This document shows positions 1 to 64,000 of a DNA stretch of 64,000 bases, piece after piece (within the stretch, counting starts at the first letter, position 1; every line of letters begins with the position of its first letter). The notes beneath the pieces are model-generated. The model was given only the letters and a program-made list of their open reading frames with translations, did not search any database and was not told the origin of the DNA. The stretch is from Pseudooceanicola marinus (GTDB taxonomy: Bacteria; Pseudomonadota; Alphaproteobacteria; Rhodobacterales; Rhodobacteraceae): positions 62,001-126,000 of the forward strand of contig NZ_JAIVMC010000001.1 in assembly GCF_020177265.1 (NCBI RefSeq), read 5' to 3'. Made by a program: the position numbers and the translations under genes.

Positions 1-471
1 GTGGCCACGGGCAGCCAGCCAGTCGCGGGCGATGGCGATGGCGTCGGGGATGCGCGCGGCGGTGGCAGGGCGCAGGCCGCCGCCGTAATCCTCCAGCTCG
101 ACCGGCTGGCAGCCGATCAGCACGATTTCGGCCGGGCAGCAGCCCATGAGCTGCGCTGTGGCGATCACGTCCTGGAACCCGGTCTGGTGCAGCGACATCT
201 TCTTGGCGCCCATGAAGGCGGGCACCTCCTCGCCTTCGACGACCTTCATCGTGCCTGGCGCCAGGCCGTAGTCGACCGCGTCGAAGACGACCATGGCGTC
301 GACCTCTTCGAGGAAGGGCAGCAGGTATAGGCCTTGCGTGCCGCCGTCGAGGATCTGCACCTCGGGCCCGTAGGACAGCGTGCGGGCAAGTTCTTCGACG
401 CAGCGCACGCCAAATCCTTCATCCGCCCAGAGCACGTTGCCGATGCCGAGGATCAGGGCCTTGCCTGTCAT
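1..471 (-). CDS. hupD: Hydrogenase maturation protease HupD (3' end cut by window)
   Basis: Endopeptidase that trims the C-terminus of the hydrogenase large subunit after nickel insertion. The 157 visible residues start with the family motif GIGNVLWADEGFG. Glu18, Asp64 and His95 (in SLHQTGF) match the nickel-recognising residues of HybD-type proteases. The ATG at 471 is the first in frame. The gene runs off the left edge; about 40 residues would be missing from a family-length protein of about 195. It follows hupC on the same strand after a 281-base gap that holds a terminator-like hairpin, so it may have its own promoter. Its expected substrate is HupL in this cluster. Confidence 0.93.
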   Translation of the reverse strand, partial: MTGKALILGIGNVLWADEGFGVRCVEELARTLSYGPEVQILDGGTQGLYLLPFLEEVDAMVVFDAVDYGLAPGTMKVVEGEEVPAFMGAKKMSLHQTGFQDVIATAQLMGCCPAEIVLIGCQPVELEDYGGGLRPATAARIPDAIAIARDWLAARGH

Positions 472-701
472 GTGATGCGCCTCCGCTGGTCTTCGACGGG
501 GCTCCTCTTCCCCGTGGGTGTGGGCCAATCTAGGCCTGGTGCGACCATCTGGACAGGGAAATGCCGGTCCAGACGCGAAGGAGTTAAGGGTCTGAAAGTA
601 TTTGTTAAATATTCCTTTTCGCACTTCTGGCCGCTGTCAAAAGTGGTCACGAACTTTCCACTTTGTATCTCAAGCGAAAAGTGCAATATGCCAACGAAAA
701 T

Positions 702-723
702 GGCGGCCCCCGCAGGGACCGCC
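702..723 (-). terminator. Terminator-like hairpin after hupC
   Basis: An 8-bp GC-rich stem (702-709 with 716-723, one G-U pair on the minus strand) with a 6-base loop is followed on the minus strand by ATTTTCG. It lies 30 bases past the hupC stop. It could end the hupSLC transcript or reduce read-through into hupD. Confidence 0.5.
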
Positions 724-752
724 ATCCTCTTTCCACCCGACTCGCGAAACGG

Positions 753-1523
753 TCACTCCGGTGCGTCGTCCTTGAAGGTGCGGTGGCCCGAGATCATGGT
801 CGAGACCATGGACTGACGCGACATGATGTCTTCGCGGATGGCCGCGTAGATGTGGATCATCATGAAGACCAGGATCGCGTACATGCCCAGATGATGCAGC
901 GAATGCAGGACCTGGCTGTTGCCGATCCAGTCGCGCAGCGGCCCGAAGATCGCGTCGAGCCAGCTGCCCTGGCCGACCCCTTCGGCATAAAGGGCGAAGC
1001 CCGTCACGATCATGAAGGTCAGGCCCACGGTCATGAAGAAGAACATGGCGATCTGCGCCAGCGGGTTGTGCCCGATGTACTTCTTCGGGGTCTTCTCGAT
1101 GAAGGCGTACCACTTCATCTCGTGCCAGATCTCCTGCCACCAGCTCTTGCGGGCCAGGGGCAGGTAGAACATCTGCCGTGCATGGTGATTGCCGACGAAG
1201 GCCCAGTAGATGCGCCCGAAGAAGCCTACGGTCATGATCATTCCGGCGGCGAAATGGGCAAAGCGGATGTAGCCGAAGACGAACTGGTGTGTCGCCTCGC
1301 CGATCTGCATCGAAGGCGGTGGCGAGCCGATGAACCAGCCGGTGACGATCAGCACCAGGATGGCGGCGGCGTTGATCCAGTGCCACAGGCGCACCGGCCA
1401 TTCGTAGACGTAGATCGAGGTCTGGCGGGTGACGTGGTGCTGGCCCGTGTGACCGGCGTCGGCGGTGCCGAGGGGCGGGCGGCCTCCCGCAGGCTGCCCG
1501 GAAGAGCCTGCCGCGCCGGTCAT
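753..1523 (-). CDS. hupC: Ni/Fe-hydrogenase b-type cytochrome subunit HupC
   Basis: Membrane di-haem cytochrome b that anchors HupSL and passes H2-derived electrons to the quinone pool. The 256-residue protein has four hydrophobic segments (about residues 48-66, 88-109, 157-180 and 204-228). His residues sit in or near them: WHWINA in the first, HFAAG in the second, and HSLHHLG with MMIHIY in the last, fitting bis-His haem ligation. The N-terminus is extended by about 33 Gly/Pro-rich residues; a GTG inside it (VTRQTSIYVYEWPVR) could be the true start. The listed ATG overlaps the stop of the small upstream gene by four bases (ATGA), which favours coupling and the long start. Confidence 0.95.
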   Translation of the reverse strand: MTGAAGSSGQPAGGRPPLGTADAGHTGQHHVTRQTSIYVYEWPVRLWHWINAAAILVLIVTGWFIGSPPPSMQIGEATHQFVFGYIRFAHFAAGMIMTVGFFGRIYWAFVGNHHARQMFYLPLARKSWWQEIWHEMKWYAFIEKTPKKYIGHNPLAQIAMFFFMTVGLTFMIVTGFALYAEGVGQGSWLDAIFGPLRDWIGNSQVLHSLHHLGMYAILVFMMIHIYAAIREDIMSRQSMVSTMISGHRTFKDDAPE

Positions 1524-1699
1524 TTCCGCGCCCTCCGCAGCACCAGCAGCGACACCACCGCGACGGCGGCCAGCACGAGCACGGGCCAGGCATGGGCCGC
1601 GGCGTGATCGGAGACCGGGCCGTGCAGCCCGTGGGCCAGGGCCACCCCGGGCAGGGGGACCAGGGCGCCTGCGGCGGTCAGGATTGCAAGACGTGTCAT
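1520..1699 (-). CDS. Small His-rich membrane protein inside the hup operon (59 aa)
   Basis: I do not recognise this family. The protein has a signal-like N-terminus ending near GVALAHG, a short hydrophilic stretch with five His residues (HGLHGPVSDHAAAH), then one transmembrane helix (WPVLVLAAVAVVSLLVL) and a basic tail RRARK. The predicted topology puts the His-rich part in the periplasm if the first segment is cleaved. A strong Shine-Dalgarno (GGAGG, 9 bases before the ATG) and the ATGA overlap with hupC support translation. It lies between hupL (15-base gap) and hupC, so it is co-transcribed with the enzyme subunits. An assembly or metal/haem-related role is inference only. Confidence 0.75.
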   Translation of the reverse strand: MTRLAILTAAGALVPLPGVALAHGLHGPVSDHAAAHAWPVLVLAAVAVVSLLVLRRARK

Positions 1700-1713
1700 G
1701 TGCTGTTCCTCCC

Positions 1714-3507
1714 TCAGCGAACCTTGACTTCGGTCAGTTCGTCGCCGTCGGGCGACATCACGTGGGTCGAGCAGGCCAGGCAGGGATCGAAGCTGTGCAG
1801 GGTGCGCAGGATCTCCACCGGTTCCTCGGGGCGTTCCATGGGCGTGTTCATCAGGCTGGCCTCGAAGGCACCGATGTTGCCCTGAACGTCGCGGGGGCTG
1901 CCGTTCCAGGTGGTGGGCACGACGCATTGGTAGTTCTCGATGCGCCCGTCCTTGATGCGGATCCAGTGGCCAAGCGCGCCGCGCGGCGCCTCGGTCATGC
2001 CCACGCCCTTGGCCTCTGCGGGCCAGGTGGAGGGATCCCATTTCTCGATGTTGGCCGTCGTCTCGTCGCCGTTCTTGATGTTCTGCACCAGCTTGTCGAA
2101 GAAGTGGCGCTGCAGACGGCCGCAGTATTCGGATTCCAGCGCCCGTGCGGCGGTACGCCCCAGGGTGGAGAAGATGGCGTCGAACGGTAGGTCCATGTCG
2201 CGCAGAAGCCCGTCGACCTGGTCCTTGATGTCCTCGTGCCCCTGGGCATAGCCGATGATGTAGCGCGCCAGCGGGCCCACCTCCATCGCGTGGCCGCGCC
2301 AGCGCGGCGCCTTGATCCAGGAATATTTCGCCGCCTCGTCCAGCTCCTCGATATTGGTGCGGGTGCCCTTGGCATTGGGGCCCAACTCGTACTGCGCCTC
2401 GGTCACCCCGTCCCACGGGTGCAGGCCCCGGCCCGGCTCGCCATAGGTGTACCAGGAATGGTCAACGAATTCCTGCACCTGTTCGGGGTCGCGCGGATCG
2501 ACGTCCAGCACCTCGTTCAGGTTGCCGTTGATGATCGCGCCGCGCGGCAGATGCAGCTGTTCGGGCGAGAAATCGTTGGGGTGCTCGGGGATGTCGCCAT
2601 AGGCCAGGCAGGCCTGCGAGGACAGCCCGCCGCCGTAGAGCCAGTTGCGGTAGAAACCGCCGATGGCCTTCACGTCGGGGATGTAGACGTTGCGGTTGAA
2701 TTCCTGCGTCTTGTCGATGATCGACGACACCAGGTTCAGCCGTTCCATGTTGATCGCGCCGACCGCGCCGGTGGAATGGACGTTGATCGGGCAGGGCACG
2801 CCACCCACCAGCCAGTTGGGATGGGGGTTCTTGCCGCCGAAGATCGTGTGGATCTTCACGATCTCCTTCTGAAGATCGAGCGCCTCGAGATAATGCGTCG
2901 TTGCCATCAGGTCCGCCTCGGGCGGCAGCTTGTAGGCCGGGTTGTCCCAGTAGCCATTCTTGAACAGGCCCAGCTGACCGCTTTCGACGAACTTCTTCAG
3001 CCGGTTCTGCACGTCGCGGAAATAGCCCGGGCTGGACAGCGGATGGTTCGGCCCCACGGTCTGCTGCAACTCGGAGGTGGCGCGGGGATCGGCGCGCAGG
3101 GCGTTGATCGGGTTCACCCAGTCCAGCGCGTGCAGGTGGTAGAAGTGGACGACGTGGTCGTGGATTTCCAGCGCCAGCTGCATCATGTTGCGGATCGAGT
3201 TGGCGTTGTCGGGGATCTGGATGCCAAGGGCATCCTCGACCGCGCGCACCGAGGTCAGCGCGTGGGTGCCGGTGCAGACACCGCAGATCCGTTCGGTGAA
3301 GGCCCAGGCGTCGCGCGGATCGCGGCCCTTCAGGATCACCTCCAGCCCGCGCCACATTGTGCCGGTGGAAACGGCGTTGCGGATGACCCCCTCGTCATCC
3401 ACGTTCACTTCGCAGCGCATGTGCCCCTCGATGCGGGTCACCGGGTCGACGACGATGCGGCGACCGGAATTGTCGAGCGAAAAGCCGTTGGGCGTGTCGA
3501 GAACCAT
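1714..3507 (-). CDS. hupL: Uptake [NiFe]-hydrogenase large subunit HupL
   Basis: Catalytic subunit that oxidises H2 at the NiFe(CN)2CO site, on the periplasmic face of the membrane. At 597 residues it is full length. The N-terminal nickel motif is RICGVC (Cys75, Cys78) and the C-terminal motif is DPCLACSTH (Cys576, Cys579, His582). Fifteen residues follow His582 ([15 protein letters not shown]); these form the peptide removed by HupD. There is no own signal peptide: it is exported with HupS. The ATG at 3507 lies three bases after the hupS stop, which indicates tight coupling. Confidence 0.98.
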
Positions 3508-3510
3508 GGC

Positions 3511-4605
3511 TTACACCTCCTCCTTGGACCGGGTGTCCTGTGTCTTGCGTTGGGCCGATTTCAGCGCCGAGACGGCGGCGTGCAGGGCGATGCCCCCGCC
3601 GACGACACCGGCAGCGGCCAGGCCCACCTTGTCGGCGTTCGCCTCCACCCCGAACTGGGTCAGGTCGGTGACGCGGTTGTAGAAACTGCCCTGGTCCCAG
3701 AACCCGTCCTCGGAACAGCCGATGCAGCCATGGCCCGACTGGATGGGGAAGCTGGTGCCCTCGTTCCAGCGCACGGTGGAACAGGCGTTGTAGGTGGTCG
3801 GACCCTTGCAGCCCATCTTGTAGAGGCAATAGCCCTTGCGCGCGTTCTCGTCGTCCCAGTGTTCGACGAACTGACCGGCGTCGAAATGCGGACGGCGGTA
3901 GCACTTGTCGTGGATCCGCTGGCCGTAGAACATCGCCGGGCGGCCCTGACGGTCCAGCTCCGGCAGGCGGTCGAAGGTCAGCATGTAGGTGATGACGCCG
4001 GTCATCACCTCGGCGATCGGCGGACAGCCCGGCACCTTGATGATCGGCTTGTCGGTGATGACCTTGTGCACCGGCGTGGCGCGCGTCGGGTTCGGTTTCG
4101 CTGCCTGGACGCAGCCGTAGCTGGCGCAGGCGCCCCAGCTGATGATCGCCTTGGCGTCCTTCGCGGCATGGCGCAGCTGTTCGACGAAGGGTTTGCCGCC
4201 GACGATGCAGAACATGCCGTCCTCGTCCAAGGGCGGGTTGCCCTCCACGGCCAGGATGTAGTTGCCCTTGTACTTCTGGATGGTGTCTTCCAGCGCCGCT
4301 TCAGCCTGATGCCCGGCGGCGGCCATCAGCGTGTCGTCATAGTCGAGGCTGATCATCGACAGCACCACATCCTTGGCCAGCGGGTGCGCGCTGCGGATGA
4401 AGCTTTCCGAGCAGCAGGTGCATTCCAGCCCGTGCACCCAGATGACGGGCGTGCGCGGCTTCGTCTCCATCGCATGGGCTATCTTGGGCACGAAACTGGG
4501 GCCCAGTCCCAGGGCGGCTGCGGTCAGCGAGCAGTACTTCATGAAGCTGCGGCGGGTGATCCCCTGCCGGCGCATCACGTCGTAGAAGGTCTCGATCTGT
4601 GTCAC
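3511..4605 (-). CDS. hupS: Uptake [NiFe]-hydrogenase small subunit HupS (Tat-exported)
   Basis: Iron-sulfur subunit that carries electrons from HupL to HupC. The 364-residue protein has a twin-arginine signal (TRRSFMK, Arg18-Arg19) with likely cleavage after KIAHA near residue 45. The proximal cluster motif is ECTCC (Cys62, 64, 65), and medial/distal cluster cysteines lie in [15 protein letters not shown] and [10 protein letters not shown]-terminal hydrophobic segment (about 322-345) is the membrane anchor. The start is GTG, chosen because GGAGGAG lies 8 bases upstream and the Tat motif sits at the expected distance. It is first in the structural operon hupS-hupL-small gene-hupC. Confidence 0.98.
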
Positions 4606-4796
4606 GTGGCGTCTCCTCCGGTCCTTTGGAACGGGCGGGGCACCGCCCGGAGTGGATCCGTTTTCGCGCGTATGCCGGCGTATGCGGAGGAGAAAGTGGA
4701 GCCCGGGGGGTCACCTTTTTATCGACATATTCTCAATGGATTAGCGTGATTTTCCGCGCTGCGGCGCCCGGTTTCTGCGGGAGCGGCGCTTCCGGG
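4606..4796 (-). promoter_or_regulatory. hupS leader and probable promoter region
   Basis: This gap of 191 bases between the hypF stop and the hupS start is the only space for the structural-operon promoter. It holds an AT-rich patch around 4715-4755 and, nearer the start, a GGGCGG/CCGCCC hairpin (4633-4638 with 4643-4648). In Rhodobacter capsulatus the hupS promoter is driven by HupR and IHF; I see no site here that I can assign to either with confidence. Confidence 0.4.
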
Positions 4797-7097
4797 CTAC
4801 CAGGTGATCCGGTCAGGGTCTTTCCAGTCGGTCCCGCGCCGGGCCAAGGCGATGACCGCCTGACCCAGGGCCAGGCCGCCGTCCCCCGCCGGCACCCGGG
4901 CGTGGTGCAGAACCCGCAGGTCGGAGAGCGCCTCGGCGATCATCTCCGTCAGCAGGGCGTTCTGGAAACAGCCCCCCGACAGGGCCACGGCGCGGGCCTC
5001 TCCGCGTGCCACCAGGGCGCGGGCCGGGCGGGCGAAGCTGGCCGCGATCCACAGGTGCACGCCCCGCGCCAGCGCCGCCTCGGAGGTACCGCGTGCTAAC
5101 CCCTCGATCAGCCCGTGGAACAGCGGCGCGGGGTCCAGCGTGCCGGCGTCGGTGATCTCTGCCAGGTCCCAACGGGGCGTCTCGACATCGCGGGCGCGGC
5201 CCGCCAGGGCCTCCAGCCGCATCGCGGCCTCGCCTTCGTAGCCCTGCGCGTCCGGGCAGATTCCCAGGCAGGCCGCCGCCGCGTCAAATAGGCGCCCGAC
5301 AGAGGAGGAGAGCGGCGCGTTCATGCCGGAGCTGGCGGCCTGGCGCAGCAGGGCGCGCGGCGCATCCGGGAACAGCCGGTCGGCCGCCGAGCCGAGGCCT
5401 GCCGCGTCGAGGCGCATCAGCGCGTTGCGCCAGGGTTCCGCCTGCGCTCGGTCCCCGCCAGGTAGCGGCGCCGGGGCCAGCGCCGCGGCACGACGTGCAC
5501 CGGCGTAGCCGCCCAGAAGGATCTCGCCCCCCCAGATCGTGCCATCGTCGCCCAGGCCCAGCCCGTCGAGGATAATGCCGGCCACGGGCCCGTCCTCCGC
5601 CCCCCAGCCTGCCTCGGCCATGCAGGCGGCCATGTGGGCGTGGTGGTGCTGAACCCGGACCAGCGGTAGGCCGGCGGCCCGGGCGCGTTCGGCCCCGTGT
5701 TGCGAGGCACGGAAGTCGGGGTGCCGGTCCACCGCCACCGCCTCCGGCGCGTGATCGAACAGCCCGGCATAGTCGCCATCGGCCTGCTGGAAGGCCTGCC
5801 AGGTCAGCGGCGCGTCCAACTCTCCCAAGTGATGCGACAGCAGCGCGCGGCCTGATTTCACCAGGCAGATCGCCGATTTCATCTGTCCGCCACAGGCCAG
5901 AACCTGGCCGTCCGGCAGGCCGGGGGGCAGGGGCAGGGTGCCGGGCACCGACCCGCGCCCGCGACGCAGCACGACGGGGCCGCGCGGGCTCATCCGCTCC
6001 ACCTGGTCGTCGAGGCGGCGGGCGATCGCGCGGTCATGCTGCACGAAGGCCTCGGCGATCCCGCCCAGGGTGGCGCGGGCCTCGTCGTTGCCGATGGCCT
6101 GCGGCTCGCCCGAGAGGTTGCCGGAGGTCATCACCAGCGGGCGCGCCATGGCGTCGGACAGCAGGTGGTGCAGCGGCGTGGCGGGCAGCATCCAGCCCAG
6201 CTCGTCCAGCCCCGGCGCCAGGCTGTCGGGCAGGGGCATTCCCGCGCGGGGCAGCAGCAGGATCGGGGCGGCGGGGTCCGCCAGCCGGGTGGCGGCGGCG
6301 TCGGACACTGTCGCGTGACGCCGGATCAGCGCCAGCGGCGCCATCAGGGCCAGCGGTTTGGTCGGCCGGTGCTTGCGCGCGCGCAGACGCTGGATGGCCG
6401 CGGCGTTGGTGGCGTCGCAGCACAGGTGGTAGCCGCCCAACCCCTTGATCGCCAGGACCTCCCCCGCGCGCAGCCGGTCCGCGGCCAGCGCGATCGCCTC
6501 ACCCGGCACCTCGGCCCCGTCGCGGGTGGCCAGCCAGGCGCGCGGGCCGCAGGCGGGGCAGGCCACGGGCTGGGCGTGAAAGCGGCGGTCTGCCGGATCC
6601 ACGTACTCCGCCCGGCAGGCGGGACAGAGCGCGAAGGGGGCCATTGTGGTCTGCGCCCGGTCATAGGGCAGGCCGGTGACGATGGTGAACCGCGGCCCGC
6701 AGTTGGTGCAGTTGGTGAAGGCATAACCGGCGCGGCGCCCTGTGCCCCGGATCTCCGCCAGGCAATCGGGGCAGGTGGCGGCGTCGGGTGTCACTCGGGT
6801 TTCGGCGCCCGGCCCGCCGGAGGCGCGGATCTCGAACCCCGGGCCGGGGTCGGAGCTATTGTCGAAGCGATGCGGCGTGACCTCGATCGCCTCGATCCGC
6901 GCCAGGGGCGGGGCGTCGGCCTGAAGGGCGGCGGCGAAGTCACCGGCCCGGGGGCCGGCCACCGCGATCAGCACCCCTTCGGCATCGTTCAGGACCCAGC
7001 CGCGCAGGCCCATGCGTCGGGCCAGCTGCCAGCAATGGGGGCGAAAACCGACCCCCTGCACCTGGCCGCGTACGCGAAGAAGATAGCCCTGGTCCAT
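4797..7097 (-). CDS. hypF: Carbamoyltransferase HypF
   Basis: Makes the thiocarbamate on HypE from carbamoyl phosphate, the source of the CN ligands of the NiFe site. The 766-residue cytoplasmic protein has all four family domains in order: acylphosphatase (VQGVGFRP at 13-20), two CxxC zinc-finger pairs (Cys109/112 with 130/133, Cys158/161 with 180/183), a YrdC-like domain (about 200-380) and a Kae1-like domain with the HHHAHMAA metal motif. The ATG at 7097 was chosen because the acylphosphatase domain starts immediately after it; the frame stays open further upstream only as a shadow of hupV. It starts 16 bases after the hupV stop. Confidence 0.97.
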   Translation of the reverse strand: MDQGYLLRVRGQVQGVGFRPHCWQLARRMGLRGWVLNDAEGVLIAVAGPRAGDFAAALQADAPPLARIEAIEVTPHRFDNSSDPGPGFEIRASGGPGAETRVTPDAATCPDCLAEIRGTGRRAGYAFTNCTNCGPRFTIVTGLPYDRAQTTMAPFALCPACRAEYVDPADRRFHAQPVACPACGPRAWLATRDGAEVPGEAIALAADRLRAGEVLAIKGLGGYHLCCDATNAAAIQRLRARKHRPTKPLALMAPLALIRRHATVSDAAATRLADPAAPILLLPRAGMPLPDSLAPGLDELGWMLPATPLHHLLSDAMARPLVMTSGNLSGEPQAIGNDEARATLGGIAEAFVQHDRAIARRLDDQVERMSPRGPVVLRRGRGSVPGTLPLPPGLPDGQVLACGGQMKSAICLVKSGRALLSHHLGELDAPLTWQAFQQADGDYAGLFDHAPEAVAVDRHPDFRASQHGAERARAAGLPLVRVQHHHAHMAACMAEAGWGAEDGPVAGIILDGLGLGDDGTIWGGEILLGGYAGARRAAALAPAPLPGGDRAQAEPWRNALMRLDAAGLGSAADRLFPDAPRALLRQAASSGMNAPLSSSVGRLFDAAAACLGICPDAQGYEGEAAMRLEALAGRARDVETPRWDLAEITDAGTLDPAPLFHGLIEGLARGTSEAALARGVHLWIAASFARPARALVARGEARAVALSGGCFQNALLTEMIAEALSDLRVLHHARVPAGDGGLALGQAVIALARRGTDWKDPDRITW

Positions 7098-7113
7098 CGT
7101 TGTCCCCGGTCCG

Positions 7114-8544
7114 TCAGTGCACGGTGCAGACCATGCAGGGATCGAAACTGCGCACGATATGCTGCACCGACAGGGGCGTGTCCTCCTCGGCGCCCACGGG
7201 GGCACCGACCAGCGCGGCCTCGACCGGGCCCGGGGTGCCCGCGGCATCGCGGGGGGAGAAGTTCCAGGTGGTCGGCGCGATGATCTGGTAGGAGGCGATG
7301 CGCCCGTTTTCGACCCGGAGCCAATGGCCCAGGGCGCCGCGCGCGGCTTCCAGCAGACCGGTGCCGGTGCCCTCGCGCAGGGTCGGGGCCGGATCCATGA
7401 AGCGGGCGTCGGGATCCAGGTCGCGGGCCAGTTCCTCCAGCAGGATCTGGGTGCGCGCGATCTCCAGCAGGCGGCCGGCGATGCGGGCACGCACGCCGCC
7501 TTCTGCCGCCAGGGCGCGCGCCAGCGGATGGCCGTCCACGATCTGCCGGGCCAGGGCGCCCACCTCCACGGTGCGGCCGCCCAGGCGCGGGGCCTTGCAC
7601 CAGGAATAGGCCGTCTCGCGCATGTCCTCGTCCGGTTCGGTCCGCCCGGCCTGGGGGTGGGCCGTCTCGCCCAGCATCCAGGCATGGGACAGGTCCTCGG
7701 CGATCTGCGCCGGATCGAAGGGGGACAGAGCGCCGTCCTCCCAGACCCCGGCCGCCAGGGCGCGCCCCTCGGCCAGCGGGTAGGCGCCGGCTGAGAGGTA
7801 GCGCCCGGGGCCACGGCCCGCTTGCGCCAGCCCCAGGTCGGCGGCGATGCGCAGGAAGAGGCCGGCATCGCCTGCCTCCCAGCTTTCCAGCGACGCGATG
7901 TCGTCAAGTGCTGCGAAGGCCTCCGGTGCGCCGCCCAGAAGCACCTCTTCGAGGTAGCGGCGGTGGCCACGCAGGACCGACAGGATGCGGATGCGATCGC
8001 GGGCATCGGGGGCGCGGGTCACGCCGCCCGGCTGGATGGCCAGCGTATGCGGCCACTTGCCCCCGAGAGTCCCCGCGATATGGAAAAGCTGCGCGCGCGC
8101 CTCGGCGGCGCGGCGCACGGCGCTGCCCTGCTGGGCGGTGAACCGCTCCACCGCCGCTGCATGCCAGGCCCGGCCGGCATAGGCGGGGCGGGCAAAGTCG
8201 GGCATGAAGAACAGGTTGAAGTGGGTCACGTGGTCGGCCAGGTTTTCCACCGCATGCAGGATCGCGGCGGCGCGGGCGCCCTGGGGCGGCATCTGCACGC
8301 CGCCTGCATCGGCCAGCGCGAAGGCCGCCGCCGCCGACTGGCTGACCGAACAGATGCCGCAGATCCGCGGCGTGATCGTCAGCGCGTCGCGCGGGTCCTT
8401 GCCCTGCAGCATCATCTCGAAGCCACGAAACAGCGGCGAATTGGCCCGGGCTGCCGCCACATGGCCGTCGCGGATGTCCAGCTGGATCTCCAGGTCGCCC
8501 TCGACCCGGTTGAAGGGGCCGACCAGCAGTTGTCTTTCGCTCAC
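7114..8544 (-). CDS. hupV: H2-sensing regulatory hydrogenase large subunit HupV
   Basis: Large subunit of the cytosolic H2 sensor HupUV (HoxBC type). The 476-residue protein carries RICGICS near the N-terminus and DPCMVCTVH at the very end. Translation stops right at the His, so there is no cleavable C-terminal peptide, a known trait of regulatory hydrogenases, which are not processed by HupD-type proteases. The start is GTG at 8544, overlapping the hupU stop (GTGA) and giving the natural N-terminus SERQLLVGPFNRVEGD. The frame is open further upstream, but only as a shadow of hupU. Confidence 0.96.
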   Translation of the reverse strand: MSERQLLVGPFNRVEGDLEIQLDIRDGHVAAARANSPLFRGFEMMLQGKDPRDALTITPRICGICSVSQSAAAAFALADAGGVQMPPQGARAAAILHAVENLADHVTHFNLFFMPDFARPAYAGRAWHAAAVERFTAQQGSAVRRAAEARAQLFHIAGTLGGKWPHTLAIQPGGVTRAPDARDRIRILSVLRGHRRYLEEVLLGGAPEAFAALDDIASLESWEAGDAGLFLRIAADLGLAQAGRGPGRYLSAGAYPLAEGRALAAGVWEDGALSPFDPAQIAEDLSHAWMLGETAHPQAGRTEPDEDMRETAYSWCKAPRLGGRTVEVGALARQIVDGHPLARALAAEGGVRARIAGRLLEIARTQILLEELARDLDPDARFMDPAPTLREGTGTGLLEAARGALGHWLRVENGRIASYQIIAPTTWNFSPRDAAGTPGPVEAALVGAPVGAEEDTPLSVQHIVRSFDPCMVCTVH

Positions 8545-9526
8545 TTGCGCGTGTCTCCTCCCGGCGGGATGCGGATGCGATCCGAATGGGCGTTGGTGTC
8601 GATCCGCCGGGGCGTGGCCGCCTTGGACAGCGAGGCCAGGGCCATGAACCAGGCCTTCGGCATGTCCGAGGGCAGGCCGACGGGGATCCCGGCGATGGTC
8701 GGCGTTTCGGTGAAGGGGTGGCGCGGTTCCTCGAACTCGGGCGCGGTGCAGTTGATGCAGGGATAGTTGCCCCGGGTGCAGGAGCCGGAGCCGTTCCAGG
8801 GCCGGATGTTGCAATCGCCATGCGCCTGGGTGCCGACGCAGCCCAGATGTTCCATCATGCAGCCGATCTCGGACAGTTCGCGGGCGCTGGCCTTGTATTC
8901 GTAGAACTCGTTCTTGGTGCAGCCGTGGTGCACCAGGTGGTCGGCGAAGAAGCGGGGACGGCCGAGCGGGTCGAGGTCCTCCGCGCCCAGCCGGTCGTCG
9001 GCCAGCAGCAGCAGGGTTTCCGTGATCCAGTCGGGGTGCGTGGGGCAGCCCGCGATATTGATCACCGGCCGGCCCGACCGGGCGCGGAAATCGCCGGGCA
9101 GGGCGCCGCCCGGCAGCTTGCCGTCATAGGCCAGCCCGATGGCGCCCGCCGGGTTGCCCCCCGCAGAGGTGATGCCGCCGAAGGCCGCGCAGCTGCCCAC
9201 GGCCACCACGTCGCGCGCCAGTGGCGCCAGGGCACCGATCCAGTCCAGCATCGGGCGCCCGGTGCCCGCCAGCATGTGATAGCGCCCGGTGCCGCGTGGG
9301 CCGGTGACGACGGAACCCTCGACGCAAAGCACGTCGAGCGGGATCTCTCCGGCCTCCACGGCGGCCAGGATGCGGCGCACTTCGCCCCCGGTCTCCACCG
9401 ACAGCGAGGGGTGCCAGAGCGTCTCGATCCCCGCATCGGCGAGCAGTTCGAAGACATTGGGACCCTCGGCGCAGAGAAGCGACATGGTGCAGCCGCCGCA
9501 GCCGGCCGATTGCAGCCAGAGCATGT

Positions 9527-9530
<4 letters not shown>
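8541..9530 (-). CDS. hupU: H2-sensing regulatory hydrogenase small subunit HupU
   Basis: Iron-sulfur subunit of the HupUV sensor. The 329-residue protein starts directly with the cluster motif (QSAGCGGCT, Cys11 and Cys14) and has no Tat signal, unlike HupS, so the sensor stays in the cytoplasm. Further cluster cysteines lie in VGSCAAFGG, AGCPTHPD, HHGCTKNE and the region NYPCINCTAPEF. The ATG at 9530 overlaps the hupT stop (ATGA). It works with HupV to report H2 to HupT. Confidence 0.96.
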
Positions 9531-10846
<1,316 letters not shown>

Positions 10847-10922
10847 GCCGTCCCCGGTGGTCTTGCGCCAGTCTAGGCGAGCGGGGCACGGAAAGAAATG
10901 GCGGCGTTGACCGCCGGGTCTG

Positions 10923-10970
10923 AAGCGCCGGGCGCGCCTGGCGTTTGCGGGCCGCGCGCCACTGGCGCGC
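10923..10970 (-). terminator. Hairpins between eda and hupT
   Basis: A 7-bp perfect GC stem with a 3-base loop (10954-10960 with 10964-10970) is followed on the minus strand by weaker GC-rich complementary segments. No T run follows, so any termination of the edd-eda transcript here would need Rho or be partial. Confidence 0.3.
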
Positions 10971-10990
10971 TTGCCCCTTGCTGCGGATGC

Positions 10991-11632
10991 TCAGCGCGGC
11001 AGGCTTGCCGCCTCGCGCGCCAGTTCCTCGATCGCCTTCCAGTCGCCGGCCTCGACCAGCTTTTGCGGTGCCACCCAAGAGCCGCCGACGCAGAGGATGT
11101 TCTTCAGCGACAGATAGTCCTGCGCATTGCCGGGCGAGACGCCGCCCGTGGGGCAGAAGGACACGCCCGGGATCGGGGCGCCGATGGCCTTGATGGCCGC
11201 CGCACCGCCGGCGATCTCGGCGGGGAAGAACTTCTGCACCGAATAGCCGCGTTCCAGAAGCGCCATCACCTCCGACGCTGTGGCGGCGCCGGGCAGCATC
11301 GGCAGATCGGCCTCTTCGGCGGCGCTCAGCACCTTGTCGGTGGAGCCGGGGGAGACGCCGAACCTGGCGCCCGCGGCGATCACCCGTGTCACATGCTCGG
11401 GCGTCAGGATGGATCCCGCGCCCACGACGCCGCCCTCGACCTTGGCCATCTCGGCGATGACATCGAGCGCCACGGGGGTGCGCAGGGTCACTTCCAGCGC
11501 GGGCAGGCCGCCGGCCACTAGGGCCTCGGCCAGGGGGCGGGCATGGGCCACGTCATGCACGACCAGCACGGGGACCACGGGGGCCAGTTCACAGATCTTG
11601 CGGGCCTCGGCGGAGGCGGATTCAGGGGTCAT
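10991..11632 (-). CDS. eda: 2-keto-3-deoxy-6-phosphogluconate aldolase
   Basis: Splits KDPG into pyruvate and glyceraldehyde-3-phosphate, the last Entner-Doudoroff step. The 213-residue class I aldolase shows LEVTLRT (catalytic Glu), GAGSILT, and the Schiff-base Lys in SVQKFFPAE; SFCPTGGVSP forms the phosphate site. Two ATGs are six bases apart (11638 and 11632). The second is preferred because GAGGAG then sits 6 bases upstream rather than touching the start codon. It lies 10 bases after the edd stop, in one operon. Confidence 0.96.
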   Translation of the reverse strand: MTPESASAEARKICELAPVVPVLVVHDVAHARPLAEALVAGGLPALEVTLRTPVALDVIAEMAKVEGGVVGAGSILTPEHVTRVIAAGARFGVSPGSTDKVLSAAEEADLPMLPGAATASEVMALLERGYSVQKFFPAEIAGGAAAIKAIGAPIPGVSFCPTGGVSPGNAQDYLSLKNILCVGGSWVAPQKLVEAGDWKAIEELAREAASLPR

Positions 11633-11642
11633 GGACATCTCC

Positions 11643-13448
11643 TCAGACCACGTTGGAGGCACCGTCGCGGGCAGGCGAGGCGTTCTGGCGAAAGGTTTCG
11701 AACAGTTCGCGACCGATGCCGAAGCTGTTGGCCGAAAGGTCGGGCGTCACCGGCGTGCGGTTTTCCAGGTCGGCGTCGACGGTGATGGTGCCGTTCACGG
11801 CATCGAGCGTTACCACGTCGCCGTCCTGCAGCCGCGCGATCCAGCCACCGTCGGCGGCCTCGGGCGACAGGTGGATGGCGGCGGGCACCTTGCCGCTGGC
11901 GCCCGACATGCGTCCATCGGTCAGGAGCGCCACCTTCAGCCCCCGGTCCTGCAGCACCGCCAGGGTGGGCGTCAGGGAATGCAGTTCCGGCATGCCGTTG
12001 GCCTTCGGCCCCTGGAAACGCACCACGACGATGGTGTCAGAGGTGAACTCGTCACGCTTGAAGGCGGCCTTCACGTCGTTCTGATCGTGGAAGATGCGCA
12101 CCGGCGCGGTGATGACATGGCGTTCGGGCGCCACGGCGGACACCTTCATGATCGCCGAGCCCAGCGGACCGGACAGCGATTTCAGCCCGCCCGATTTCTG
12201 GAACGGGTCGGAGGCCGGGCGGACGATCTTGTCGTTCTCGGATTTCCGCGCGCCCTCGGAATAGGTCAGGCGGCCATCGGCGCCGATCTGCGGCTCGCGG
12301 GTGTAAAGCTCCAGCCCGTCGCCGGCCACGGTCTTGGTGTCGTCGTGCAGCAGGCCGTCGTTCAGCAGCTGGTCGATCAGGTAGCCCAGGCCGCCCGCGG
12401 CGTGGAAGTGGTTCACGTCCGCCAGGCCGTTCGGGTAGACCTTGGCCAGCAGCGGCGTGACCGCCGAGATCGCGTCGAAATCCTCCGGGGCCAGGATGAT
12501 GCCCGCGGCACGCGCCATGGCGGGCATGTGCAGCACCAGGTTGGTCGAGCCGCCGGTGGCCATCAGACCCACGATGCCGTTGACGAAGGCCTTCTCGTCC
12601 AACACCTCGCCCGCGGGACGGTAGTCATTGCCGAGTGCGGTGATCTCCAGCGCGCGTTCGGTGCCCGCCACGGTCAGTGCGTCGCGCAGGGGCGTGTTCG
12701 GATTGACGAAGGAGGCACCCGGCAGGTGCAGGCCCATGAATTCCATCAGCATCTGGTTGGAGTTCGCGGTGCCGTAGAAGGTGCAGGTGCCGGGGGAGTG
12801 GTAGGAGGCCATTTCTGCCTCCATCAGCTTGTCACGACCCACTTCGCCCGAGGCGAATTGCTGGCGCACCTTGGCCTTTTCGTCGTTGGGCAGGCCGGAG
12901 GGCATCGGGCCGGCAGGCAGGAAGATCGCCGGGATATGGCCGAAGGTCGCCGCGGCCATCACCAGCCCCGGCACGATCTTGTCGCAGACACCGAGGTAAA
13001 GCGCCGCGTCGAAGCAGTTGTGCGACAGGCCGATGCCCGCCGCCATGGCAATCACGTCGCGGGAAAACAGCGACAGCTCCATCCCCGGCTGGCCCTGGGT
13101 CACGCCATCGCACATGGCGGGCACGCCGCCCGCCACCTGGGCCGTCGCGCCCTTGGCGCGGGCCGAGGCGCGGATCAGCTCGGGGAATTTCTCGAAGGGT
13201 TGATGCGCCGACAGCATGTCGTTGTAGGCGCTGATGATGCCGATGTTGGCGGCCCGTCCCCCAGCCAGCGCGTCCTGGTCGGTCGGCACGCCGGCGTAGG
13301 CATGGGCCTGGTTGCCGCAGGTCAGGTGGGCCCGGACGGGGCCTGCCTCTGCCGCGCGACCAACCCGGTCGAGGTAGCCCTCGCGCCGGTCTCGGGAGCG
13401 TTCGATGATCCGGTCGGTCACATCGGCGATGGTCTGGTTGAGGGACAT
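11643..13448 (-). CDS. edd: Phosphogluconate dehydratase
   Basis: Dehydrates 6-phosphogluconate to KDPG, the first committed Entner-Doudoroff step. The 601-residue IlvD/Edd-type [4Fe-4S] enzyme has the expected cysteine contexts HLTCGNQAH, SHNCFDAA and GVCDKIVPG, and the motifs GIISAYNDMLSAH and GRMSGASGK. The start at 13448 gives the usual N-terminus MSLNQTIADVTDRI and has GGAGA 8 bases upstream. A longer frame to 13508 adds about 20 Pro/Ala residues and is unlikely. First gene of edd-eda. Confidence 0.96.
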   Translation of the reverse strand: MSLNQTIADVTDRIIERSRDRREGYLDRVGRAAEAGPVRAHLTCGNQAHAYAGVPTDQDALAGGRAANIGIISAYNDMLSAHQPFEKFPELIRASARAKGATAQVAGGVPAMCDGVTQGQPGMELSLFSRDVIAMAAGIGLSHNCFDAALYLGVCDKIVPGLVMAAATFGHIPAIFLPAGPMPSGLPNDEKAKVRQQFASGEVGRDKLMEAEMASYHSPGTCTFYGTANSNQMLMEFMGLHLPGASFVNPNTPLRDALTVAGTERALEITALGNDYRPAGEVLDEKAFVNGIVGLMATGGSTNLVLHMPAMARAAGIILAPEDFDAISAVTPLLAKVYPNGLADVNHFHAAGGLGYLIDQLLNDGLLHDDTKTVAGDGLELYTREPQIGADGRLTYSEGARKSENDKIVRPASDPFQKSGGLKSLSGPLGSAIMKVSAVAPERHVITAPVRIFHDQNDVKAAFKRDEFTSDTIVVVRFQGPKANGMPELHSLTPTLAVLQDRGLKVALLTDGRMSGASGKVPAAIHLSPEAADGGWIARLQDGDVVTLDAVNGTITVDADLENRTPVTPDLSANSFGIGRELFETFRQNASPARDGASNVV

Positions 13449-13939
13449 GGCTGGGGTCTCCGCTTTGGCGTCGTCCGGGGCGCCGGCCTGGGGAGGGGCC
13501 GGGGCCAATGAGTCGGCAGGAACTCTATCGCGGCCAGTTTAGCGCTAACAGCGCGGGATTCCACCCCGGTCGCACGGGGCAGTGTGGTTTGGGCCGATGC
13601 GCGCGGATACGGGGGCGCTACGCACCTGTACACAACTTCATTCCTATGCCCCCAGCCTGCCGCATTTCGGCCCCGTTTCCCATGCAAAAGCGTATGTGCG
13701 AAAAGCAGGGTCCCGGAAGGGCCCGAGGGAGAGAGATTTCAGGCCATTCAGGGTGCGGACGAAGGCGCGACGGGCGCGTCGGTCCCCCCGATCCGCCGCA
13801 GGGCCGCGAGAGCGCCGCCCGCTGTCCCGCAACGGAATTCGCGCGACCGGGCCGGAGAGGCCCCGCGACGCGCGTCCAGAGGCGACATTCTGTCGTTCCC
13901 GACTTCCCCAGACACGGGGAAGACTATAGGAGGGTGGCC
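13449..13939. other. Divergent intergenic region, edd / rlmI-like
   Basis: These 491 bases separate the divergent edd and methyltransferase genes. They hold the LacI-type palindrome at 13539-13548. Open frames run through from 13508, but upstream of 13940 they are Arg/Pro-rich, unlike a protein family, and no start with a good Shine-Dalgarno is present. I see no RNA gene here. Confidence 0.6.
13539..13548. promoter_or_regulatory. LacI-type palindrome upstream of edd
   Basis: TTAGCGCTAA is a perfect 10-base palindrome centred on CG, in the context GTTTAGCGCTAACAG. The right half extends to TAACA, as in LacI/GalR-family operators. It lies 91 bases upstream of the edd start. No LacI-family gene is adjacent, so the regulator is unknown. 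Confidence 0.4.
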
Positions 13940-15154
13940 ATGCAGCCATCCTCCTCTTTTTTCCCGACGATCCGCCTGAAACCGAAATCCGACCCCCGGA
14001 AGATCCGGCACGGGTTTCCCTGGGTCTATGCCAACGAACTGGTCACCGACCGGCGCACCAAGGCGCTGACACCCGGCGCCGTGGCCCTGCTGGAGGATGC
14101 TGACCGGGCGCCCCTGGCGCTGGTGGCGGTGAACCCCGAAAGCCGGATCTTCGCCCGGGTTCTGGGCCGGCCAGATGCCGAAATGCCCCAGGGCGGGCCT
14201 GACCGTGCCTGGTTCGCGGCGCGTCTGCAACGGGCGCTGGACCTGCGCGAACGGCTGTTCGACGCGCCCTTCTACCGGCTGATCCACGCCGAGGCCGACG
14301 GGCTGCCCGGTGTCATCATCGACCGTTTCGGCGACACGGCGGTGGTGCAGCCCAATGCCGCCTGGGCCGATGCCCGGCTCGAAGCGCTGACCGAGGCGCT
14401 GGTGGCGGTCACCGGCGTGACCAACGTGCTGAAAAGCGCCTCGGGCCGCGCGCGCGGGCTGGAGGGGCTGGATGATGTCTCCGCCACCCTGGCGGGCACC
14501 GCGCCCGACGCGCCGGTGCCGGTGCAGATGAACGGCGCCACCTACATGGCCGATGTGACCGGCGGGCAGAAAACCGGGCTCTTCTACGACCAGCGCCCGA
14601 ACCACGCCTTCGCCGCGCGGCTGTCGCAGGGCGCGAAGGTGCTGGATGTCTTCAGCCACGTCGGCGGCTTCGGCCTGGCCTGCCTGGCGGGCGGGGCCGA
14701 CAGCGCGGTGGCCGTCGATGGCTCGGCCCCCGCCCTGGCCCTGGCCGAGCAGGGGGCCGAGGCCATGGGCGCCGGCGCCCGCTTCGAGACCCGCAAGGGC
14801 GATGCCTTCGCCCAGCTGGAAGCGCTGGCTGCCGAGGGCGCGCGCTTCGACGTGGTGATCTGCGACCCGCCGGCCTTCGCGCCGTCGAAACAGGCGCTGG
14901 AGGCGGGGCTGCGGGCCTATGAACGCGTCGCGCGCCTGGCCGCACCGCTGGTGACCGAGGGCGGCTTCCTCGGGCTTTGCTCCTGCTCGCACGCCGCCGA
15001 CCTGTCGAAGTTCCGCGCCGCCTCGATCCGTGGCATCGGCCGCGCGGGCCGCGATGCGGCGCTGATCCACACCGGACAGGCGGGGCCGGACCATCCGATG
15101 CACCCGCAACTGGCCGAAAGCGGCTACCTCAAGGCGCTGTTCTTCCGGCTATGA
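13940..15154 (+). CDS. rlmI: Class I SAM-dependent rRNA methyltransferase (RlmI-like)
   Basis: Probable 23S rRNA m5C methyltransferase. The 404-residue protein starts with a PUA-type RNA-binding domain (about 8-80, KIRHGFPWVYANEL). The Rossmann methyltransferase domain has motif I in FSHVGGFGLACLAGG and a catalytic-type CDPPAFAPSK motif, with LCSCSHAAD near the end. The ATG at 13940 has AGGAGGG 6 bases upstream; the longer frame to 13508 lacks protein character. The next gene starts inside its stop codon (ATGA). Exact target base is inferred from E. coli RlmI. Confidence 0.88.
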   Translation: MQPSSSFFPTIRLKPKSDPRKIRHGFPWVYANELVTDRRTKALTPGAVALLEDADRAPLALVAVNPESRIFARVLGRPDAEMPQGGPDRAWFAARLQRALDLRERLFDAPFYRLIHAEADGLPGVIIDRFGDTAVVQPNAAWADARLEALTEALVAVTGVTNVLKSASGRARGLEGLDDVSATLAGTAPDAPVPVQMNGATYMADVTGGQKTGLFYDQRPNHAFAARLSQGAKVLDVFSHVGGFGLACLAGGADSAVAVDGSAPALALAEQGAEAMGAGARFETRKGDAFAQLEALAAEGARFDVVICDPPAFAPSKQALEAGLRAYERVARLAAPLVTEGGFLGLCSCSHAADLSKFRAASIRGIGRAGRDAALIHTGQAGPDHPMHPQLAESGYLKALFFRL

Positions 15155-15699
15155 AGGCGGTGCTGGACGCCTGCGTGCTCTACCCGACGGTGATGCGCGA
15201 AATGCTTCTCGGCGCGGCGCGCGCCGGGCTCTACCAGCCCGTCTGGTCGGAACGGTTGCTGGAGGAATGGGCCCTGACGGGCCGCAAGTTCGGCGCCGAG
15301 GTGGAGGCCCAGGCCCGGGGCGAGATCGCCCTGGCCCAGGCGGCCTTCCCGCAGGCCTGCCAGAAGACCCGGGCCGGGATCGAGGACTGGCTCTGGCTGC
15401 CCGATCCGGGTGACCTGCACGTTCTGGCGCTGGCTGTGTCCAGCTCTGCCGATGCCATCGTGACGGCCAATGCCAAAGACTTCCCGCGTCATATCCTGGC
15501 CGAAGAGGGCGTCAGCCGCGCGGACCCGGACGCGCTGCTGCAGGGGTTCTGCGACAGCGCGCCTGAGGCGATGCGCGCCCTCGGCGCCGAGGTGCTGGCC
15601 ACCGCCCGGCGCCTGTCGGGCGAGGACTGGACCATGCGCGCCCTTATGCGCAAGGCGCGGCTGCCCCGCACGGGCAAGGCACTGGAACGCCTGTTCTAG
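15151..15699 (+). CDS. PIN-domain protein
   Basis: A 182-residue protein beginning MKAVLDACVLYPTVMREMLL, the PIN-domain beta-strand with the first acidic metal ligand (Asp7). Further acidic residues lie in SERLLEEW and in the segment HVLALAVSSSADAIVTANAKDFP, which matches PIN motifs. PIN proteins are Mg-dependent RNases, often toxins of VapBC pairs, but no antitoxin gene is adjacent. It overlaps the methyltransferase stop by four bases (ATGA), so the two are coupled, which suggests an RNA-metabolism role. Confidence 0.8.
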   Translation: MKAVLDACVLYPTVMREMLLGAARAGLYQPVWSERLLEEWALTGRKFGAEVEAQARGEIALAQAAFPQACQKTRAGIEDWLWLPDPGDLHVLALAVSSSADAIVTANAKDFPRHILAEEGVSRADPDALLQGFCDSAPEAMRALGAEVLATARRLSGEDWTMRALMRKARLPRTGKALERLF

Positions 15700-15705
15700 G
15701 GGGAT

Positions 15706-15822
15706 CCTCCTGCGGGGGTATTTTCAGCTTTCGGATGAGGAAAGAGCCAGCGCCCCTGACTATCCGACAGCCCTAAATACTCTGGGGGGAGACGCCGCAG
15801 GCGGCGGGGGGCAAGGCCCCCC
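15706..15822. repeat. Intergenic repeat-like element with terminator hairpins
   Basis: Between the converging PIN and LLM genes, two related GC/T segments occur in opposite orientation: CCTCCTGCGGGGGTATTTT (15706-15724) and the reverse-type copy AAATACTCTGGGGGGAG (15775-15791). Two tight hairpins follow, GCCGC/GCGGC near 15794-15805 and GGGGGG/CCCCCC (15806-15811 with 15817-15822). The hairpins may stop transcription from both sides. Similar GTATTT-ended segments are, from memory, frequent between genes in this order; a genome search would be needed to confirm. Confidence 0.4.
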
Positions 15823-15831
15823 TCCGTCCGT

Positions 15832-16830
15832 TCAACTGGCCTCGGCGCCGAGGGCCTTAAGTTGCTCGGCCGCGATCTCGTAGCTGCGGATCCGCGCGGC
15901 GGGGTCGTGGATCTGTGCGGCGGCGATGATCTCGTCGGGCTGGTAGGTCTCGATGAAATCGGCCAGTTGGCGGCGCACCATCTCGGGCGTGCCCAGGGCG
16001 GTGACACGGAACGCGCGTTCGACCTGCGCCAGAAGCGCGGGCGCCACGTGATCCTCGATCCGATCCACCGGGCGCGACAGCTTGCCAGGATTGCCGGTAC
16101 GCAGCGCCGCGAAGGTCAGCTGCATCGAGGTCTTCAGCCGGATCGCCTCCTCTTCCGTCTCCGCCGCGAAGACGTTCATCGCCAGCATGAAATAGGGCTT
16201 GTCGAGCCATTCGGAGGGCTGGAAATGCGCGCGGTAGATCTCCGCCGCCTGGTCCAGCGCGTCAGGCGCGAAATGCGAGGCGAAGGCATAGGGCAGGCCC
16301 GCCTGGGCGGCCAGCTGCGCGCCATAGAGCGACGAGCCCAGGATCCAGACCGGCACCTTGGTGCCTTCGCCCGGGATGGCGTGCAGGGTCTGGCCCTCGG
16401 CCGGATCGCCCAGGTAGGCCAGCAACTCTCCCACGTCGCGGGGGAAGTGATCCTCGCCCGTCATGTGGCGGCGCAGGGCGCGGGCCGTCGGCATGTCCGT
16501 GCCCGGCGCACGGCCCAGGCCAAGGTCGATGCGGTCGCCGTGGATCGTGGCCAGCGTGCCGAACTGTTCGGCCACCGTCAGCGGCGAATGGTTGGGCAGC
16601 ATGATGCCGCCCGCGCCCACGCGGATGCGTTTCGTCTGGCCGGCGATATGGCCGATCATCACCGCGGTCGCCGAGGAGGCGATGCCGGGCATGTTGTGAT
16701 GTTCGGCCAGCCAGTGGCGGTGATAGCCCAGCTCTTCGGCGCGCTGTGCCAGCGTCACGGAGTTGCGGATCGCCTGGGCGGCGTCACTACCTTCGGGGAT
16801 CGGGGCAAGATCGAGGAGGGAGTATTTCAT
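15832..16830 (-). CDS. LLM-class flavin-dependent oxidoreductase
   Basis: A 332-residue luciferase-like monooxygenase with a TIM-barrel fold, expected to use FMNH2. Family signatures are the N-terminal [64 protein letters not shown] and [14 protein letters not shown]. This matches the single-component YhbW-like subgroup. Substrate cannot be read from the sequence. It is followed by a short gap to the M48 protease gene upstream on the same strand. Confidence 0.9.
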
Positions 16831-16863
16831 GGTCGTCCTTTCTGGGCGCCTCGGGGAGGAGGG

Positions 16864-17550
16864 TCAGGCGCCGGTCCAGCGCGCGTCGAGGGCCTGGATG
16901 GCCGCGACGCGGTCGGGGGTCTTGGGGTGGCTCATCAGCCAGGCGGGGCGTCCTGCGCCCGCCGCGCCGGTGAGATGTTCCAGCTTTTCCAGCAGCGCCA
17001 CCTGGGGGGCCGTGCCGATGCCCGCCTTGGTCAGCAGGGCGGCGGCATAGGCGTCGGCCTCGTATTCGTCGCTGCGCGACAGCCGCGCGGCCAGCAGCGA
17101 CATGGCGGTATTGGCGATCAGGGGCCCGAGGCCGGGAATGAACCGGCCCAGCACCTGGGCCAGGCCGATGCGCAGGGCGTTCTGCCCGGAGAAGTCGATC
17201 ATCCGGCGCCGGGAATGGCCCAGGGCGACGTGGCCCAGTTCATGCGCGATGACCGAGGCCAGTTCCTCGGCCGTCACGCGCCCTGCGCGGTAGGCTTCCA
17301 GGAAGCCGCGAGTGAGGAAGATCCGCCCGTCGGGCGCCGCCAACCCGTTGATCGCCGGGATGTCATAGAGATGCACCTTGATCCGTGGCAGGTCGAGGGC
17401 CTGGGCCAGCTGTTCCATTTGCCGCTTCAGCCCCGGTTCGGCCAGTTCGGCCGACCGTTGATCCAACTGCGCCTTCAGGCGCCAGGCGGAGAAGCGCCAG
17501 GTGACATAGCCGTAGAGCAGGGCCAGCAGGATCGGGGTGAGTTTCAGCAT
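16864..17550 (-). CDS. M48-family zinc metalloprotease
   Basis: A 228-residue membrane-linked protease. One N-terminal hydrophobic segment (LTPILLALLYGYVTW) anchors it. The zinc site is HELGH in VIAHELGHVALGH, with the third ligand Glu in SRSDEYEADAYAA. A C-terminal SHPKTPDRVAAI motif is typical of M48 proteins. It lacks TPR repeats found in BepA-type members and is shorter. Likely role is membrane or periplasmic protein quality control (inference). Confidence 0.88.
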   Translation of the reverse strand: MLKLTPILLALLYGYVTWRFSAWRLKAQLDQRSAELAEPGLKRQMEQLAQALDLPRIKVHLYDIPAINGLAAPDGRIFLTRGFLEAYRAGRVTAEELASVIAHELGHVALGHSRRRMIDFSGQNALRIGLAQVLGRFIPGLGPLIANTAMSLLAARLSRSDEYEADAYAAALLTKAGIGTAPQVALLEKLEHLTGAAGAGRPAWLMSHPKTPDRVAAIQALDARWTGA

Positions 17551-17601
17551 GTCACCGATATGTATGCAGCTTCGGGGCGGGACAAGAGCGGGGCGCGCGC
17601 A

Positions 17602-18261
17602 TCATTCCGGCCCGCTGCGCGGCAGCGCGCCGCTGTCTTCGGGCGGGCCGTCGGATTGCGCCGTCCGCAGCCGGGCGCGGCGCAGGCTGCGCCGCATCCA
17701 CAGCGCCATGCCGGCCATCAGCACCAGCCCCGCCAGGATGCCCGTCACGTCCGAGGCAATCTCTCCCAAAGTGGCGATCGAGGCGGCGAAACTGTAGCCC
17801 AGACCCACATAGGCGCTGACCCAGACACCTTCCCCCGTGACGCTGCCCAGGGTGAAGGCTCCACGCCGCATCCGCGCGGCCCCGGCGGCGAAATTCACGT
17901 AGGGGCCAAGCGGCGAGACCAGCCAGCGCGACAGGAAGACCGCCACCACCCCGCGCTGGTCGAGGAAATGCTGCGCCCGTGCCAGGGCCAGCGCGGTCTT
18001 GCGCCGACCCGTCAGCCGGGTCGACAGCCGTCCGTAGGCCGCCTGCGCCAGCTGGTAGCCCGCCTGATCGCCCACCACGGCGCCGAAGTAGGCCGCCAGG
18101 ATGACCCCCGTCAGGTCGAGATCGCCCGAGGCGGCAAACCCGCCCGCCGACAGCATCATCAGCGACGACGGAATGGGCAGCGCCAGGCAGGACAGGAATG
18201 TCCCGATCCCCAGAAGGGGCAGGCCCCAGTCGACCAGTGCGGCAAGCAGCCAATCGGTCAT
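17602..18261 (-). CDS. DedA-family membrane protein
   Basis: A 219-residue integral membrane protein with the DedA/VTT features: an N-terminal re-entrant-type segment (FLSCLALPIPSSLMMLSAGGFAA), the motif AAYFGAVVGDQAGYQLA, and the conserved SRWLVSPLGPYVNFAAGAARM. At least four hydrophobic segments are visible. DedA proteins are proposed lipid scramblases/transporters; the substrate is unknown. It starts inside the stop codon of the upstream small gene (ATGA). Confidence 0.88.
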   Translation of the reverse strand: MTDWLLAALVDWGLPLLGIGTFLSCLALPIPSSLMMLSAGGFAASGDLDLTGVILAAYFGAVVGDQAGYQLAQAAYGRLSTRLTGRRKTALALARAQHFLDQRGVVAVFLSRWLVSPLGPYVNFAAGAARMRRGAFTLGSVTGEGVWVSAYVGLGYSFAASIATLGEIASDVTGILAGLVLMAGMALWMRRSLRRARLRTAQSDGPPEDSGALPRSGPE

Positions 18262-18638
18262 GGCTCACCGGGCCGCGCCGGTGCGGGGGCCGTTGAGGCA
18301 GGGGCCTGGGCATCCAGCCAGCCTTCCAGCCGCGCCAGCAGCGCGGCTTCGTCCTCGCCTTGCGCGCGGGCAATCTCGGCCAGGGTCGGCGGCTTGCCCT
18401 CGGGCCGTTCCGTCAGGCCAAGCTGGGCCGCCACCTCTTTCACTGGCAGGTTCCAGGAATGGGCGACATAGCCCGGGGTCATCCAGCCCTCGGGCACGAG
18501 GCGACGGTGGTCGGGATCGGCCCAGTAGAAGGTGAAAAGCGCCAGCCGCACAAGGAAGACGAGCGTCAGGCCCAGCCCGGCCAGGAAGCCGAGACAGGCA
18601 AGCGGGTGGCGCCGCCAGAGCTGGGCGAGAAGAGACAT
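18258..18638 (-). CDS. Hypothetical single-pass membrane protein (126 aa)
   Basis: Not recognised. One N-terminal membrane helix (about 13-36) is followed by FYWADPDHRRLVPEGWMTPGYVAHSWNLPVKEVAAQLGL, in which WNLPVKEVAAQLGL looks like a helix-turn-helix-style or domain-docking segment, then an acidic, Ala/Pro-rich tail. Translational overlap with the DedA gene (ATGA) suggests joint function at the membrane. Confidence 0.75.
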   Translation of the reverse strand: MSLLAQLWRRHPLACLGFLAGLGLTLVFLVRLALFTFYWADPDHRRLVPEGWMTPGYVAHSWNLPVKEVAAQLGLTERPEGKPPTLAEIARAQGEDEAALLARLEGWLDAQAPASTAPAPARPGEP

Positions 18639-18753
18639 GCGCGATCCTCCGGCCCGCAGCTAAGCCGATCCGGGGGCGGAGGTCGAGAGGGGATGGAGCC
18701 AGTGCGATCACGGCGCGGCGAGTGTGTCCACCGTGGCGCGACGCATAACGGCA

Positions 18754-18780
18754 AAGGGGCGCGACCGCGCCGCGCCCCTT
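18754..18780 (-). terminator. Hairpin terminator after osmC-like gene
   Basis: A perfect 10-bp stem (18754-18763 with 18771-18780) with a 7-base loop lies 30 bases past the OsmC-family stop. On the minus strand it is followed by TGCCGTTATG, a poor T run, so strength is moderate. Confidence 0.55.
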
Positions 18781-18809
18781 CGGGATGATTTGCTGTGGGT
18801 GGCGATACC

Positions 18810-19241
18810 TCAGACCAGTTCGGCGTCCAGGGTGATGTCGGCGGCGGCCAGCAGGCGCGACACCGGGCAGTTTTCCTTGGCGGTCTTCGCGGCCTCGAAG
18901 AAGGCCTCCTCGTCGACGCCGGGGATCTTCGCCTTCAAGTGCAGGTCGACGCCGGTGATGGTGAAACCGTCGCCGTCCTTTTCCATCTTCACGGTGGCCT
19001 CGGTCGACAGCTCGTCGGCGACGACACCGGCTTGCTCCTGCAGGATCTTGGACAGGGCCATGGTGAAGCAGCCTGCGTGGGCCGCGCCGATCAGCTCTTC
19101 GGGGTTCGTGCCGGGGGCGTCCTCGAACCGGGTGTTGAAGCCGTAGGGCTGATCCGACAGCGCCCCGGACTGGGTCGAGATGTGGCCCTGGCCATCCTTG
19201 ATGGTGCCGGTCCAATGGGCGGATGCGGTCTTGCGGATCAT
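18810..19241 (-). CDS. OsmC-family peroxiredoxin-like protein
   Basis: A 143-residue OsmC/Ohr-fold thiol peroxidase. Both family cysteines are present: one in GAAHAGCFTMALS and the second in KENCPVSRLL. The preceding EELIGAAHA and N-terminal HWTGTIKDGQG fit OsmC rather than Ohr. Expected role is reduction of organic hydroperoxides in the cytoplasm. It stands alone, with a hairpin terminator downstream. Confidence 0.93.
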   Translation of the reverse strand: MIRKTASAHWTGTIKDGQGHISTQSGALSDQPYGFNTRFEDAPGTNPEELIGAAHAGCFTMALSKILQEQAGVVADELSTEATVKMEKDGDGFTITGVDLHLKAKIPGVDEEAFFEAAKTAKENCPVSRLLAAADITLDAELV

Positions 19242-19304
19242 GGGAACCTCCTTCGGGGTTTGGGTCTTGGGGACCCAACGTGCGCCCCGGCTCGGGGTTC
19301 CGTC

Positions 19305-20489
19305 CTAGCGCACCAGCTCGCGCATGCCGCGGTCCAGCCCTTCCAGCGTCATCGGCACCATGCGGTCCTCGAAGATCTCGCGGATCATGGCGATGGAGTG
19401 GGTGTAGTCCCAGTATTTCTGCGGCACCGGGTTGATCCACAGGTGGTCCGGCCAGGCCTCGCGGGCGCGCTGCAGCCAGACCTGGCCCGCCTCGGGGTTC
19501 CAGTGCTCGTTCGCGCCGCCGGGGTAGGCGATCTCGTAAGGCGACATGGAGGCATCGCCGACGAAGATGCACTTGTAGTCCGACCCGTAGGTGCGCAGCA
19601 CCTCGTCCGTGGGGGTCTGTTCCGTCCAGCGGCGGGCGTTGTCGCGCCACACGCCTTCGTAAAGGCAGTTGTGAAAGTAGTAGTGTTCGAGATGCTTGAA
19701 CTCGGCCCGGGCGGCGGAGAAAAGCTCTTCGACCACCTTGATGTGATCGTCCATCGAACCGCCCACGTCGAGAAACAGCAGGACCTTGACGGCATTGCGC
19801 CGCTCGGGGCGGGTCTTCACGTCGAGGTAGCCATGCTCGGCGGTGGCGCGGATCGTGCCGTCGAGGTCCAGTTCCTCATGCGCGCCGTCGCGGGCCCATT
19901 TGCGCAGCCGTTTCAGCGCCACCTTGATGTTGCGCGTACCCAGCTCCTGCGTGTCGTCGAAATCGCGGAACTCTCGCTTGTCCCAGACCTTCACCGCGCG
20001 GCGATGGCGGCTGTCCTTCTGGCCGATGCGCACGCCTTCTGGGTTGTAGCCGTCAGCGCCGAAGGGGGAGGTGCCGCCCGTGCCGATCCACTTCGACCCG
20101 CCCTGGTGACGTTCCTTCTGTTCCTCCAGGCGCTGCTTCAGCGTTTCCATCAGCTTCTCGAAGCCGCCCAGGGCCTCGATCTGCGCCTTCTCCTCCTCGG
20201 AAAGGTGCTTTTCGGCCATGGATCGCAGCCACTCCTCGGGGATGTCCACGGCCTCCATCACCTGATCGAAGGTGATCTCCTCCAGCCCGGAGAAGGCGGC
20301 GGCAAAGGCCTGGTCGAAACGGTCGATGTTGCGTTCGTCCTTCACCATGGCGGCGCGGGCGAGGTAGTAGAACCCTTCGGGATCATAGGTGACCAGGCCG
20401 GCCTTCAGGGCCTCCAGGAAGGTCAGGTATTCGCGCAGCGACACCGGCACCGCGTGCTGCCGCAGGGCGTCGAAGAAGGGAATGAACAT
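19305..20489 (-). CDS. VWA-domain protein, CoxE-like partner of MoxR ATPase
   Basis: A 394-residue cytoplasmic protein. The C-terminal half has a von Willebrand A fold with a MIDAS-type loop LFLDVGGSMDDH (DxGxS) and FVGDASMSPYE. The N-terminal half is helical and charged. Such proteins work with MoxR-type AAA+ ATPases as chaperones that insert metals or remodel enzymes; a MoxR gene lies 2.5 kb upstream on the same strand with four-gene spacing that suggests one functional group. The client protein is not evident. Confidence 0.88.
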   Translation of the reverse strand: MFIPFFDALRQHAVPVSLREYLTFLEALKAGLVTYDPEGFYYLARAAMVKDERNIDRFDQAFAAAFSGLEEITFDQVMEAVDIPEEWLRSMAEKHLSEEEKAQIEALGGFEKLMETLKQRLEEQKERHQGGSKWIGTGGTSPFGADGYNPEGVRIGQKDSRHRRAVKVWDKREFRDFDDTQELGTRNIKVALKRLRKWARDGAHEELDLDGTIRATAEHGYLDVKTRPERRNAVKVLLFLDVGGSMDDHIKVVEELFSAARAEFKHLEHYYFHNCLYEGVWRDNARRWTEQTPTDEVLRTYGSDYKCIFVGDASMSPYEIAYPGGANEHWNPEAGQVWLQRAREAWPDHLWINPVPQKYWDYTHSIAMIREIFEDRMVPMTLEGLDRGMRELVR

Positions 20490-20540
20490 CTGGTCTCCTC
20501 CCGGATGTGTCCCCGCGGGGCGGCCCGGTGGTGACCGGGA

Positions 20541-20708
20541 TCAGATCAGGCTGCGGTGGACGAAGAGCGTGATGAAAAGCCCGATCAGCGCGAAGAGGAT
20601 GGCATGGGTGGCGCCGTATTGGAACATGTCCTTGCCGTTGCCGCCGCGACGTTTGGCGCGCAGGGCGCCGAAGATGGCGCCGATGATCAGACCTGCGATG
20701 ACGAACAT
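20541..20708 (-). CDS. Small two-helix membrane protein (55 aa)
   Basis: A 55-residue protein: helix one MFVIAGLIIGAIFGALRA, a basic Gly-rich turn KRRGGNGKDMFQY, helix two ATHAILFALIGLFITLFV and a short tail. The ATG at 20708 has GGAGAG 6 bases upstream. It sits between the DUF2927-type lipoprotein and VWA genes on the same strand. Family not known to me; coding is supported by the clean hydrophobic pattern, spacing and ribosome site. Confidence 0.72.
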   Translation of the reverse strand: MFVIAGLIIGAIFGALRAKRRGGNGKDMFQYGATHAILFALIGLFITLFVHRSLI

Positions 20709-20785
20709 TGTTTTCTCTCCCGGCCGGACCGGCCCCCTTGGCGTCTTCCGGACATCCGCGCCGGCGCCGGGGCGCCGGGCCGGGA

Positions 20786-22240
20786 TCAGCCGCCGCGCGG
20801 GGCCAGGGCGGCCACGTCGCGCAACCGGGCCTCGACGGCCGCGTCCGGGCCGAAGCCGTAGCGCGCCCAGCCCAGAGAGTCCAGACGGCTGGCACGGGCC
20901 GCGGCGGTCTGGCCGGCCAGGTCCTGGGCCTCGGCGCGCAGCATCTTGATATTGGCCAGCAGCACCGCGTTCTGGTAGCGCTCGGCGATCGCATCCTGCC
21001 CCTTCAGCAGCGCCAGGGCGCGGGCGCTTTCCCCGCGGGAGATCGCGTGGGCGGCCAGCTGAACGGCGGTATGGGCGGCGTGGATGCGGGTTTCGGGGTG
21101 CTGGCCGAAGAGGGAGTGGGCGCGCAGCAGCGCGGCCTCGGCCCGCTTCGGGTCGCGGATCTGCAGCAGCCGGCCCAGCACGTAGTTGGCAAAGGCGGTG
21201 CGATGATCATTCCACCCCTGACCCTCGGCGATCGCCACGGCGCGTTCGGCACCGCGCAGCCGGGTGGCCGGGGATCCATCGGGGCCAAGCGCCTGGGACA
21301 GGGCGCGCACCCATTCCACCGGTGTCTCGGCCATCACCCGCGGCGGCACGAAGCCCCCGTCGGGGTTCACCCGGGCCAGCACGCCGGGCAGGCGGGCCGC
21401 CACGGCCTTCCGGGTCATGCCCGACTGCAGTTCCGGCGCATAGGTGATCCGCAGGATCATCATGTCGTAGCCGGTCAGGACGGACTGGATGTTGTCGTCG
21501 TTGAAGGTACTGCCGGCCAGCCGGTAAAGATCGTTGAGCGGACCCAGCGACTGCGCCAGCTCCTCATGCAGGCAGTCGCGCATTTCCTGCGGCGCCGCGT
21601 CGGAGGGCACGAAGATCGCGATCTGGTCACGCTCCTTCAGGCGGGTCCAGTCGGTGCGGGCGCTGCGCCGGGCGCTGCGGTATTCCGACAGGCGCGAAAT
21701 GCCGGGCACCACGAAGCAGGCGGCGGCGGGCAGTTCGCGGCGTATGCGGTCACCGGGCACGGCGTTGATGGTGATATTGCCGGTCTGGCCCATGGGCAGG
21801 CGGGTGATGTCGATCCCTGCCTCGCGGCGCAGCCGGCCGATCACGTTGTCCAGCTCGCGCGCCATGCCGGGCGGCACCTTGCCGGTCAGGCCGACGCGGA
21901 TCGGCCCCTCGAAGCGGGTGAAGACGGGCATCTCGCGGCCCGATTCCAGGCGAAAGCTGAGGTCGATGAAATCGCGCGCCAGGTCGGCATTGGCGATGCG
22001 GGGGCGGGCCATGGGGCCGTCGCCGTAAAAGACCTTCATCGGGGGCAGCGCGGTCACCTTGCTGGTGTCGGCGCGGCTGGCCGCCGGGGCCTGGGTGGTG
22101 GGGGCCGCGGTTTTCGCGGCGCCGGTCGAGGGGCTGGCCGAGGGCGTGGGCGCCATGCAGCCGGAGGTGGCGACCATCAGCGGCAGCAGCATCGCGGCGG
22201 CCGCGATCCGGCGGGTGAGCAGGCGGGCGATGGTCGTCAT
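20786..22240 (-). CDS. DUF2927-type lipoprotein
   Basis: A 484-residue lipoprotein. The N-terminus is a signal with lipobox VATSGC, so Cys28 is expected to be lipidated. A low-complexity Ala/Thr/Pro linker (about 30-60) leads to a domain with FTRFEGPIRVGLTG and CLHEELAQSLGPLNDL, which fit the DUF2927 family (putative metallopeptidase-like HExxQ motif). The C-terminal third is helical and repeat-like (TPR-type). Function is unknown. The ATG overlaps the stop of the GNAT gene upstream (ATGA). Confidence 0.82.
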   Translation of the reverse strand: MTTIARLLTRRIAAAAMLLPLMVATSGCMAPTPSASPSTGAAKTAAPTTQAPAASRADTSKVTALPPMKVFYGDGPMARPRIANADLARDFIDLSFRLESGREMPVFTRFEGPIRVGLTGKVPPGMARELDNVIGRLRREAGIDITRLPMGQTGNITINAVPGDRIRRELPAAACFVVPGISRLSEYRSARRSARTDWTRLKERDQIAIFVPSDAAPQEMRDCLHEELAQSLGPLNDLYRLAGSTFNDDNIQSVLTGYDMMILRITYAPELQSGMTRKAVAARLPGVLARVNPDGGFVPPRVMAETPVEWVRALSQALGPDGSPATRLRGAERAVAIAEGQGWNDHRTAFANYVLGRLLQIRDPKRAEAALLRAHSLFGQHPETRIHAAHTAVQLAAHAISRGESARALALLKGQDAIAERYQNAVLLANIKMLRAEAQDLAGQTAAARASRLDSLGWARYGFGPDAAVEARLRDVAALAPRGG

Positions 22241-22680
22241 GTCAGCTCCATCCGGTACTTGATGAAATCGGTCTTCTCCGCCAGCCGGTCGTACAGACGT
22301 TGCGCGGTGACGTTGTCCTGCTGCGTCATCCAGTAAAGGCCCGATGCGCCGGCCTCGCGCGCGCGGTCGCGCACCGCCTCGATCAGCGCCCGCCCCAGGC
22401 CGGCGCCGCGGGCCTCCGGGTCGGCGTAGAGATCCTGAAGATAGCAGACATCCGCCTCGGCCCAGTTGTGGGGGTGGAACAGGTAGTGGACCAGGCCCAT
22501 GGGCCGCCCGTCGACGAAGGCCAGCAGGCCGTGCTGCGCCCGCGCGGGATCAAGCAGCCGGGAGAAGGTGAGGTCGTAGATCCCGGCCGGCAGCTCTGTC
22601 TTGTAGAAGGTGAGGTAGCCCTGCCAGAGCTCGGCCCAGCGGTCACGGTCCTGGGCAGCGACGGGGCGAATCTCGATCAT
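22237..22680 (-). CDS. GNAT-family N-acetyltransferase
   Basis: A 147-residue single-domain acetyltransferase with the acetyl-CoA loop in LYADPEARGAGLGRALI (R/QxxGxG/A) and the C-terminal YWMTQQDNVTAQRLYDRL typical of GNAT enzymes. The substrate cannot be told. Its ribosome site lies within a hairpin (22687-22707). It overlaps the lipoprotein gene downstream, so the two are translated together. Confidence 0.88.
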   Translation of the reverse strand: MIEIRPVAAQDRDRWAELWQGYLTFYKTELPAGIYDLTFSRLLDPARAQHGLLAFVDGRPMGLVHYLFHPHNWAEADVCYLQDLYADPEARGAGLGRALIEAVRDRAREAGASGLYWMTQQDNVTAQRLYDRLAEKTDFIKYRMELT

Positions 22681-22686
22681 CTTGGG

Positions 22687-22707
22687 TCCTTCGGTCGTTC
22701 CGAAGGA
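22687..22707 (-). promoter_or_regulatory. Hairpin that covers the GNAT ribosome-binding site
   Basis: A perfect 8-bp stem (TCCTTCGG with CCGAAGGA) and 5-base loop end six bases before the GNAT ATG. The Shine-Dalgarno GAAGGA is part of the 3' arm in the transcript, so folding should block ribosome access. Confidence 0.5.
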
Positions 22708-22911
22708 AAGGCTAGGGCAAGAGGTGGTCCTCGGCCAAGCCCGTGTTTGTGGGTAGGGCGCAAGTTGCGGCCCGACGCCGGGTCACATGGGTTGCGTGCC
22801 TGCGCACAAGGCAGGGTTTCGTCCGGTGGTAATGTGCGGAGGAGCGCGGATCCCGTCAGGGTTGCACAGCGGCGCGGACGGTCGCGCGCGGCAGGGCGCA
22901 GCCCGTCAGGC

Positions 22912-22941
22912 GGGGCAGGGCGCGTCGCGGCGCCTTGCCCC
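22912..22941 (-). terminator. Hairpin after moxR-type gene
   Basis: A 12-bp stem with one mismatch (GGGGCAAGGCGC with GCGCCCTGCCCC on the minus strand) and a 6-base loop begins 12 bases past the MoxR stop. No T run follows. Confidence 0.35.
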
Positions 22942-22952
22942 GTGGCATCCGG

Positions 22953-23801
22953 TCAGCGGCGCTGGCCGCGCGCCATGAAGGCCAGCCGTTCGAACAGGTG
23001 CACGTCCTGTTCGTTCTTCAGAAGCGCGCCGTGCAGCTTCGGCAGGGCGTTGGCGCCGTCACGCTTCAGGTCCTCGGCGGTCAGATCCTCGGCCAGCAGC
23101 AGCTTCAGCCAGTCCAGCACCTCGGAGGTCGAGGGCTTCTTCTTCAGCCCCTGCATCTCGCGCAGCTCGAAGAACTGGGTCAGGGCGGCGGTCAGCAGGT
23201 CGCCCTTGATGCCGGGATGGTGCACCTCGACGATCTTCTTCATCGTCTCCATGTCCGGGAAGCGGATGTAGTGGAAGAAGCAGCGGCGCAGGAAGGCGTC
23301 GGGCAGCTCTTTTTCGTTGTTGGAGGTGATGATGACGATGGGCCGGTTCTCGGCGCGGATCGTCTCGCCGGTCTCGTAGACGTGGAACTCCATCTTGTCG
23401 AGTTCCTGCAGCAGGTCGTTGGGGAACTCGATATCGGCCTTGTCGACCTCGTCGATCAGCAGCACCACGCGTTCCGGCGCGGTGAAGGCCTGCCAGAGCT
23501 TGCCCTGGCGGATGTAGTTCTTCACGTCATGCACGCGTTCCTCGCCCAGCTGGCTGTCGCGCAGGCGGCTGACGGCGTCGTATTCGTAAAGACCCTGCTG
23601 CGCCTTGGTCGTGGACTTGATGTTCCATTCGATCATCGGCGCGCCCAGGCTCTGCGCCACCTGGCGGGCCAGTTCGGTCTTGCCGGTGCCCGGTTCGCCC
23701 TTCACCAGCAGCGGGCGCTGCAGGGTGATGGCGGCGTTGACCGCCACGGTCAGATCCTCGGTTGCGACGTAGTCCGCGGTGCCTTCGAAACGCGCGTTCA
23801 T
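22953..23801 (-). CDS. MoxR-family AAA+ ATPase
   Basis: A 282-residue AAA+ ATPase with Walker A GEPGTGKTEL (about 35-44), Walker B VVLLIDEVDKAD, sensor 1 IITSNNEKELPD and the arginine-finger segment FLRRCFF. MoxR ATPases assist maturation or assembly of enzyme complexes with a VWA partner; that partner is the gene at 19305-20489. Its long leader contains a large hairpin (23841-23876). Confidence 0.9.
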   Translation of the reverse strand: MNARFEGTADYVATEDLTVAVNAAITLQRPLLVKGEPGTGKTELARQVAQSLGAPMIEWNIKSTTKAQQGLYEYDAVSRLRDSQLGEERVHDVKNYIRQGKLWQAFTAPERVVLLIDEVDKADIEFPNDLLQELDKMEFHVYETGETIRAENRPIVIITSNNEKELPDAFLRRCFFHYIRFPDMETMKKIVEVHHPGIKGDLLTAALTQFFELREMQGLKKKPSTSEVLDWLKLLLAEDLTAEDLKRDGANALPKLHGALLKNEQDVHLFERLAFMARGQRR

Positions 23802-24307
23802 GCGGGCCTCCTCCTGCCGTTATGCCCTGATGGGGTAAAAGGCGCGCGGCGGCTTGGCAAGCCGCAGGGGCGCGCCAGACGGGCCAAAGGGGCCGTGGCG
23901 CCCGGAAACATCGCGTCACGGAGCGCTACGTATGAGGGGCATTGCCGCGAAAGCTGCTGTTAAGCACGTAATTTGAGCAAATTCGCGGTGCCGCCGCGAA
24001 AACGCCCGCGCATGAGGCGGCCGGATTTGCGCCCGTATGACGCTGCGGCGTGCAGACGCTCCGGTGCGAAGGGCCGGGCGAATGGCGGCAAACCGGCTGA
24101 AATCGCAGCGTTTTCACTGATGCGTGAGGGCCCTCGGTGCGGCGCCCGGAGGGGGCGGGCCATGCCCGGCAGATGCGCAACAGCGTCGGCGCGGCGGGAT
24201 TATTTCGTGACAAGGCGGACCGGAGGCGTTAAGGCCCTGCGCAGGGGATCCTGCCGCCCGGGACGGCTGTCTCGATCGCGGGCCAAGGACGAGTTCGGGA
24301 GCCGCTG
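23802..24307. other. Divergent intergenic region, moxR / dksA
   Basis: These 506 bases hold no convincing gene. A two-step hairpin sits in the presumed moxR leader: outer stem 23841-23847 with 23870-23876, inner stem 23849-23855 with 23859-23865. A second hairpin (TTCGCGG/CCGCGAA) is at 23982-24000 beside an AT-rich stretch (23957-23982) that could carry promoters for either side. Short frames here read as Arg/Gly-rich noise. Confidence 0.6.
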
Positions 24308-24730
24308 ATGAAAGCAGAAACTTTCCTAGAAGACGATTATCGTCCCGCTGAGGACGAGCCGTTCATGAATGAGCGGCAGACGGAGTATTTTCGTCGCAAG
24401 CTGCTGGCGTGGAAGGAGGAAATCCTTTCCGACAGCCGCGATACCATTGAGGGCATGAAGGACAGTACGCGCAATATCCCCGATATTGCCGACCGCGCCA
24501 GCGAAGAGACCGACCGCGCATTGGAGCTGCGCACCCGGGATCGCCAGCGCAAGCTGGTGGCCAAGATCGACGCTGCGCTGCGCCGCATCGACGAGGGGGA
24601 ATATGGCTACTGCGAGGTGACCGGCGAGCCGATCAGCCTCAAGCGTCTGGACGCCCGGCCGATTGCCACCATGAGCCTGGAAGCCCAGGAGCGTCATGAG
24701 CGCCGCGAGAAGGTGCATCGCGACGACTAA
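24308..24730 (+). CDS. dksA: RNA polymerase-binding transcription factor DksA
   Basis: Binds the RNA polymerase secondary channel and, with ppGpp, adjusts rRNA and amino-acid promoters. The 140-residue protein keeps the coiled-coil tip motif DxxDxA (Asp59, Asp62, Ala64). The zinc-finger position is degenerate: of the four E. coli cysteines only Cys102 remains, the others being Thr105, Ser123 and Ala126, so it should not bind zinc in the usual way. Such Cys-poor DksA proteins occur in alphaproteobacteria. A strong terminator follows. Confidence 0.95.
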   Translation: MKAETFLEDDYRPAEDEPFMNERQTEYFRRKLLAWKEEILSDSRDTIEGMKDSTRNIPDIADRASEETDRALELRTRDRQRKLVAKIDAALRRIDEGEYGYCEVTGEPISLKRLDARPIATMSLEAQERHERREKVHRDD

Positions 24731-24807
24731 TCGCGCGGATCGGGGCCGGGTCACGCAGCGCAGGGCGCCGTGGGCCTGGCCTGAACCAAGCCTCATAAAT
24801 TCTTTTC

Positions 24808-24832
24808 AACGCCGGGGATTTTCCCCGGCGTT
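24808..24832 (+). terminator. Intrinsic terminator of dksA
   Basis: A perfect 11-bp stem (24808-24818 with 24822-24832) with a 3-base loop, followed by GTTGCTTG. It lies 77 bases past the dksA stop. Highly stable, with a modest T run. Confidence 0.8.
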
Positions 24833-25025
24833 GTTGCTTGCATCACCCCCCTATACGGGGCCATATCGCTGCGCCCGGGCTGACGGGACGGGCGATTCCG
24901 CCCTGTCGCTTCCGCCATCGGGCCTGATGACCAAAACGGGCCGCCCGGCCAGACCGGTGGCCCCATGCCGCCCCGGCCCGCGCGCCTGACGCGCCATGAC
25001 GGGGGCCGCGAGCAGGAGAGTTCCC

Positions 25026-26282
25026 TTGCCGCTGACGGGCCAGAAAATCGCGATCATCGGGGCCGGAATCGGCGGGCTCGCCGCCGCGCGGGCGCTTGCG
25101 CTGCGCGGCGCCGAGGTCACGGTGCTGGAGCAGGCGGAGTGCATCCGCGAGGTGGGTGCTGGTCTTCAGATCAGCCCCAATGGCGCGGCGGTGCTGCGCG
25201 GCCTGGGCCTGCGGCCCGAGCTGTTCGGCATGGCCAGCGACGGGGTGCGTCTGGTCGATCACCACGGACGCACGGCGCTGCGCATGGATCTGGGCGGGCT
25301 GCCCGATCGCAACGGCTATTTCTTCTGTCATCGCGCCGACCTGATCGCCGCGCTGGCCCATGGGGCGCGCAAGGCGGGCGCCCGTGTCCGACTGCTGCAA
25401 CGGGTCGAGGACGTGGTGACGGGCGAGGCGCCCGAGATCCACATTGCCAACCGGGCGCGCATGCGTCCGGCGCTGGTGGTCGGCGCCGACGGGCTGCATT
25501 CGCGCCTGCGCGCGGCGATTCTGGGCGACGGCCGGGCCAGCTTCACCGGCCAGGTCTGCTGGCGCGCCGTGGTGCCCGCCGCGCCCGACGACCCGAAGGG
25601 CGCCGAGGCGCGCGTCTACATGGGGCCGGGGCGTCACCTGGTCAGCTATCCGCTGCGCGGCGGGGCGCTGCGCAACATCGTGGCGGTCGAGGAGCGCCGC
25701 GAATGGGCCCCCGACAGCTGGAGCCACGAGGACAACCCCGACAACCTGCGGCGCGCCTTCGCCGGCTTCTGCCCCGAGGTGCAATCGCTTCTGGAACGGG
25801 TCAGCCGGGTCAATCTCTGGGGCCTGCACCGCCACGAGGTCGCGCCGAAATGGTACGATGGGCGCACCGCGCTTCTGGGGGATGCGGCCCATCCGACACT
25901 GCCCTTCCTGGCCCAGGGCGCGAACCTGGCGCTGGAAGATGCCTGGGTTCTGTCAGAGACATTGGCCGAGGGGCTGGGTGGTGCCGCGGGGCCGGAGGCG
26001 GCGCAGGCCGCTATAGGGCCGGCGCTGGAACGCTATCAGCAGGCGCGCCGCGACCGGACGCGCCGAGCGATTCAGGCGGCGAACCGCAATGCCTGGAAAT
26101 ATCACCTGCGTTTCCCGCCGCTGCGCATGGCGGCCCATGCCGCGCTGCGCCTCGGCGGCAAGGTCGCGCCCGGCGCGATCCTGCATCAGTTCGATTGGCT
26201 TTACGGCCATGACGTTACCGGCGGCCAGCGCCTGGCCGCCGATCTGGACTGCCCGGTGTCAGAGGGCGATCTCTGCCCATAG
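25026..26282 (+). CDS. FAD-dependent monooxygenase (salicylate hydroxylase-like)
   Basis: Group A flavoprotein hydroxylase of about 418 residues. The FAD-binding Rossmann motif is IAIIGAGIGGLAAARAL at the N-terminus, DG is in LVVGADGLHSRLRA, and the second FAD motif is ALLGDAAHPTLPFLAQGANLALEDA. The start is uncertain: TTG at 25026 has AGGAG 9 bases upstream and puts the Rossmann strand at the N-terminus, while an ATG at 24996 has no ribosome site. The substrate is probably an aromatic acid (inference). The 3' end overlaps the convergent exonuclease III gene by 24 bases. Confidence 0.9.
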   Translation: MPLTGQKIAIIGAGIGGLAAARALALRGAEVTVLEQAECIREVGAGLQISPNGAAVLRGLGLRPELFGMASDGVRLVDHHGRTALRMDLGGLPDRNGYFFCHRADLIAALAHGARKAGARVRLLQRVEDVVTGEAPEIHIANRARMRPALVVGADGLHSRLRAAILGDGRASFTGQVCWRAVVPAAPDDPKGAEARVYMGPGRHLVSYPLRGGALRNIVAVEERREWAPDSWSHEDNPDNLRRAFAGFCPEVQSLLERVSRVNLWGLHRHEVAPKWYDGRTALLGDAAHPTLPFLAQGANLALEDAWVLSETLAEGLGGAAGPEAAQAAIGPALERYQQARRDRTRRAIQAANRNAWKYHLRFPPLRMAAHAALRLGGKVAPGAILHQFDWLYGHDVTGGQRLAADLDCPVSEGDLCP

Positions 26283-27068
26283 GGGCACGTGATCCGACGG
26301 CTTCTGCCGGCCGCGGATCTCGGCGTCGATGCCGCAATCGGTCACCAGATCCGCGCATTGCGGGGTCATCAGCATGTGATCGATGCGGATCCCGTCGTTC
26401 TTCTGCCAGGCGCCGGCCTGGTAATCCCAGAAGGTGTAGTGACCCGGGGCAGGGTGCCGGGTGCGGAAGATCTCGGTGAAGCCGAGGTTCTGGATGCGGC
26501 GGAAGGCGGCGCGGCTTTCGGGGCGGAACAGCGCGTCCTCGCGCCATTTCTCGGGCTTGGCGGCGTCCTCCGCCTGCGGGATGATGTTGTAATCCCCCAG
26601 CATCACAGCCGGTTCCTCGGCCGCCATCAGCTCCTCGGCGCGGGCGCGCAGGCGCTCCATCCAGGCCAGCTTGTAGGCATATTTGCCGCCCTCCACGGGC
26701 AGGCCGCTTTCCGTCAGCTCGACCGGGTTGCCGTTCGGCAGGTAGAGGCCGCAGATCCGCAGCGCGTCCTGCTCGCCCACCACCGTCGCCTCGATCCAGC
26801 GCGCCTGTTCGTCGTCCTCGTCGCCGGGCAACCCGCGCGTCACGTCTTCCAGCGGCAGTTTCGACAGGATGGCGACCCCGTTGAAGCTCTTCTGGCCATG
26901 GGTTTCGACCTGGTAGCCGCGCTCCTCGAACAACTCGCGCGGGAAACCCTCGTCCACCGACTTGATCTCCTGCAGGACGGCGACATCGGGCTGCGCCTCG
27001 TCCAGCCAATCCATCAGCGCCTGTGCCCGCGCCTTGATGCCGTTGATGTTGAACGTGGCCAGTCTCAT
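26259..27068 (-). CDS. xth: Exodeoxyribonuclease III
   Basis: AP endonuclease / 3'-5' exonuclease of base-excision repair. The 269-residue protein starts MRLATFNINGIKAR and has the catalytic motifs LQEIKS (Glu), GDYNIIP (Asp/Asn), and the C-terminal SDHVPL (Asp-His). IRIDHML and YTFWDYQAGAWQKNDG fit XthA. The ATG at 27068 was chosen at the family start; the frame stays open upstream as non-coding sequence. Convergent with the FAD monooxygenase, 24-base overlap. Confidence 0.95.
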   Translation of the reverse strand: MRLATFNINGIKARAQALMDWLDEAQPDVAVLQEIKSVDEGFPRELFEERGYQVETHGQKSFNGVAILSKLPLEDVTRGLPGDEDDEQARWIEATVVGEQDALRICGLYLPNGNPVELTESGLPVEGGKYAYKLAWMERLRARAEELMAAEEPAVMLGDYNIIPQAEDAAKPEKWREDALFRPESRAAFRRIQNLGFTEIFRTRHPAPGHYTFWDYQAGAWQKNDGIRIDHMLMTPQCADLVTDCGIDAEIRGRQKPSDHVPLWAEIAL

Positions 27069-27500
27069 GTCGGGCAACCCTTTTCTCTTTCCTTGCTGAC
27101 GGGAAAGCGCAACTCTGAGGTCCATGTGTGGCCCCGAACCTGTGCGCCCGGCGCGCTGGCGGCCGGGCATCCCGTCTCTGCCGCTTTGTGGGTCTTTGTG
27201 CGGTCTCTGTCCAGACGGGTTGCGTCTGCGCCTGCACGGGCACGATTCGGCGCGGGCATATCGCCGCTCGGCGAATCCCGGTTGTGTGTTCTCCCAATGT
27301 TCCGAATTTTTCCGGCAAGTGAAATAACTTGTCAAAATTTCGGCAGTTCATTGTTGTTTATACCGAAACAATACCTTGGAACTCGAAGTTATTGTGAGTA
27401 ACTTTCGCTTGACACGGTTAAATTGAAAATTGTGTTTTGCGAACACGAAATGCGTGCAAGCGTTCTGGCATCGTCCTTTCTTTTCAACGACTTGGAGAAC
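27069..27500. other. Intergenic region upstream of the repeat-protein unit
   Basis: These 432 bases separate xth and the repeat-protein gene, which diverge. The right half (27290-27450) is markedly AT-rich for this genome. It contains a perfect -35 hexamer TTGACA (27409-27414) with only a weak -10 (TGTGTT) 16 bases on, and an inverted repeat TTGTTT/AAACAA (27354-27359 with 27366-27371). These probably form the promoter and an operator for the downstream unit. Confidence 0.5.
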
Positions 27501-28022
27501 ATGATGTCTGCCGTTCGTAAAACTTCCGTCGCCACCTCCGCCGCTGTTGCCGCGTCCCACACCCTGCTGGAGGGCGATGCCGTCGAGATGTTCACCTCCG
27601 GCTCCGCTCCCGCGCTGCAGGGCGACCTGATGGGCGGCGAAGGCCTGGACATGTTCACCTCCGGTTCGGCGCCTGTGGCCACCGACACCACCGCAGGGGA
27701 TGCCGTCGAAATGTTCACCTCGGGCTCGGCTCCGATGACCTCGGACGCCGTCGCCGGTGATGCGGTGCAGCTCTTCACCTCCGGTTCCGCCCCGATGGCG
27801 ACCGATGCCGCCGCAGGCGAGGCGGTCGAGGCCTTCACCTCCGGGTCCGCTCCGGTGACCTCCGAGGCCGCCGCAGGCGATGCGGTGGAGATGTTCACCT
27901 CGGGCTCTGCGCCGGCCGCCGCCGCCGGCGATGCCGTCGAGGCCTTCACCTCCGGCTCCGCTCCGGCCTCCTCCGAGGTTGCCGCCGGTGACATGGTTCA
28001 GGCCTTCACCTCCGGCAGCTAA
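27501..28022 (+). CDS. Eight-repeat FTSGS protein, possible multi-core precursor
   Basis: A 173-residue protein that I cannot place in a named family with confidence. After an N-terminal leader of about 25 residues (MMSAVRKTSVATSAAVAASH...), it is built from eight units ending in FTSGS (Phe at 31, 52, 72, 92, 112, 132, 149, 169). The usual unit is G(D/E)AVE(M/A)FTSGSAP followed by a variable seven-residue linker. The last FTSGS is the exact C-terminus. There is no Cys, Trp or Tyr, and no membrane segment. GGAG lies 5 bases before the first of two ATGs. Invariant short cores, variable spacers and a leader are compatible with a modified multi-core peptide or a multivalent binding scaffold; neither is shown. 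Next gene lies 129 bases downstream. Confidence 0.85.
   Translation: MMSAVRKTSVATSAAVAASHTLLEGDAVEMFTSGSAPALQGDLMGGEGLDMFTSGSAPVATDTTAGDAVEMFTSGSAPMTSDAVAGDAVQLFTSGSAPMATDAAAGEAVEAFTSGSAPVTSEAAAGDAVEMFTSGSAPAAAAGDAVEAFTSGSAPASSEVAAGDMVQAFTSGS
27573..28022 (+). repeat. Tandem 60-base coding repeat
   Basis: The eight FTSGS units recur mostly every 60 bases (one unit is 63 bases and one 51). The core is written TTCACCTCCGGCTCC or close synonyms, while linkers differ in both bases and residues. Synonymous variation in the cores argues for selection on the peptide and not a recent DNA expansion. Confidence 0.9.
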
Positions 28023-28079
28023 GACGCTCTGACCGAGCAACTTGCCCGGACCGGGCAGGGGAGCGGCAGAGAGGACGCC

Positions 28080-28139
28080 TTCCGTCTGATTGTTGCCGAC
28101 CCGATGGCGCCGCCACCAGGTGCCGACGATCAGACGGAA
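28080..28139 (+). promoter_or_regulatory. Long hairpin between repeat protein and next gene
   Basis: A 16-bp stem (28080-28095 with 28124-28139, two G-U pairs in RNA) encloses a 28-base loop. Its 3' arm runs into the GGAAAGGA ribosome site of the following gene. A short TGCCC/GGGCA hairpin lies just upstream (28043-28057). No T run follows, so control of translation or mRNA stability is more likely than termination. Confidence 0.5.
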
Positions 28140-28151
28140 AGGATCCGACCC

Positions 28152-29270
28152 ATGTCGAATGTCGTTCAACTGACCTTCCCCGCCCGGAGCCAGGGCCGGG
28201 CCGCGCGCCGCGCGGCCCTGCTCGACCGTTTCGCCCGTGAACGCCGCTCGCAGGAGGACGTTTTCTGGCTGAAGGAAAATGCCGAGGTTCTGAACATCCT
28301 TGAAAGCACCGGTCAGACCCTGGCGTCAGGGGATCTGCCCGACGGGGCGCTGGCGCCCTACGCGGATATCTACGAGACGCTGGAAAAGCGCCTCGGGTTC
28401 TTTCCGCAATACTATCGCTTCTACCTGTCCCTGGCCCTCGACCTGGAGGCGCTCGGCATGGCCGGCGACAAGGCTGCGGCCATGGTGCACTGGGCCCGGG
28501 CCGAGGGTCTGGCAGAGGCCGAGCTGTCGGACCTGCAACGCGCCGAGGCGCGGCGGCTGATGCTGCGCCGGGGCATCGACCCCTCTGGCAGCCGCGCGGA
28601 GTCGGAGGCGCTGACGGCGCGGCTGATGCGGTTCATCTCGCGTCCCGCGACCTTCATGCTGCCCAACAAGAAGGCCGCCTACGAACTGACCCATATCGTC
28701 TTCTACCTCAGCGAGTATGGACGGAAATCCGTACAATTGCCCCGATCGGCCAAGGAAAGCCTTAACTTTGCCGGAACGCTCGCCTACCTTGACCTCAATG
28801 CGGACCTGCTGGCCGAGATCTGCGTGGCGATGCGCCATGCGGGGATGACGCCCCCGGACACCTGGGAAGGCTGGCTGAGCCGTGAAACGAACGGGTTCAC
28901 CGTCGACGCATGGGAGGGCGCGATGGCGCATGATGGGTATCACGAGTTCCTCGTGAGCAACTGGGCGATGGCCACCGCCGGACGCGGAGAGGTCTTCCGC
29001 CAGGCCGTCCCGGAGGGGCGGGTGACCTTCCACGCCGCACCACGCCCGATCGGCCCGCTGCGCCGCATGTCGCAATGCCTGCTGGAGATGGACGCCGCCC
29101 GCTCCGCTGACTGGACCCGGATGGAGGCGCCGATCTGCGAGGCGCTGGCCGATGATGCCGCTCTTGCCCACCTCGACCGTGCCACCCGCGCCTGCGCCGA
29201 TTTCGAGACCTTCTTCGCCGGCTTCGCCCGCGCTGGTCTCGTGGCGCCCCAGCAGAGGGCCCTTGCGTGA
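28152..29270 (+). CDS. Unrecognised 372-aa protein linked to FTSGS repeat gene
   Basis: Family not recognised. The 372-residue protein looks soluble and mainly helical, begins MSNVVQLTFPARSQGRAARRAALLDRFARER, and has no signal peptide or membrane helix. Notable segments are LEKRLGFFPQYYRFYLSLALDLEALG, FMLPNKKAAYELTHIVFYLSEYG and AYLDLNADLLAEICVAMRHAG. It has few cysteines and no obvious nucleotide-binding or catalytic motif. HIVFYLSEYG and the spaced His residues could bind metal, but this is weak. The ATG is preceded by GGAAAGGA. It overlaps the transporter gene by four bases (GTGA), so the two proteins are made together; modification or handling of the repeat protein is inference from position. 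Confidence 0.85.
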   Translation: MSNVVQLTFPARSQGRAARRAALLDRFARERRSQEDVFWLKENAEVLNILESTGQTLASGDLPDGALAPYADIYETLEKRLGFFPQYYRFYLSLALDLEALGMAGDKAAAMVHWARAEGLAEAELSDLQRAEARRLMLRRGIDPSGSRAESEALTARLMRFISRPATFMLPNKKAAYELTHIVFYLSEYGRKSVQLPRSAKESLNFAGTLAYLDLNADLLAEICVAMRHAGMTPPDTWEGWLSRETNGFTVDAWEGAMAHDGYHEFLVSNWAMATAGRGEVFRQAVPEGRVTFHAAPRPIGPLRRMSQCLLEMDAARSADWTRMEAPICEALADDAALAHLDRATRACADFETFFAGFARAGLVAPQQRALA

Positions 29271-30247
29271 CGGAACTGAAGACCCAGAAACTGACCCTGG
29301 CAAAGAAGGCGACCCTTGGCGGGGTCGCCCTTGTCATGATTTACACCGCGCTGATTTCCTCGGCCGATGCGATCACCAAGTTCCTGGCTGGCGGCTATGC
29401 CGCGCCGCAGCTTTACGTGATCTCCGGCATGCTGGTCGCCGCCTTCTGCCTGGTGACAGAACGGGTGAAGGGCGGCCGTGACGGCGTGATCCAGGCCATC
29501 CGGACCCTGCGCCCGGTGGAAATGGCCGTACGGTCCATCGCCACGGTGCTGGCCTCGGTCTGCTATTTCTATGCCTTCAAGCTTCTGGATTTCGCCGAGG
29601 TGTTCATCTTCATCGGCTTGATGCCGATCTTCGCCGGGCTGATGTCCGGCCCGATCCTGGGGGAGAAGGTGACGACCGCGGTCTGGTTCGCCCTGGGGGC
29701 CGGGTTCGTCGGTGTCGTCTGCCTTTTCCCGAACGGGATCCATGGCATGTCTCCCGGGCATCTGATCGCTTTCGGCGCCACCGCCTCGGGCACGCTTTCG
29801 ATGGTCATGGCCCGGCGCATCGGCCAGTTTGAAAGCAACGCCTTGGCGCAGGTCTTCTGGCCGAATGCTACGCTGGCCGTGGTCATGGCGGTGGCGCTGC
29901 CCTTCGTCTACAGGCCGATGTCGGCTCACGACCTCTTCTGGGTCGGGGCCTATGCCGCCTTCCTGTTTTTCGCCCGCTGGGTGCTGGTGGTGGCCTTGCG
30001 CAACCTCGCGGCCTACGTGGTCACCCCGCTGATGAACCTGCAATTCGTCTGGATGGTGATCCTGGGCAGCGTCGTCTTCGGGGAACGGACCGGGGCCAAT
30101 ATCGTGTTGGGGTCCGCCATCGTCATCGGATCAGGGCTTTACCTGATATATGACCAGCTGGCGCGCGGCAGGGTCGTGCGCAGCGGTGGCTACAAGACCC
30201 TGGCCGCCGTCGACGCGGGCAGCAAACCGACCGCGCCGGCGGAGTAG
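29267..30247 (+). CDS. DMT-superfamily (EamA) transporter
   Basis: A 326-residue integral membrane protein with about ten hydrophobic segments in two EamA repeats (for example YTALISSADAITKFLAGG in the first and VVTPLMNLQFVWMVILGSVVFGE in the second). This is the usual drug/metabolite transporter architecture. The start is GTG, overlapping the stop of the previous gene. Placement as third gene of the repeat-protein unit makes it a candidate exporter for whatever the unit makes; DMT proteins carry small molecules, so export of an intact 173-residue protein is unlikely. Confidence 0.9.
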   Translation: MTELKTQKLTLAKKATLGGVALVMIYTALISSADAITKFLAGGYAAPQLYVISGMLVAAFCLVTERVKGGRDGVIQAIRTLRPVEMAVRSIATVLASVCYFYAFKLLDFAEVFIFIGLMPIFAGLMSGPILGEKVTTAVWFALGAGFVGVVCLFPNGIHGMSPGHLIAFGATASGTLSMVMARRIGQFESNALAQVFWPNATLAVVMAVALPFVYRPMSAHDLFWVGAYAAFLFFARWVLVVALRNLAAYVVTPLMNLQFVWMVILGSVVFGERTGANIVLGSAIVIGSGLYLIYDQLARGRVVRSGGYKTLAAVDAGSKPTAPAE

Positions 30248-30250
30248 ACC

Positions 30251-30316
30251 CGGGTCACACGGAACTTTAAAACGGGCGCCACCATCTGGTTGGCGCCCGT
30301 TTTCATGTGTGACCCG
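30251..30316 (+). terminator. Strong terminator with flanking inverted repeat
   Basis: The inner hairpin has an 11-bp perfect stem (30271-30281 with 30291-30301) followed by TTTC. An outer perfect 10-base inverted repeat, CGGGTCACAC (30251-30260) and GTGTGACCCG (30307-30316), brackets it. The inner part is a clear intrinsic terminator of the repeat-protein unit; the outer repeat may make it work in both directions. Confidence 0.8.
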
Positions 30317-30359
30317 TCTCTTTGCCGGATGAGGGGCGGGAGCGCCCCGCCTACGGGTG

Positions 30360-30677
30360 TCAGATCGAGAAGGAGGTGCCGCAGCCGCAGCTGGCGGTGA
30401 CATTGGGGTTGTCGATGGTGAAACGCGCCCCGATCAATTCCTCGCTGAAATCGATCACGGCACCGGCGAGGAAGGGCAGGGAGGTCGGGTCGATCACCAC
30501 GCGCTGTCCCTTGTCCTCCAGCACCAGGTCGTCGTCGGCCACGGCATCCAGTTTGATGTCGTACTGGAAGCCGGAACAGCCGCCGCCCTCGACCGCGACG
30601 CGCAGGGCCTGGCCTTCCGCGCCGATCTCGGCCAGGCGGTCGAAGGCACGCTCGGTGACTTTCGGGGGCAGGTTCAT
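30360..30677 (-). CDS. erpA: Iron-sulfur cluster insertion protein ErpA
   Basis: A-type carrier that delivers Fe-S clusters to target enzymes. The 105-residue protein has the three invariant cysteines in VEGGGCSGFQY and SCGCGTSF, and ends SFSI as A-type carriers do. The ATG at 30677 has AGGAG 8 bases upstream. ErpA versus IscA cannot be separated by sequence inspection alone. It is divergent from dgt. Confidence 0.93.
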   Translation of the reverse strand: MNLPPKVTERAFDRLAEIGAEGQALRVAVEGGGCSGFQYDIKLDAVADDDLVLEDKGQRVVIDPTSLPFLAGAVIDFSEELIGARFTIDNPNVTASCGCGTSFSI

Positions 30678-30723
30678 GGGTCGTCTCCTGAATTTCGTGT
30701 GGCCGCGACACTCTCGCGCGCCT

Positions 30724-30738
30724 GACATTTTGCATGTC
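30724..30738. promoter_or_regulatory. Inverted repeat in the erpA/dgt control region
   Basis: GACAT and ATGTC are separated by five bases (TTTGC) about 47 bases upstream of erpA and 60 upstream of dgt. The symmetry suits a dimeric regulator; none can be named. Nearby TATAAG (30751-30756) could be a -10 element for dgt. Confidence 0.35.
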
Positions 30739-30797
30739 GTCACCGCCCAATATAAGGAAGAGGGCAATAGGCGACAAGAAGCCCAAGGAACACGATC

Positions 30798-32009
30798 ATG
30801 CGCGCGCGCTATGCCTCCGATCCCGCCCTCTCCCGCGGGCGCCTCTATCCGGAAGAGGAAAGTGCCTTCCGCTCCTGCTTCCAGCGGGACCGGGACCGGA
30901 TCATCCATGCCTCGGCCTTCCGCCGGCTGAAGCACAAGACACAGGTCTTCATCGAGCATGAGGGCGACTATTTCCGCACCAGGCTGACCCATTCGATCGA
31001 GGTGGGCCAGGTGGCGCGCACCATCGCCGGCGCCCTGAACCTGAACCAGGAGCTGACCGAAGCCGTGGCCCTGGCCCATGACCTGGGCCACACGCCCTTC
31101 GGCCACACCGGCGAGGATGCCCTGCATGAGCTGATGGCACCCTATGGCGGCTTCGATCACAACGCCCAGGCGATCCGGATCGTCACCAACCTGGAACGCA
31201 CCTACGCGGAATGGGACGGGCTGAACCTGACCTGGGAAAGTCTGGAAGGCATCGCCAAGCACAACGGCCCGGTCGAAGGGGCGGTGCCCGTCGCCCTGGC
31301 CGAATACAACGCCCGCCACGACCTGGAACTGCACACCCATGCCAGCGCCGAGGCCCAGGTGGCGGCGCTGTCGGACGACATCGCCTACAACAACCACGAT
31401 CTGCACGACGGGCTGCGGGCGGAGCTGTTCTCGACCGACGAACTGGCCGAGCTGCCGATCCTGAAGGGCTGTTTCGCCGAGGTGGATCGCCTGTACCCCG
31501 GGTTGAACTACTACCGCCGCCGGCACGAGGCGCTGCGCCGGTTCTTTGGGGTTCTGGTGGGAGACGTGATCGACGTCAGCCGAGCCAACCTGGAGGCGCT
31601 GAACCCGGCCAGCGTGGAGGAGATCCGCAATGCGGGTCGCCCCATGGTGCAGTTCTCGCCGCACATCTGGTCGGACCTGAAGGTGATCCGCGAATTTCTC
31701 TTCCACCGCATGTACCGCGCCCCCGAGGTGGTGGAGATGCGCAAGAAGGTCACCCGGATCATCATGGAGCTCTTCCCGATCTTCATGGCCCATCCCGAGT
31801 ACCTGCCCAAGCAATGGCGCAAGGATGTCGAGGAGATCGAGGGCGACGAGATGAAGCTGGCGCGCATCGTCTGCGACTACATCTCCGGCATGACGGACCG
31901 CTTCGCGATCGTCGAACATGCCCGCATCACTGGCATCGACCCGGAGCCGGGCCTGCGGGCCTCTGGCCCGGGCCATATCCGCTACGCCGACCGCGTGGCA
32001 GAGGACTGA
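30798..32009 (+). CDS. dgt: dNTP triphosphohydrolase (Dgt family)
   Basis: HD-domain phosphohydrolase that removes triphosphate from dGTP and other dNTPs. The 403-residue protein shows FRRLKHKTQVF, the HD-domain ligands in RLTHSIEVGQ and ALAHDLGHTPFGHTGE, and the distal YNNHDLHDG. The length fits the shorter alphaproteobacterial Dgt type and not the 505-residue E. coli enzyme. A shared bidirectional terminator separates it from yjhX. Confidence 0.95.
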   Translation: MRARYASDPALSRGRLYPEEESAFRSCFQRDRDRIIHASAFRRLKHKTQVFIEHEGDYFRTRLTHSIEVGQVARTIAGALNLNQELTEAVALAHDLGHTPFGHTGEDALHELMAPYGGFDHNAQAIRIVTNLERTYAEWDGLNLTWESLEGIAKHNGPVEGAVPVALAEYNARHDLELHTHASAEAQVAALSDDIAYNNHDLHDGLRAELFSTDELAELPILKGCFAEVDRLYPGLNYYRRRHEALRRFFGVLVGDVIDVSRANLEALNPASVEEIRNAGRPMVQFSPHIWSDLKVIREFLFHRMYRAPEVVEMRKKVTRIIMELFPIFMAHPEYLPKQWRKDVEEIEGDEMKLARIVCDYISGMTDRFAIVEHARITGIDPEPGLRASGPGHIRYADRVAED

Positions 32010-32030
32010 GGCGAGATTTGACCGAATGGA

Positions 32031-32063
32031 AACGGGGGCGGGGCCACAGGCCTCGCCCCCGTT
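32031..32063. terminator. Bidirectional terminator between dgt and yjhX-like gene
   Basis: A 10-bp perfect stem (32031-32040 with 32054-32063) continues, after a bulge, into GGCC/GGCC with a 3-base loop. Flanks are GGAAACG and GTTCGTTTCG, giving some T richness on the plus side. It lies between the converging genes. Confidence 0.75.
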
Positions 32064-32070
32064 CGTTTCG

Positions 32071-32328
32071 CTACCTGTTGTCGGGCTGTGCCCGGACATT
32101 GCGCCGTCCCTTGTCCGAGATCCGGTAGGGGGAGGAGGCGCGGCTTTCGATCAGTCGTCGCCGTCGCAGCTTACCGAAGATGTCGAGTGTGCAATCGCTG
32201 AGGATCAGCCCGTCACGGGTGACGCAGGTCACTGCTGTCACCCTGCCGTTGGGCGCGCGTTCGTAGAGGATACGCCCACCCTGTGCCAGCGCGTGCAACA
32301 CGCGCTGTTCGATTTTCGAGATGTTCAT
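32071..32328 (-). CDS. yjhX: YjhX-family (UPF0386) protein
   Basis: An 85-residue protein that matches the E. coli YjhX family over its full length: MNISKIEQRVLHALAQGGRI, TRDGLILSDCTLDIFGKL and the C-terminus NVRAQPDNR. E. coli YjhX is reported as a toxin neutralised by the acetyltransferase YjhQ. No YjhQ-like gene is next to it: neighbours are dgt (convergent) and a Hint-domain protein. It may therefore be an orphan, or not act as a toxin here. Confidence 0.9.
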   Translation of the reverse strand: MNISKIEQRVLHALAQGGRILYERAPNGRVTAVTCVTRDGLILSDCTLDIFGKLRRRRLIESRASSPYRISDKGRRNVRAQPDNR

Positions 32329-32495
32329 GATGAGATGCCGTTTGTGAAACCACGTCAGGCACGCGCGACTTCCCCTGCCGGATCATCTCCGGCGGGATCA
32401 CGCGGCCGCTGGTCCCAGGAAGGGACCGTCAGCGGGTTCCGACAATCTCCAGCATCTACAATTCCCTGGCGTATGCTTTGCGGGTCGCAACTGAC

Positions 32496-33974
32496 TTAGG
32501 CGTGGGCGCGGGCCGCTTCAAGAGGCCCGCTGTCCGCGAGGGCCGACACGCTGGCTGGCTGCGGCAATTGGGCCACGGTCGCCTCGCCCGGGGTGAGGGC
32601 CTGCGCCGGCTGCAACGGCTGGTGGTTCTTGCGATGACGTAGCTGCATCCGGCGACCGCGCTTACCCGCGACCAGAGGACGCGCGGCGGGCAGGCTTTCG
32701 CCCTCGGCCAGACGACGCAGCAGGTCGGGGAACAGGGCGGCCAGTTCCGCCCGCGCCGCCGGGCTGAGCGACCGCAGCGCCTGGGGGCCGAGGTAGAGGC
32801 TTTCGGCGGCGGCGCCCTCGGCCTCGATCACCTCGTGCCCGTCAAAGACCAGGTGGTGATAGCTGACCGCGCCCTCGGGCGTGCCCAGGGTGACGCCCGG
32901 CAGGCCGACCAGGTGCTTGGCGGCGATCAGGATCTCCTCGGCGCCGAACATCCGCTGGGCGATACGCGAGTGGACCAGCATGCGGTGTTGCTGGCTGACC
33001 GACAGGTCCCGGGCGGGCACACCGGGGCCGAGGGCGCCGGCGCGGATCTGCACCGGGCAGAGGTTCGGCTGTTTTGCCAGGCGGCTGGCGGCGACGTGCG
33101 TCGCGGCATGCCAGCGCAGGGGTTGTGGCCCGTGGTCCAGCGTCATCACCAGGTCACCGGGCGCCAGGTCTTCCACTGGGCGGGGGCCGTCGGGCGTGGC
33201 GATCAACGTGCCGGCGGTGAAACAGGGCGGCGCGGTGGAGGTGAAGGCCCCTTCGCCGATCATCAGCGCGGAATCGTATTTGGCGTCGTTGAAATCGGCC
33301 ACCACGATCTTCAGCGTGTAGGTCTTGCCCGCCTCGACCTCCAGCGTCAGGTGCCCGGTCTTGATGGCGTTGAAATCGGTGTTGTAGCGCAGCCAGTCGT
33401 CGGTATCGCCGTTGTTGCGGTAGGGCCCGTTCTCCATCGAGTTCAGATTGAAATAGCCGCCCTCCTGGTGGCTGATCGGCAGCAGTTCCATGTTGTTGCC
33501 GTTCTCGTCGCCGAGGAAGACGGCGGCACTGTCCGAGTATTCGCTGCCGTAGTAGACTGGGTATTCATCGGTCAAAAAGGTCAGCGGCACGGTGTAGGTC
33601 CCGCTTTCGGTCGCGGTGAAGTTCAGCTCGATCCCCGCGGCGTCGTAGGACCGGGCGCTGCCCGGCACGACCTCCTCGATGTCGCGATCACGGCCCTGGT
33701 CCCAGTCCCAGTCATTGTGCATGTCGGTGCTGAGGTGGTCGTTGTGGTTGTCGCCCCAGCCCGCGTTGAAATCCTCGGCCCGCCCGGTGGAGAAGATCAC
33801 GCCGGTGTCGCCCGGCGTCGCGTCCCGTGCGACGTCATCGCCATTGGAATAGGTGCGCGTCTGCGCCGAGGTTCCGATCAGGTCGGCCGAATTGACCTTG
33901 ATTCCGCTGTCTGCGCCGAAAAGAAGCTCTGCGATGGTCTTGGCGCTCTCGGAGGAATAATCGAGATCCGACAT
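32496..33974 (-). CDS. Choice-of-anchor / Hint-domain secreted protein
   Basis: A 492-residue protein with two parts. Residues 1 to about 245 form an acidic Asp/Asn-rich beta domain (GVIFSTGRAEDFNAGWGDN, LTFLTDEYPVYYGSEYSDSAAVFL, LEVEAGKTYTLKIVVADFND), like choice-of-anchor L domains of surface proteins. A Hint (Hedgehog/intein-like) domain begins at PCFTAGTLIATPDGPRPVEDL with Cys at about residue 252. The last 60 residues are Ala/Pro-rich and basic. There is no classical signal peptide, which fits type I secretion. Hint domains can self-cleave at the Cys; whether this one does is unknown. The weak ribosome site (AGAAAG) lies after an AT-rich leader. Confidence 0.85.
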   Translation of the reverse strand: MSDLDYSSESAKTIAELLFGADSGIKVNSADLIGTSAQTRTYSNGDDVARDATPGDTGVIFSTGRAEDFNAGWGDNHNDHLSTDMHNDWDWDQGRDRDIEEVVPGSARSYDAAGIELNFTATESGTYTVPLTFLTDEYPVYYGSEYSDSAAVFLGDENGNNMELLPISHQEGGYFNLNSMENGPYRNNGDTDDWLRYNTDFNAIKTGHLTLEVEAGKTYTLKIVVADFNDAKYDSALMIGEGAFTSTAPPCFTAGTLIATPDGPRPVEDLAPGDLVMTLDHGPQPLRWHAATHVAASRLAKQPNLCPVQIRAGALGPGVPARDLSVSQQHRMLVHSRIAQRMFGAEEILIAAKHLVGLPGVTLGTPEGAVSYHHLVFDGHEVIEAEGAAAESLYLGPQALRSLSPAARAELAALFPDLLRRLAEGESLPAARPLVAGKRGRRMQLRHRKNHQPLQPAQALTPGEATVAQLPQPASVSALADSGPLEAARAHA

Positions 33975-33997
33975 GGTGACTGACTTTCTGCTCAGTA

Positions 33998-34020
33998 AAA
34001 TTAACCATTTTGGCTAATTT
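33998..34020 (-). promoter_or_regulatory. AT-rich inverted repeat upstream of Hint-protein gene
   Basis: AAATTA and TAATTT arms with partial inner pairing (CC/GG) surround ATTTT, 24-46 bases upstream of the Hint-protein ATG, within the most AT-rich 60 bases of this interval. It could be an operator or part of an AT-rich promoter. Confidence 0.35.
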
Positions 34021-34189
34021 CAATTTGACCTTCATTGTGTGTTTAATGTGGCGATGAAGGGGAAGTTTCGGTTCTTCTCATGCGTCTACGCCTAAACTGA
34101 GGAGTCTACCAGAGGGCGGGGCCACTCCCGCGCCGCGTCGCGTCAGGACGTCGCAATCGGCCGTCTCCGGGGGTGCGGACGGGCCGCCA

Positions 34190-34217
34190 TTGACCTTGCG
34201 CGCCGGGCTGCTAAACC
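34190..34217 (+). promoter_or_regulatory. Probable argS promoter
   Basis: TTGACC (34190-34195) and TAAACC (34212-34217) are separated by 16 bases, close to sigma-70 consensus, 27 bases before the argS ATG. Confidence 0.45.
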
Positions 34218-34243
34218 CGCGCGGAACACCTCAGGGATATGCC

Positions 34244-35989
34244 ATGAACCTCTTTACCGATATTCGCGCCCTCGTTCTCGACAGCCTTGCTGCCCTGCAG
34301 GCGGAGGGGCATCTGCCGGAGGGCCTCTCCTTCGACAACGTCACGGTCGAGCCGCCGCGCGATCCGGCCCACGGGGACATGGCCACCAACGCCGCCATGG
34401 TGCTGGCCAAGCCCGCCCGCGCCAAGCCGCGCGATATCGCCGAGGCGCTGGCGCCGAAGCTGACGGAAGACCCGCGCGTGACCTCGGCAGAGGTGGCGGG
34501 CCCGGGCTTCTTGAACCTGCGGCTGGCGGGGGATGCCTGGGAAGGCATCGTTGCCGGTGTGCTGGGGCAGGGCGCGGCCTACGGACGTTCGGACATGGGC
34601 GCGGGCCAGAAGGTCAACGTGGAATACGTCTCCGCCAACCCCACCGGGCCGCTGCACGTGGGCCATACCCGTGGCGCCGTCTTCGGCGATGCGCTGGCCG
34701 CCCTGCTGGACTACGCGGGCCATGACGTGACCCGCGAATACTACATCAACGACGGCGGCGCCCAGGTCGATGTGCTGGCCCGCTCCGTCTACCTGCGCTA
34801 CCTCGAAGCGCACGGGCACGAGGTGGAGTTCGCCGACGGCACCTATCCCGGTGACTACCTGATCGAGGTCGGCCAGGCCCTGAAGGAGAAGGTGGGCGAC
34901 GCCTATGTCGACCAGCCCGAGGACGTCTGGCTGGAGGAGATCCGCAACTTCTCCACCGATGCGATGATGGACCTCATCCGCGAGGACCTGAAGATGCTCG
35001 GCGTCGAGATGGACGTCTTCTTCTCGGAGAAATCGCTCTACGGCACCGGCCTGATCGAGAAGGCGATCGAGCAGCTGCGCTCGCAGGGCCTGATCTATCG
35101 CGGCGTGCTGGAGCCGCCGAAGGGCAAGCAGCCCGAGGATTGGGAGCCGCGTGAACAGACCCTGTTCAAGTCGACCGAACATGGCGATGACGTGGACCGG
35201 CCGATCATGAAGTCCGACGGCGCCTGGACCTATTTCGCCCCCGACATCGCCTATCACTACGACAAGGTCAGCCGCGGTTTCGATCAGCTGATCGACGTCT
35301 TCGGCGCCGACCACGGCGGCTACGTGAAGCGGATGAAGGCGGCTGTCTCGGCCCTGTCCAACGCCCGGGTCCCGGTCGACATCAAGCTGTGCCAGCTGGT
35401 GAAGCTCTACAAGAACGGCGAGCCGTTCAAGATGTCGAAGCGCGCCGGCACCTTCATCACCCTGCGCGACGTGGTCGAACAGGTGGGCCCCGACGTGACC
35501 CGTTTCGTCATGCTGACCCGCAAGAACGACGCGCCGCTGGATTTCGATTTCGACAAGGTGCTGGAACAGTCGAAGGACAACCCGGTCTTCTACGTGCAAT
35601 ATGCCCACGCCCGGGTCTGCAGCGCCCTGCGCCGCGCGACCGAGGCGGGCATTGCCTGCGACGACGCCACCCTGGCCGCCGCCGACCTGTCTGGCATGAC
35701 CCACGAAAGCGAACTGGCCGTGGCCCGCAAGCTGGCCGAATGGCCGCGCCTGGTGGAGATCGCGGCCCGCACGCATGAGCCGCACCGGGTGGCCTTCTAC
35801 CTCTATGAGTTGGCCTCCGATCTGCACGCGCTCTACAACCGCGGCAACGAGGAAACCCAATTGCGTTTCGTCCAGGAGGACAATCCGGCGGTTTCCCAGT
35901 CGAAACTGGCACTTGCCCGGTCCGTGGCCGTTGTCATTTCCGCAGGTCTTGGTATCTTGGGCGTGAAACCGGCAGAAGAGATGCGCTAA
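34244..35989 (+). CDS. argS: Arginyl-tRNA synthetase
   Basis: Class I aminoacyl-tRNA synthetase charging tRNA-Arg. The 581-residue protein has the N-terminal Add-1 domain ([20 protein letters not shown]), the HIGH motif as [12 protein letters not shown], and the KMSKS region as [10 protein letters not shown], with the C-terminal DALR-type anticodon domain (HPVxx... SDLHALYN). The ATG at 34244 gives the family N-terminus [11 protein letters not shown]; a GTG-like extension to 34190 is not supported. First gene of argS-SPOR-nagZ-scpA-scpB. Confidence 0.97.
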
Positions 35990-36070
35990 CGCACCGCTGC
36001 CGGCTGACGACAGGCACGACCCCTGATTTTCCAGCGAGACCGGGCAGCATAGCCCGGCGGGCAGAGGCAT

Positions 36071-37033
36071 ATGGCAGATTTTCCGGCGGACGGACGCTAT
36101 GCGTCCTATGACGAGTATCCCGATGCACCCGGGCAACCGGCCTCCTTCGGGGGGCTTGTCACCTGGGTGGGCGGCGCCCTGTCGCTGGCCCTGATCGCGG
36201 GTGTCGGCCTCTGGGGTTACAAGATGGTCATGCGCGACGTCTCCGGCGTGCCGGTGGTGCGGGCCATGTCGGGCGAAAGCCGCCGCGTCCCCGACAGTGC
36301 CGGCGGACAGGAGGCGGAATTCCAGGGCCTCTCGGTGAACCATGTTGCCGCGACCCAGGGGGCCGAGGGCTCCGCCGGGACGGTCCGGCTGGCGCCGGCG
36401 CCCATGGGGCTGGGCGATGATGCCGTCACCGAGGCCGAGCTGGAGGCGCGCGCCCGGGCCGAGGCGGAGGCCGCGGCCCCCGTGAGCGCGCCCGCGCCGC
36501 TGGACCTGTCGAACCCCGATCGCATCCAGGACCTGGCCGCCCAGCTGTCGCAGGGCGCCGATCCGCTGACGGCGATGCAGCCGAAGACCGTGACCCCGCC
36601 CGAGACCTCTGCGGCAAGCGAGGCTGAGTCCGCCGCGCGCCGTCCCACGGGGGGCGTGGCCGTCGCCGTGCGCCCGAAGACGCGCCCGGACGAACTGCTG
36701 GCCAATGTCGCCGCGCGCCAGGTGGCGGGCCCCGTGTCCACCCCCGAAACCGTGCTGGACGTGGCACCGGAGGAGGTGCCCCTGGGCACCCGCATGGCCC
36801 AGCTGGGCGCCTTCGGATCGCATGACGTCGCAGTGCAGGAATGGGACAAGTTCGCCGCCCGCTTCGGCATCTACATGGATGGCAAGCAGCGGGTGATCCA
36901 GCGCGCCGAAAGCGGCGGCCGGATCTTCTATCGCCTGCGCGTTCTGGGCTTCGACGACCTCTCCGACAGCCGCCGCTTCTGCGCCGCGCTGGTGGCCGAG
37001 GGCGCCGACTGCATCCCCGTCTCGGCGAAGTAA
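36071..37033 (+). CDS. SPOR-domain cell-envelope protein
   Basis: A 320-residue inner-membrane protein: a short cytoplasmic N-terminus, one membrane helix (LVTWVGGALSLALIAGVGLW, about 36-56), a long Ala/Pro/Glu-rich periplasmic linker, and a C-terminal SPOR domain (about 235-320; RMAQLGAFGSHDVAVQEWDKF ... RLRVLGFDDLSDSRRFCAAL). SPOR domains bind denuded septal peptidoglycan, so a role in cell division is expected. The next gene, nagZ, starts right after its stop. Confidence 0.9.
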   Translation: MADFPADGRYASYDEYPDAPGQPASFGGLVTWVGGALSLALIAGVGLWGYKMVMRDVSGVPVVRAMSGESRRVPDSAGGQEAEFQGLSVNHVAATQGAEGSAGTVRLAPAPMGLGDDAVTEAELEARARAEAEAAAPVSAPAPLDLSNPDRIQDLAAQLSQGADPLTAMQPKTVTPPETSAASEAESAARRPTGGVAVAVRPKTRPDELLANVAARQVAGPVSTPETVLDVAPEEVPLGTRMAQLGAFGSHDVAVQEWDKFAARFGIYMDGKQRVIQRAESGGRIFYRLRVLGFDDLSDSRRFCAALVAEGADCIPVSAK

Positions 37034-38029
37034 ATGGCCTTCGGCGCAACCATCCTGGACCCGACCGGCCTGCGGCTGACGCCGGAGGAAAAGGCGCTGT
37101 TCTCCGCGACGCAGCCCTTCGGCTTCATCCTCTTCGCCCGCAACATCGACAGCGCCGAGCAGGTCCGCGCGCTTTGTGACGAGTTGCGTGAGAGCGTCGG
37201 CCGCAACGCGCCCATCCTGCTGGATCAGGAGGGGGGCCGCGTGCAGCGCCTGCGCCCGCCCCTCGGCACCGACTGGGAGCCGCCGCTGGACTTCGCCGCG
37301 CGTGCCGGCGTCCACGCCGAGGAAGCGATGCGCCTGCGCTATGCCATCACGGCGGCGGAAATGCGCGCCGTGGGTATCGACGTGAACTGTGCGCCGCTGG
37401 TCGACGTGGCGGGCGAGGGCACCCATCCCTTCCTGTATAACCGCTGCTACGGCACCGATGCCGCGCAAGTGGCCCGGCTTGGCCGCGCCGTGGCGCAGGG
37501 GCTGATGCAGGGTGGCGTGCTGCCGGTGGTGAAACACATCCCCGGCCATGGCCGGGCGCAAGCCGACAGCCACCTGGAGCTGCCGCGTGTGACCGCCTCG
37601 CTGGAGGAACTGGACGACGTTGATTTCGCCCCCTTCAAGGTGCTGAACGATCTGCCCATGGGGATGACCGCACACCTGGTTTATGACGCGCTGGATCCCG
37701 ACCGCCCCGCGACCCTGTCGCCGGTGGTGATGCAGGCGGTCCGCAACCGCATCGGGTTCGACAACCTGCTGATGACCGATGACCTGACGATGAAGGCGCT
37801 GGCGGGGGAGCCGGCCGATCTGGCATTGGCCTCGCTGGAAGCGGGCTGCGACGTGGCGCTGCTGTGCAATGCCGATCTCGACACGCGGACCCGCGTGGCG
37901 GAGGCCGTCGGCCTGATGACCCCGCCGGCACAGGCGCGGGCGGAACGGGTGATGGCCCTGCAGGCCCCGGCGCCCGCGCTTGACATTGACGCCCTGAAAG
38001 CCAAGCTGACCGCCTTGATGAACGGGTAA
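37034..38029 (+). CDS. nagZ: Beta-N-acetylhexosaminidase NagZ
   Basis: Cytosolic glycoside hydrolase family 3 enzyme that removes GlcNAc from recycled muropeptides. The 331-residue protein has the catalytic histidine loop KHIPGHGRAQADSH and the nucleophile region LLMTDDLTMKAL, and the active-site strand FILFARNIDS. It begins directly after the SPOR-gene stop codon with no gap; pairing with a peptidoglycan-binding SPOR protein fits envelope turnover. Confidence 0.95.
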   Translation: MAFGATILDPTGLRLTPEEKALFSATQPFGFILFARNIDSAEQVRALCDELRESVGRNAPILLDQEGGRVQRLRPPLGTDWEPPLDFAARAGVHAEEAMRLRYAITAAEMRAVGIDVNCAPLVDVAGEGTHPFLYNRCYGTDAAQVARLGRAVAQGLMQGGVLPVVKHIPGHGRAQADSHLELPRVTASLEELDDVDFAPFKVLNDLPMGMTAHLVYDALDPDRPATLSPVVMQAVRNRIGFDNLLMTDDLTMKALAGEPADLALASLEAGCDVALLCNADLDTRTRVAEAVGLMTPPAQARAERVMALQAPAPALDIDALKAKLTALMNG

Positions 38030-38032
38030 GCG

Positions 38033-38881
38033 ATGGCCGCCGACGATTTCGAAGACGACACCCCGCTGCGGCGGCTGGAGACGGATGCCTCCGGCCCGGA
38101 CGGGCAGGGGCGCATCACCGTGGCCGAACGGCTGGCGGCGGAGGCGCTGATCGTCGACGTGGAAGGCTTCGAAGGGCCGCTCGACCTGCTGCTGACGCTC
38201 AGCCGCACGCAGAAGGTCGATCTGATGAAGATCTCGATCCTGACGCTGGCGGAACAGTACCTGGCCTTCGTCGAGAAGGCCAAGACCCTGCGGATCGAGC
38301 TGGCCGCCGATTACCTGGTGATGGCGGCCTGGCTGGCTTTCCTGAAGTCGCGCCTGCTGCTGCCGCCCGACCCCGAGGAAGAGGGCCCGTCCGGCGAGGA
38401 ACTGGCCGCCCACCTGGCGTTCCAGCTGGAACGGCTTCAGGCCATGCGCGACGTGGCTGCCCGGCTGATGGCGCGCGATCAGAAGGGGCGCGATTTCTTC
38501 GTGCGTGGCGTGCCCGAAACCGTGGAGCGGGTGCGCAAGGTGACCTATTCCGCCACCCTGCTGGAGCTGATGCAGGCCTATGCCCGCATCCGCACCAAGG
38601 ACGAATTCCGCCCCTTCGTCATGGACCGCGACAACGTCTTCACCATGGAACAGGCGCTGGATCACATGCGCTCGATGGTTGGCTTCGCCGGAACCTGGAC
38701 CGAACTGTCGGCCTACATGCCCCCCGGCTGGACCAGCGACCCGGTGCGCCGCCGCTCGGTCACCGCGGCCACCTTTGCCGCCTCGCTGGAACTGGCGAAG
38801 GAGGGCAAGGTGATGATCCGCCAGTCCGAGACCTTCGCCCCCATTCAACTGCGCCGCCGGGAGGACCGCAAAGATGGCTGA
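38033..38881 (+). CDS. scpA: Segregation and condensation protein ScpA
   Basis: Kleisin subunit of the SMC-ScpAB condensin. The 282-residue protein has the conserved FEGPLDLLLTLSRTQKVDLMKISI segment near residue 45 and the kleisin C-terminal winged-helix region (TFAASLELAKEGKVMIRQSETFAPI). Starts 3 bases after nagZ and overlaps scpB by 8 bases. Confidence 0.95.
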   Translation: MAADDFEDDTPLRRLETDASGPDGQGRITVAERLAAEALIVDVEGFEGPLDLLLTLSRTQKVDLMKISILTLAEQYLAFVEKAKTLRIELAADYLVMAAWLAFLKSRLLLPPDPEEEGPSGEELAAHLAFQLERLQAMRDVAARLMARDQKGRDFFVRGVPETVERVRKVTYSATLLELMQAYARIRTKDEFRPFVMDRDNVFTMEQALDHMRSMVGFAGTWTELSAYMPPGWTSDPVRRRSVTAATFAASLELAKEGKVMIRQSETFAPIQLRRREDRKDG

Positions 38882-39602
38882 CCCCGATCCCGAGACCCCC
38901 GAGGACGACGTGAGCGAGGCTACGCTGGCTGCCGAGACCCCCGAGGCCGATGGCCCGCGCGAGAGCCTTTTCGAGGCGCCGCCCCTGGGCGAGCAGGAAC
39001 GCATGGTCGAGGCGATCCTCTTTGCCTCCTCCGAGCCGGTCACCGTGGCCGACCTGAACGCCCGCATGCCGCACGGCTGCGACGGCGCGGCGGCGGTGGA
39101 GCAATTGCAGAAACGCTATGAGGGGCGCGGGGTACGGGTGGTCCGCGTGGCGGAGGCCTGGGCGATCCGCACGGCGCCCGACCTGGGCTTCCTGCTGCAG
39201 AAGGAGACGGTGGAGACCCGCAAGCTGTCGCGCGCGGCGATCGAGACCTTGGCGATCATCGCCTACCACCAGCCCGTCACACGCGCCGAGATCGAGGAGA
39301 TCCGGGGCGTCAGCGTGTCCCGCGGGACCATCGACCTGCTGTTGGAACTGGAGTGGATCCGCTTTGGTCGGCGTCGGATGACCCCGGGCCGCCCGGTCAC
39401 CTTCGTGGTGACGCCGCATTTCCTTGATCACTTCGGGCTGGAAACGCCGCGCGACCTGCCGGGTCTGAAGGACCTGCGCGCCGCCGGCCTTCTGGACAGC
39501 CGCCCGCCGCCGGGTCGCGACGAGGAGGAGCGCGAGAGCGACGAGGAACAGGCCGACATGTTCGACGAAGACGCGGTGATCGAGCCCGACGAGGACGAAT
39601 GA
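38874..39602 (+). CDS. scpB: Segregation and condensation protein ScpB
   Basis: Winged-helix partner of ScpA. The 242-residue protein has an acidic N-terminal extension (about 1-40), then MVEAILFASSEPVTVADL, the core IETLAIIAYHQPVTRAEIEEIRGVS and the C-terminal FGLETPRDLPGLKDL. A long acidic tail ends it (DEEERESDEEQADMFDEDAV). Overlaps the end of scpA. Confidence 0.95.
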   Translation: MADPDPETPEDDVSEATLAAETPEADGPRESLFEAPPLGEQERMVEAILFASSEPVTVADLNARMPHGCDGAAAVEQLQKRYEGRGVRVVRVAEAWAIRTAPDLGFLLQKETVETRKLSRAAIETLAIIAYHQPVTRAEIEEIRGVSVSRGTIDLLLELEWIRFGRRRMTPGRPVTFVVTPHFLDHFGLETPRDLPGLKDLRAAGLLDSRPPPGRDEEERESDEEQADMFDEDAVIEPDEDE

Positions 39603-39692
39603 GACCCCGTGCTCTCACCTCGGTGTGAGGGGGCCATGCATTCTCCGCCGTTTGCTGTTACCTTGTGTCCGAACCCAAGGAAGGGACAGGAC

Positions 39693-39887
39693 ATGAACGC
39701 AGACAGATTGATCCGCATGCTGTTCAACCGGGTGCTGCGCCGCTCGGTCAACAAGGGCATGAACGCCGGGATCGACCGGATGGCCGGCGACAGCCCCGAA
39801 GGGCAGCAGCGCGCCAAGCAGAGCAAGAAGATGGCCCGCCAGGCCCGTCAGGCACAGCGCGTGGTGCGCAAGCTCGGCCGGTTCTGA
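39693..39887 (+). CDS. Hypothetical small basic protein (64 aa)
   Basis: A 64-residue, strongly basic helical protein (MNADRLIRMLFNRVLRRSVNKGMNAG ... KKMARQARQAQRVVRKLGRF). The pattern of Arg/Lys with regular hydrophobic residues suggests an amphipathic helix that could touch membranes or nucleic acid. Start chosen at the ATG after AAGGAAGGGACAGG. Family unknown to me; follows scpB by 90 bases. Confidence 0.7.
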   Translation: MNADRLIRMLFNRVLRRSVNKGMNAGIDRMAGDSPEGQQRAKQSKKMARQARQAQRVVRKLGRF

Positions 39888-39897
39888 GCGGCCGCGG

Positions 39898-41037
39898 TCA
39901 GATCGCCACCCGGCGCGGTGCCAGGCACTCGATCAGCGCCAGCGTCAGGCATGTGGCCGAGATCAGGTTGCACCAGGCGATCCCGCCGGCCTCGTAGGGC
40001 AGGCGGAAGGTCAGCGCACCGCCCAGCACGGCCAGGTAGGTGATCGAGGAATTCAGACCGAGAATCGCGCCGCGCTGGCTGGCCTCCAGCCCGGCCAGGC
40101 GGCTGACGACGAAGTTCAGCGCGAAGTGCTGCATGATCCCCCAAGCCAGCGCCAGCGCCAGCAGCAGGCCATAATGCGGGGCCGAGACCGAGAAGGCCAG
40201 GTAGACCATCAGCAGCCCGGCAAAGCTGATCGCGCCGGCGCTGATCTGTGGCAGCCGGTCGAAGTGGCGATCAAAGAGCGTCGCGATCCCGAAGCCGCTG
40301 CCGTAGCAGAGGATCACCAGGCCGGCCGCATCGGTCCCACGGGCCAGGTCGTCGGCCACATGCACCCCAATGAAGGCGAAGGTGCCGTAGAAGCCCGTCA
40401 TCAGCAGCCCGGCAGAGGCCAGCCCGCGCCAGATCCCCGGCACCCGCAGCGCGGTCAGCGGCGAGGTGGCGCTCCCGACGCGGCGCACGGACAGGTCCGC
40501 CCGCATCAGCGCCAGGTACAGCAGCCCCATGAAGACCAGCAGCAACCCATAGACCGCGCGCCAGCCGACCCATTCGGCTACGAACCCCGCGCCCGCGACG
40601 CCCGCCACCAGGGCCAGCGTCCAGCCTGACAGCATCAGGCCCATGGAGCGTTTCTCCTCGCCCGGCGGCCCCAGCTCCGGCGCCAGCCCGTAGATCGCCG
40701 GAATGGCGATCCCCGCGCCCAGCCCGCCGATGGCCTGTGCCCCGATCAGCACCCATTTGCCCGGCGCCAGGGTGGAGACCAGCAGCGAGATCAGCAGCAA
40801 GACCAATGCCTGCATCAGCGCCGGACCCGGCCCGATGCGGTCCGCGCGCGGGGCCAGCAGCAGGGCCGACAGCGCAGTGGTGCCGCCGTAGGCCGCCGCG
40901 GCCTGAAGGATCTCGGCCGGTTCGGTGCCCAGGTCACGGGCGACGGCGGCGCTGATCGGGGCCAGCACCATGGAATTGGCGCCCACGACGGCGATGGCGC
41001 CGGTCATCAGGGCGAGGGGTTTGGTGATGAATGCCAT
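39898..41037 (-). CDS. MFS transporter
   Basis: A 379-residue major-facilitator protein with about twelve hydrophobic segments. Visible signatures are the loop 2-3 motif LLAPRADRIGPG and the antiporter-type motif GLGAGIAIPAIYGLAPE in the fifth segment region. This resembles the DHA1 drug-efflux group; substrate unknown. Convergent with the 64-aa gene. Confidence 0.9.
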   Translation of the reverse strand: MAFITKPLALMTGAIAVVGANSMVLAPISAAVARDLGTEPAEILQAAAAYGGTTALSALLLAPRADRIGPGPALMQALVLLLISLLVSTLAPGKWVLIGAQAIGGLGAGIAIPAIYGLAPELGPPGEEKRSMGLMLSGWTLALVAGVAGAGFVAEWVGWRAVYGLLLVFMGLLYLALMRADLSVRRVGSATSPLTALRVPGIWRGLASAGLLMTGFYGTFAFIGVHVADDLARGTDAAGLVILCYGSGFGIATLFDRHFDRLPQISAGAISFAGLLMVYLAFSVSAPHYGLLLALALAWGIMQHFALNFVVSRLAGLEASQRGAILGLNSSITYLAVLGGALTFRLPYEAGGIAWCNLISATCLTLALIECLAPRRVAI

Positions 41038-41086
41038 GGGGTCTTCGTCTTGGAGCAGGGAGAGGGAGGGGGGCGCTGCGGTGCCC

Positions 41087-42163
41087 TCAGCCGCTGCGGA
41101 AATGCTTCGACAGCTTCAGACCCTGGCCCTGGTAGTTCGAGGCGATCTCCTGCCCGTAGAGGGTCTCGGGGCGTTCGGCCATCTTCTCGAAGACCAGGCG
41201 GCCCACGACCTGGCCGTCCTCCAGCACGAAGGGCGCCTCGTGACAGCGCACCTCCAGCACCCCGCGCGAGCCCGAGCCGCCAGCCTCGGCATAGCCGAAA
41301 CCGGGATCGAAGAAGCCGGCGTAATGCACGCGGAATTCCCCCACCATGGCGAGGTAGGGGGCCATCTCGGCGGCATAGTCGGGGGGAATCGTCACCGCTT
41401 CACGGCTGACGAGGATGTAGAAGGCGCCCGGGTCGAGAATGATCTGGCGATCCTCGGTGCGCACAGTCTCCCAGAACTCGTGCGGATCGTACTGGCCGAT
41501 CCGGTCCAGGTCGATGACGCCGGTATGGGGTTTCGCACGATAGCCCACCAGGCGGTCGGGGCCGGGCGACAGGTCGACGGAGAAGCCGAGGCCCTGTTCG
41601 ATCACCGCGTGGCCGCTGACCAGCGGGGTTTCGGCATGCAGCGCGCGCAGGGCGTCATCCGACAGCGCCGCGTGGCCGGCGCGGAAGCGGATCTGGTTCA
41701 GGCGCATGCCGGGCCGAACGAGGACCGAGAAGCTGCGCGGGCAGATCTCCGCATAGAGGGGGCCGGTGTAACCGGCGGGGATTCGGTCGAATTCCGTGCC
41801 GCCATCGGTGATCAGCCGGGTCAGCAGATCCAGCCGCCCGGTGGAGCTCTTGGCGTTGGCCATCGCCGCGGTGCCCTCGGGCAGGGCGAGCGATTCCATC
41901 AGCGGCACCACGTAGACACAGCCCTTTTCCAGCACCGCGCCATCGCTCAGATCGACCTTGTGCATCTCGAACTCGGCCAGCCGGTCGGCCACGCTGCGGC
42001 CCTTGCCCGACAGGAAGGAGGCCCGCACGCGCCAGGCCACATTGCCCAGGCGCAGGTCGAGGCTGGCGGGCTGGATCTGTTCGGGGATGATCTCGGGCGT
42101 GCCCGTGACCTCGCCCGCGGCGATCATGCGTTTCAGGTGCTGGCTGGGCAGGATGCCGGTCAT
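41087..42163 (-). CDS. dcd: 2'-deoxycytidine 5'-triphosphate deaminase
   Basis: Deaminates dCTP to dUTP for thymidylate synthesis. The 358-residue protein is the long form in which two dUTPase-like domains are fused: the first half includes LPSQHLKRMIAAGEV, IQPASLDLRLG and MANAKSSTGRLDLLTRLI; the second half includes GVIDLDRIGQYDPHEFWE and FRVHYAGFFDPGFGYAE. E. coli Dcd is 193 residues. Transcribed toward the MFS gene from just beyond the tRNA-Pro terminator. Confidence 0.92.
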   Translation of the reverse strand: MTGILPSQHLKRMIAAGEVTGTPEIIPEQIQPASLDLRLGNVAWRVRASFLSGKGRSVADRLAEFEMHKVDLSDGAVLEKGCVYVVPLMESLALPEGTAAMANAKSSTGRLDLLTRLITDGGTEFDRIPAGYTGPLYAEICPRSFSVLVRPGMRLNQIRFRAGHAALSDDALRALHAETPLVSGHAVIEQGLGFSVDLSPGPDRLVGYRAKPHTGVIDLDRIGQYDPHEFWETVRTEDRQIILDPGAFYILVSREAVTIPPDYAAEMAPYLAMVGEFRVHYAGFFDPGFGYAEAGGSGSRGVLEVRCHEAPFVLEDGQVVGRLVFEKMAERPETLYGQEIASNYQGQGLKLSKHFRSG

Positions 42164-42222
42164 GGGCCATGTCTCCTTCTGGAGTGGCAGACTACGGCGT
42201 GCAGGGGACGAAGAAAAGCGCC

Positions 42223-42260
42223 AAGACCCGCCGGAGAAAGGGTTTTCTCCAGCGGGTCTT
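42223..42260 (-). terminator. Terminator of tRNA-Pro
   Basis: A 9-bp stem (42223-42231 with 42252-42260) extended by GGAGAAA/TTTCTCC with a 4-base loop. On the minus strand it is followed by GGCGCTTTTC. It lies 31 bases downstream of the tRNA gene and upstream of dcd. Confidence 0.75.
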
Positions 42261-42290
42261 TGGTGACCGACGATTGGTATCGGGGATATT

Positions 42291-42367
42291 TGGTCGGGCT
42301 AGCAGGACTCGAACCTGCGACCTTCCGTCCCCCAGACGGACGCGCTACCAGGCTGCGCTATAGCCCG
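42291..42367 (-). tRNA. tRNA-Pro (anticodon GGG)
   Basis: The 77-base minus-strand sequence folds as a tRNA: acceptor stem CGGGCTA / TAGCCCG, D arm GCGCAGCCTGGTAGCGC, anticodon stem TCCGT/ACGGA with loop CTGGGGG (anticodon GGG), and T arm GCAGGTTCGAACCTGC-type with a TTCGA loop. Discriminator A and an encoded CCA tail are present. Reads proline codons CCC and CCU. Confidence 0.95.
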
Positions 42368-42470
42368 ACGGTTCGCGCTTTCTATCCGATCTGAGGCTGG
42401 GGGCAAGGGGTTTTTCGCGCCTTTGGCCGCAAAAATTCGGGCGCCTTTTCAAGGGCTGCCCGGGCCGGTC

Positions 42471-43286
42471 TCAGCGCAGTGCGACGAGGTCTTGTGCCAG
42501 GGCCAGGGCGCGCGCGGCCGTGGCCGGGGGCAGGGGGCTGCGGCGGGAGAGGAGGCACGACAGGACACCGGATTCGGGCGCGAAGGCGTCATCCTCGGGG
42601 TCGTCCGGCACGGTGACCGGCGCAGGCGCGACAGGGGGCTCGGCGGCTGCGGCCACCGTCGCGGCGGTGGTCTCCTCGACCTCGGGTGCTTCCTGCGCGT
42701 CCAGGTCGGAGAAGAGATTGCGATCCTCGCTATCTCCCTCGTCCTGATTGTCCGACTCGGCCGCGACAACCGGCGTCTCGGTCAGGTCGGGCGCCCGGGG
42801 CGCTTCGGCGGCGACGTCGGTCGTCATCGTCGCGTGTCCGGGAAGCGGATCCGCGGGGGCATCCTCTGCCGGCGGGGCTACCGCGTCGGCGGCGGCGGCG
42901 GGACCGCTCTCGCTGCCGTCAGGCGGCATCATGGCATCGGGTCCGGCCTCGGGTGGGGCGCTGCGCGGCTTCAGCTGCACGACCTCCGCTTCCAGCGGCA
43001 CGGCCAGATCATCCAGCGGCGGCGACATGGCGGCCACATGGGCAATGCCGCGATCCCGCAGCAATTTCTGCACGCCCTTGATGGTCATGCCTTCTTCGTG
43101 CAGCAACCGCTTGATCCCGCCCAGCAATTCCATGTCGGAGGGGCGGTAGTACCGACGCCCGCCGGCGCGTTTCACCGGGCGGACCTGGGTGAACTTGCTT
43201 TCCCAGAAACGCAGGACATGCGCGGGCGTGCCGAGCCACTCGGCCACCTCGGAAATGGTGCGGAAGGCATCTGCGGACTTGGGCAT
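42471..43286 (-). CDS. MerR-family transcriptional regulator
   Basis: A 271-residue regulator. The MerR winged-helix is at residues 1-75 ([44 protein letters not shown]). The rest is a long low-complexity acidic Ala/Pro linker and a C-terminal helical patch ([17 protein letters not shown]), with no metal-binding cysteines. It sits 11 bases downstream of ihfA in the order ihfA-merR, which is conserved in alphaproteobacteria (from memory). Effector unknown. Confidence 0.9.
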
Positions 43287-43297
43287 CTATATGCCCC

Positions 43298-43603
43298 TCA
43301 GCTGCCCTTGTTGCCGGCGGCGACGCGATCTTTCATCAGATGCGAGGGCCGGAAGGTCAGCACGCGGCGCGGGTTGATCGGCACTTCCTGGCCGGTCTTG
43401 GGGTTGCGCCCCACCCGGGCGGCCTTCTCACGGACCGAGAAGGTCCCGAAGGAGGAGATCTTGACCTGTTCGCCGTCGACCAGCGCGTCGGACATGTGAT
43501 TGAGAACAGACTCCACCAGCTGCGCGGAGTCATTGCGCGACAGGCCGACCTCGCGGAAGACGGCTTCGCTCAGGTCCATTCTGGTCAGGGTCTTTTCACT
43601 CAT
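43298..43603 (-). CDS. ihfA: Integration host factor subunit alpha
   Basis: DNA-bending protein, one half of IHF. The 101-residue protein begins [22 protein letters not shown] and has [29 protein letters not shown], the DNA-binding beta arm with the conserved Pro. Two ATGs are adjacent; the second (43603) is preferred with GAGGG 7 bases upstream. IHF is also needed for hup promoter activity in related bacteria. Confidence 0.95.
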
Positions 43604-43714
43604 CATCGATCCCTCTCTGGTTGGGTCAGCATAGGCACCGCGCAATTTCCGAGTCAACATCAATGGTCTGATACCAAAGGAGAATGCGGCTTTGCAGCAG
43701 GGGCTGCCCGGCTG

Positions 43715-44689
43715 TTACCAGCGGATCACGACCGATCCCCAGGCCAGACCGCCACCGATAGCCTCGGCCACCAAGACCTGGCCGGGGGTGATCTTGCCCT
43801 CGGCGACGCCCACCGAAAGAGCCAGGGGAATCGACGCAGCGGAGGTGTTGCCGTGATCTTGGACGGTCACGATCACCTGCTCCATCGGAACGCCCATCTT
43901 CTTGGCCGTGCCCTGGATGATGCGGATATTGGCCTGGTGCGGCACGATCCAGTCGACGTCCTCGGCGCTCAGCTGGGCCTTTTCCAGCGAGGCCTCGGCG
44001 GTCGCGGCCAGCTTGCCCACGGCCTGACGGAAGAGCGGGTTGCCCTGCATCCGCAGCTTGCCCGCCACGCCGGAGGTGGACACGCCGCCGTCGACATAGA
44101 GCATCTCGCGATAGCGCCCGTCGGAGTTCAGGTCGCAGGCCAGGATGCCACGATCCTGCGACGAGCCGGAGCCAGTGCGCGCCTCCAGCACCAGGGCACC
44201 GGCGCCGTCGCCGAACAGCACGCAGGTCGACCGGTCGGTCCAGTCCATGATGCGCGAGAAGGTCTCGGCGCCGATCACCAGGACCCGCTTTGCCTGACCC
44301 GACAGGATCATCCCGTTGGCGTTGGCCAGGGCGAAGATGAAACCGGCGCAAACCGCCTGCACGTCGTAGCCGAAGCCACGGGTCATGCCGAGGCCTTCCT
44401 GGACCATCGTGGCGACGGAGGGGAAGGTCAGGTCGGGGGTCGAGGTGGCGACGATCACGCAGTCGATGTCGTCGGCGGAAAGCTCTGCGTTGCGAAGGGC
44501 TTGCTCGGCGGCCTTGATCGCCATCTGCGAGGTGGTTTCCCCCTCGGCGGCGAAGTGCCGGCGCTCGATGCCCGAGCGCGTGCGAATCCATTCGTCGGTG
44601 GTGTCGAGGGTCTTTTCGAACTCGGCGTTTGGCACGATGCGTTCGGGAAGATAATGTCCGACGCCGGTTGCTACTGCGCGAATAGTCAT
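43715..44689 (-). CDS. fabH: 3-oxoacyl-ACP synthase III FabH
   Basis: Starts fatty-acid synthesis by condensing acetyl-CoA with malonyl-ACP. The 324-residue enzyme has the Cys-His-Asn triad: Cys in AVCAGFIFAL, His in PHQANIRII, Asn in HGNTSAASIPLA. GGGLAWGSVVIRW is the typical C-terminus. The ATG at 44689 overlaps the plsX stop (ATGA). Confidence 0.97.
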   Translation of the reverse strand: MTIRAVATGVGHYLPERIVPNAEFEKTLDTTDEWIRTRSGIERRHFAAEGETTSQMAIKAAEQALRNAELSADDIDCVIVATSTPDLTFPSVATMVQEGLGMTRGFGYDVQAVCAGFIFALANANGMILSGQAKRVLVIGAETFSRIMDWTDRSTCVLFGDGAGALVLEARTGSGSSQDRGILACDLNSDGRYREMLYVDGGVSTSGVAGKLRMQGNPLFRQAVGKLAATAEASLEKAQLSAEDVDWIVPHQANIRIIQGTAKKMGVPMEQVIVTVQDHGNTSAASIPLALSVGVAEGKITPGQVLVAEAIGGGLAWGSVVIRW

Positions 44690-45810
44690 TCGGTCTCCGT
44701 CCCTCGTTCCGCGGCATCCTGTGCCAGCGAAACGGCGGATGCAACCCGTGCCGCGATCTTCTCCTGAAAACCGCTGGCCGCCAGCTGATAGGCCAGTTTG
44801 ACGGCGGCGGAAACCCCCATGGCGTCGGCCGAACCATGGCTTTTCACCACCGGCCCGTTCAGCCCGAGGAAGACACCCCCGTTGACGCGGCGCGGGTCGA
44901 TGCGTTTCTGCAGGCGCCGCAGCGAAGTCAGCGCCAGCACAGCGGCAAAGCGCGACAGGGGCGAATACTTGAAGGCTTCCTTCAGCAGGTCGCCGATCAG
45001 CGAGGCAGTGCCTTCGCCGGTCTTCAGCGCCACGTTGCCGGTAAAGCCGTCGGTGACGATCACGTCGCAACGATCGCCGGGGATGTCACCGCCCTCGACG
45101 AAGCCGACGTATTCGAAATTCGCCTGCTCAGCCGCTTCGCTGATCAGCTCATGCGCGACCTTCAGCTCGGGCCGGCCCTTGTGCTCCTCGGTGCCGACGT
45201 TCAGCAGGCCGATGCGGGGGCGGGCCAGGTTCATGCCGTTGCGCGCATAGGAAGCCCCCATGAGCGCATATTGCAGCAGGTCCTTTTCGTCGGCGCGGAT
45301 GTCGGCGCCGACGTCCAGCATGACGTTGAACCCCTGCGGGTTGCGCGAGGGCCAGAGCACGGCGATGGCCGGGCGGTTGACCCCCGGCAGCTTGCGCAGG
45401 CGCATCATCGACAGCGCCATCAGCGCGCCGGTGTTGCCGCAGGACACGCAGACCTCGGCCTCGCCGTCGCGCACGGCGTCCAGCGCCGACCACATCGAGG
45501 TCGACTTGCCATGGCGGACCACCTGGCTGGGCTTGTCGTCCATGGTCACGACGTCGCTGGCATCGCGCACGGTGACGCGGCCCGCCAACCCACGCTTGCG
45601 CGCGATCAGCCGGTCCAGCTCGTCCTTGGGGCCGTGCAGGATGAAATCGATGTCCGGGTTCTTCCGCGCCGAACGCGAAATGCCGGCAACAACAGTTGCC
45701 GGCCCGCGGTCGCCGCCCATGGCGTCGACGGAAAGAACGACGCGGCGCGCGGCCGCTTCGCCGGGAAGGGACTCGTTCCTGTCCTGATCTGACGGATGAG
45801 ACGCAGACAT
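44686..45810 (-). CDS. plsX: Phosphate acyltransferase PlsX
   Basis: Makes acyl-phosphate from acyl-ACP for phospholipid synthesis. The 374-residue protein has SVDAMGGDRGPATVVAGI, SCGNTGALMALSM, GADIRADEKDLLQYALMG and TDGFTGNVALKTGEG, all PlsX hallmarks. It begins with a Ser/Asp-rich extension of about 25 residues. Between rpmF and fabH in the conserved lipid operon. Confidence 0.97.
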   Translation of the reverse strand: MSASHPSDQDRNESLPGEAAARRVVLSVDAMGGDRGPATVVAGISRSARKNPDIDFILHGPKDELDRLIARKRGLAGRVTVRDASDVVTMDDKPSQVVRHGKSTSMWSALDAVRDGEAEVCVSCGNTGALMALSMMRLRKLPGVNRPAIAVLWPSRNPQGFNVMLDVGADIRADEKDLLQYALMGASYARNGMNLARPRIGLLNVGTEEHKGRPELKVAHELISEAAEQANFEYVGFVEGGDIPGDRCDVIVTDGFTGNVALKTGEGTASLIGDLLKEAFKYSPLSRFAAVLALTSLRRLQKRIDPRRVNGGVFLGLNGPVVKSHGSADAMGVSAAVKLAYQLAASGFQEKIAARVASAVSLAQDAAERGTETE

Positions 45811-45841
45811 TTAGGACAGATGCTCCCCGGCGTTCACGGCC

Positions 45842-46048
45842 TTATGCCGCGTCTTCGTCCAGATCGATCTCGTCGGCCAGCGCGACAACTTCGCGCTCGG
45901 CGTAGTGGCCGCAGGAGGGGCAGACGTGGTGGGGGCGTTTCAGCTCACCGCAGTTGCCGCACTCGTTGGGGTTCGCAGCCGTCAGAGCGTCGTGCGCACG
46001 ACGGTTGTTGCGGCGCGACTTGGAGACTTTGTTCTGTTGGACAGCCAT
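45842..46048 (-). CDS. rpmF: 50S ribosomal protein L32
   Basis: A 68-residue ribosomal protein, [20 protein letters not shown] at the start, with a CxxC...CxxC zinc ribbon (NECGNCGEL and HVCPSCGHY). The C-terminus is acidic ([12 protein letters not shown]). Leads the rpmF-plsX-fabH operon. Confidence 0.98.
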
Positions 46049-46166
46049 GTCACAACCTATCGTATTCGGGGGCCAAAGCATGAAACCCGGCCCGGTTTCT
46101 CGTGGATGCGAGGCTCTTAGTCGGACAGGCCCGTCGCATTCAACCCAAAATTCGGATGGAAGCGCG

Positions 46167-46194
46167 AAAATACTGCGAAAAAGATCCCTTGCAA
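46167..46194 (-). promoter_or_regulatory. Probable rpmF promoter
   Basis: On the minus strand TTGCAA (46189-46194) and TATTTT (46167-46172) are separated by 16 bases, about 119 bases upstream of the rpmF ATG, in the AT-rich part of the gap between yceD and rpmF. Confidence 0.45.
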
Positions 46195-46245
46195 GCGATT
46201 CTTTGGGGCTGGGCCGGACTGCGCAGGGGCAAGCCGGGCCAATGA

Positions 46246-46272
46246 GGACTGGCGCGGCACCCGCGCCGGTCC
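46246..46272 (-). terminator. Hairpin right after yceD
   Basis: A 12-bp stem with one G-U pair (46246-46257 with 46261-46272) and a 3-base loop begins at the base after the YceD stop codon. There is no T run; it may be a weak terminator or an RNA-processing stop between yceD and rpmF. Confidence 0.45.
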
Positions 46273-46848
46273 TCAGTTCTTGGTCCCGTCCGAGTCATCG
46301 CCCTCGTTGCGGCGGGCGGCCAGCAGGTCAGCAAGGCCCGCGAGGGGCTTGGTGTCCTCATCGGTCATCGCGGTCTTGCCGGGTTCGGTGAACTCCTGCT
46401 GCTCCATCTCGACGCCTTCGGCGCGCGGGTAAAGGGGCAGGGCCAGCGCCAGCGCCTCGGCCATGACGGCGGCCGGGTCGATGTGGCTGCCCAGCTTCTC
46501 CAGCGTTTCATCCTCGGGCATTTCGACCTCTTCGGACTCGACGTTGGTCTCATCGGGCAGATGCGGGGTGAAGCGACGTGTGACGTCTTCCTCGATCCGC
46601 GTGGTCACGGGGGCGAGGGTGACCGAGCAGGGTTGGACGACGGTGGCGCCCAGGTGGCCGGTCAGCAGCCAGTCGCGTTTGCCGGCGGGGCGGATCTCAC
46701 CCTTGAAGACGACCTTGCGCAGGGCCTTCAGATCCAGCATCTCAGCCAGCCCGGACAGCTCTGCGGCCTCGGGCGTCAGCGAGAAAGGGGTCGGCGCGGT
46801 CTTGGGCAGGGCGGACACCCGCAGCGCGGTGGCGGAGGTTTCGGTCAT
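46273..46848 (-). CDS. yceD: YceD-family (DUF177) protein
   Basis: A 191-residue DUF177 protein, implicated in 23S rRNA/ribosome accumulation. It shows [47 protein letters not shown] and an acidic [38 protein letters not shown], all typical. The usual zinc-type C-terminal Cys pair is absent. The ATG has GAAAGG 5 bases upstream. Location immediately upstream of rpmF is the conserved arrangement; it diverges from bamE. Confidence 0.93.
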
Positions 46849-46934
46849 GGGGGCCTTTCGTGCTTTCTTGCACCAGTGTAACTCGTTATGTAGGCGAGGT
46901 AGAAGCCTGTGCACTGGAAAACAAGAGGGGCAAG

Positions 46935-47396
46935 ATGGCGGGGATCGGCAAGAAAGCAAGCGCAATCGTCATGGCAGTGGCCATGTTGGGGATTGCCGGC
47001 TGTACGGCACAGTATCGAAACCACGGCTACATGCCGGACGAAGAGATCCTGTCGCAGATCACCGTTGGCGTAGATACACGCGACACCGTCCTGGAGACCT
47101 TGGGCGCCCCGACGACCTCCGGCGTGCTGGAGCAGGGCGACTTCTACTACATCCGCACCCGGATGGAGCAATATGCCTGGAAACGACCCCAGCCGGTGGA
47201 GCGCACGGTCATGGCCGTCAGCTTCGACCAGCGGGACGTGGTCAGCAACATCGAGACCTTCGGCCTGGAAGAGGGCCGGGTGGTGACCCTGGAGAGCCGC
47301 GTCACCAGCTCCTCGACCGCCGACAAGACGTTCATCCGTCAGCTTCTGGGCAACCTGGGCCGGTTCAATGCGGCCTCGGTCCTGGGCGGCGAGTAA
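46935..47396 (+). CDS. bamE: Outer membrane assembly lipoprotein BamE
   Basis: Lipoprotein subunit of the BAM complex that inserts beta-barrel proteins. The 153-residue precursor has a signal ending in MLGIAGC (lipidated Cys near residue 23), then the SmpA/OmlA domain with YMPDEEILSQITVGVDTRDTVLETLGAPTT. The ATG at 46935 has AGAGGGG upstream; the longer frame from 46860 is not plausible. Ends with an intrinsic terminator. Confidence 0.93.
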   Translation: MAGIGKKASAIVMAVAMLGIAGCTAQYRNHGYMPDEEILSQITVGVDTRDTVLETLGAPTTSGVLEQGDFYYIRTRMEQYAWKRPQPVERTVMAVSFDQRDVVSNIETFGLEEGRVVTLESRVTSSSTADKTFIRQLLGNLGRFNAASVLGGE

Positions 47397-47437
47397 GCGC
47401 ATCGGCGCGCGCGGCGCCCCGACAATAGTTTCCTGCG

Positions 47438-47478
47438 AAGGCCCGGAGCGTGACAGACGCGCCGGGCCTTTCATTTTT
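47438..47478 (+). terminator. Intrinsic terminator of bamE
   Basis: AAGGCCCGG (47438-47446) pairs with CCGGGCCTT (47462-47470), with an additional GCG/CGC inner pair, followed by TCATTTTT. Clear Rho-independent terminator. Confidence 0.85.
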
Positions 47479-47600
47479 CGCTTTTGCGCGTTTTGTCGTT
47501 GGGCCTTTCCCCCTCGGACCTTGTGGCTGTCACGATGCGGTCACATCTGTCATGCTAGGCGAAGCGGAACCTGATCCGCCCCGCCGACGGAGAGCCTGAC

Positions 47601-48335
47601 ATGCTGTCGCTGAAGAAGGGGCGCTATGCCGCCCGCCTGGCCGAGACCCCCGCAGACATTCTTGCCGCGCAGCGGCTGCGCGCGCTGACCTTCCTCGGCG
47701 ATGCCGACCGGCCCGACGCCGACGACTTCGATTCGATCTGCGCCCACATCCTGGTCGAGGACACGCGTAGCGGCACCCTGGTCTGCTGTTTCCGCATGCT
47801 GCCCCTGGCCGCCGGGCGCGAGATCGGGCGCAGCTATTCCGCGCAGTACTACGAGCTGTCGAGCCTGGAGAGCTTCGAGGGGCCGATGGTCGAGATGGGG
47901 CGGTTCTGCATCCACCCCGACTACCGCGATCCGGACATCCTGCGCGTGGCCTGGGGGGCGATGACCGCCTACGTGGACCGCAACGGGGTCGAGATGCTGT
48001 TCGGCTGTTCGTCCTTCAAGGGCACCGATGCCGAGGCCTACCTGGATGCCTTTGCCATGCTGAAGGAAAAGCACCTGGCGCCGAAGCGGTTCCTGCCGCG
48101 GGTCAAGGCGCCCAAGGTCTTCCGCTTCGCCCAGAAACTGCGGCGCAAGCCCGATGCGAAACGCGCCATGCTGGGCATGCCGCCGCTGCTGCGCACCTAC
48201 CTGTTGATGGGGGGCTGGGTGTCGGACCATGCGGTGGTCGATCCCAAGATGAACACGCTGCACGTCTTCACCGGGCTGGAGATCAAGGCCATTCCCCCGG
48301 CGCGCAAGCGTCTGCTGCGCGCCACCGCCGGATAA
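47601..48335 (+). CDS. olsB: Ornithine-acyl-ACP N-acyltransferase OlsB
   Basis: First enzyme of ornithine-lipid synthesis, transferring a 3-hydroxyacyl group to ornithine. The 244-residue GNAT-like protein has YAARLAETPADILAAQRLRALTFLG, VEMGRFCIHPDYRDPDILRVAWGAM and LFGCSSFKGTD, which match the OlsB/hemolysin-type acyltransferase family. GGAGAG lies 6 bases before the ATG. The second enzyme gene, olsA, is not adjacent. Confidence 0.9.
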   Translation: MLSLKKGRYAARLAETPADILAAQRLRALTFLGDADRPDADDFDSICAHILVEDTRSGTLVCCFRMLPLAAGREIGRSYSAQYYELSSLESFEGPMVEMGRFCIHPDYRDPDILRVAWGAMTAYVDRNGVEMLFGCSSFKGTDAEAYLDAFAMLKEKHLAPKRFLPRVKAPKVFRFAQKLRRKPDAKRAMLGMPPLLRTYLLMGGWVSDHAVVDPKMNTLHVFTGLEIKAIPPARKRLLRATAG

Positions 48336-48356
48336 GTCCCATTCGCGTCGGCCCGT

Positions 48357-48989
48357 TCAGGGGTAGTCGCGGCCCTTGCGGGGCCGGAAGGCCGGCAGGG
48401 TGAGGCTGCGTAGCAAAGCCGCCCCGCGCAGCGCGAAGACAAGGGCAAAACCTGTCACCGCAGCGGCCAGGCGGCTTTCCCCGCCGGCGGCGACCAGCAC
48501 CGTTGCACTGGCGCCCAGGGCGGCGGCGGTCACATAGATTTCCCGCCGCAGGATGATCGAGGGCTCCTGTCCCAGCGTGTCGCGCAGGATGCCCCCGACG
48601 GTGCCGGAAAAGACCCCCATGATGACTGCGACCAGCCCCGCGACGCCCTGGTCCAGCGCCTTCAGCGTCCCGGCGATGGCGGCAAAGCCCAGCCCGAAAC
48701 AGTCCAGCCAGAGGATCAGCACCATCCGCGACTGGACGAGGTGCGCGGTGAAATGCAGCACCACGGCGATGCCCAGACACAGGGCCAGTGGAAATGGGTT
48801 CTCGATCCAGAAAACGGGCACGTCCAGCAGAAGGTCCCGCAGGGTGCCGCCGCCGACCCCGGTGATCGCGGCGAACCACATGAAGCCGAAGATATCCAGT
48901 TCCTTGCGCGAGGCGACCAGCGCCCCGGTGGTGGCAAAGACCAGCGTGGCCAGCGCGTCGGCGGCAAAGAGCAGGGGATGGTCGATCAT
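48357..48989 (-). CDS. TRIC-type (UPF0126) membrane protein
   Basis: A 210-residue membrane protein with seven hydrophobic segments and the two-fold repeat of TRIC/YicG channels: ATTGALVASRKELDIFGFMWFAAITGVGGGTLRDLLL and AIAGTLKALDQGVAGLVAVIMGVFSGTVGGILRDTL. Predicted cation channel. The start at 48989 (MIDHPLLFAAD) matches family length; a longer frame to 49043 is less likely. Confidence 0.9.
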   Translation of the reverse strand: MIDHPLLFAADALATLVFATTGALVASRKELDIFGFMWFAAITGVGGGTLRDLLLDVPVFWIENPFPLALCLGIAVVLHFTAHLVQSRMVLILWLDCFGLGFAAIAGTLKALDQGVAGLVAVIMGVFSGTVGGILRDTLGQEPSIILRREIYVTAAALGASATVLVAAGGESRLAAAVTGFALVFALRGAALLRSLTLPAFRPRKGRDYP

Positions 48990-49313
48990 CGGGCAGGTCC
49001 ATGCGGTGGCGAAAGGGGGCGGTCGGCCCGCCAGACGTGCCACGGGGGCAGGCCGTGCGGCAACACTTCACTGCGCATAGGGCTGGGCGCAGGGCGGGGC
49101 GGCCCCCTTCAGATGGGGATCAGGATGCCTGCGCAGACCGGGGACAGACCGCTCAACTGCACAGTTTTCGATCAAATGCCGCCCGTCACAGGGCTGTTTT
49201 ACCCATGCAGGACAGCGTTTCCCGGGCCATTGTTGACTAAATGGTAAAAAATTGAGTTCCTGATGCCAATACACAGGCCCGACCACAAGGGCCAACCACA
49301 ACAGGGGTGTGCC
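48990..49313. other. Divergent intergenic region, TRIC / PreA-like
   Basis: This gap of 324 bases has a RutR-like palindrome at 49233-49248 in its AT-rich right end. The remaining GC-rich part has no gene or stable T-tailed hairpin that I can see. Confidence 0.6.
49233..49248 (+). promoter_or_regulatory. RutR-like operator upstream of PreA-like gene
   Basis: TTGACTAAATGGTAAA matches the E. coli RutR consensus TTGACCANNTGGTCAA at 12 of 14 fixed positions. It is centred 73 bases upstream of the PreA-like start. TetR-family RutR responds to uracil and controls pyrimidine use, which agrees with the downstream gene. No rutR gene is in the window. Confidence 0.55.
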
Positions 49314-50411
49314 ATGACTGTCTCGCTTAAAACCACCTTCACGGGTCTCGACTTCGTAAATCCTTTCATCCTTGCCTCGGCCCCGCCGACCGAAAGCAAG
49401 CGCAAGATCATGAAGGCCTTCGAGGCCGGCTGGGGGGGCGTCGTCACCAAGACGATCGGCCTGCATCCGGTGGAAAACGTCGCCGGGCCGAAAACCATCT
49501 ACCAGCGCGCCAGCGAGGAGAAACCCTATGTCTCGCGGATGAAGCGGCCCGACACCGTGTCGCATTCCTCCTGGAACTGGGAACTGATCTCGGACCAGCC
49601 GCTGGAACAGTGGCTGCCGGACCTGAAGGAGATCAAGGAGGCCTACCCGGACCGCATGGTCATCGCCTCGATCATGGCGGGTGCCGATGGCGAGGAAGAG
49701 ATGCAGAACTGGCGCAAGCTGGCCCGCGCCGTGGTCGATGTCGGCTGCGACGGGATCGAGCTGAACATGTCCTGCCCCCACATGGACCGCAAGGACATGG
49801 GCGCCCATATCGCCAATGACGAGGACATCATCCGCTCCGTCCTGGCGGCCGTCACCGATGAGGTCGATGTGCCGATCTGGGTGAAGCTGACGCCGGCGAC
49901 CTCGACCCTGGTCGACGCCGCGGGGGCGGCCTATGCGGCCGGCGCCTCGGCGATCTCGCTGTGCAACACCTTCCCCTCGCTGCCGCTGATGGATCCCGAA
50001 ACCCACAAGTTCGAGGTGGAGGTCGACGGCTACGTCACCTCCGGCGGTCTCGGGGGGCTAGCGATCCTGCACCAGGCACTGCAGCGCGTGTCCGACATTT
50101 CCCGCGCCTACCCGGATCAGTCGATTTCCGGCATCGGGGGCATCAAGGGTTTCCGCGAGGCCTTCAACTTCATCGCCCATGGTGCCGGCAACCTGCAGGT
50201 CTGCACCGCCGCGATGGAGGAAAAGGGCAGTGGCGGCGTCGGCGTGCAGCTGATCAAGGAGCTGTGCGACGATCTGGCGGCCTACATGGAAAGCAAGGGC
50301 TACACCTCGATCGAGGATTTCCGCGGCATCGCCCGCGAACGCATCGTCGAGCATTCCAAGATCCGCCGGAAGAGCGAGGACTACAACGGCGGCTTCATGA
50401 AATCGGCCTGA
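49314..50411 (+). CDS. Dihydropyrimidine/dihydroorotate dehydrogenase-like protein lacking ferredoxin domain
   Basis: A 365-residue FMN TIM-barrel enzyme of the DHOD/PreA family: MTVSLKTTFTGLDFVNPFILASAPPTES, GWGGVVTKTIG, active-site Cys in IELNMSCPHMDRKDMG, KLTPATSTLVDAA, GGLGGLAILHQALQRVSDI and ISGIGGIKGFREAFNFI. E. coli PreA (411 residues) ends with a two-[4Fe-4S] ferredoxin domain; here the protein stops at GGFMKSA with no such cysteines, and none appear downstream in any frame. PreT is also absent. So it is related to reductive uracil catabolism but must use another electron carrier, or act on a different substrate. The RutR-like operator upstream supports a pyrimidine link. Confidence 0.85.
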   Translation: MTVSLKTTFTGLDFVNPFILASAPPTESKRKIMKAFEAGWGGVVTKTIGLHPVENVAGPKTIYQRASEEKPYVSRMKRPDTVSHSSWNWELISDQPLEQWLPDLKEIKEAYPDRMVIASIMAGADGEEEMQNWRKLARAVVDVGCDGIELNMSCPHMDRKDMGAHIANDEDIIRSVLAAVTDEVDVPIWVKLTPATSTLVDAAGAAYAAGASAISLCNTFPSLPLMDPETHKFEVEVDGYVTSGGLGGLAILHQALQRVSDISRAYPDQSISGIGGIKGFREAFNFIAHGAGNLQVCTAAMEEKGSGGVGVQLIKELCDDLAAYMESKGYTSIEDFRGIARERIVEHSKIRRKSEDYNGGFMKSA

Positions 50412-50465
50412 TCGGCGGACTGCGGGGCGGGCTGCGGCGCGCCCTGTTCACCGCAAATCTCTGAC

Positions 50466-50516
50466 GAGGGCGTCGCAGCCCCACCTTCGGGTGGGCGTTG
50501 CGGCGCCCTCGACCTT
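50466..50516 (+). terminator. Large terminator after PreA-like gene
   Basis: A 12-bp stem with one G-U pair (50466-50477 with 50499-50510) encloses CCCACC-TTCG-GGTGGG (50480-50495), an extra-stable tetraloop hairpin. Followed by GACCTTTC. Very stable, with a modest T run. Confidence 0.7.
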
Positions 50517-50602
50517 TCTGGGCAGTCGTATGGGCCGCGGCGCTGCCGTTCGTCCTGCCATCCCAGCTTGACGCCGCCGCGGCGCCTGATTAGCTGCGCG
50601 CC

Positions 50603-52435
<1,833 letters not shown>

Positions 52436-52530
52436 TCGCGCCCGACGCCTCTTCAGGGTTTGGTCCAGTTGCCGACATCTTGGGTGTTGACCGACTGGAA
52501 GTTGCTCCGCTGGGTCGCCGGGGAGACTTG

Positions 52531-52554
52531 GCAGGGGTCGGATTGAGCCCCTGC
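52531..52554. terminator. Hairpin between convergent uup and AbrB-type gene
   Basis: GCAGGGG (52531-52537) pairs with CCCCTGC (52548-52554) around a 10-base loop. It lies between the two converging genes and may stop both; no T run on either side. Confidence 0.35.
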
Positions 52555-52568
52555 GCCGATTCTCGCGA

Positions 52569-53651
52569 CTACCCTGCCTTGCCCGGTGCCGTGTTGAACC
52601 AGCCGCGCTTGGTCACCCAGCTCAGCTGCACCACGGTCAGGATGATGCGGTAGAGGTGGTGCAGGGTCACCACCGCCGGGCTGGCGTTCAGAGACAGCGC
52701 CACCAGGGCCATTTCCGTCACGCCCCCCGGCGCGAAGGAGATGAACAGCACGTCCAAGTCCAGACCGGTCAGCGGCGCCACGGCGAAGGACATGCTCAGG
52801 CCGATGGCCAGCATCGACGTGACCGACAGCGCCGACAGCCAGGTGGCGCGCAGCAGCCGGGTCCATTCCACGCCGATGAACCGGGTGCCCAGCGAGGTGC
52901 CGATGACCACCTGAGAGCCCGAAACGACCCATTGCGGCGCCTCGATCACCGCCAGCCCCGAGAGCGTCAGGATAGCGGCACAGATCATCGGGCCGATCAG
53001 CTGCGAGGCGGGCAGGTGCAGGCGGCGGAAGACGACAAGCCCCACCAGGGCCGCGCCGAAGACCTCCGGCAGGTGCTCCAGCCCGACGGCGTGGCCGTTG
53101 AAGCTGATGCCGGCGGATGAGCCGACGGGGTGGCCGTACCACAGCGACAGGGCCACCGGCAGGCCGGCCACCACCACGATGATGCGCAGGAACTGCTGCA
53201 CCGCCAGGATGCGCACATCGGCCCCGGCCTGTTCGCCCGCGATGATCGAGTCGATCAGCCCGCCCGGTGCCCCGGCGTAGAAGGCCGTGGCACGGTCATA
53301 GCCGCCGAGGCGGCGGAAGATGACGAAGTTGACCGCCTGCGTCAGCGGCACGAAAAGCGTCAGCGCCAGGATCGAGGCCCAGAGCCGCGGCACGTTGCCG
53401 ACCACCTCCCAGCTGATCTGCGCCCCGATGGTCGCCCCGATGGTGGCGATGAAGAGCGAACGGAAGCCTTCGGGGAAGCGGTAGTCGCGGGGCAGGGCGC
53501 GGGGGAAGACGGCTGTCAGGATCCCGACCAGGAAGAGCGAGCCCAGCATGTAGGGCAGGGGCAGATGCGCCAGGTGCGCCAGGTAGCCGCCGGTCAGCCC
53601 GACGAGGCAGAGAACGACGACGCGGGCGATTGTCCTGGGAAGATCTTGCAA
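52569..53651 (-). CDS. AbrB-family (PF05145-type) membrane protein
   Basis: A 360-residue membrane protein with about ten hydrophobic segments in two repeats, each with a family-type loop: LPLPYMLGSLFLVGIL / LPASQLIGPMICAAILTL and FYAGAPGGLIDSIIAGEQAGAD / FISFAPGGVTEMALVALSL. These are signatures of the 'AbrB' duplication family, sometimes misnamed ammonia monooxygenase. It is a putative transporter unrelated to the DNA-binding AbrB. Last host gene before the prophage. Confidence 0.88.
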   Translation of the reverse strand: MQDLPRTIARVVVLCLVGLTGGYLAHLAHLPLPYMLGSLFLVGILTAVFPRALPRDYRFPEGFRSLFIATIGATIGAQISWEVVGNVPRLWASILALTLFVPLTQAVNFVIFRRLGGYDRATAFYAGAPGGLIDSIIAGEQAGADVRILAVQQFLRIIVVVAGLPVALSLWYGHPVGSSAGISFNGHAVGLEHLPEVFGAALVGLVVFRRLHLPASQLIGPMICAAILTLSGLAVIEAPQWVVSGSQVVIGTSLGTRFIGVEWTRLLRATWLSALSVTSMLAIGLSMSFAVAPLTGLDLDVLFISFAPGGVTEMALVALSLNASPAVVTLHHLYRIILTVVQLSWVTKRGWFNTAPGKAG

Positions 53652-53893
53652 GGGTCAGCGGGCCGGTGATCTGGGCGCCGCAGGGCGCCGGGCCAGAGCT
53701 TCGGAACGGTCCAAAGAAAGGGCCGCCCGGCACCGGGCGCGGGAATGGAAAACGCGCGAAAGAGATGGAGCGGGTAGCGAGCTCCGGTGGAGAGTTTTTT
53801 TCACTTTGAATTCAGTGAAGAGGTGTCCCGTAGCTCTTAAGCTAGCGGTTTATTGAAATCAATAGGTTGCAGCCAAGGTGTCCCACGAAATTC
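53652..53893. other. Probable left prophage boundary (attL zone)
   Basis: The 242 bases between the host AbrB-type gene and the integrase must include the left attachment site. The composition shifts from GC-rich to AT-rich near 53790. Two AGGTGTCCC copies (53821-53829 and 53876-53884) are possible integrase arm sites. A TTCACT/AGTGAA hairpin is at 53800-53819 and a near-palindrome TAGCTCTTAAGCTA at 53831-53844. The core cannot be fixed without the right end. Confidence 0.45.
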
Positions 53894-54967
53894 TCACCAA
53901 TCCATGCGCTCAAGAGTTGCCATTGCGGTCCTTGCGAGATTCCAGCGATCCACGCCCTTAGTGTAGACTTCAGATGTCTGGGCCTGGGTATGCCCGTGGA
54001 TGGTCATGATCTGGTATTGAGAGCATCCTTCCTGGGCGAGTAGGTTCCCGGCGGCCTTGCGGACGCCGTGGGCCGATCGGCCCTTAAGACCCGCCGCATC
54101 GCACCAGCGCCGGAACATGGTGCCCAGGGAGTCCGGGCTGGAGAACGGCGCGCCCTTGGCGTTAAGCAGGTAGGTCCGGCCTTGCACGGAACAGGCCCTG
54201 GTGGCCCTATAGAGGGGCGGCAGCATGGGAATGGTCACCTCGGCCGAGCCGCGCTTTGAAGGCTGCCAGCGGAGAGCCTGGACGCCCTGCACGTTGGTCT
54301 CATGATCTCGGCCGAGCCATATCGCATCACCGATCCGGCAGGCTGTGAACATGAGAAGGGTGAGGCAGAGGTGGGGTGTTGTCCCTGCCGGGTGCTTGTT
54401 TCGGAATTTCTTGAGGTCATCAGGGGACCACGGCACCGCGCCGCCCTTGCCGCTGTCTATCCGGCCGATGCCGATGGCAGGGTTCACGTCGCACAGGCCG
54501 CGCTCGCAAGCCCATCGGTACATCGACCGTATGCCCTCAATGATGCTGTCAGCGCGGGCCGGGGTGGCGACGAACTCGTCGCGCAGCTCGACCAGCTTCG
54601 CCTGCGGCATCGCCATGGCATAATCGCCGTAGCGATCTGTCAGCACCTTCATCACCCCGATGCGCTTTTTCAGGGTGAGGGGCGACGTGGCGCCGGCGGC
54701 CACGTCGCGTTCCATCGCCGCCAGGTGCTTTGCTGCAATCCAGCCGATGGAATGGCGGATAGCCCTCTCCTCCGGCGTGGACTCGGGCGTAAGGATCACG
54801 CCGGCTCGCGCTGCGTGGTAGATCTCAACGAACTGCGGGTGATCCGGTGCCACGGAGAGCCGAATGCGGCGCTTCTTGTCCCCCTCCACGCGCACCCGAT
54901 AGCGGATGCTGCCGGAGGGTAGCTTTTCCGCCAAGAGGCCGGGGTATCGGATTTTCATCGCGGTCAC
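53894..54967 (-). CDS. Tyrosine-type site-specific integrase
   Basis: A 357-residue phage integrase. Catalytic residues are Arg211 (TACRIGDAIW), His300 and Arg303 (HGVRKAAG), His326 (IHGHTQ) and the nucleophile Tyr335 (SEVYTKG). An N-terminal arm-binding region and SAM-like core-binding domain (about 65-160) precede. The start is GTG at 54967 overlapping the upstream stop (GTGA); an ATG three codons on is the alternative. It is the last gene of the leftward operon and nearest the element end, which sets the boundary. Confidence 0.95.
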   Translation of the reverse strand: MTAMKIRYPGLLAEKLPSGSIRYRVRVEGDKKRRIRLSVAPDHPQFVEIYHAARAGVILTPESTPEERAIRHSIGWIAAKHLAAMERDVAAGATSPLTLKKRIGVMKVLTDRYGDYAMAMPQAKLVELRDEFVATPARADSIIEGIRSMYRWACERGLCDVNPAIGIGRIDSGKGGAVPWSPDDLKKFRNKHPAGTTPHLCLTLLMFTACRIGDAIWLGRDHETNVQGVQALRWQPSKRGSAEVTIPMLPPLYRATRACSVQGRTYLLNAKGAPFSSPDSLGTMFRRWCDAAGLKGRSAHGVRKAAGNLLAQEGCSQYQIMTIHGHTQAQTSEVYTKGVDRWNLARTAMATLERMDW

Positions 54968-55161
54968 GTCCAGGAGAGGGGCTGCCGCCTATCATCGAGG
55001 GCGTCCTTGCCCTGAGCAACCCTCTGGTCGCCGTAGGTAAATTTCACGCCTTCAGGTCCGACGGATGCGATACGGGCGTCGGGGTGGAACTTCCTGACCG
55101 TCTCGAGCGCCTCATTGATCTGGCGCGACGTGGGCATCGCAGGGGCGGGGGATTTCGCCAT
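54964..55161 (-). CDS. Hypothetical phage protein (65 aa)
   Basis: A 65-residue protein, not recognised: MAKSPAPAMPTSRQINEALETVRKFHPDARIASVGPEGVKFTYG plus a charged tail. The QINEALETVRKF helix followed by two short strands is compatible with a small DNA-binding or excisionase-like fold, but there is no direct evidence. It lies one base after the previous gene's stop and overlaps integrase (GTGA). Confidence 0.65.
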   Translation of the reverse strand: MAKSPAPAMPTSRQINEALETVRKFHPDARIASVGPEGVKFTYGDQRVAQGKDALDDRRQPLSWT

Positions 55162-55162
55162 G

Positions 55163-55477
55163 TCAGGTCTCCGTGGGTTCGATGGGCTGATGCCGCGCAT
55201 CGGCATGCGCGTTGCGGGGGTTCCCAGTGTCGTGTGCTGGCGGGCGATCTCGCGGGCCGAGAGGCGCTGCGATCTGCAGAATCGTGAAGCCATCCGCGAC
55301 CATGGGGCTGGCATGGGCATGTGCGGACCGCCAAAGCGGGCGCAGCATCGTGTTCGTCTCAACCATGATGGCGAGGCAGACGCGGCGCATGGCCGGGCTG
55401 TCGCTGCTGTCGGCGTGCCGCTGCGCGCGGGCGCGCAGTGCGTTCAGTTGCTGGAGCTTCCGGGCGGCGTTGCTCAT
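55163..55477 (-). CDS. Hypothetical phage protein (104 aa)
   Basis: A 104-residue protein beginning MSNAARKLQQLNALRARAQRHADSSDSPAMRRVCLAIMVETNTML, with a helical N-terminal half and a Pro/His-rich end. Not recognised. The ATG overlaps the methyltransferase stop (ATGA) and the stop is one base from the next ATG, consistent with a tightly packed phage operon. Confidence 0.6.
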   Translation of the reverse strand: MSNAARKLQQLNALRARAQRHADSSDSPAMRRVCLAIMVETNTMLRPLWRSAHAHASPMVADGFTILQIAAPLGPRDRPPAHDTGNPRNAHADARHQPIEPTET

Positions 55478-57258
55478 GCCATTTCCTCCTTCTCAGCCAG
55501 CTGCCCACAGTTCGCCTTCACCACCGCCGCGGCCACGGGTGGGCAGACAGAGTTGCCGACGCAGCTGACCTGGGTGTTCTTGGTGAAGCTGCGCCAATCC
55601 CATTCGCCATCGCTGTCCTGCTCCCAGACGCCCTCGATCACGTAGTCGCGGGGGAAGCCCTGTGCGGTGAAGAGCTCGCGCGGGGTGAGCATGCGCATGC
55701 CGATATCGGCGATGACGTAGCGGGTGCCGGCGATGTCGAGGGTGACCAGGTCGCCGCCGTCCCAGGCGCCATGGGCGCGCAGGAAGGCGGCCACTTCGCG
55801 GGCGCGGGCCTCATGCGCTTCGGTGAAGGGCGGAGCCTGCAGGGCGGCCTGAATGTGGGCCATGCGGTCCTTCACGGTGATCGTGTGGCAGGGCGCATCG
55901 GTGTGCGCGCCGTCCCCGGTGCCGTAATACTTGGCAAAGAAGGTGGCGACGGGCGTCTGGTGGCTGCCGCTGGCCGCGACGGTTGAGAGCGGTTCGCGGG
56001 CGTCGTGACCCGCGTGGATGCCCATGCGCGGCCCGCCGTTCTGCTGGGCCAGGAAGGCAGCGCAGGTTGCATGCTTGGCGCCGCCCGCGACAATGGTCCC
56101 GAGCGGCCTGCCGAGATCCAGCGCGCGCGGCGCCTGGCCGGGCCGCTCGCCATAGCCGGTCTGGATCAGGGTCGGCAGCAGGATGGCGTTCTGGTCCTTC
56201 CGGCTGGCGCAGATCGTGTGCAGCGGCAGCGTGGGCGCTCGGTTGTTCCCGCCCTGCTGGGCGTATGTCAGCACCGGGGCCACGACGGCCTTCTCGCCGC
56301 GACGCGCGGCGGTGATGGTGCGGAATGGTTCCTCTGCCGCCTCCACCCGGCCACCGTGGGTGAGGTTGACCAGGAAGGGGGCCTCGGCCTCCAGCACGTA
56401 ACGGGCCACGCCGCGGGCGATGCGCGCGAGCGTGTTGTCGGCCAGGGGCCGCACGGCGCGCAGACCGAGGCGCGCGCGGATCTCCTCGGCGCTGTCGAAG
56501 ATCGACGGGCAGGGACTGGACCAGTCGATGCACTCCGCGGCCGTGCGCCTAGGCTTCAGCGCGCCCGCGATCACGCGGGGATCGTCCGGCGCCCCGTGGG
56601 TCGGATCCGGCCAGGCAATCGGCTGGCCATCAAAGCGGATGATGACGAAGAGGCGCTTGCGGATTGTCGGCGCGCCATAGTCGCAGGCGCGCAGCTCGCG
56701 GGTCTCCATCTTGCCGCCCAGCCTGCGGATCGCCTTGCGCCAGCGCTCAAACGTCTCGCCGCGCCGCTGCGGGCAGGGCATCGGCCCGCGCGGAGTCTCG
56801 ATCACCGGTCCCCAGGTCTTCCACTCCTCGACGTTCTCCATGATGACCACGTCGACCTGGCCGCCGCTCTTCTGGATGCGCTCGATCCAGCCGGGGATGA
56901 CCCAGGCCAGGTCGCGGATGTTGCGGGCCACCGGGGCGCCGCCCTTGGCCTTGGAGAAGTGGCGGCAATCGGGGCTGAACCACATCAGGCCGATGTGGCG
57001 GCCGGCGAGGTGATCCAGCGGATCGACGCGGTAGACGTTCTCGCTCAGGTGCAGCGTGTCGGGATGGTTGGCCGCATGCAGGGCCAGCGCCGCCGGGTTG
57101 TGGTTGATGGCGATGTCCGGGCCGTGGCCCAGGGCCATCTCGATGCCGGTCGAGGCGCCACCGCCGCCGGCAAAGCTGTCGACGATCAGCGGCGGGCCGA
57201 GGGGCGCCGCGCGGGTGTCACCGGCCAGTTCAAGGTCGAGAAGATGCGCTCCGTCCAT
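55474..57258 (-). CDS. DNA (cytosine-5) methyltransferase
   Basis: A 594-residue phage-borne C5 methyltransferase without a restriction partner. Motif I is SFAGGGGASTGIE (28-40), motif IV has the catalytic Cys98 in FSPDCRHFSKAKGG (Asp replaces the second Pro of the usual PPCQ), motif VI is IMENVEEW, motif VIII RKRLFVIIR, motif IX TPRELFTAQGFP and motif X GNSVCPPVA. The central segment (about 300-480) contains repeated T-I-(V/T) stretches and is the target-recognition domain. Likely protects element DNA from host restriction or affects gene control. Starts in the stop codon of the membrane-protein gene (TGATG). Confidence 0.93.
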   Translation of the reverse strand: MDGAHLLDLELAGDTRAAPLGPPLIVDSFAGGGGASTGIEMALGHGPDIAINHNPAALALHAANHPDTLHLSENVYRVDPLDHLAGRHIGLMWFSPDCRHFSKAKGGAPVARNIRDLAWVIPGWIERIQKSGGQVDVVIMENVEEWKTWGPVIETPRGPMPCPQRRGETFERWRKAIRRLGGKMETRELRACDYGAPTIRKRLFVIIRFDGQPIAWPDPTHGAPDDPRVIAGALKPRRTAAECIDWSSPCPSIFDSAEEIRARLGLRAVRPLADNTLARIARGVARYVLEAEAPFLVNLTHGGRVEAAEEPFRTITAARRGEKAVVAPVLTYAQQGGNNRAPTLPLHTICASRKDQNAILLPTLIQTGYGERPGQAPRALDLGRPLGTIVAGGAKHATCAAFLAQQNGGPRMGIHAGHDAREPLSTVAASGSHQTPVATFFAKYYGTGDGAHTDAPCHTITVKDRMAHIQAALQAPPFTEAHEARAREVAAFLRAHGAWDGGDLVTLDIAGTRYVIADIGMRMLTPRELFTAQGFPRDYVIEGVWEQDSDGEWDWRSFTKNTQVSCVGNSVCPPVAAAVVKANCGQLAEKEEMA

Positions 57259-57620
57259 CAGAAGGCCTCCGGGGTGCAGACAAGGGCGTGGTAGGCGGGC
57301 AGCAGGGCGAGGGTGGCCAGCCCGGTGCAGAGCACCAGGGTCGCCAGCGAGGGGCCGTCCTGCGCCTGGCCGAACAGCCAGCCCGCGCCCGGCGCGGCGC
57401 CGAGTAGGTAGGGGCCGCAGGGGGCGAGCCGGCGCAGCAGGCGGGGCATCGGGTGCAGAGCGGGGGTGTCGCAGACCGTCCGTGCCGCGTCATAGGGCGC
57501 GATGGTCATGGCCAGCACGAGCGTCAGCTGTACCAGGTTGCCACCTTGCGCCAGGGCGGCGGCCGAGAGCGCGGCGACGGTCGGGCAGGCGAGGACGGGG
57601 GCACAGAAAAGCCAGCGCAT
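57258..57620 (-). CDS. Small phage membrane protein (120 aa)
   Basis: A 120-residue protein with three or four hydrophobic segments (MRWLFCAPVLACPTVAALSAAALA, LVQLTLVLAMTIAPY, CGPYLLGAAPGAGWLFG, LATLVLCTGLATLALLPAYHALV). Not recognised. Both ends share bases with neighbours (TGATG on each side), placing it between the DUF2312 and methyltransferase genes. Could be a superinfection or envelope protein (guess). Confidence 0.7.
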   Translation of the reverse strand: MRWLFCAPVLACPTVAALSAAALAQGGNLVQLTLVLAMTIAPYDAARTVCDTPALHPMPRLLRRLAPCGPYLLGAAPGAGWLFGQAQDGPSLATLVLCTGLATLALLPAYHALVCTPEAF

Positions 57621-57940
57621 CAGCTCATCCCCATGGCGTCTTTGTACATCTGCAGCACCGCCTCTTCCTCGGCGATGTCGTCGGGCTCGCGCTTGCGGAG
57701 CGCAATGAGCAGCCGCAGGACTTTCACGTCGTAGCCGCGCCCCTTGGCCTCGGCCATGACCTCCTTCTGCTGGTCGGCGATCTCCTTCTTCTCGGCCGCG
57801 AGCCGCTCGAAGCGCTCGATGAAGCTCCGCAACTCGGCCGCATGCACGCGATAGGCGCCGTCGCGGACTTGGCGGTCCGCCTCTGTTTCCTTGAGCCCGG
57901 CATCCTCCTTGGATGTCTTCGGGAAGCCCATGTCCTTCAT
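57620..57940 (-). CDS. GapR/DUF2312-family DNA-binding protein
   Basis: A 106-residue coiled-coil protein of the DUF2312 family: LRSFIERFERLAAEKKEIADQQKEVMAEAKGRGYDVKVLRLLIALRKRE. The host homologue GapR binds overtwisted AT-rich DNA ahead of replication forks and activates topoisomerases. Here it is phage-encoded, 12 bases from a clamp-like gene, so a role in element replication is plausible (inference). Confidence 0.92.
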   Translation of the reverse strand: MKDMGFPKTSKEDAGLKETEADRQVRDGAYRVHAAELRSFIERFERLAAEKKEIADQQKEVMAEAKGRGYDVKVLRLLIALRKREPDDIAEEEAVLQMYKDAMGMS

Positions 57941-57952
57941 CGCCCCGCCCCC

Positions 57953-59167
57953 TCAGTCGCGCATCGGCATGAGAATCCAGAGCGCATCCGGGTCCTCGGT
58001 GACGATGCGGGCGGGCTCTCCGCGGCCGGCGCTGGAGAGGGTGAAGGCCGGGGCGATCCGGGCGAACTCGGAGAGCAGGGCCAGGCTGTAGGTGGCGGTC
58101 TGGCCGTCCTTGGCAGCGTGGCCCTGCAGGGCGGTGCTCAGATCGACGCCATCGGGCATGCTGAGCGACATGCGTCCCGCGCCAGGATCCAGCCGCAGGG
58201 GCAGGCTGCGCCCGTAGCAGGTCGCACTGGCGATGGTGCGCAGGCGCGTGAGCGCGGCGGCCGACAGATGCGCGGCGAAGGCATCGGAGGCCTGCGGCGT
58301 CACGCGGGTGTAATCCGGATAGGTCCCGTCGATCCCCTGGATCACCAGGCGCAGCCCGGGCGCCGTCACCAGCAGATGGCGCGGGCCGGTATGGAAGGTC
58401 AGAGCCCCGTTCCTCGCCTTGCGCGCGATCGCGATGAGCAGATCGACGGCGCGCACGGGGACGATGAGGCCGTCGGGGCGGTCGGTTGCCTTGCTGCCGT
58501 CGGCGCGCGGCCCCTCGATGAAGCGGGCCGGCTCGGCGCAATCAATGATCGCCATGCGGTGGCCGTCGGTAGACACGGCTCGCAGAGTGCACGCGTCGGG
58601 CTTTGTCGTCAGGAAGGTGCCATTGAGATAATACCTTGTCTCTTCGCGGCTGACGCAGGACCGGCCCAGATCGAAGAGCCGTAGCGCCTGTGCGCCGGAG
58701 AGCGTGAACGTGCCCGCGCCGTGCATCCCGTCGGGGTCCGGGTCCTTGAAGGGCTGGGGGAAGTCCTCGGGAGGAATGCTCAGCTGCAGGGTCACCTGGA
58801 TCTCGCCGTCGGACAGGCGGACACGGTCATGGTCCTCGCCGCGCATATGGGTGATGGTCACCGGGCCCCGGGCGGCCCGCAGGAAACCGGCAAGGGCACG
58901 GTGTGAGACGACTAGATCCGCATGCCCACTGGTCTGGGCCTCTAGGTCCAGCGCCAGGGTCATCTTGAGGTCGGTGGCTTCCAGGGTGAGCCGGTCGCCG
59001 GTGAACCGGATGCGGACACAGCCTAGGGCCGGGATCGTGTTCCAGCGCTCGACAACGCGCCCGAGGCGGTTGGCCGCTAGCCGAAGCTCGGCAAGGGCGA
59101 CGGCGGCACTTGGCCCTTCGGACATCTCCGGGGCAGGCGCGGCGGCGCGGGGCATCTGGTGCAACAT
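57953..59167 (-). CDS. DnaN-like sliding clamp (DNA polymerase III beta)
   Basis: A 404-residue protein that resembles bacterial DnaN over its length: three repeated domains, with VERWNTIPALGCVRIRFTGDRLTLEATDLKMTLAL in domain 1, EETRYYLNGTFLTT in domain 2 (RYYLNGI in DnaN), STDGHRMAI, and the C-terminal DALWILMPMRD as in the DnaN end VMPMR. It is longer than the 366-residue E. coli clamp by an N-terminal extension and an insertion. Phage sliding clamps of bacterial type are uncommon. GAAAGGA lies 7 bases before the ATG. Confidence 0.88.
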   Translation of the reverse strand: MLHQMPRAAAPAPEMSEGPSAAVALAELRLAANRLGRVVERWNTIPALGCVRIRFTGDRLTLEATDLKMTLALDLEAQTSGHADLVVSHRALAGFLRAARGPVTITHMRGEDHDRVRLSDGEIQVTLQLSIPPEDFPQPFKDPDPDGMHGAGTFTLSGAQALRLFDLGRSCVSREETRYYLNGTFLTTKPDACTLRAVSTDGHRMAIIDCAEPARFIEGPRADGSKATDRPDGLIVPVRAVDLLIAIARKARNGALTFHTGPRHLLVTAPGLRLVIQGIDGTYPDYTRVTPQASDAFAAHLSAAALTRLRTIASATCYGRSLPLRLDPGAGRMSLSMPDGVDLSTALQGHAAKDGQTATYSLALLSEFARIAPAFTLSSAGRGEPARIVTEDPDALWILMPMRD

Positions 59168-59190
59168 GGCAGGTCCTTTCCGAAGAGAGA

Positions 59191-59469
59191 TCAGGAGCAG
59201 GCGGGCAGGGCGTCCGCCTCGGCTGCGGTGTCGGTCACGGCCTCGCGGGCGCGCGAGATCCAGGCGGCGATGGCCTCAGCCTCGGACGGACCGCTCGCGG
59301 TGATCCGGTAAAGCGTGAGAGCGGCGCGGCCCTCGGCGGGGATGTGAAGGCTGCCACCCCCTTCCAGCGCCGCGCAGACAAACGCCTCGTGCAGGGCATC
59401 GCCGCTCAGTGGCGCGACGCGCGCCAGGAAGGCGGTGATCGCGTGGCTGTCGAGGAGGCGCCCGGTCAT
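59191..59469 (-). CDS. Hypothetical phage protein (92 aa)
   Basis: A 92-residue protein, MTGRLLDSHAITAFLARVAPLSGDALHEAFVCAALEGGGSLHIPAEGRAALTLYRITASG..., not recognised. The helical first half and a strand-rich middle suggest a small globular domain. ATGA overlap with the upstream gene; 23 bases before the clamp start. Confidence 0.65.
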   Translation of the reverse strand: MTGRLLDSHAITAFLARVAPLSGDALHEAFVCAALEGGGSLHIPAEGRAALTLYRITASGPSEAEAIAAWISRAREAVTDTAAEADALPACS

Positions 59470-59648
59470 GGCTGACCCCCGACGGTGGCGTCGGGCTGGA
59501 GCGCCCGGCGCGCGAGCGTCGTCGGCAGATCCAGCAGCGCGGCGGCGATCAGCAACGCGACCGCCAGCCAGCACAGACCTTCCAGCGCGAGGTGAACCAA
59601 AGAGCGCCGGTCGGTTCGGCGCGAGGTCATGGGCATCCGGACGCTCAT
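59466..59648 (-). CDS. Small single-pass membrane protein (60 aa)
   Basis: A 60-residue protein with a basic N-terminus (TSRRTDRRSL) and one membrane helix (ALEGLCWLAVALLIAAALL). Overlaps both neighbours by ATGA. Not recognised; size and context fit phage small membrane proteins. Confidence 0.6.
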   Translation of the reverse strand: MSVRMPMTSRRTDRRSLVHLALEGLCWLAVALLIAAALLDLPTTLARRALQPDATVGGQP

Positions 59649-59821
59649 GCTTCCGGCTCCACGGGCTCGGGCGCCGGGCGCGATTGGTCTTCGGCTTTCT
59701 GGGCTTCCTCCGGGGTGGAGGCCCGGCAGGCGCCGCTTTCGCGGTCGAATGTGGCCCAGCCGGTCGCAGTGACCGCGCGGTAGAAGCCCATGGTATCGGG
59801 GGCGATCAGGGGACGCGTCAT
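59645..59821 (-). CDS. Hypothetical phage protein (58 aa)
   Basis: A 58-residue acidic protein: MTRPLIAPDTMGFYRAVTATGWATFDRESGAC, then a Glu/Pro-rich tail ending PEPVEPEA. The ATGA overlaps on both sides support translation. Function unknown. Confidence 0.6.
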   Translation of the reverse strand: MTRPLIAPDTMGFYRAVTATGWATFDRESGACRASTPEEAQKAEDQSRPAPEPVEPEA

Positions 59822-59898
59822 GCCGGCGCCCCCGCGATCAGCGCCAGGGCAACGGTGGTCAGCAGCCAGCCGATCATGGCGACGGGGAGCAGGCTCAT
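59818..59898 (-). CDS. 26-residue membrane peptide
   Basis: A 26-residue peptide that is one hydrophobic helix (MSLLPVAMIGWLLTTVALAL plus IAGAPA). It overlaps both neighbouring genes by ATGA, which is unlikely by chance at both ends. No homologue known to me. Confidence 0.5.
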   Translation of the reverse strand: MSLLPVAMIGWLLTTVALALIAGAPA

Positions 59899-60125
59899 GC
59901 GGCGCCCTCCGGATGGGCGCGGCTGGCGATCAGGGCGCGGACCTTGCCGCGGCAGCGCTTGGTGATGTCCAGGACCTCGGCCATCTGGGACGACACGGTC
60001 GGCGCGCCGGCGAGGTGATGCGGCGTGAGCCGGGCCAGCCGGTCAGGCGAGATCGGGGTGCCGCGGGCGGCCTTCCGCGCCGCCCAGTCGGACCGCAGGC
60101 GCGCGCTTTCGTCAGGGGTCAGCAT
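59895..60125 (-). CDS. Hypothetical phage protein (76 aa), first gene of leftward operon
   Basis: A 76-residue basic protein: MLTPDESARLRSDWAARKAARGTPISPDRLARLTPHHL then a helical segment SSQMAEVLDITKRCRGKVRALIASR. ATG 60125 chosen, with GGAGG 5 bases upstream; ATG 60137 would overlap that ribosome site. It heads the leftward operon behind the operator pair at 60160-60203. Not recognised. Confidence 0.65.
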   Translation of the reverse strand: MLTPDESARLRSDWAARKAARGTPISPDRLARLTPHHLAGAPTVSSQMAEVLDITKRCRGKVRALIASRAHPEGAA

Positions 60126-60159
60126 CGAAGCCTCCATCTGTGGTGATGGAAGTTAAAAT

Positions 60160-60203
60160 CCACAAAACGTGGTTTATGGCAAGCTATAATTCACCAATGG
60201 TGG
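60160..60203. promoter_or_regulatory. Left operator pair (CCAC-N5-GTGG type)
   Basis: Two inverted-repeat sites: CCAC-AAAAC-GTGG (60160-60172) and TCAC-CAATG-GTGG (60191-60203), centred 31 bases apart. They are upstream of the leftward operon and match the three sites at 60748-60811. A perfect TATAAT (60185-60190, plus strand) lies between them. Confidence 0.75.
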
Positions 60204-60380
60204 ATTTTTTGATTCTAGCATCTTCCGTCCGTTCATGACCCTATGTAGCGTCATGGTCGGTGGGTTTGGCTCGGGTACGCCAGTGCGAGTGGGAGAGGGT
60301 TCGGCTTGAGTTGAATTGAGAACGCGAAGTCGGCCGCGTCAGGAGAGCGCGGGTTGGCGGGGTGTTCTAGGGACTGTGCT

Positions 60381-60554
60381 ATGAAAGAAATAGATCGGCG
60401 CCTGGACCGCATGATTGAGATTGCGGATCAGTTGGACGTTCCGCTTGACCACGTGGTCAAGTACATGGGCCGCTGTAGTCAGAGAGCCTTCGAGGCGTTC
60501 TCAGACAATCCAGACCTTCTTCCACGATATATGAAATCGAGATCGAGGCCGTAA
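60381..60554 (+). CDS. Possible small phage protein antisense to repressor (57 aa)
   Basis: A 57-residue frame MKEIDRRLDRMIEIADQLDVPLDHVVKYMGRCSQRAFEAF... reads like a real helical protein but has a weak ribosome site (GGGACTGTGCT) and overlaps the 3' end of the repressor gene on the other strand by 76 bases. The TATAAT between the left operators points toward it. Uncertain. Confidence 0.4.
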   Translation: MKEIDRRLDRMIEIADQLDVPLDHVVKYMGRCSQRAFEAFSDNPDLLPRYMKSRSRP

Positions 60555-60736
60555 AGATCGGCCAGCACTACGGCCTCGTCGACGGGTATGCGACGAATCC
60601 CCGTTTCCCAGTTGTTGTATCTGGTCGCGCTGAAGCCGTGTCGAGCCGCCCAATCCTTCTGGGAAAGGTCGGAGAACGCGCGCCTGATAGCGAGCAAGCG
60701 CGAGCCGATTTCTGAGTAGGGAGCGTCCTCTGCCAT
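60479..60736 (-). CDS. XRE-family HTH repressor
   Basis: An 85-residue Cro/CI-type DNA-binding protein consisting of one HTH domain: LLAIRRAFSDLSQKDWAARHGFSATRYNNWETGIRRIPVDEAVVLADLYGLDLDFIYRG. No C-terminal peptidase domain, so it should not be induced by RecA-mediated self-cleavage. The ATG at 60736 places three operator sites directly upstream; the longer frame to 61009 runs through these sites and is not credible. Likely master repressor of both control regions (inference). Confidence 0.85.
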   Translation of the reverse strand: MAEDAPYSEIGSRLLAIRRAFSDLSQKDWAARHGFSATRYNNWETGIRRIPVDEAVVLADLYGLDLDFIYRGRRSGLSENASKAL

Positions 60737-60747
60737 GGGGTGATAAT

Positions 60748-60811
60748 CCACCGAATGTGGTTTGTTCGGCAAACCACAGATTGTGGTATTGCAATCATCC
60801 ACGAAATGTGG
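60748..60811. promoter_or_regulatory. Right operator triplet (CCAC-N5-GTGG) between repressor and Cro-like gene
   Basis: Three perfect inverted repeats: CCAC-CGAAT-GTGG (60748-60760), CCAC-AGATT-GTGG (60774-60786) and CCAC-GAAAT-GTGG (60799-60811), centred 26 and 25 bases apart. They fill the gap between the divergent repressor and Cro-like genes, the layout of a lambda-type OR region. TTGCAA (60789-60794) and TTTAGAT could serve as a rightward promoter overlapping the third site. Confidence 0.85.
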
Positions 60812-60824
60812 ATTTAGATGATGC

Positions 60825-61121
60825 ATGGTATCTGCGCTCCACATAGCAAACATCTTAGGGCGGGCTCGCTTGGCGTCTGAGCTTGGTGTCGGTGATAGCG
60901 CTGTGAGCAACGCCGTATCTCGCGGTCGCTTCCCGGCATCGTGGTTTCTTGTCGTCAACAGACTGGCTCTAAACGCAAACATTCCTTGTCCGCCGGAGCT
61001 CTTTGGCATGAGGGCCGCTGAGGGCGAGCCGCCGCAAGGGCATTCCAGGTCGCCTGAGCTTTGTGGCTCAGGGAGACAACCTTGTCCCGCGAAAACCCCC
61101 GGAGAGTTTCCCCATGCGTAA
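60825..61121 (+). CDS. Cro-like HTH protein
   Basis: A 98-residue protein whose N-terminal half is a Cro/YdaS-type HTH: HIANILGRARLASELGVGDSAVSNAVSRGRFPASWFLVVNRLA. The rest is Pro/Gly-rich. It diverges from the repressor and shares its operators, so it is the probable early switch protein. The start codon has no clear Shine-Dalgarno and could be leaderless. Its end overlaps the start of the next gene by 8 bases. Confidence 0.75.
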   Translation: MVSALHIANILGRARLASELGVGDSAVSNAVSRGRFPASWFLVVNRLALNANIPCPPELFGMRAAEGEPPQGHSRSPELCGSGRQPCPAKTPGEFPHA

Positions 61122-61587
61122 GGCGCGGCCCGCTTCGATCCAGTCGGCGGTGCAGACCGCCATTCGCGCGGCCGGCGGCCTGGAGGCCGTGGCCAATGAC
61201 ATCGGCGTCGGGGTCTCGACTCTGTCGCACGGGACGGAAGTCTCGGAGCAGCGTCCGGGCGGGCTTGGCGTCAACTACCTCGACCGCCTGAGCCGCATCG
61301 TGCCGGAAGCCGCCGTGCCGATCGCGGCCCACTTCGCCGCCCTGGGCGGCGGCACCTTCCACCCGCTGAACATCGAAGGCTCGACCGCATCGGATATTCA
61401 CTGGATTACACGAGAGTTCGCGGACGTGCTGCAGCGCCATGCCGAGGCGCATTCCTCGGCGTCGGCGGTCCCGCACGACTATTCGCCCAAGGAGGCGCAG
61501 GACCAGATCGCCGAACTGGACGAAATGGTCACGGCCGCCATGCAGTTCCGCGCCACGTTGCTCGGCAAGGCGGAGCGGCGCGCATGA
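61114..61587 (+). CDS. CII-like phage regulatory protein
   Basis: A 157-residue protein with SIQSAVQTAIRAAGGLEAVANDIGVGVSTLSHGTEVSEQ, an HTH region like the CII/CP76 phage regulators, then VNYLDRLSRIVPEAAVPIAAHFAALGGGTFHPL. The C-terminal half is helical (QDQIAELDEMVTAAMQFRATLLGKA). The ATG at 61114 has GGAGAG 7 bases upstream. Similarity is by pattern, so the family call is moderate. Confidence 0.7.
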   Translation: MRKARPASIQSAVQTAIRAAGGLEAVANDIGVGVSTLSHGTEVSEQRPGGLGVNYLDRLSRIVPEAAVPIAAHFAALGGGTFHPLNIEGSTASDIHWITREFADVLQRHAEAHSSASAVPHDYSPKEAQDQIAELDEMVTAAMQFRATLLGKAERRA

Positions 61588-61933
61588 TGGCTTGTCTCAC
61601 ATACTCCTCCCGCCGACGGGCGGGCGATCGTCGCGGGGAGGGTGCTTTCGTTGGCGGTGCGCTCCCCGCGCCGATCATTTCCCAGATCCACTCACGGACC
61701 CCGGCACAGGCGCCGGGCCGTGCGGAGCGCCGGCTGTCGGGCAGGGCAGGGCGCTTCCTGGCGCGGAGGGCCCATGTCCTCCAGTCCCTCCGCGCCGCCA
61801 GTTTCCCCGGACCTTGTCAGGCCGCCCCGCGGGACCGCGCGGCCGTCCGGGGCGTCGCGGTCCCGATCTGTCCGTCCCCGACTTGGGGCGCGTCCCTCCC
61901 GGCGCGCCCCGCCTTTTCCTTGGAGGGTTTCGC
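61588..61933. other. GC-rich gap of 346 bases with hairpin
   Basis: No convincing gene between the CII-like and double-HTH genes: three frames are open but encode Arg/Pro/Ala-rich sequence without good starts. A perfect 11-bp hairpin (61760-61770 with 61786-61796, 15-base loop) lies in the middle. This could be an untranslated leader or an unrecognised RNA. Confidence 0.5.
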
Positions 61934-62485
61934 ATGGACATCGTGACCGCAGAAGAGCGCCGTCTGATCGACGAGGCGCTGGAGCGTATCCCCGAGGAGA
62001 AGCGGCGCATCCCCACGGGCGTCAGCGGCATGGACCGTGACTACGTCTGGGACCCGAAGACCCAGTCGCTCATCACCCGCAACGAGGCCTTCAAGGGCGG
62101 CTTCCGGACGATGCAGCGCGCGCAGGTGCCGACCCTGGCGGACCGGCTGAAGGACCGCGAGATCGCCCAGGACATCAAGGACGGTCTGAGCATCAGCGAG
62201 ATCATCCTGCTGCGGCATACGGCGCGCCAGCGCATTCAGCGGGTGGCGCGCGAGGACGGGCTGGAGATCGCCCGGCCGAAGCCCGCGCCGCTCCGGGGCG
62301 GGCGCGAGAAGTCCGTCTCGGGCGATGACGAGGAAATCACCCGGAAGATCCTGGCGCTGGTCGATGGCCAACGGGGGCTGACGGAAATCGCCCGGCTGGC
62401 GGGCTGCCACAAGGATGCGGTGCGCCTGCGCCGGGATCGGCTGAAGCTCGATATCCCGGCCGCCAAGCGGAGGAAAGTCGCGTGA
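61934..62485 (+). CDS. Hypothetical phage protein with two HTH-like segments
   Basis: A 183-residue charged protein. The N-terminal half (AEERRLIDEALERIPEEKRRI ... DYVWDPKTQSLITRNEAF) is unassigned. Two HTH-like segments follow: IAQDIKDGLSISEIILLRHTARQRIQRVAREDG and ILALVDGQRGLTEIARLAGCHKDAVRLRRDRLKL. It may bind DNA near the origin cluster downstream. GGAGGG lies 6 bases before the ATG. Confidence 0.7.
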   Translation: MDIVTAEERRLIDEALERIPEEKRRIPTGVSGMDRDYVWDPKTQSLITRNEAFKGGFRTMQRAQVPTLADRLKDREIAQDIKDGLSISEIILLRHTARQRIQRVAREDGLEIARPKPAPLRGGREKSVSGDDEEITRKILALVDGQRGLTEIARLAGCHKDAVRLRRDRLKLDIPAAKRRKVA

Positions 62486-62747
62486 CGTTCAGACCCCCCG
62501 GATTTGGGCCGATTGACAGCGGATGGCGCCCCATGCGTTGCTTTGACCTGTCCGCTCAGGGGGAGAGGCGGGCGGACACCTGGCGCACCCCGCGCGCTGG
62601 CGTGGCCCGGCGCGGTGGTGATCTCTGCTTGGCTGCCGCGCCGTTTGGCGGGATCGCCACGCGACCTGCTCAGTGCCTGCATTCCGCGATCTGGTTGAGG
62701 CTATTGGCGTGCCAAATGGCGCGCCTCCGGTTCCGGGGGGTCGCCTC
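62482..62747 (+). other. Stretch with overlapping ambiguous frames
   Basis: Between the double-HTH gene and the replication-type gene, two frames are open: one starts at a GTG overlapping the previous stop (GTGA), the other runs to 62698 and ends RDLLSACIPRSG. Neither has typical codon use throughout or a clear ribosome site. A small gene is possible but unsupported. Confidence 0.4.
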
Positions 62748-63395
62748 ATGCGCTCGCTGACCTCTGCAGGCGCGGCGTTGCGCGCCGTCGAGACCGATGA
62801 CCTCGAAGAATACCCGCTGTCGGGCCAGGAGCGCCTCGACAGCCATTACTTCATCGCCTGGCATCACCGCCGCTGGCTGAACTCGGAGATGCGCCTGAAG
62901 GCCACCGAGGAGTGTCGCGCGCTTTACTTCGATCTGATCTGCATCGCCCAGGAACAGAACCCCATCGGGACGCTTCCGGCGGATACCGAGCAGCTGGCCA
63001 AGCTCCTGGGCGTGGAACAGGGGCGGCTGCAGCGGCTTTGCGAAGGCAGCTTCGGTCCGCTTCACAAGTGGCGCCCCTGTCTCTGCGAGGGCGTGGTTCG
63101 CCTATATCACCCGATGGTGCTGGAGGTCGTCACCGATGCCATCGCGCGCAAGCACGACAACCGGGCGCGTAACGAGGCGGGCAATGCGATGAAGCGCCGG
63201 CAGCGCCTGCGCAGCGCCATCGCGGGCTATCACGTGGATCTCGCGGCCAATGACGCGGCCATCCTTTGGATGGACGAATGGCTCATGGAACAGGGCTGCG
63301 GCTATCGCGGCGCCTCCTGGATCGAGCGCGCCATCGGCGCCTGGTCCGATCATCAACTTCACATGCACACGCGGGGCGGCAGGCAACTGTCCTGA
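62748..63395 (+). CDS. DUF1376-like phage replication protein
   Basis: A 215-residue protein: HYFIAWHHRRWLNSEMRLKATEECRALYFDLICIAQEQNPIGTLPADTEQLAKLLGVEQGRLQRLCEGSF..., a winged-helix pattern like the DUF1376/YdaU-type replication-initiation proteins, followed by a basic region RKHDNRARNEAGNAMKRRQRLRSAI. ATG 62748 has GGGGGG 7 bases upstream; a GTG at 62673 would add 25 residues that also look protein-like. It is directly upstream of the repeat cluster, as initiators often are. Confidence 0.65.
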   Translation: MRSLTSAGAALRAVETDDLEEYPLSGQERLDSHYFIAWHHRRWLNSEMRLKATEECRALYFDLICIAQEQNPIGTLPADTEQLAKLLGVEQGRLQRLCEGSFGPLHKWRPCLCEGVVRLYHPMVLEVVTDAIARKHDNRARNEAGNAMKRRQRLRSAIAGYHVDLAANDAAILWMDEWLMEQGCGYRGASWIERAIGAWSDHQLHMHTRGGRQLS

Positions 63396-63548
63396 ACTGT
63401 CCAGTGGACAGTGTCGGAAGTGTCCACCGGACAGTTCGGACAGTGTCCTGGACACTTTCAAACTGTCCGCTCCGATAGAGACATGGACAGAGACATCAGA
63501 AGACACAGGACGTTGCGCGGACAGTTCGAGCGGGGCGCCTGTGGATAA
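63386..63548 (+). other. Candidate replication origin: iteron-like repeats plus DnaA box
   Basis: Seven copies of GGACAGT or its complement ACTGTCC occur in 140 bases (63386, 63396, 63406, 63429, 63438, 63462, 63519), with a near copy GGACAGA at 63485. They end at a perfect DnaA box, TGTGGATAA (63540-63548, the complement of TTATCCACA). The cluster lies between the replication-type gene and the next gene. Several copies form inverted pairs, so stem-loops are also possible. Confidence 0.7.
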
Positions 63549-63578
63549 GTCGGACCTTGGCTGAGAAAGGGCAAGAGG

Positions 63579-64000
63579 ATGCGGATCGAGCAGGATCACG
63601 AGACGAAGCGGGACCGGGTTCGCCGGCTGTTGCTGGGGCCGCTGGAGGGGATCGGGTTCCGCTTCCCGAAGGCGGTGGAGCCGGATGAAGGCCGCAAGCG
63701 CCTCGACCGGCTGGCGGATGAGCTGGGCTACATGAGCGACGCCAACCTGCGGCGTCTCTTCGAGGCGATGCGCTCGAAGGGCGAGGGCCGGGCCCGGGAC
63801 TTCTGGCCCAGCCATGCGGCCTTCGTGGCCCTGGCGCAGGTCGCGCAGCCGCGCCCCCTCGAGGAGATGCCCGGACTGGCCAGCTGGTTCGGCAGCGCCG
63901 CCGGGCGCGCCGCGCTGGCCGAGGGGCGCCTGGTCGAGGAATACCGCTGGTGGCTGTCGAAACACCGCCCGCCGCTGAACCCGCAGGAACGCCGGATCAT
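63579..64000 (+). CDS. Hypothetical phage protein (3' end cut by window)
   Basis: The 140 visible residues start MRIEQDHETKRDRVRRLLLGPLEGIGFRFPK and continue with LDRLADELGYMSDANLRRLFEAMRSKGEGRARDFWPSHAAFVALAQ. Helical and charged, not recognised. Position just after the origin cluster suggests a replication accessory such as a helicase-loader type protein (inference). The frame is open to the right edge. Confidence 0.75.
   Translation, partial: MRIEQDHETKRDRVRRLLLGPLEGIGFRFPKAVEPDEGRKRLDRLADELGYMSDANLRRLFEAMRSKGEGRARDFWPSHAAFVALAQVAQPRPLEEMPGLASWFGSAAGRAALAEGRLVEEYRWWLSKHRPPLNPQERRI

Follow-up and report, generated by a model that had tools for sequence, protein, structure and literature searches.

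The window, a 64,000-nucleotide stretch of DNA from the alphaproteobacterium Pseudooceanicola marinus, contains a repeat array gene that is followed by a gene for a DUF6902 protein and a gene for an EamA-family transporter. Coordinates are collected in Table 1. Inspection of the 172-residue array polypeptide reveals the pentapeptide FTSGS at residues 30, 51, 71, 91, 111, 131, 148, and 168 (start at 27504). An earlier note on this DNA had described eight FTSGS units with the last as the exact C terminus. Reading of 27504-28022 bears this out, as it does the stated spacing (21, 20, 20, 20, 20, 17, and 20 residues); the protein ends on the serine of the last core and a TAA stop follows directly. 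When the letters of the array protein were shuffled 10,000 times, the highest count of any pentamer was at most five, as against eight for FTSGS, and the array was also reported by Tandem Repeats Finder.

Table 1. Positions in the window of the array gene, its cores, and the surrounding genes.
Feature	Position	Strand	Basis
Endonuclease/exonuclease/phosphatase gene, upstream of array	26259-27068	-	Pfam
GGAG, possible ribosome-binding site of array gene	27494..27497	+	Read in sequence
Array gene, leader and eight FTSGS units, 172 aa	27504..28022, stop included	+	ORF read in sequence
Leader, residues 1-23 of array protein	27504..27572	+	Alignment with 67 relatives
Core 1 FTSGS	27591..27605	+	Sequence
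Core 2 FTSGS	27654..27668	+	Sequence
Core 3 FTSGS	27714..27728	+	Sequence
Core 4 FTSGS	27774..27788	+	Sequence
Core 5 FTSGS	27834..27848	+	Sequence
Core 6 FTSGS	27894..27908	+	Sequence
Core 7 FTSGS	27945..27959	+	Sequence
Core 8 FTSGS, exact C terminus	28005..28019	+	Sequence
DUF6902 protein, 372 aa, proposed core-modifying enzyme	28152..29270	+	Pfam, 482.5 and 78.3 bits; all-helical model
His181 codon, [TS]HxxFY motif, proposed catalytic residue	28692..28694	+	Conserved; common to DUF6895
Asp218-Glu222 codons (DLLAE), shared with DUF6895	28803..28817	+	Alignment
Asp261-His264 codons (DxYH), Y-H shared with DUF6895	28932..28943	+	Alignment
EamA-family transporter, GTG start overlaps DUF6902 stop	29267..30247	+	Pfam, co-occurrence, synteny
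HD-domain gene, downstream	30798-32009		Pfam

The gene start had been placed at 27501. The ATG there is an alternative that would yield MMSAVRK, but the ATG at 27504 is preferred because it lies at a better distance from the GGAG and gives the M(S/T)A beginning seen in relatives. The array proteins of relatives begin M(S/T)A..K, with Met1 invariant and Lys6 nearly invariant in the leader alignment, and leader and core lie in one ribosomal precursor, the arrangement by which RiPPs are recognized. Each of the seven internal cores in the window is followed by AP at the start of the linker. The G(D/E)AV(E/Q) stretch that had been described before the core is present in six of the eight units, the other two reading GEGLD and GDMVQ. 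Likewise, codon variation within the core holds for codons 3-5, which differ synonymously (TCC/TCG; GGC/GGT/GGG; TCC/TCG/TCT/AGC), but not for codons 1 and 2, TTC and ACC throughout. The array protein has no NCBIfam name and no Pfam match over cut-off, its leader contains no strongly hydrophobic signal-like stretch (best 12-residue hydropathy mean 1.13), and reading of the sequence revealed no dibasic pairs between the eight cores. The AlphaFold2 model of this protein is strand-rich, with a mean pLDDT of 58.5, a pTM of 0.47, and no residue at 90 or above.

The downstream protein belongs to DUF6902 (PF21843; 482.5 bits, curated cut-off 27) and, over residues 24-241, also to DUF6895 (PF21836; 78.3 bits, cut-off 23.8). 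Sixteen positions are invariant in 91 DUF6902 proteins: R31, W39, E42, Y88, E124, S126, D127, R130, R157, P171, L179, G190, D261, F351, F358, and R360. Two histidines are nearly invariant, and His181 is kept in 100 of 102 proteins. The AlphaFold2 model is confident (mean pLDDT 95.0, pTM 0.93), consists almost wholly of helices, and has no strong match in the PDB.

DUF6902 was found in 82 of the 295 sampled genomes of the window's family (∼28%). One locus (L104) was cut at a contig start and left out, and in 79 of the remaining 81 assessable genomes an array lies upstream of DUF6902 on the same strand. Of these arrays, 75 were found by regular expression, and those of L079, L090, L099, and L101 were recovered by reading, as were two further arrays that the expression missed, in L129 and L130. 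The latter two loci come from the phylum-wide sample, and both carry arrays, with units GEGTQFSTSSFGP; in that sample, DUF6902 was present in 7 of 398 genomes, all in the window's family. An array is also upstream in all 21 named loci found by a DUF6902 scan of genome contigs. The locus set contains two duplicate pairs, L003/L049 and the window/L022. The gap between array and DUF6902 is less than 150 bases except in L032 (345), L087 (270), and L098 (494). Outside the window's class, genome L133 carries a three-unit array (GxGTELxGCYT) together with DUF6902 and an EamA protein 37% identical to that of the window. A plasmid-borne system was considered and rejected, as tblastn with DUF6902 gave no match at E 1e-5 in 72,556 plasmid records.

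Co-occurrence was assessed with a two-unit repeat profile, derived from arrays that neighbor DUF6902 and liable to miss arrays with unlike units. It matched 76 of the 295 genomes, 75 of the 82 with DUF6902 and 1 of the 213 without; the 75 matches arise partly by construction, since the profile was trained on paired arrays, and only the 1 in 213 is an independent test. That sole match (G046, L160) is weak (E 2.4e-4), contains an internal stop, and is either a relic or chance. The only assessable genomes with DUF6902 and no array are L085 and L102, and of 102 DUF6902 proteins, theirs alone have His181 replaced (by Arg and Gln; Fisher p 3e-4). The L102 protein is very divergent (branch of 6.3 in a quick tree). 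That His181 is lost exactly where the array is absent is an independent hint, from a small sample (n = 2), of one shared activity.

The earlier note took loss of FTSGS among homologues to speak against a multi-core precursor. FTSGS as such is indeed not what is conserved, relatives having FSSGS, FTSGA, FTSGL, FTSSL, FTSWS, FVSWS, FTNWC, FCSAS, FTTSM, and others; yet the core swaps run through whole arrays, and change of this kind favors the precursor idea. Within a protein, core positions 2-5 carry that protein's own majority residue in 98.8-99.4% of 651 units from 90 loci, a regex-anchored count that lets core positions 1 and 3 vary only within broad classes, admits only cores with F, Y, or V in first place, and drops out-of-register matches. 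Between loci, about 36 different majority pentapeptides were found among 96 (37 less one register artifact, L095). The number of nearly identical cores in one protein ranges from 2 to 20. Sister DUF6902 proteins in a quick tree accompany different cores: FTSGA and FTSCA in L010/L056 (support 100), FSSGS and FSSGA in L016/L053 (support 99), and FSSGS and FTCGL in L041/L055 (support 96). A genome of the same genus as the window (G192, locus L080) carries FASGS twelve times.

The comparison of selection on core and linker, proposed earlier, separated the two. When units were compared within proteins (82 loci), pN/pS was 0.106 for the core and 0.863 for the linker, a comparison that favors the core, since units were picked for agreeing with the majority core at 4 of 5 positions. 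Given that pS was similar in both parts (0.54 and 0.62, respectively), the low core value argues that selection holds the amino acids and that recent duplication is not the whole cause. At a core pS of ∼0.54, recent duplication of the DNA is thus unlikely to explain the uniform cores by itself over the whole set; the arrays of L024 and L080 do look recently expanded. The linkers are almost free to change. Other elements of the unit are fixed: the glycine six residues before the core is identical in 97% of within-protein comparisons, F or Y opens the core, and P often stands two residues after it. Of 597 intervals between units, 550 measure 20 or 21 residues (269 and 281) and 15 measure eight; a spacing of 13 also occurs. 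Of 96 arrays, 66 end exactly on a core; among the remaining 30, 27 have 2-9 residues after the last core, and 16 of these belong to the FxSWS/FTNWC group.

Four arrays (L065, L077, L078, and L079) are mixed, with two core types per protein (e.g. FSTSC with FSSGS), and are possible intermediates of core replacement. In L029, L035, L050, and L089, doubled cores lie only eight residues apart (e.g. FTSGLVQMFTSGL), a hint that V/T-x-M-F-core is the minimal unit. Array matches are split over two contigs in G053 (C8/C31), G250 (C4/C13), and G027 (C6/C20), some at contig ends; assemblies seem to break inside arrays, and the copy numbers of these three genomes may therefore be underestimates. The loci make testable how all copies of an array change jointly while synonymous sites stay diverged.

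The window EamA protein scored 55.2 bits against the Pfam cut-off of 28.2. Homologues at E ≤1e-50 were found in 61 of the 82 genomes with DUF6902 and none of the 213 without, five of which have weaker matches (1e-40 to 1e-47); 21 of the 82 have no match at 1e-50. Over 72 loci, the window included, the cluster to which the 26259 gene belongs recurs in 67, that of the HD-domain gene in 66, and that of EamA in 49, and beyond the 26259 gene lie a FAD-binding monooxygenase-type gene and a DksA-like gene. The recurring gene order indicates that the cassette sits in a conserved chromosomal interval. Among the conserved neighbors of the 72 loci, where the clusters identified were those of the window, there was no receptor gene and no protease gene traveling with the cassette. 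At an otherwise conserved place in the window, the minus-strand gene at about 32499-34013 is rare, just 3 of the 72 loci having a relative of it.

Within the 129 bases that separate array and DUF6902 in the window (28023-28151), two strong hairpins can form (-66.9 kcal/mol), possibly a local attenuator, and the L001 spacer is similar (z -3.67). As a general feature behind the array gene, RNA hairpins find no support: the median z was -0.83, and 23 of 88 spacers fell below -2 (20 shuffles each, simplified swap scheme).

Among the seven window proteins scanned with Pfam, between 24308 and 32006, there was no lasso cyclase or leader peptidase, no ATP-grasp ligase of the kind that marks graspetides, and no lanthionine enzyme. 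The ester or dehydration chemistry suggested in the earlier note finds no support, and the one lead on chemistry is epimerization, by way of DUF6895. Alignment of DUF6902 with three DUF6895 proteins gave an hhalign probability of 93.6 (E 2e-7, 185 columns). Small multi-core-like ORFs lie directly upstream of DUF6895 in three loci: two related ORFs in L125 (5104-5703) with tails GSSTGALVGRWYVYV and GGSAGSLVGPWFVLA, one ORF in L126 (7440-7868, minus strand) with the related tails AGPWYIYKE and VGPWFVLKE, and one in L127 (5200-5682) with the tails DWTFVSPNYVYKGS and DWTFISHNYVYKGS. In L128 (5112-5402), a single 97-residue ORF without a repeat occupies this place. These ORFs are possible precursors of further DUF6895-linked peptides; the four tested matched no Pfam family. 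The DUF6895-like proteins of L135 (712-1842) and L136 (minus strand) are ∼355-377 residues long, with a hydrophobic N-terminal stretch and a C-terminal part that matches DUF6895, and the flanks examined held no obvious array. The array expression also found none in L131, L132, L134, L137, L138, and L139, which have weak or partial DUF6895 matches.

It is probable, as the earlier note proposed, that the array serves as precursor to a peptide modified by an enzyme. The idea gains from the pairing with DUF6902, the homology to DUF6895, the multi-core-like ORFs beside DUF6895, and the selection on core versus linker; FTSGS itself is not the conserved part. We infer that DUF6902 may be a dedicated enzyme acting on the array. 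The explanation we favor, and hold to be rather likely, is that array and DUF6902 locus form a multi-core RiPP-like family in which the array is modified, perhaps epimerized, by DUF6902. The array would be translated as the precursor of a RiPP-like peptide product, and DUF6902 would recognize the leader, the constant G(D/E)x(V/T) motif that precedes every core, or both, and modify the cores with tolerance for most core sequences. With constant flanks, the core would be free to change, as is observed. Given an enzyme-modified precursor, the chances for and against C-alpha epimerization appear evenly balanced; it is the most likely modification by analogy with DUF6895, with His181 and His264 and their Asp/Glu partners as candidate acid/base residues. 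A general protease would cut the linkers, freeing many copies of one short peptide and so amplifying the product per translation, and the EamA protein would export it, which on the same premise is fairly likely. Chemistry, excision, export, and function of the product are inferred.

Much the same precursor logic would apply if DUF6902 excised, cyclized, or otherwise changed the core, or if the product were an unmodified peptide serving as a genome-specific signal, such as the repeat-encoded fungal mating factors. The cores, uniform within and diverse between genomes, do resemble pheromone-type repeat proteins as excerpted from PMC7329392; but the recurrent neighbors identified above include neither receptor nor protease, and the DUF6895 homology points to epimerization, leaving this alternative unlikely, if still of some weight. 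It is improbable that the array is a multivalent docking scaffold with DUF6902 as a helical binding partner and not an enzyme. Identical motifs in a multivalent array and an all-helical partner model would suit a scaffold, as would the top Foldseek rows for that model, which are helical-repeat proteins (none with E ≤0.001), but replacement of whole arrays across ∼36 cores is hard to fit with a fixed docking surface, DUF6902 retains polar invariants and two nearly invariant histidines, and loss of His181 coincides with loss of the array. The regular 20/21 spacing and the strands modeled with low confidence within units (pTM 0.47) could hint at a folded, beta-solenoid-like repeat protein with a structural role, but the low pLDDT, the nearly neutral linkers, proline in some cores (FPSGS, FPSWS), units only 8 or 13 residues apart, and the leader lacking a strongly hydrophobic signal-like stretch make this very improbable.

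If the modified-precursor reading is true, a two- or three-gene cassette in ∼28% of the sampled family genomes (82/295) makes a genome-specific short peptide, two Pfam families of unknown function (DUF6902 and DUF6895) gain a role, and DUF6902 is a helical enzyme able to modify many different peptide cores, the loci amounting to a natural experiment in which about 36 cores are offered to one enzyme family. The fuller version is tentative and rather less likely to hold than to fail: a large undescribed multi-core RiPP class, served by one enzyme superfamily (DUF6902/DUF6895), that makes genome-specific short peptides with D-amino acids, each in many copies, in this share of the sampled family and has their sequence exchanged again and again throughout the array. 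Such a class would parallel, in bacteria, the repeat-encoded pheromones and toxins of fungi, with enzyme, leader, and exporter retained.

A search of the open-access literature found nothing on DUF6902 or this array, and DUF6902, DUF6895, and DUF6749 together surfaced there in a single paper, among its references. Judged by title and opening of the abstract, none of the matches listed for Roseobacter RiPPs, multi-core precursors, EamA proteins, or epimerases describes the array system. The nearest known system is that of Shi et al. (ACS Catal. 2026, 10.1021/acscatal.5c08590), whose title, as cited in PMC13352647, names a DUF6895 family epimerase in lasso-peptide modification. The columns of H181, D218/E222, and Y263-H264 are common to DUF6895 and DUF6902, but epimerase activity of DUF6902 is proposed by analogy, no lasso enzyme occurs among the seven window proteins scanned, and a long repeat array takes the place of the single-core lasso precursor. 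MslH, the epimerase of the lasso peptide MS-271, likewise acts on a ribosomal precursor and, in the excerpted account (PMC10406935), has a calcineurin-like fold that contains Ca(II) and uses two His/Asp pairs. DUF6902 keeps two histidines and Asp/Glu residues but is predicted to be almost entirely helical, and might thus fit MslH-like chemistry in another fold. The third cassette gene is a member of the EamA (DMT) transporters, peptide export by this subfamily being putative. In the excerpts of PMC7329392, fungal Kex2-processed repeat proteins comprise ustiloxin-type RiPPs and mating factors, carry many copies of one core with repeats diverse between organisms, and in 22% of cases have a DUF-named tailoring protein encoded nearby. 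They have an ER signal peptide and Kex2 sites, whereas the bacterial array has no clear signal peptide and, in the window, no dibasic pair from the first core to the last, and its partner is DUF6902. The logic of the locus is RiPP-like; what is new here is a repeat array as substrate, DUF6902 as its one partner, and the replacement of cores across whole arrays.
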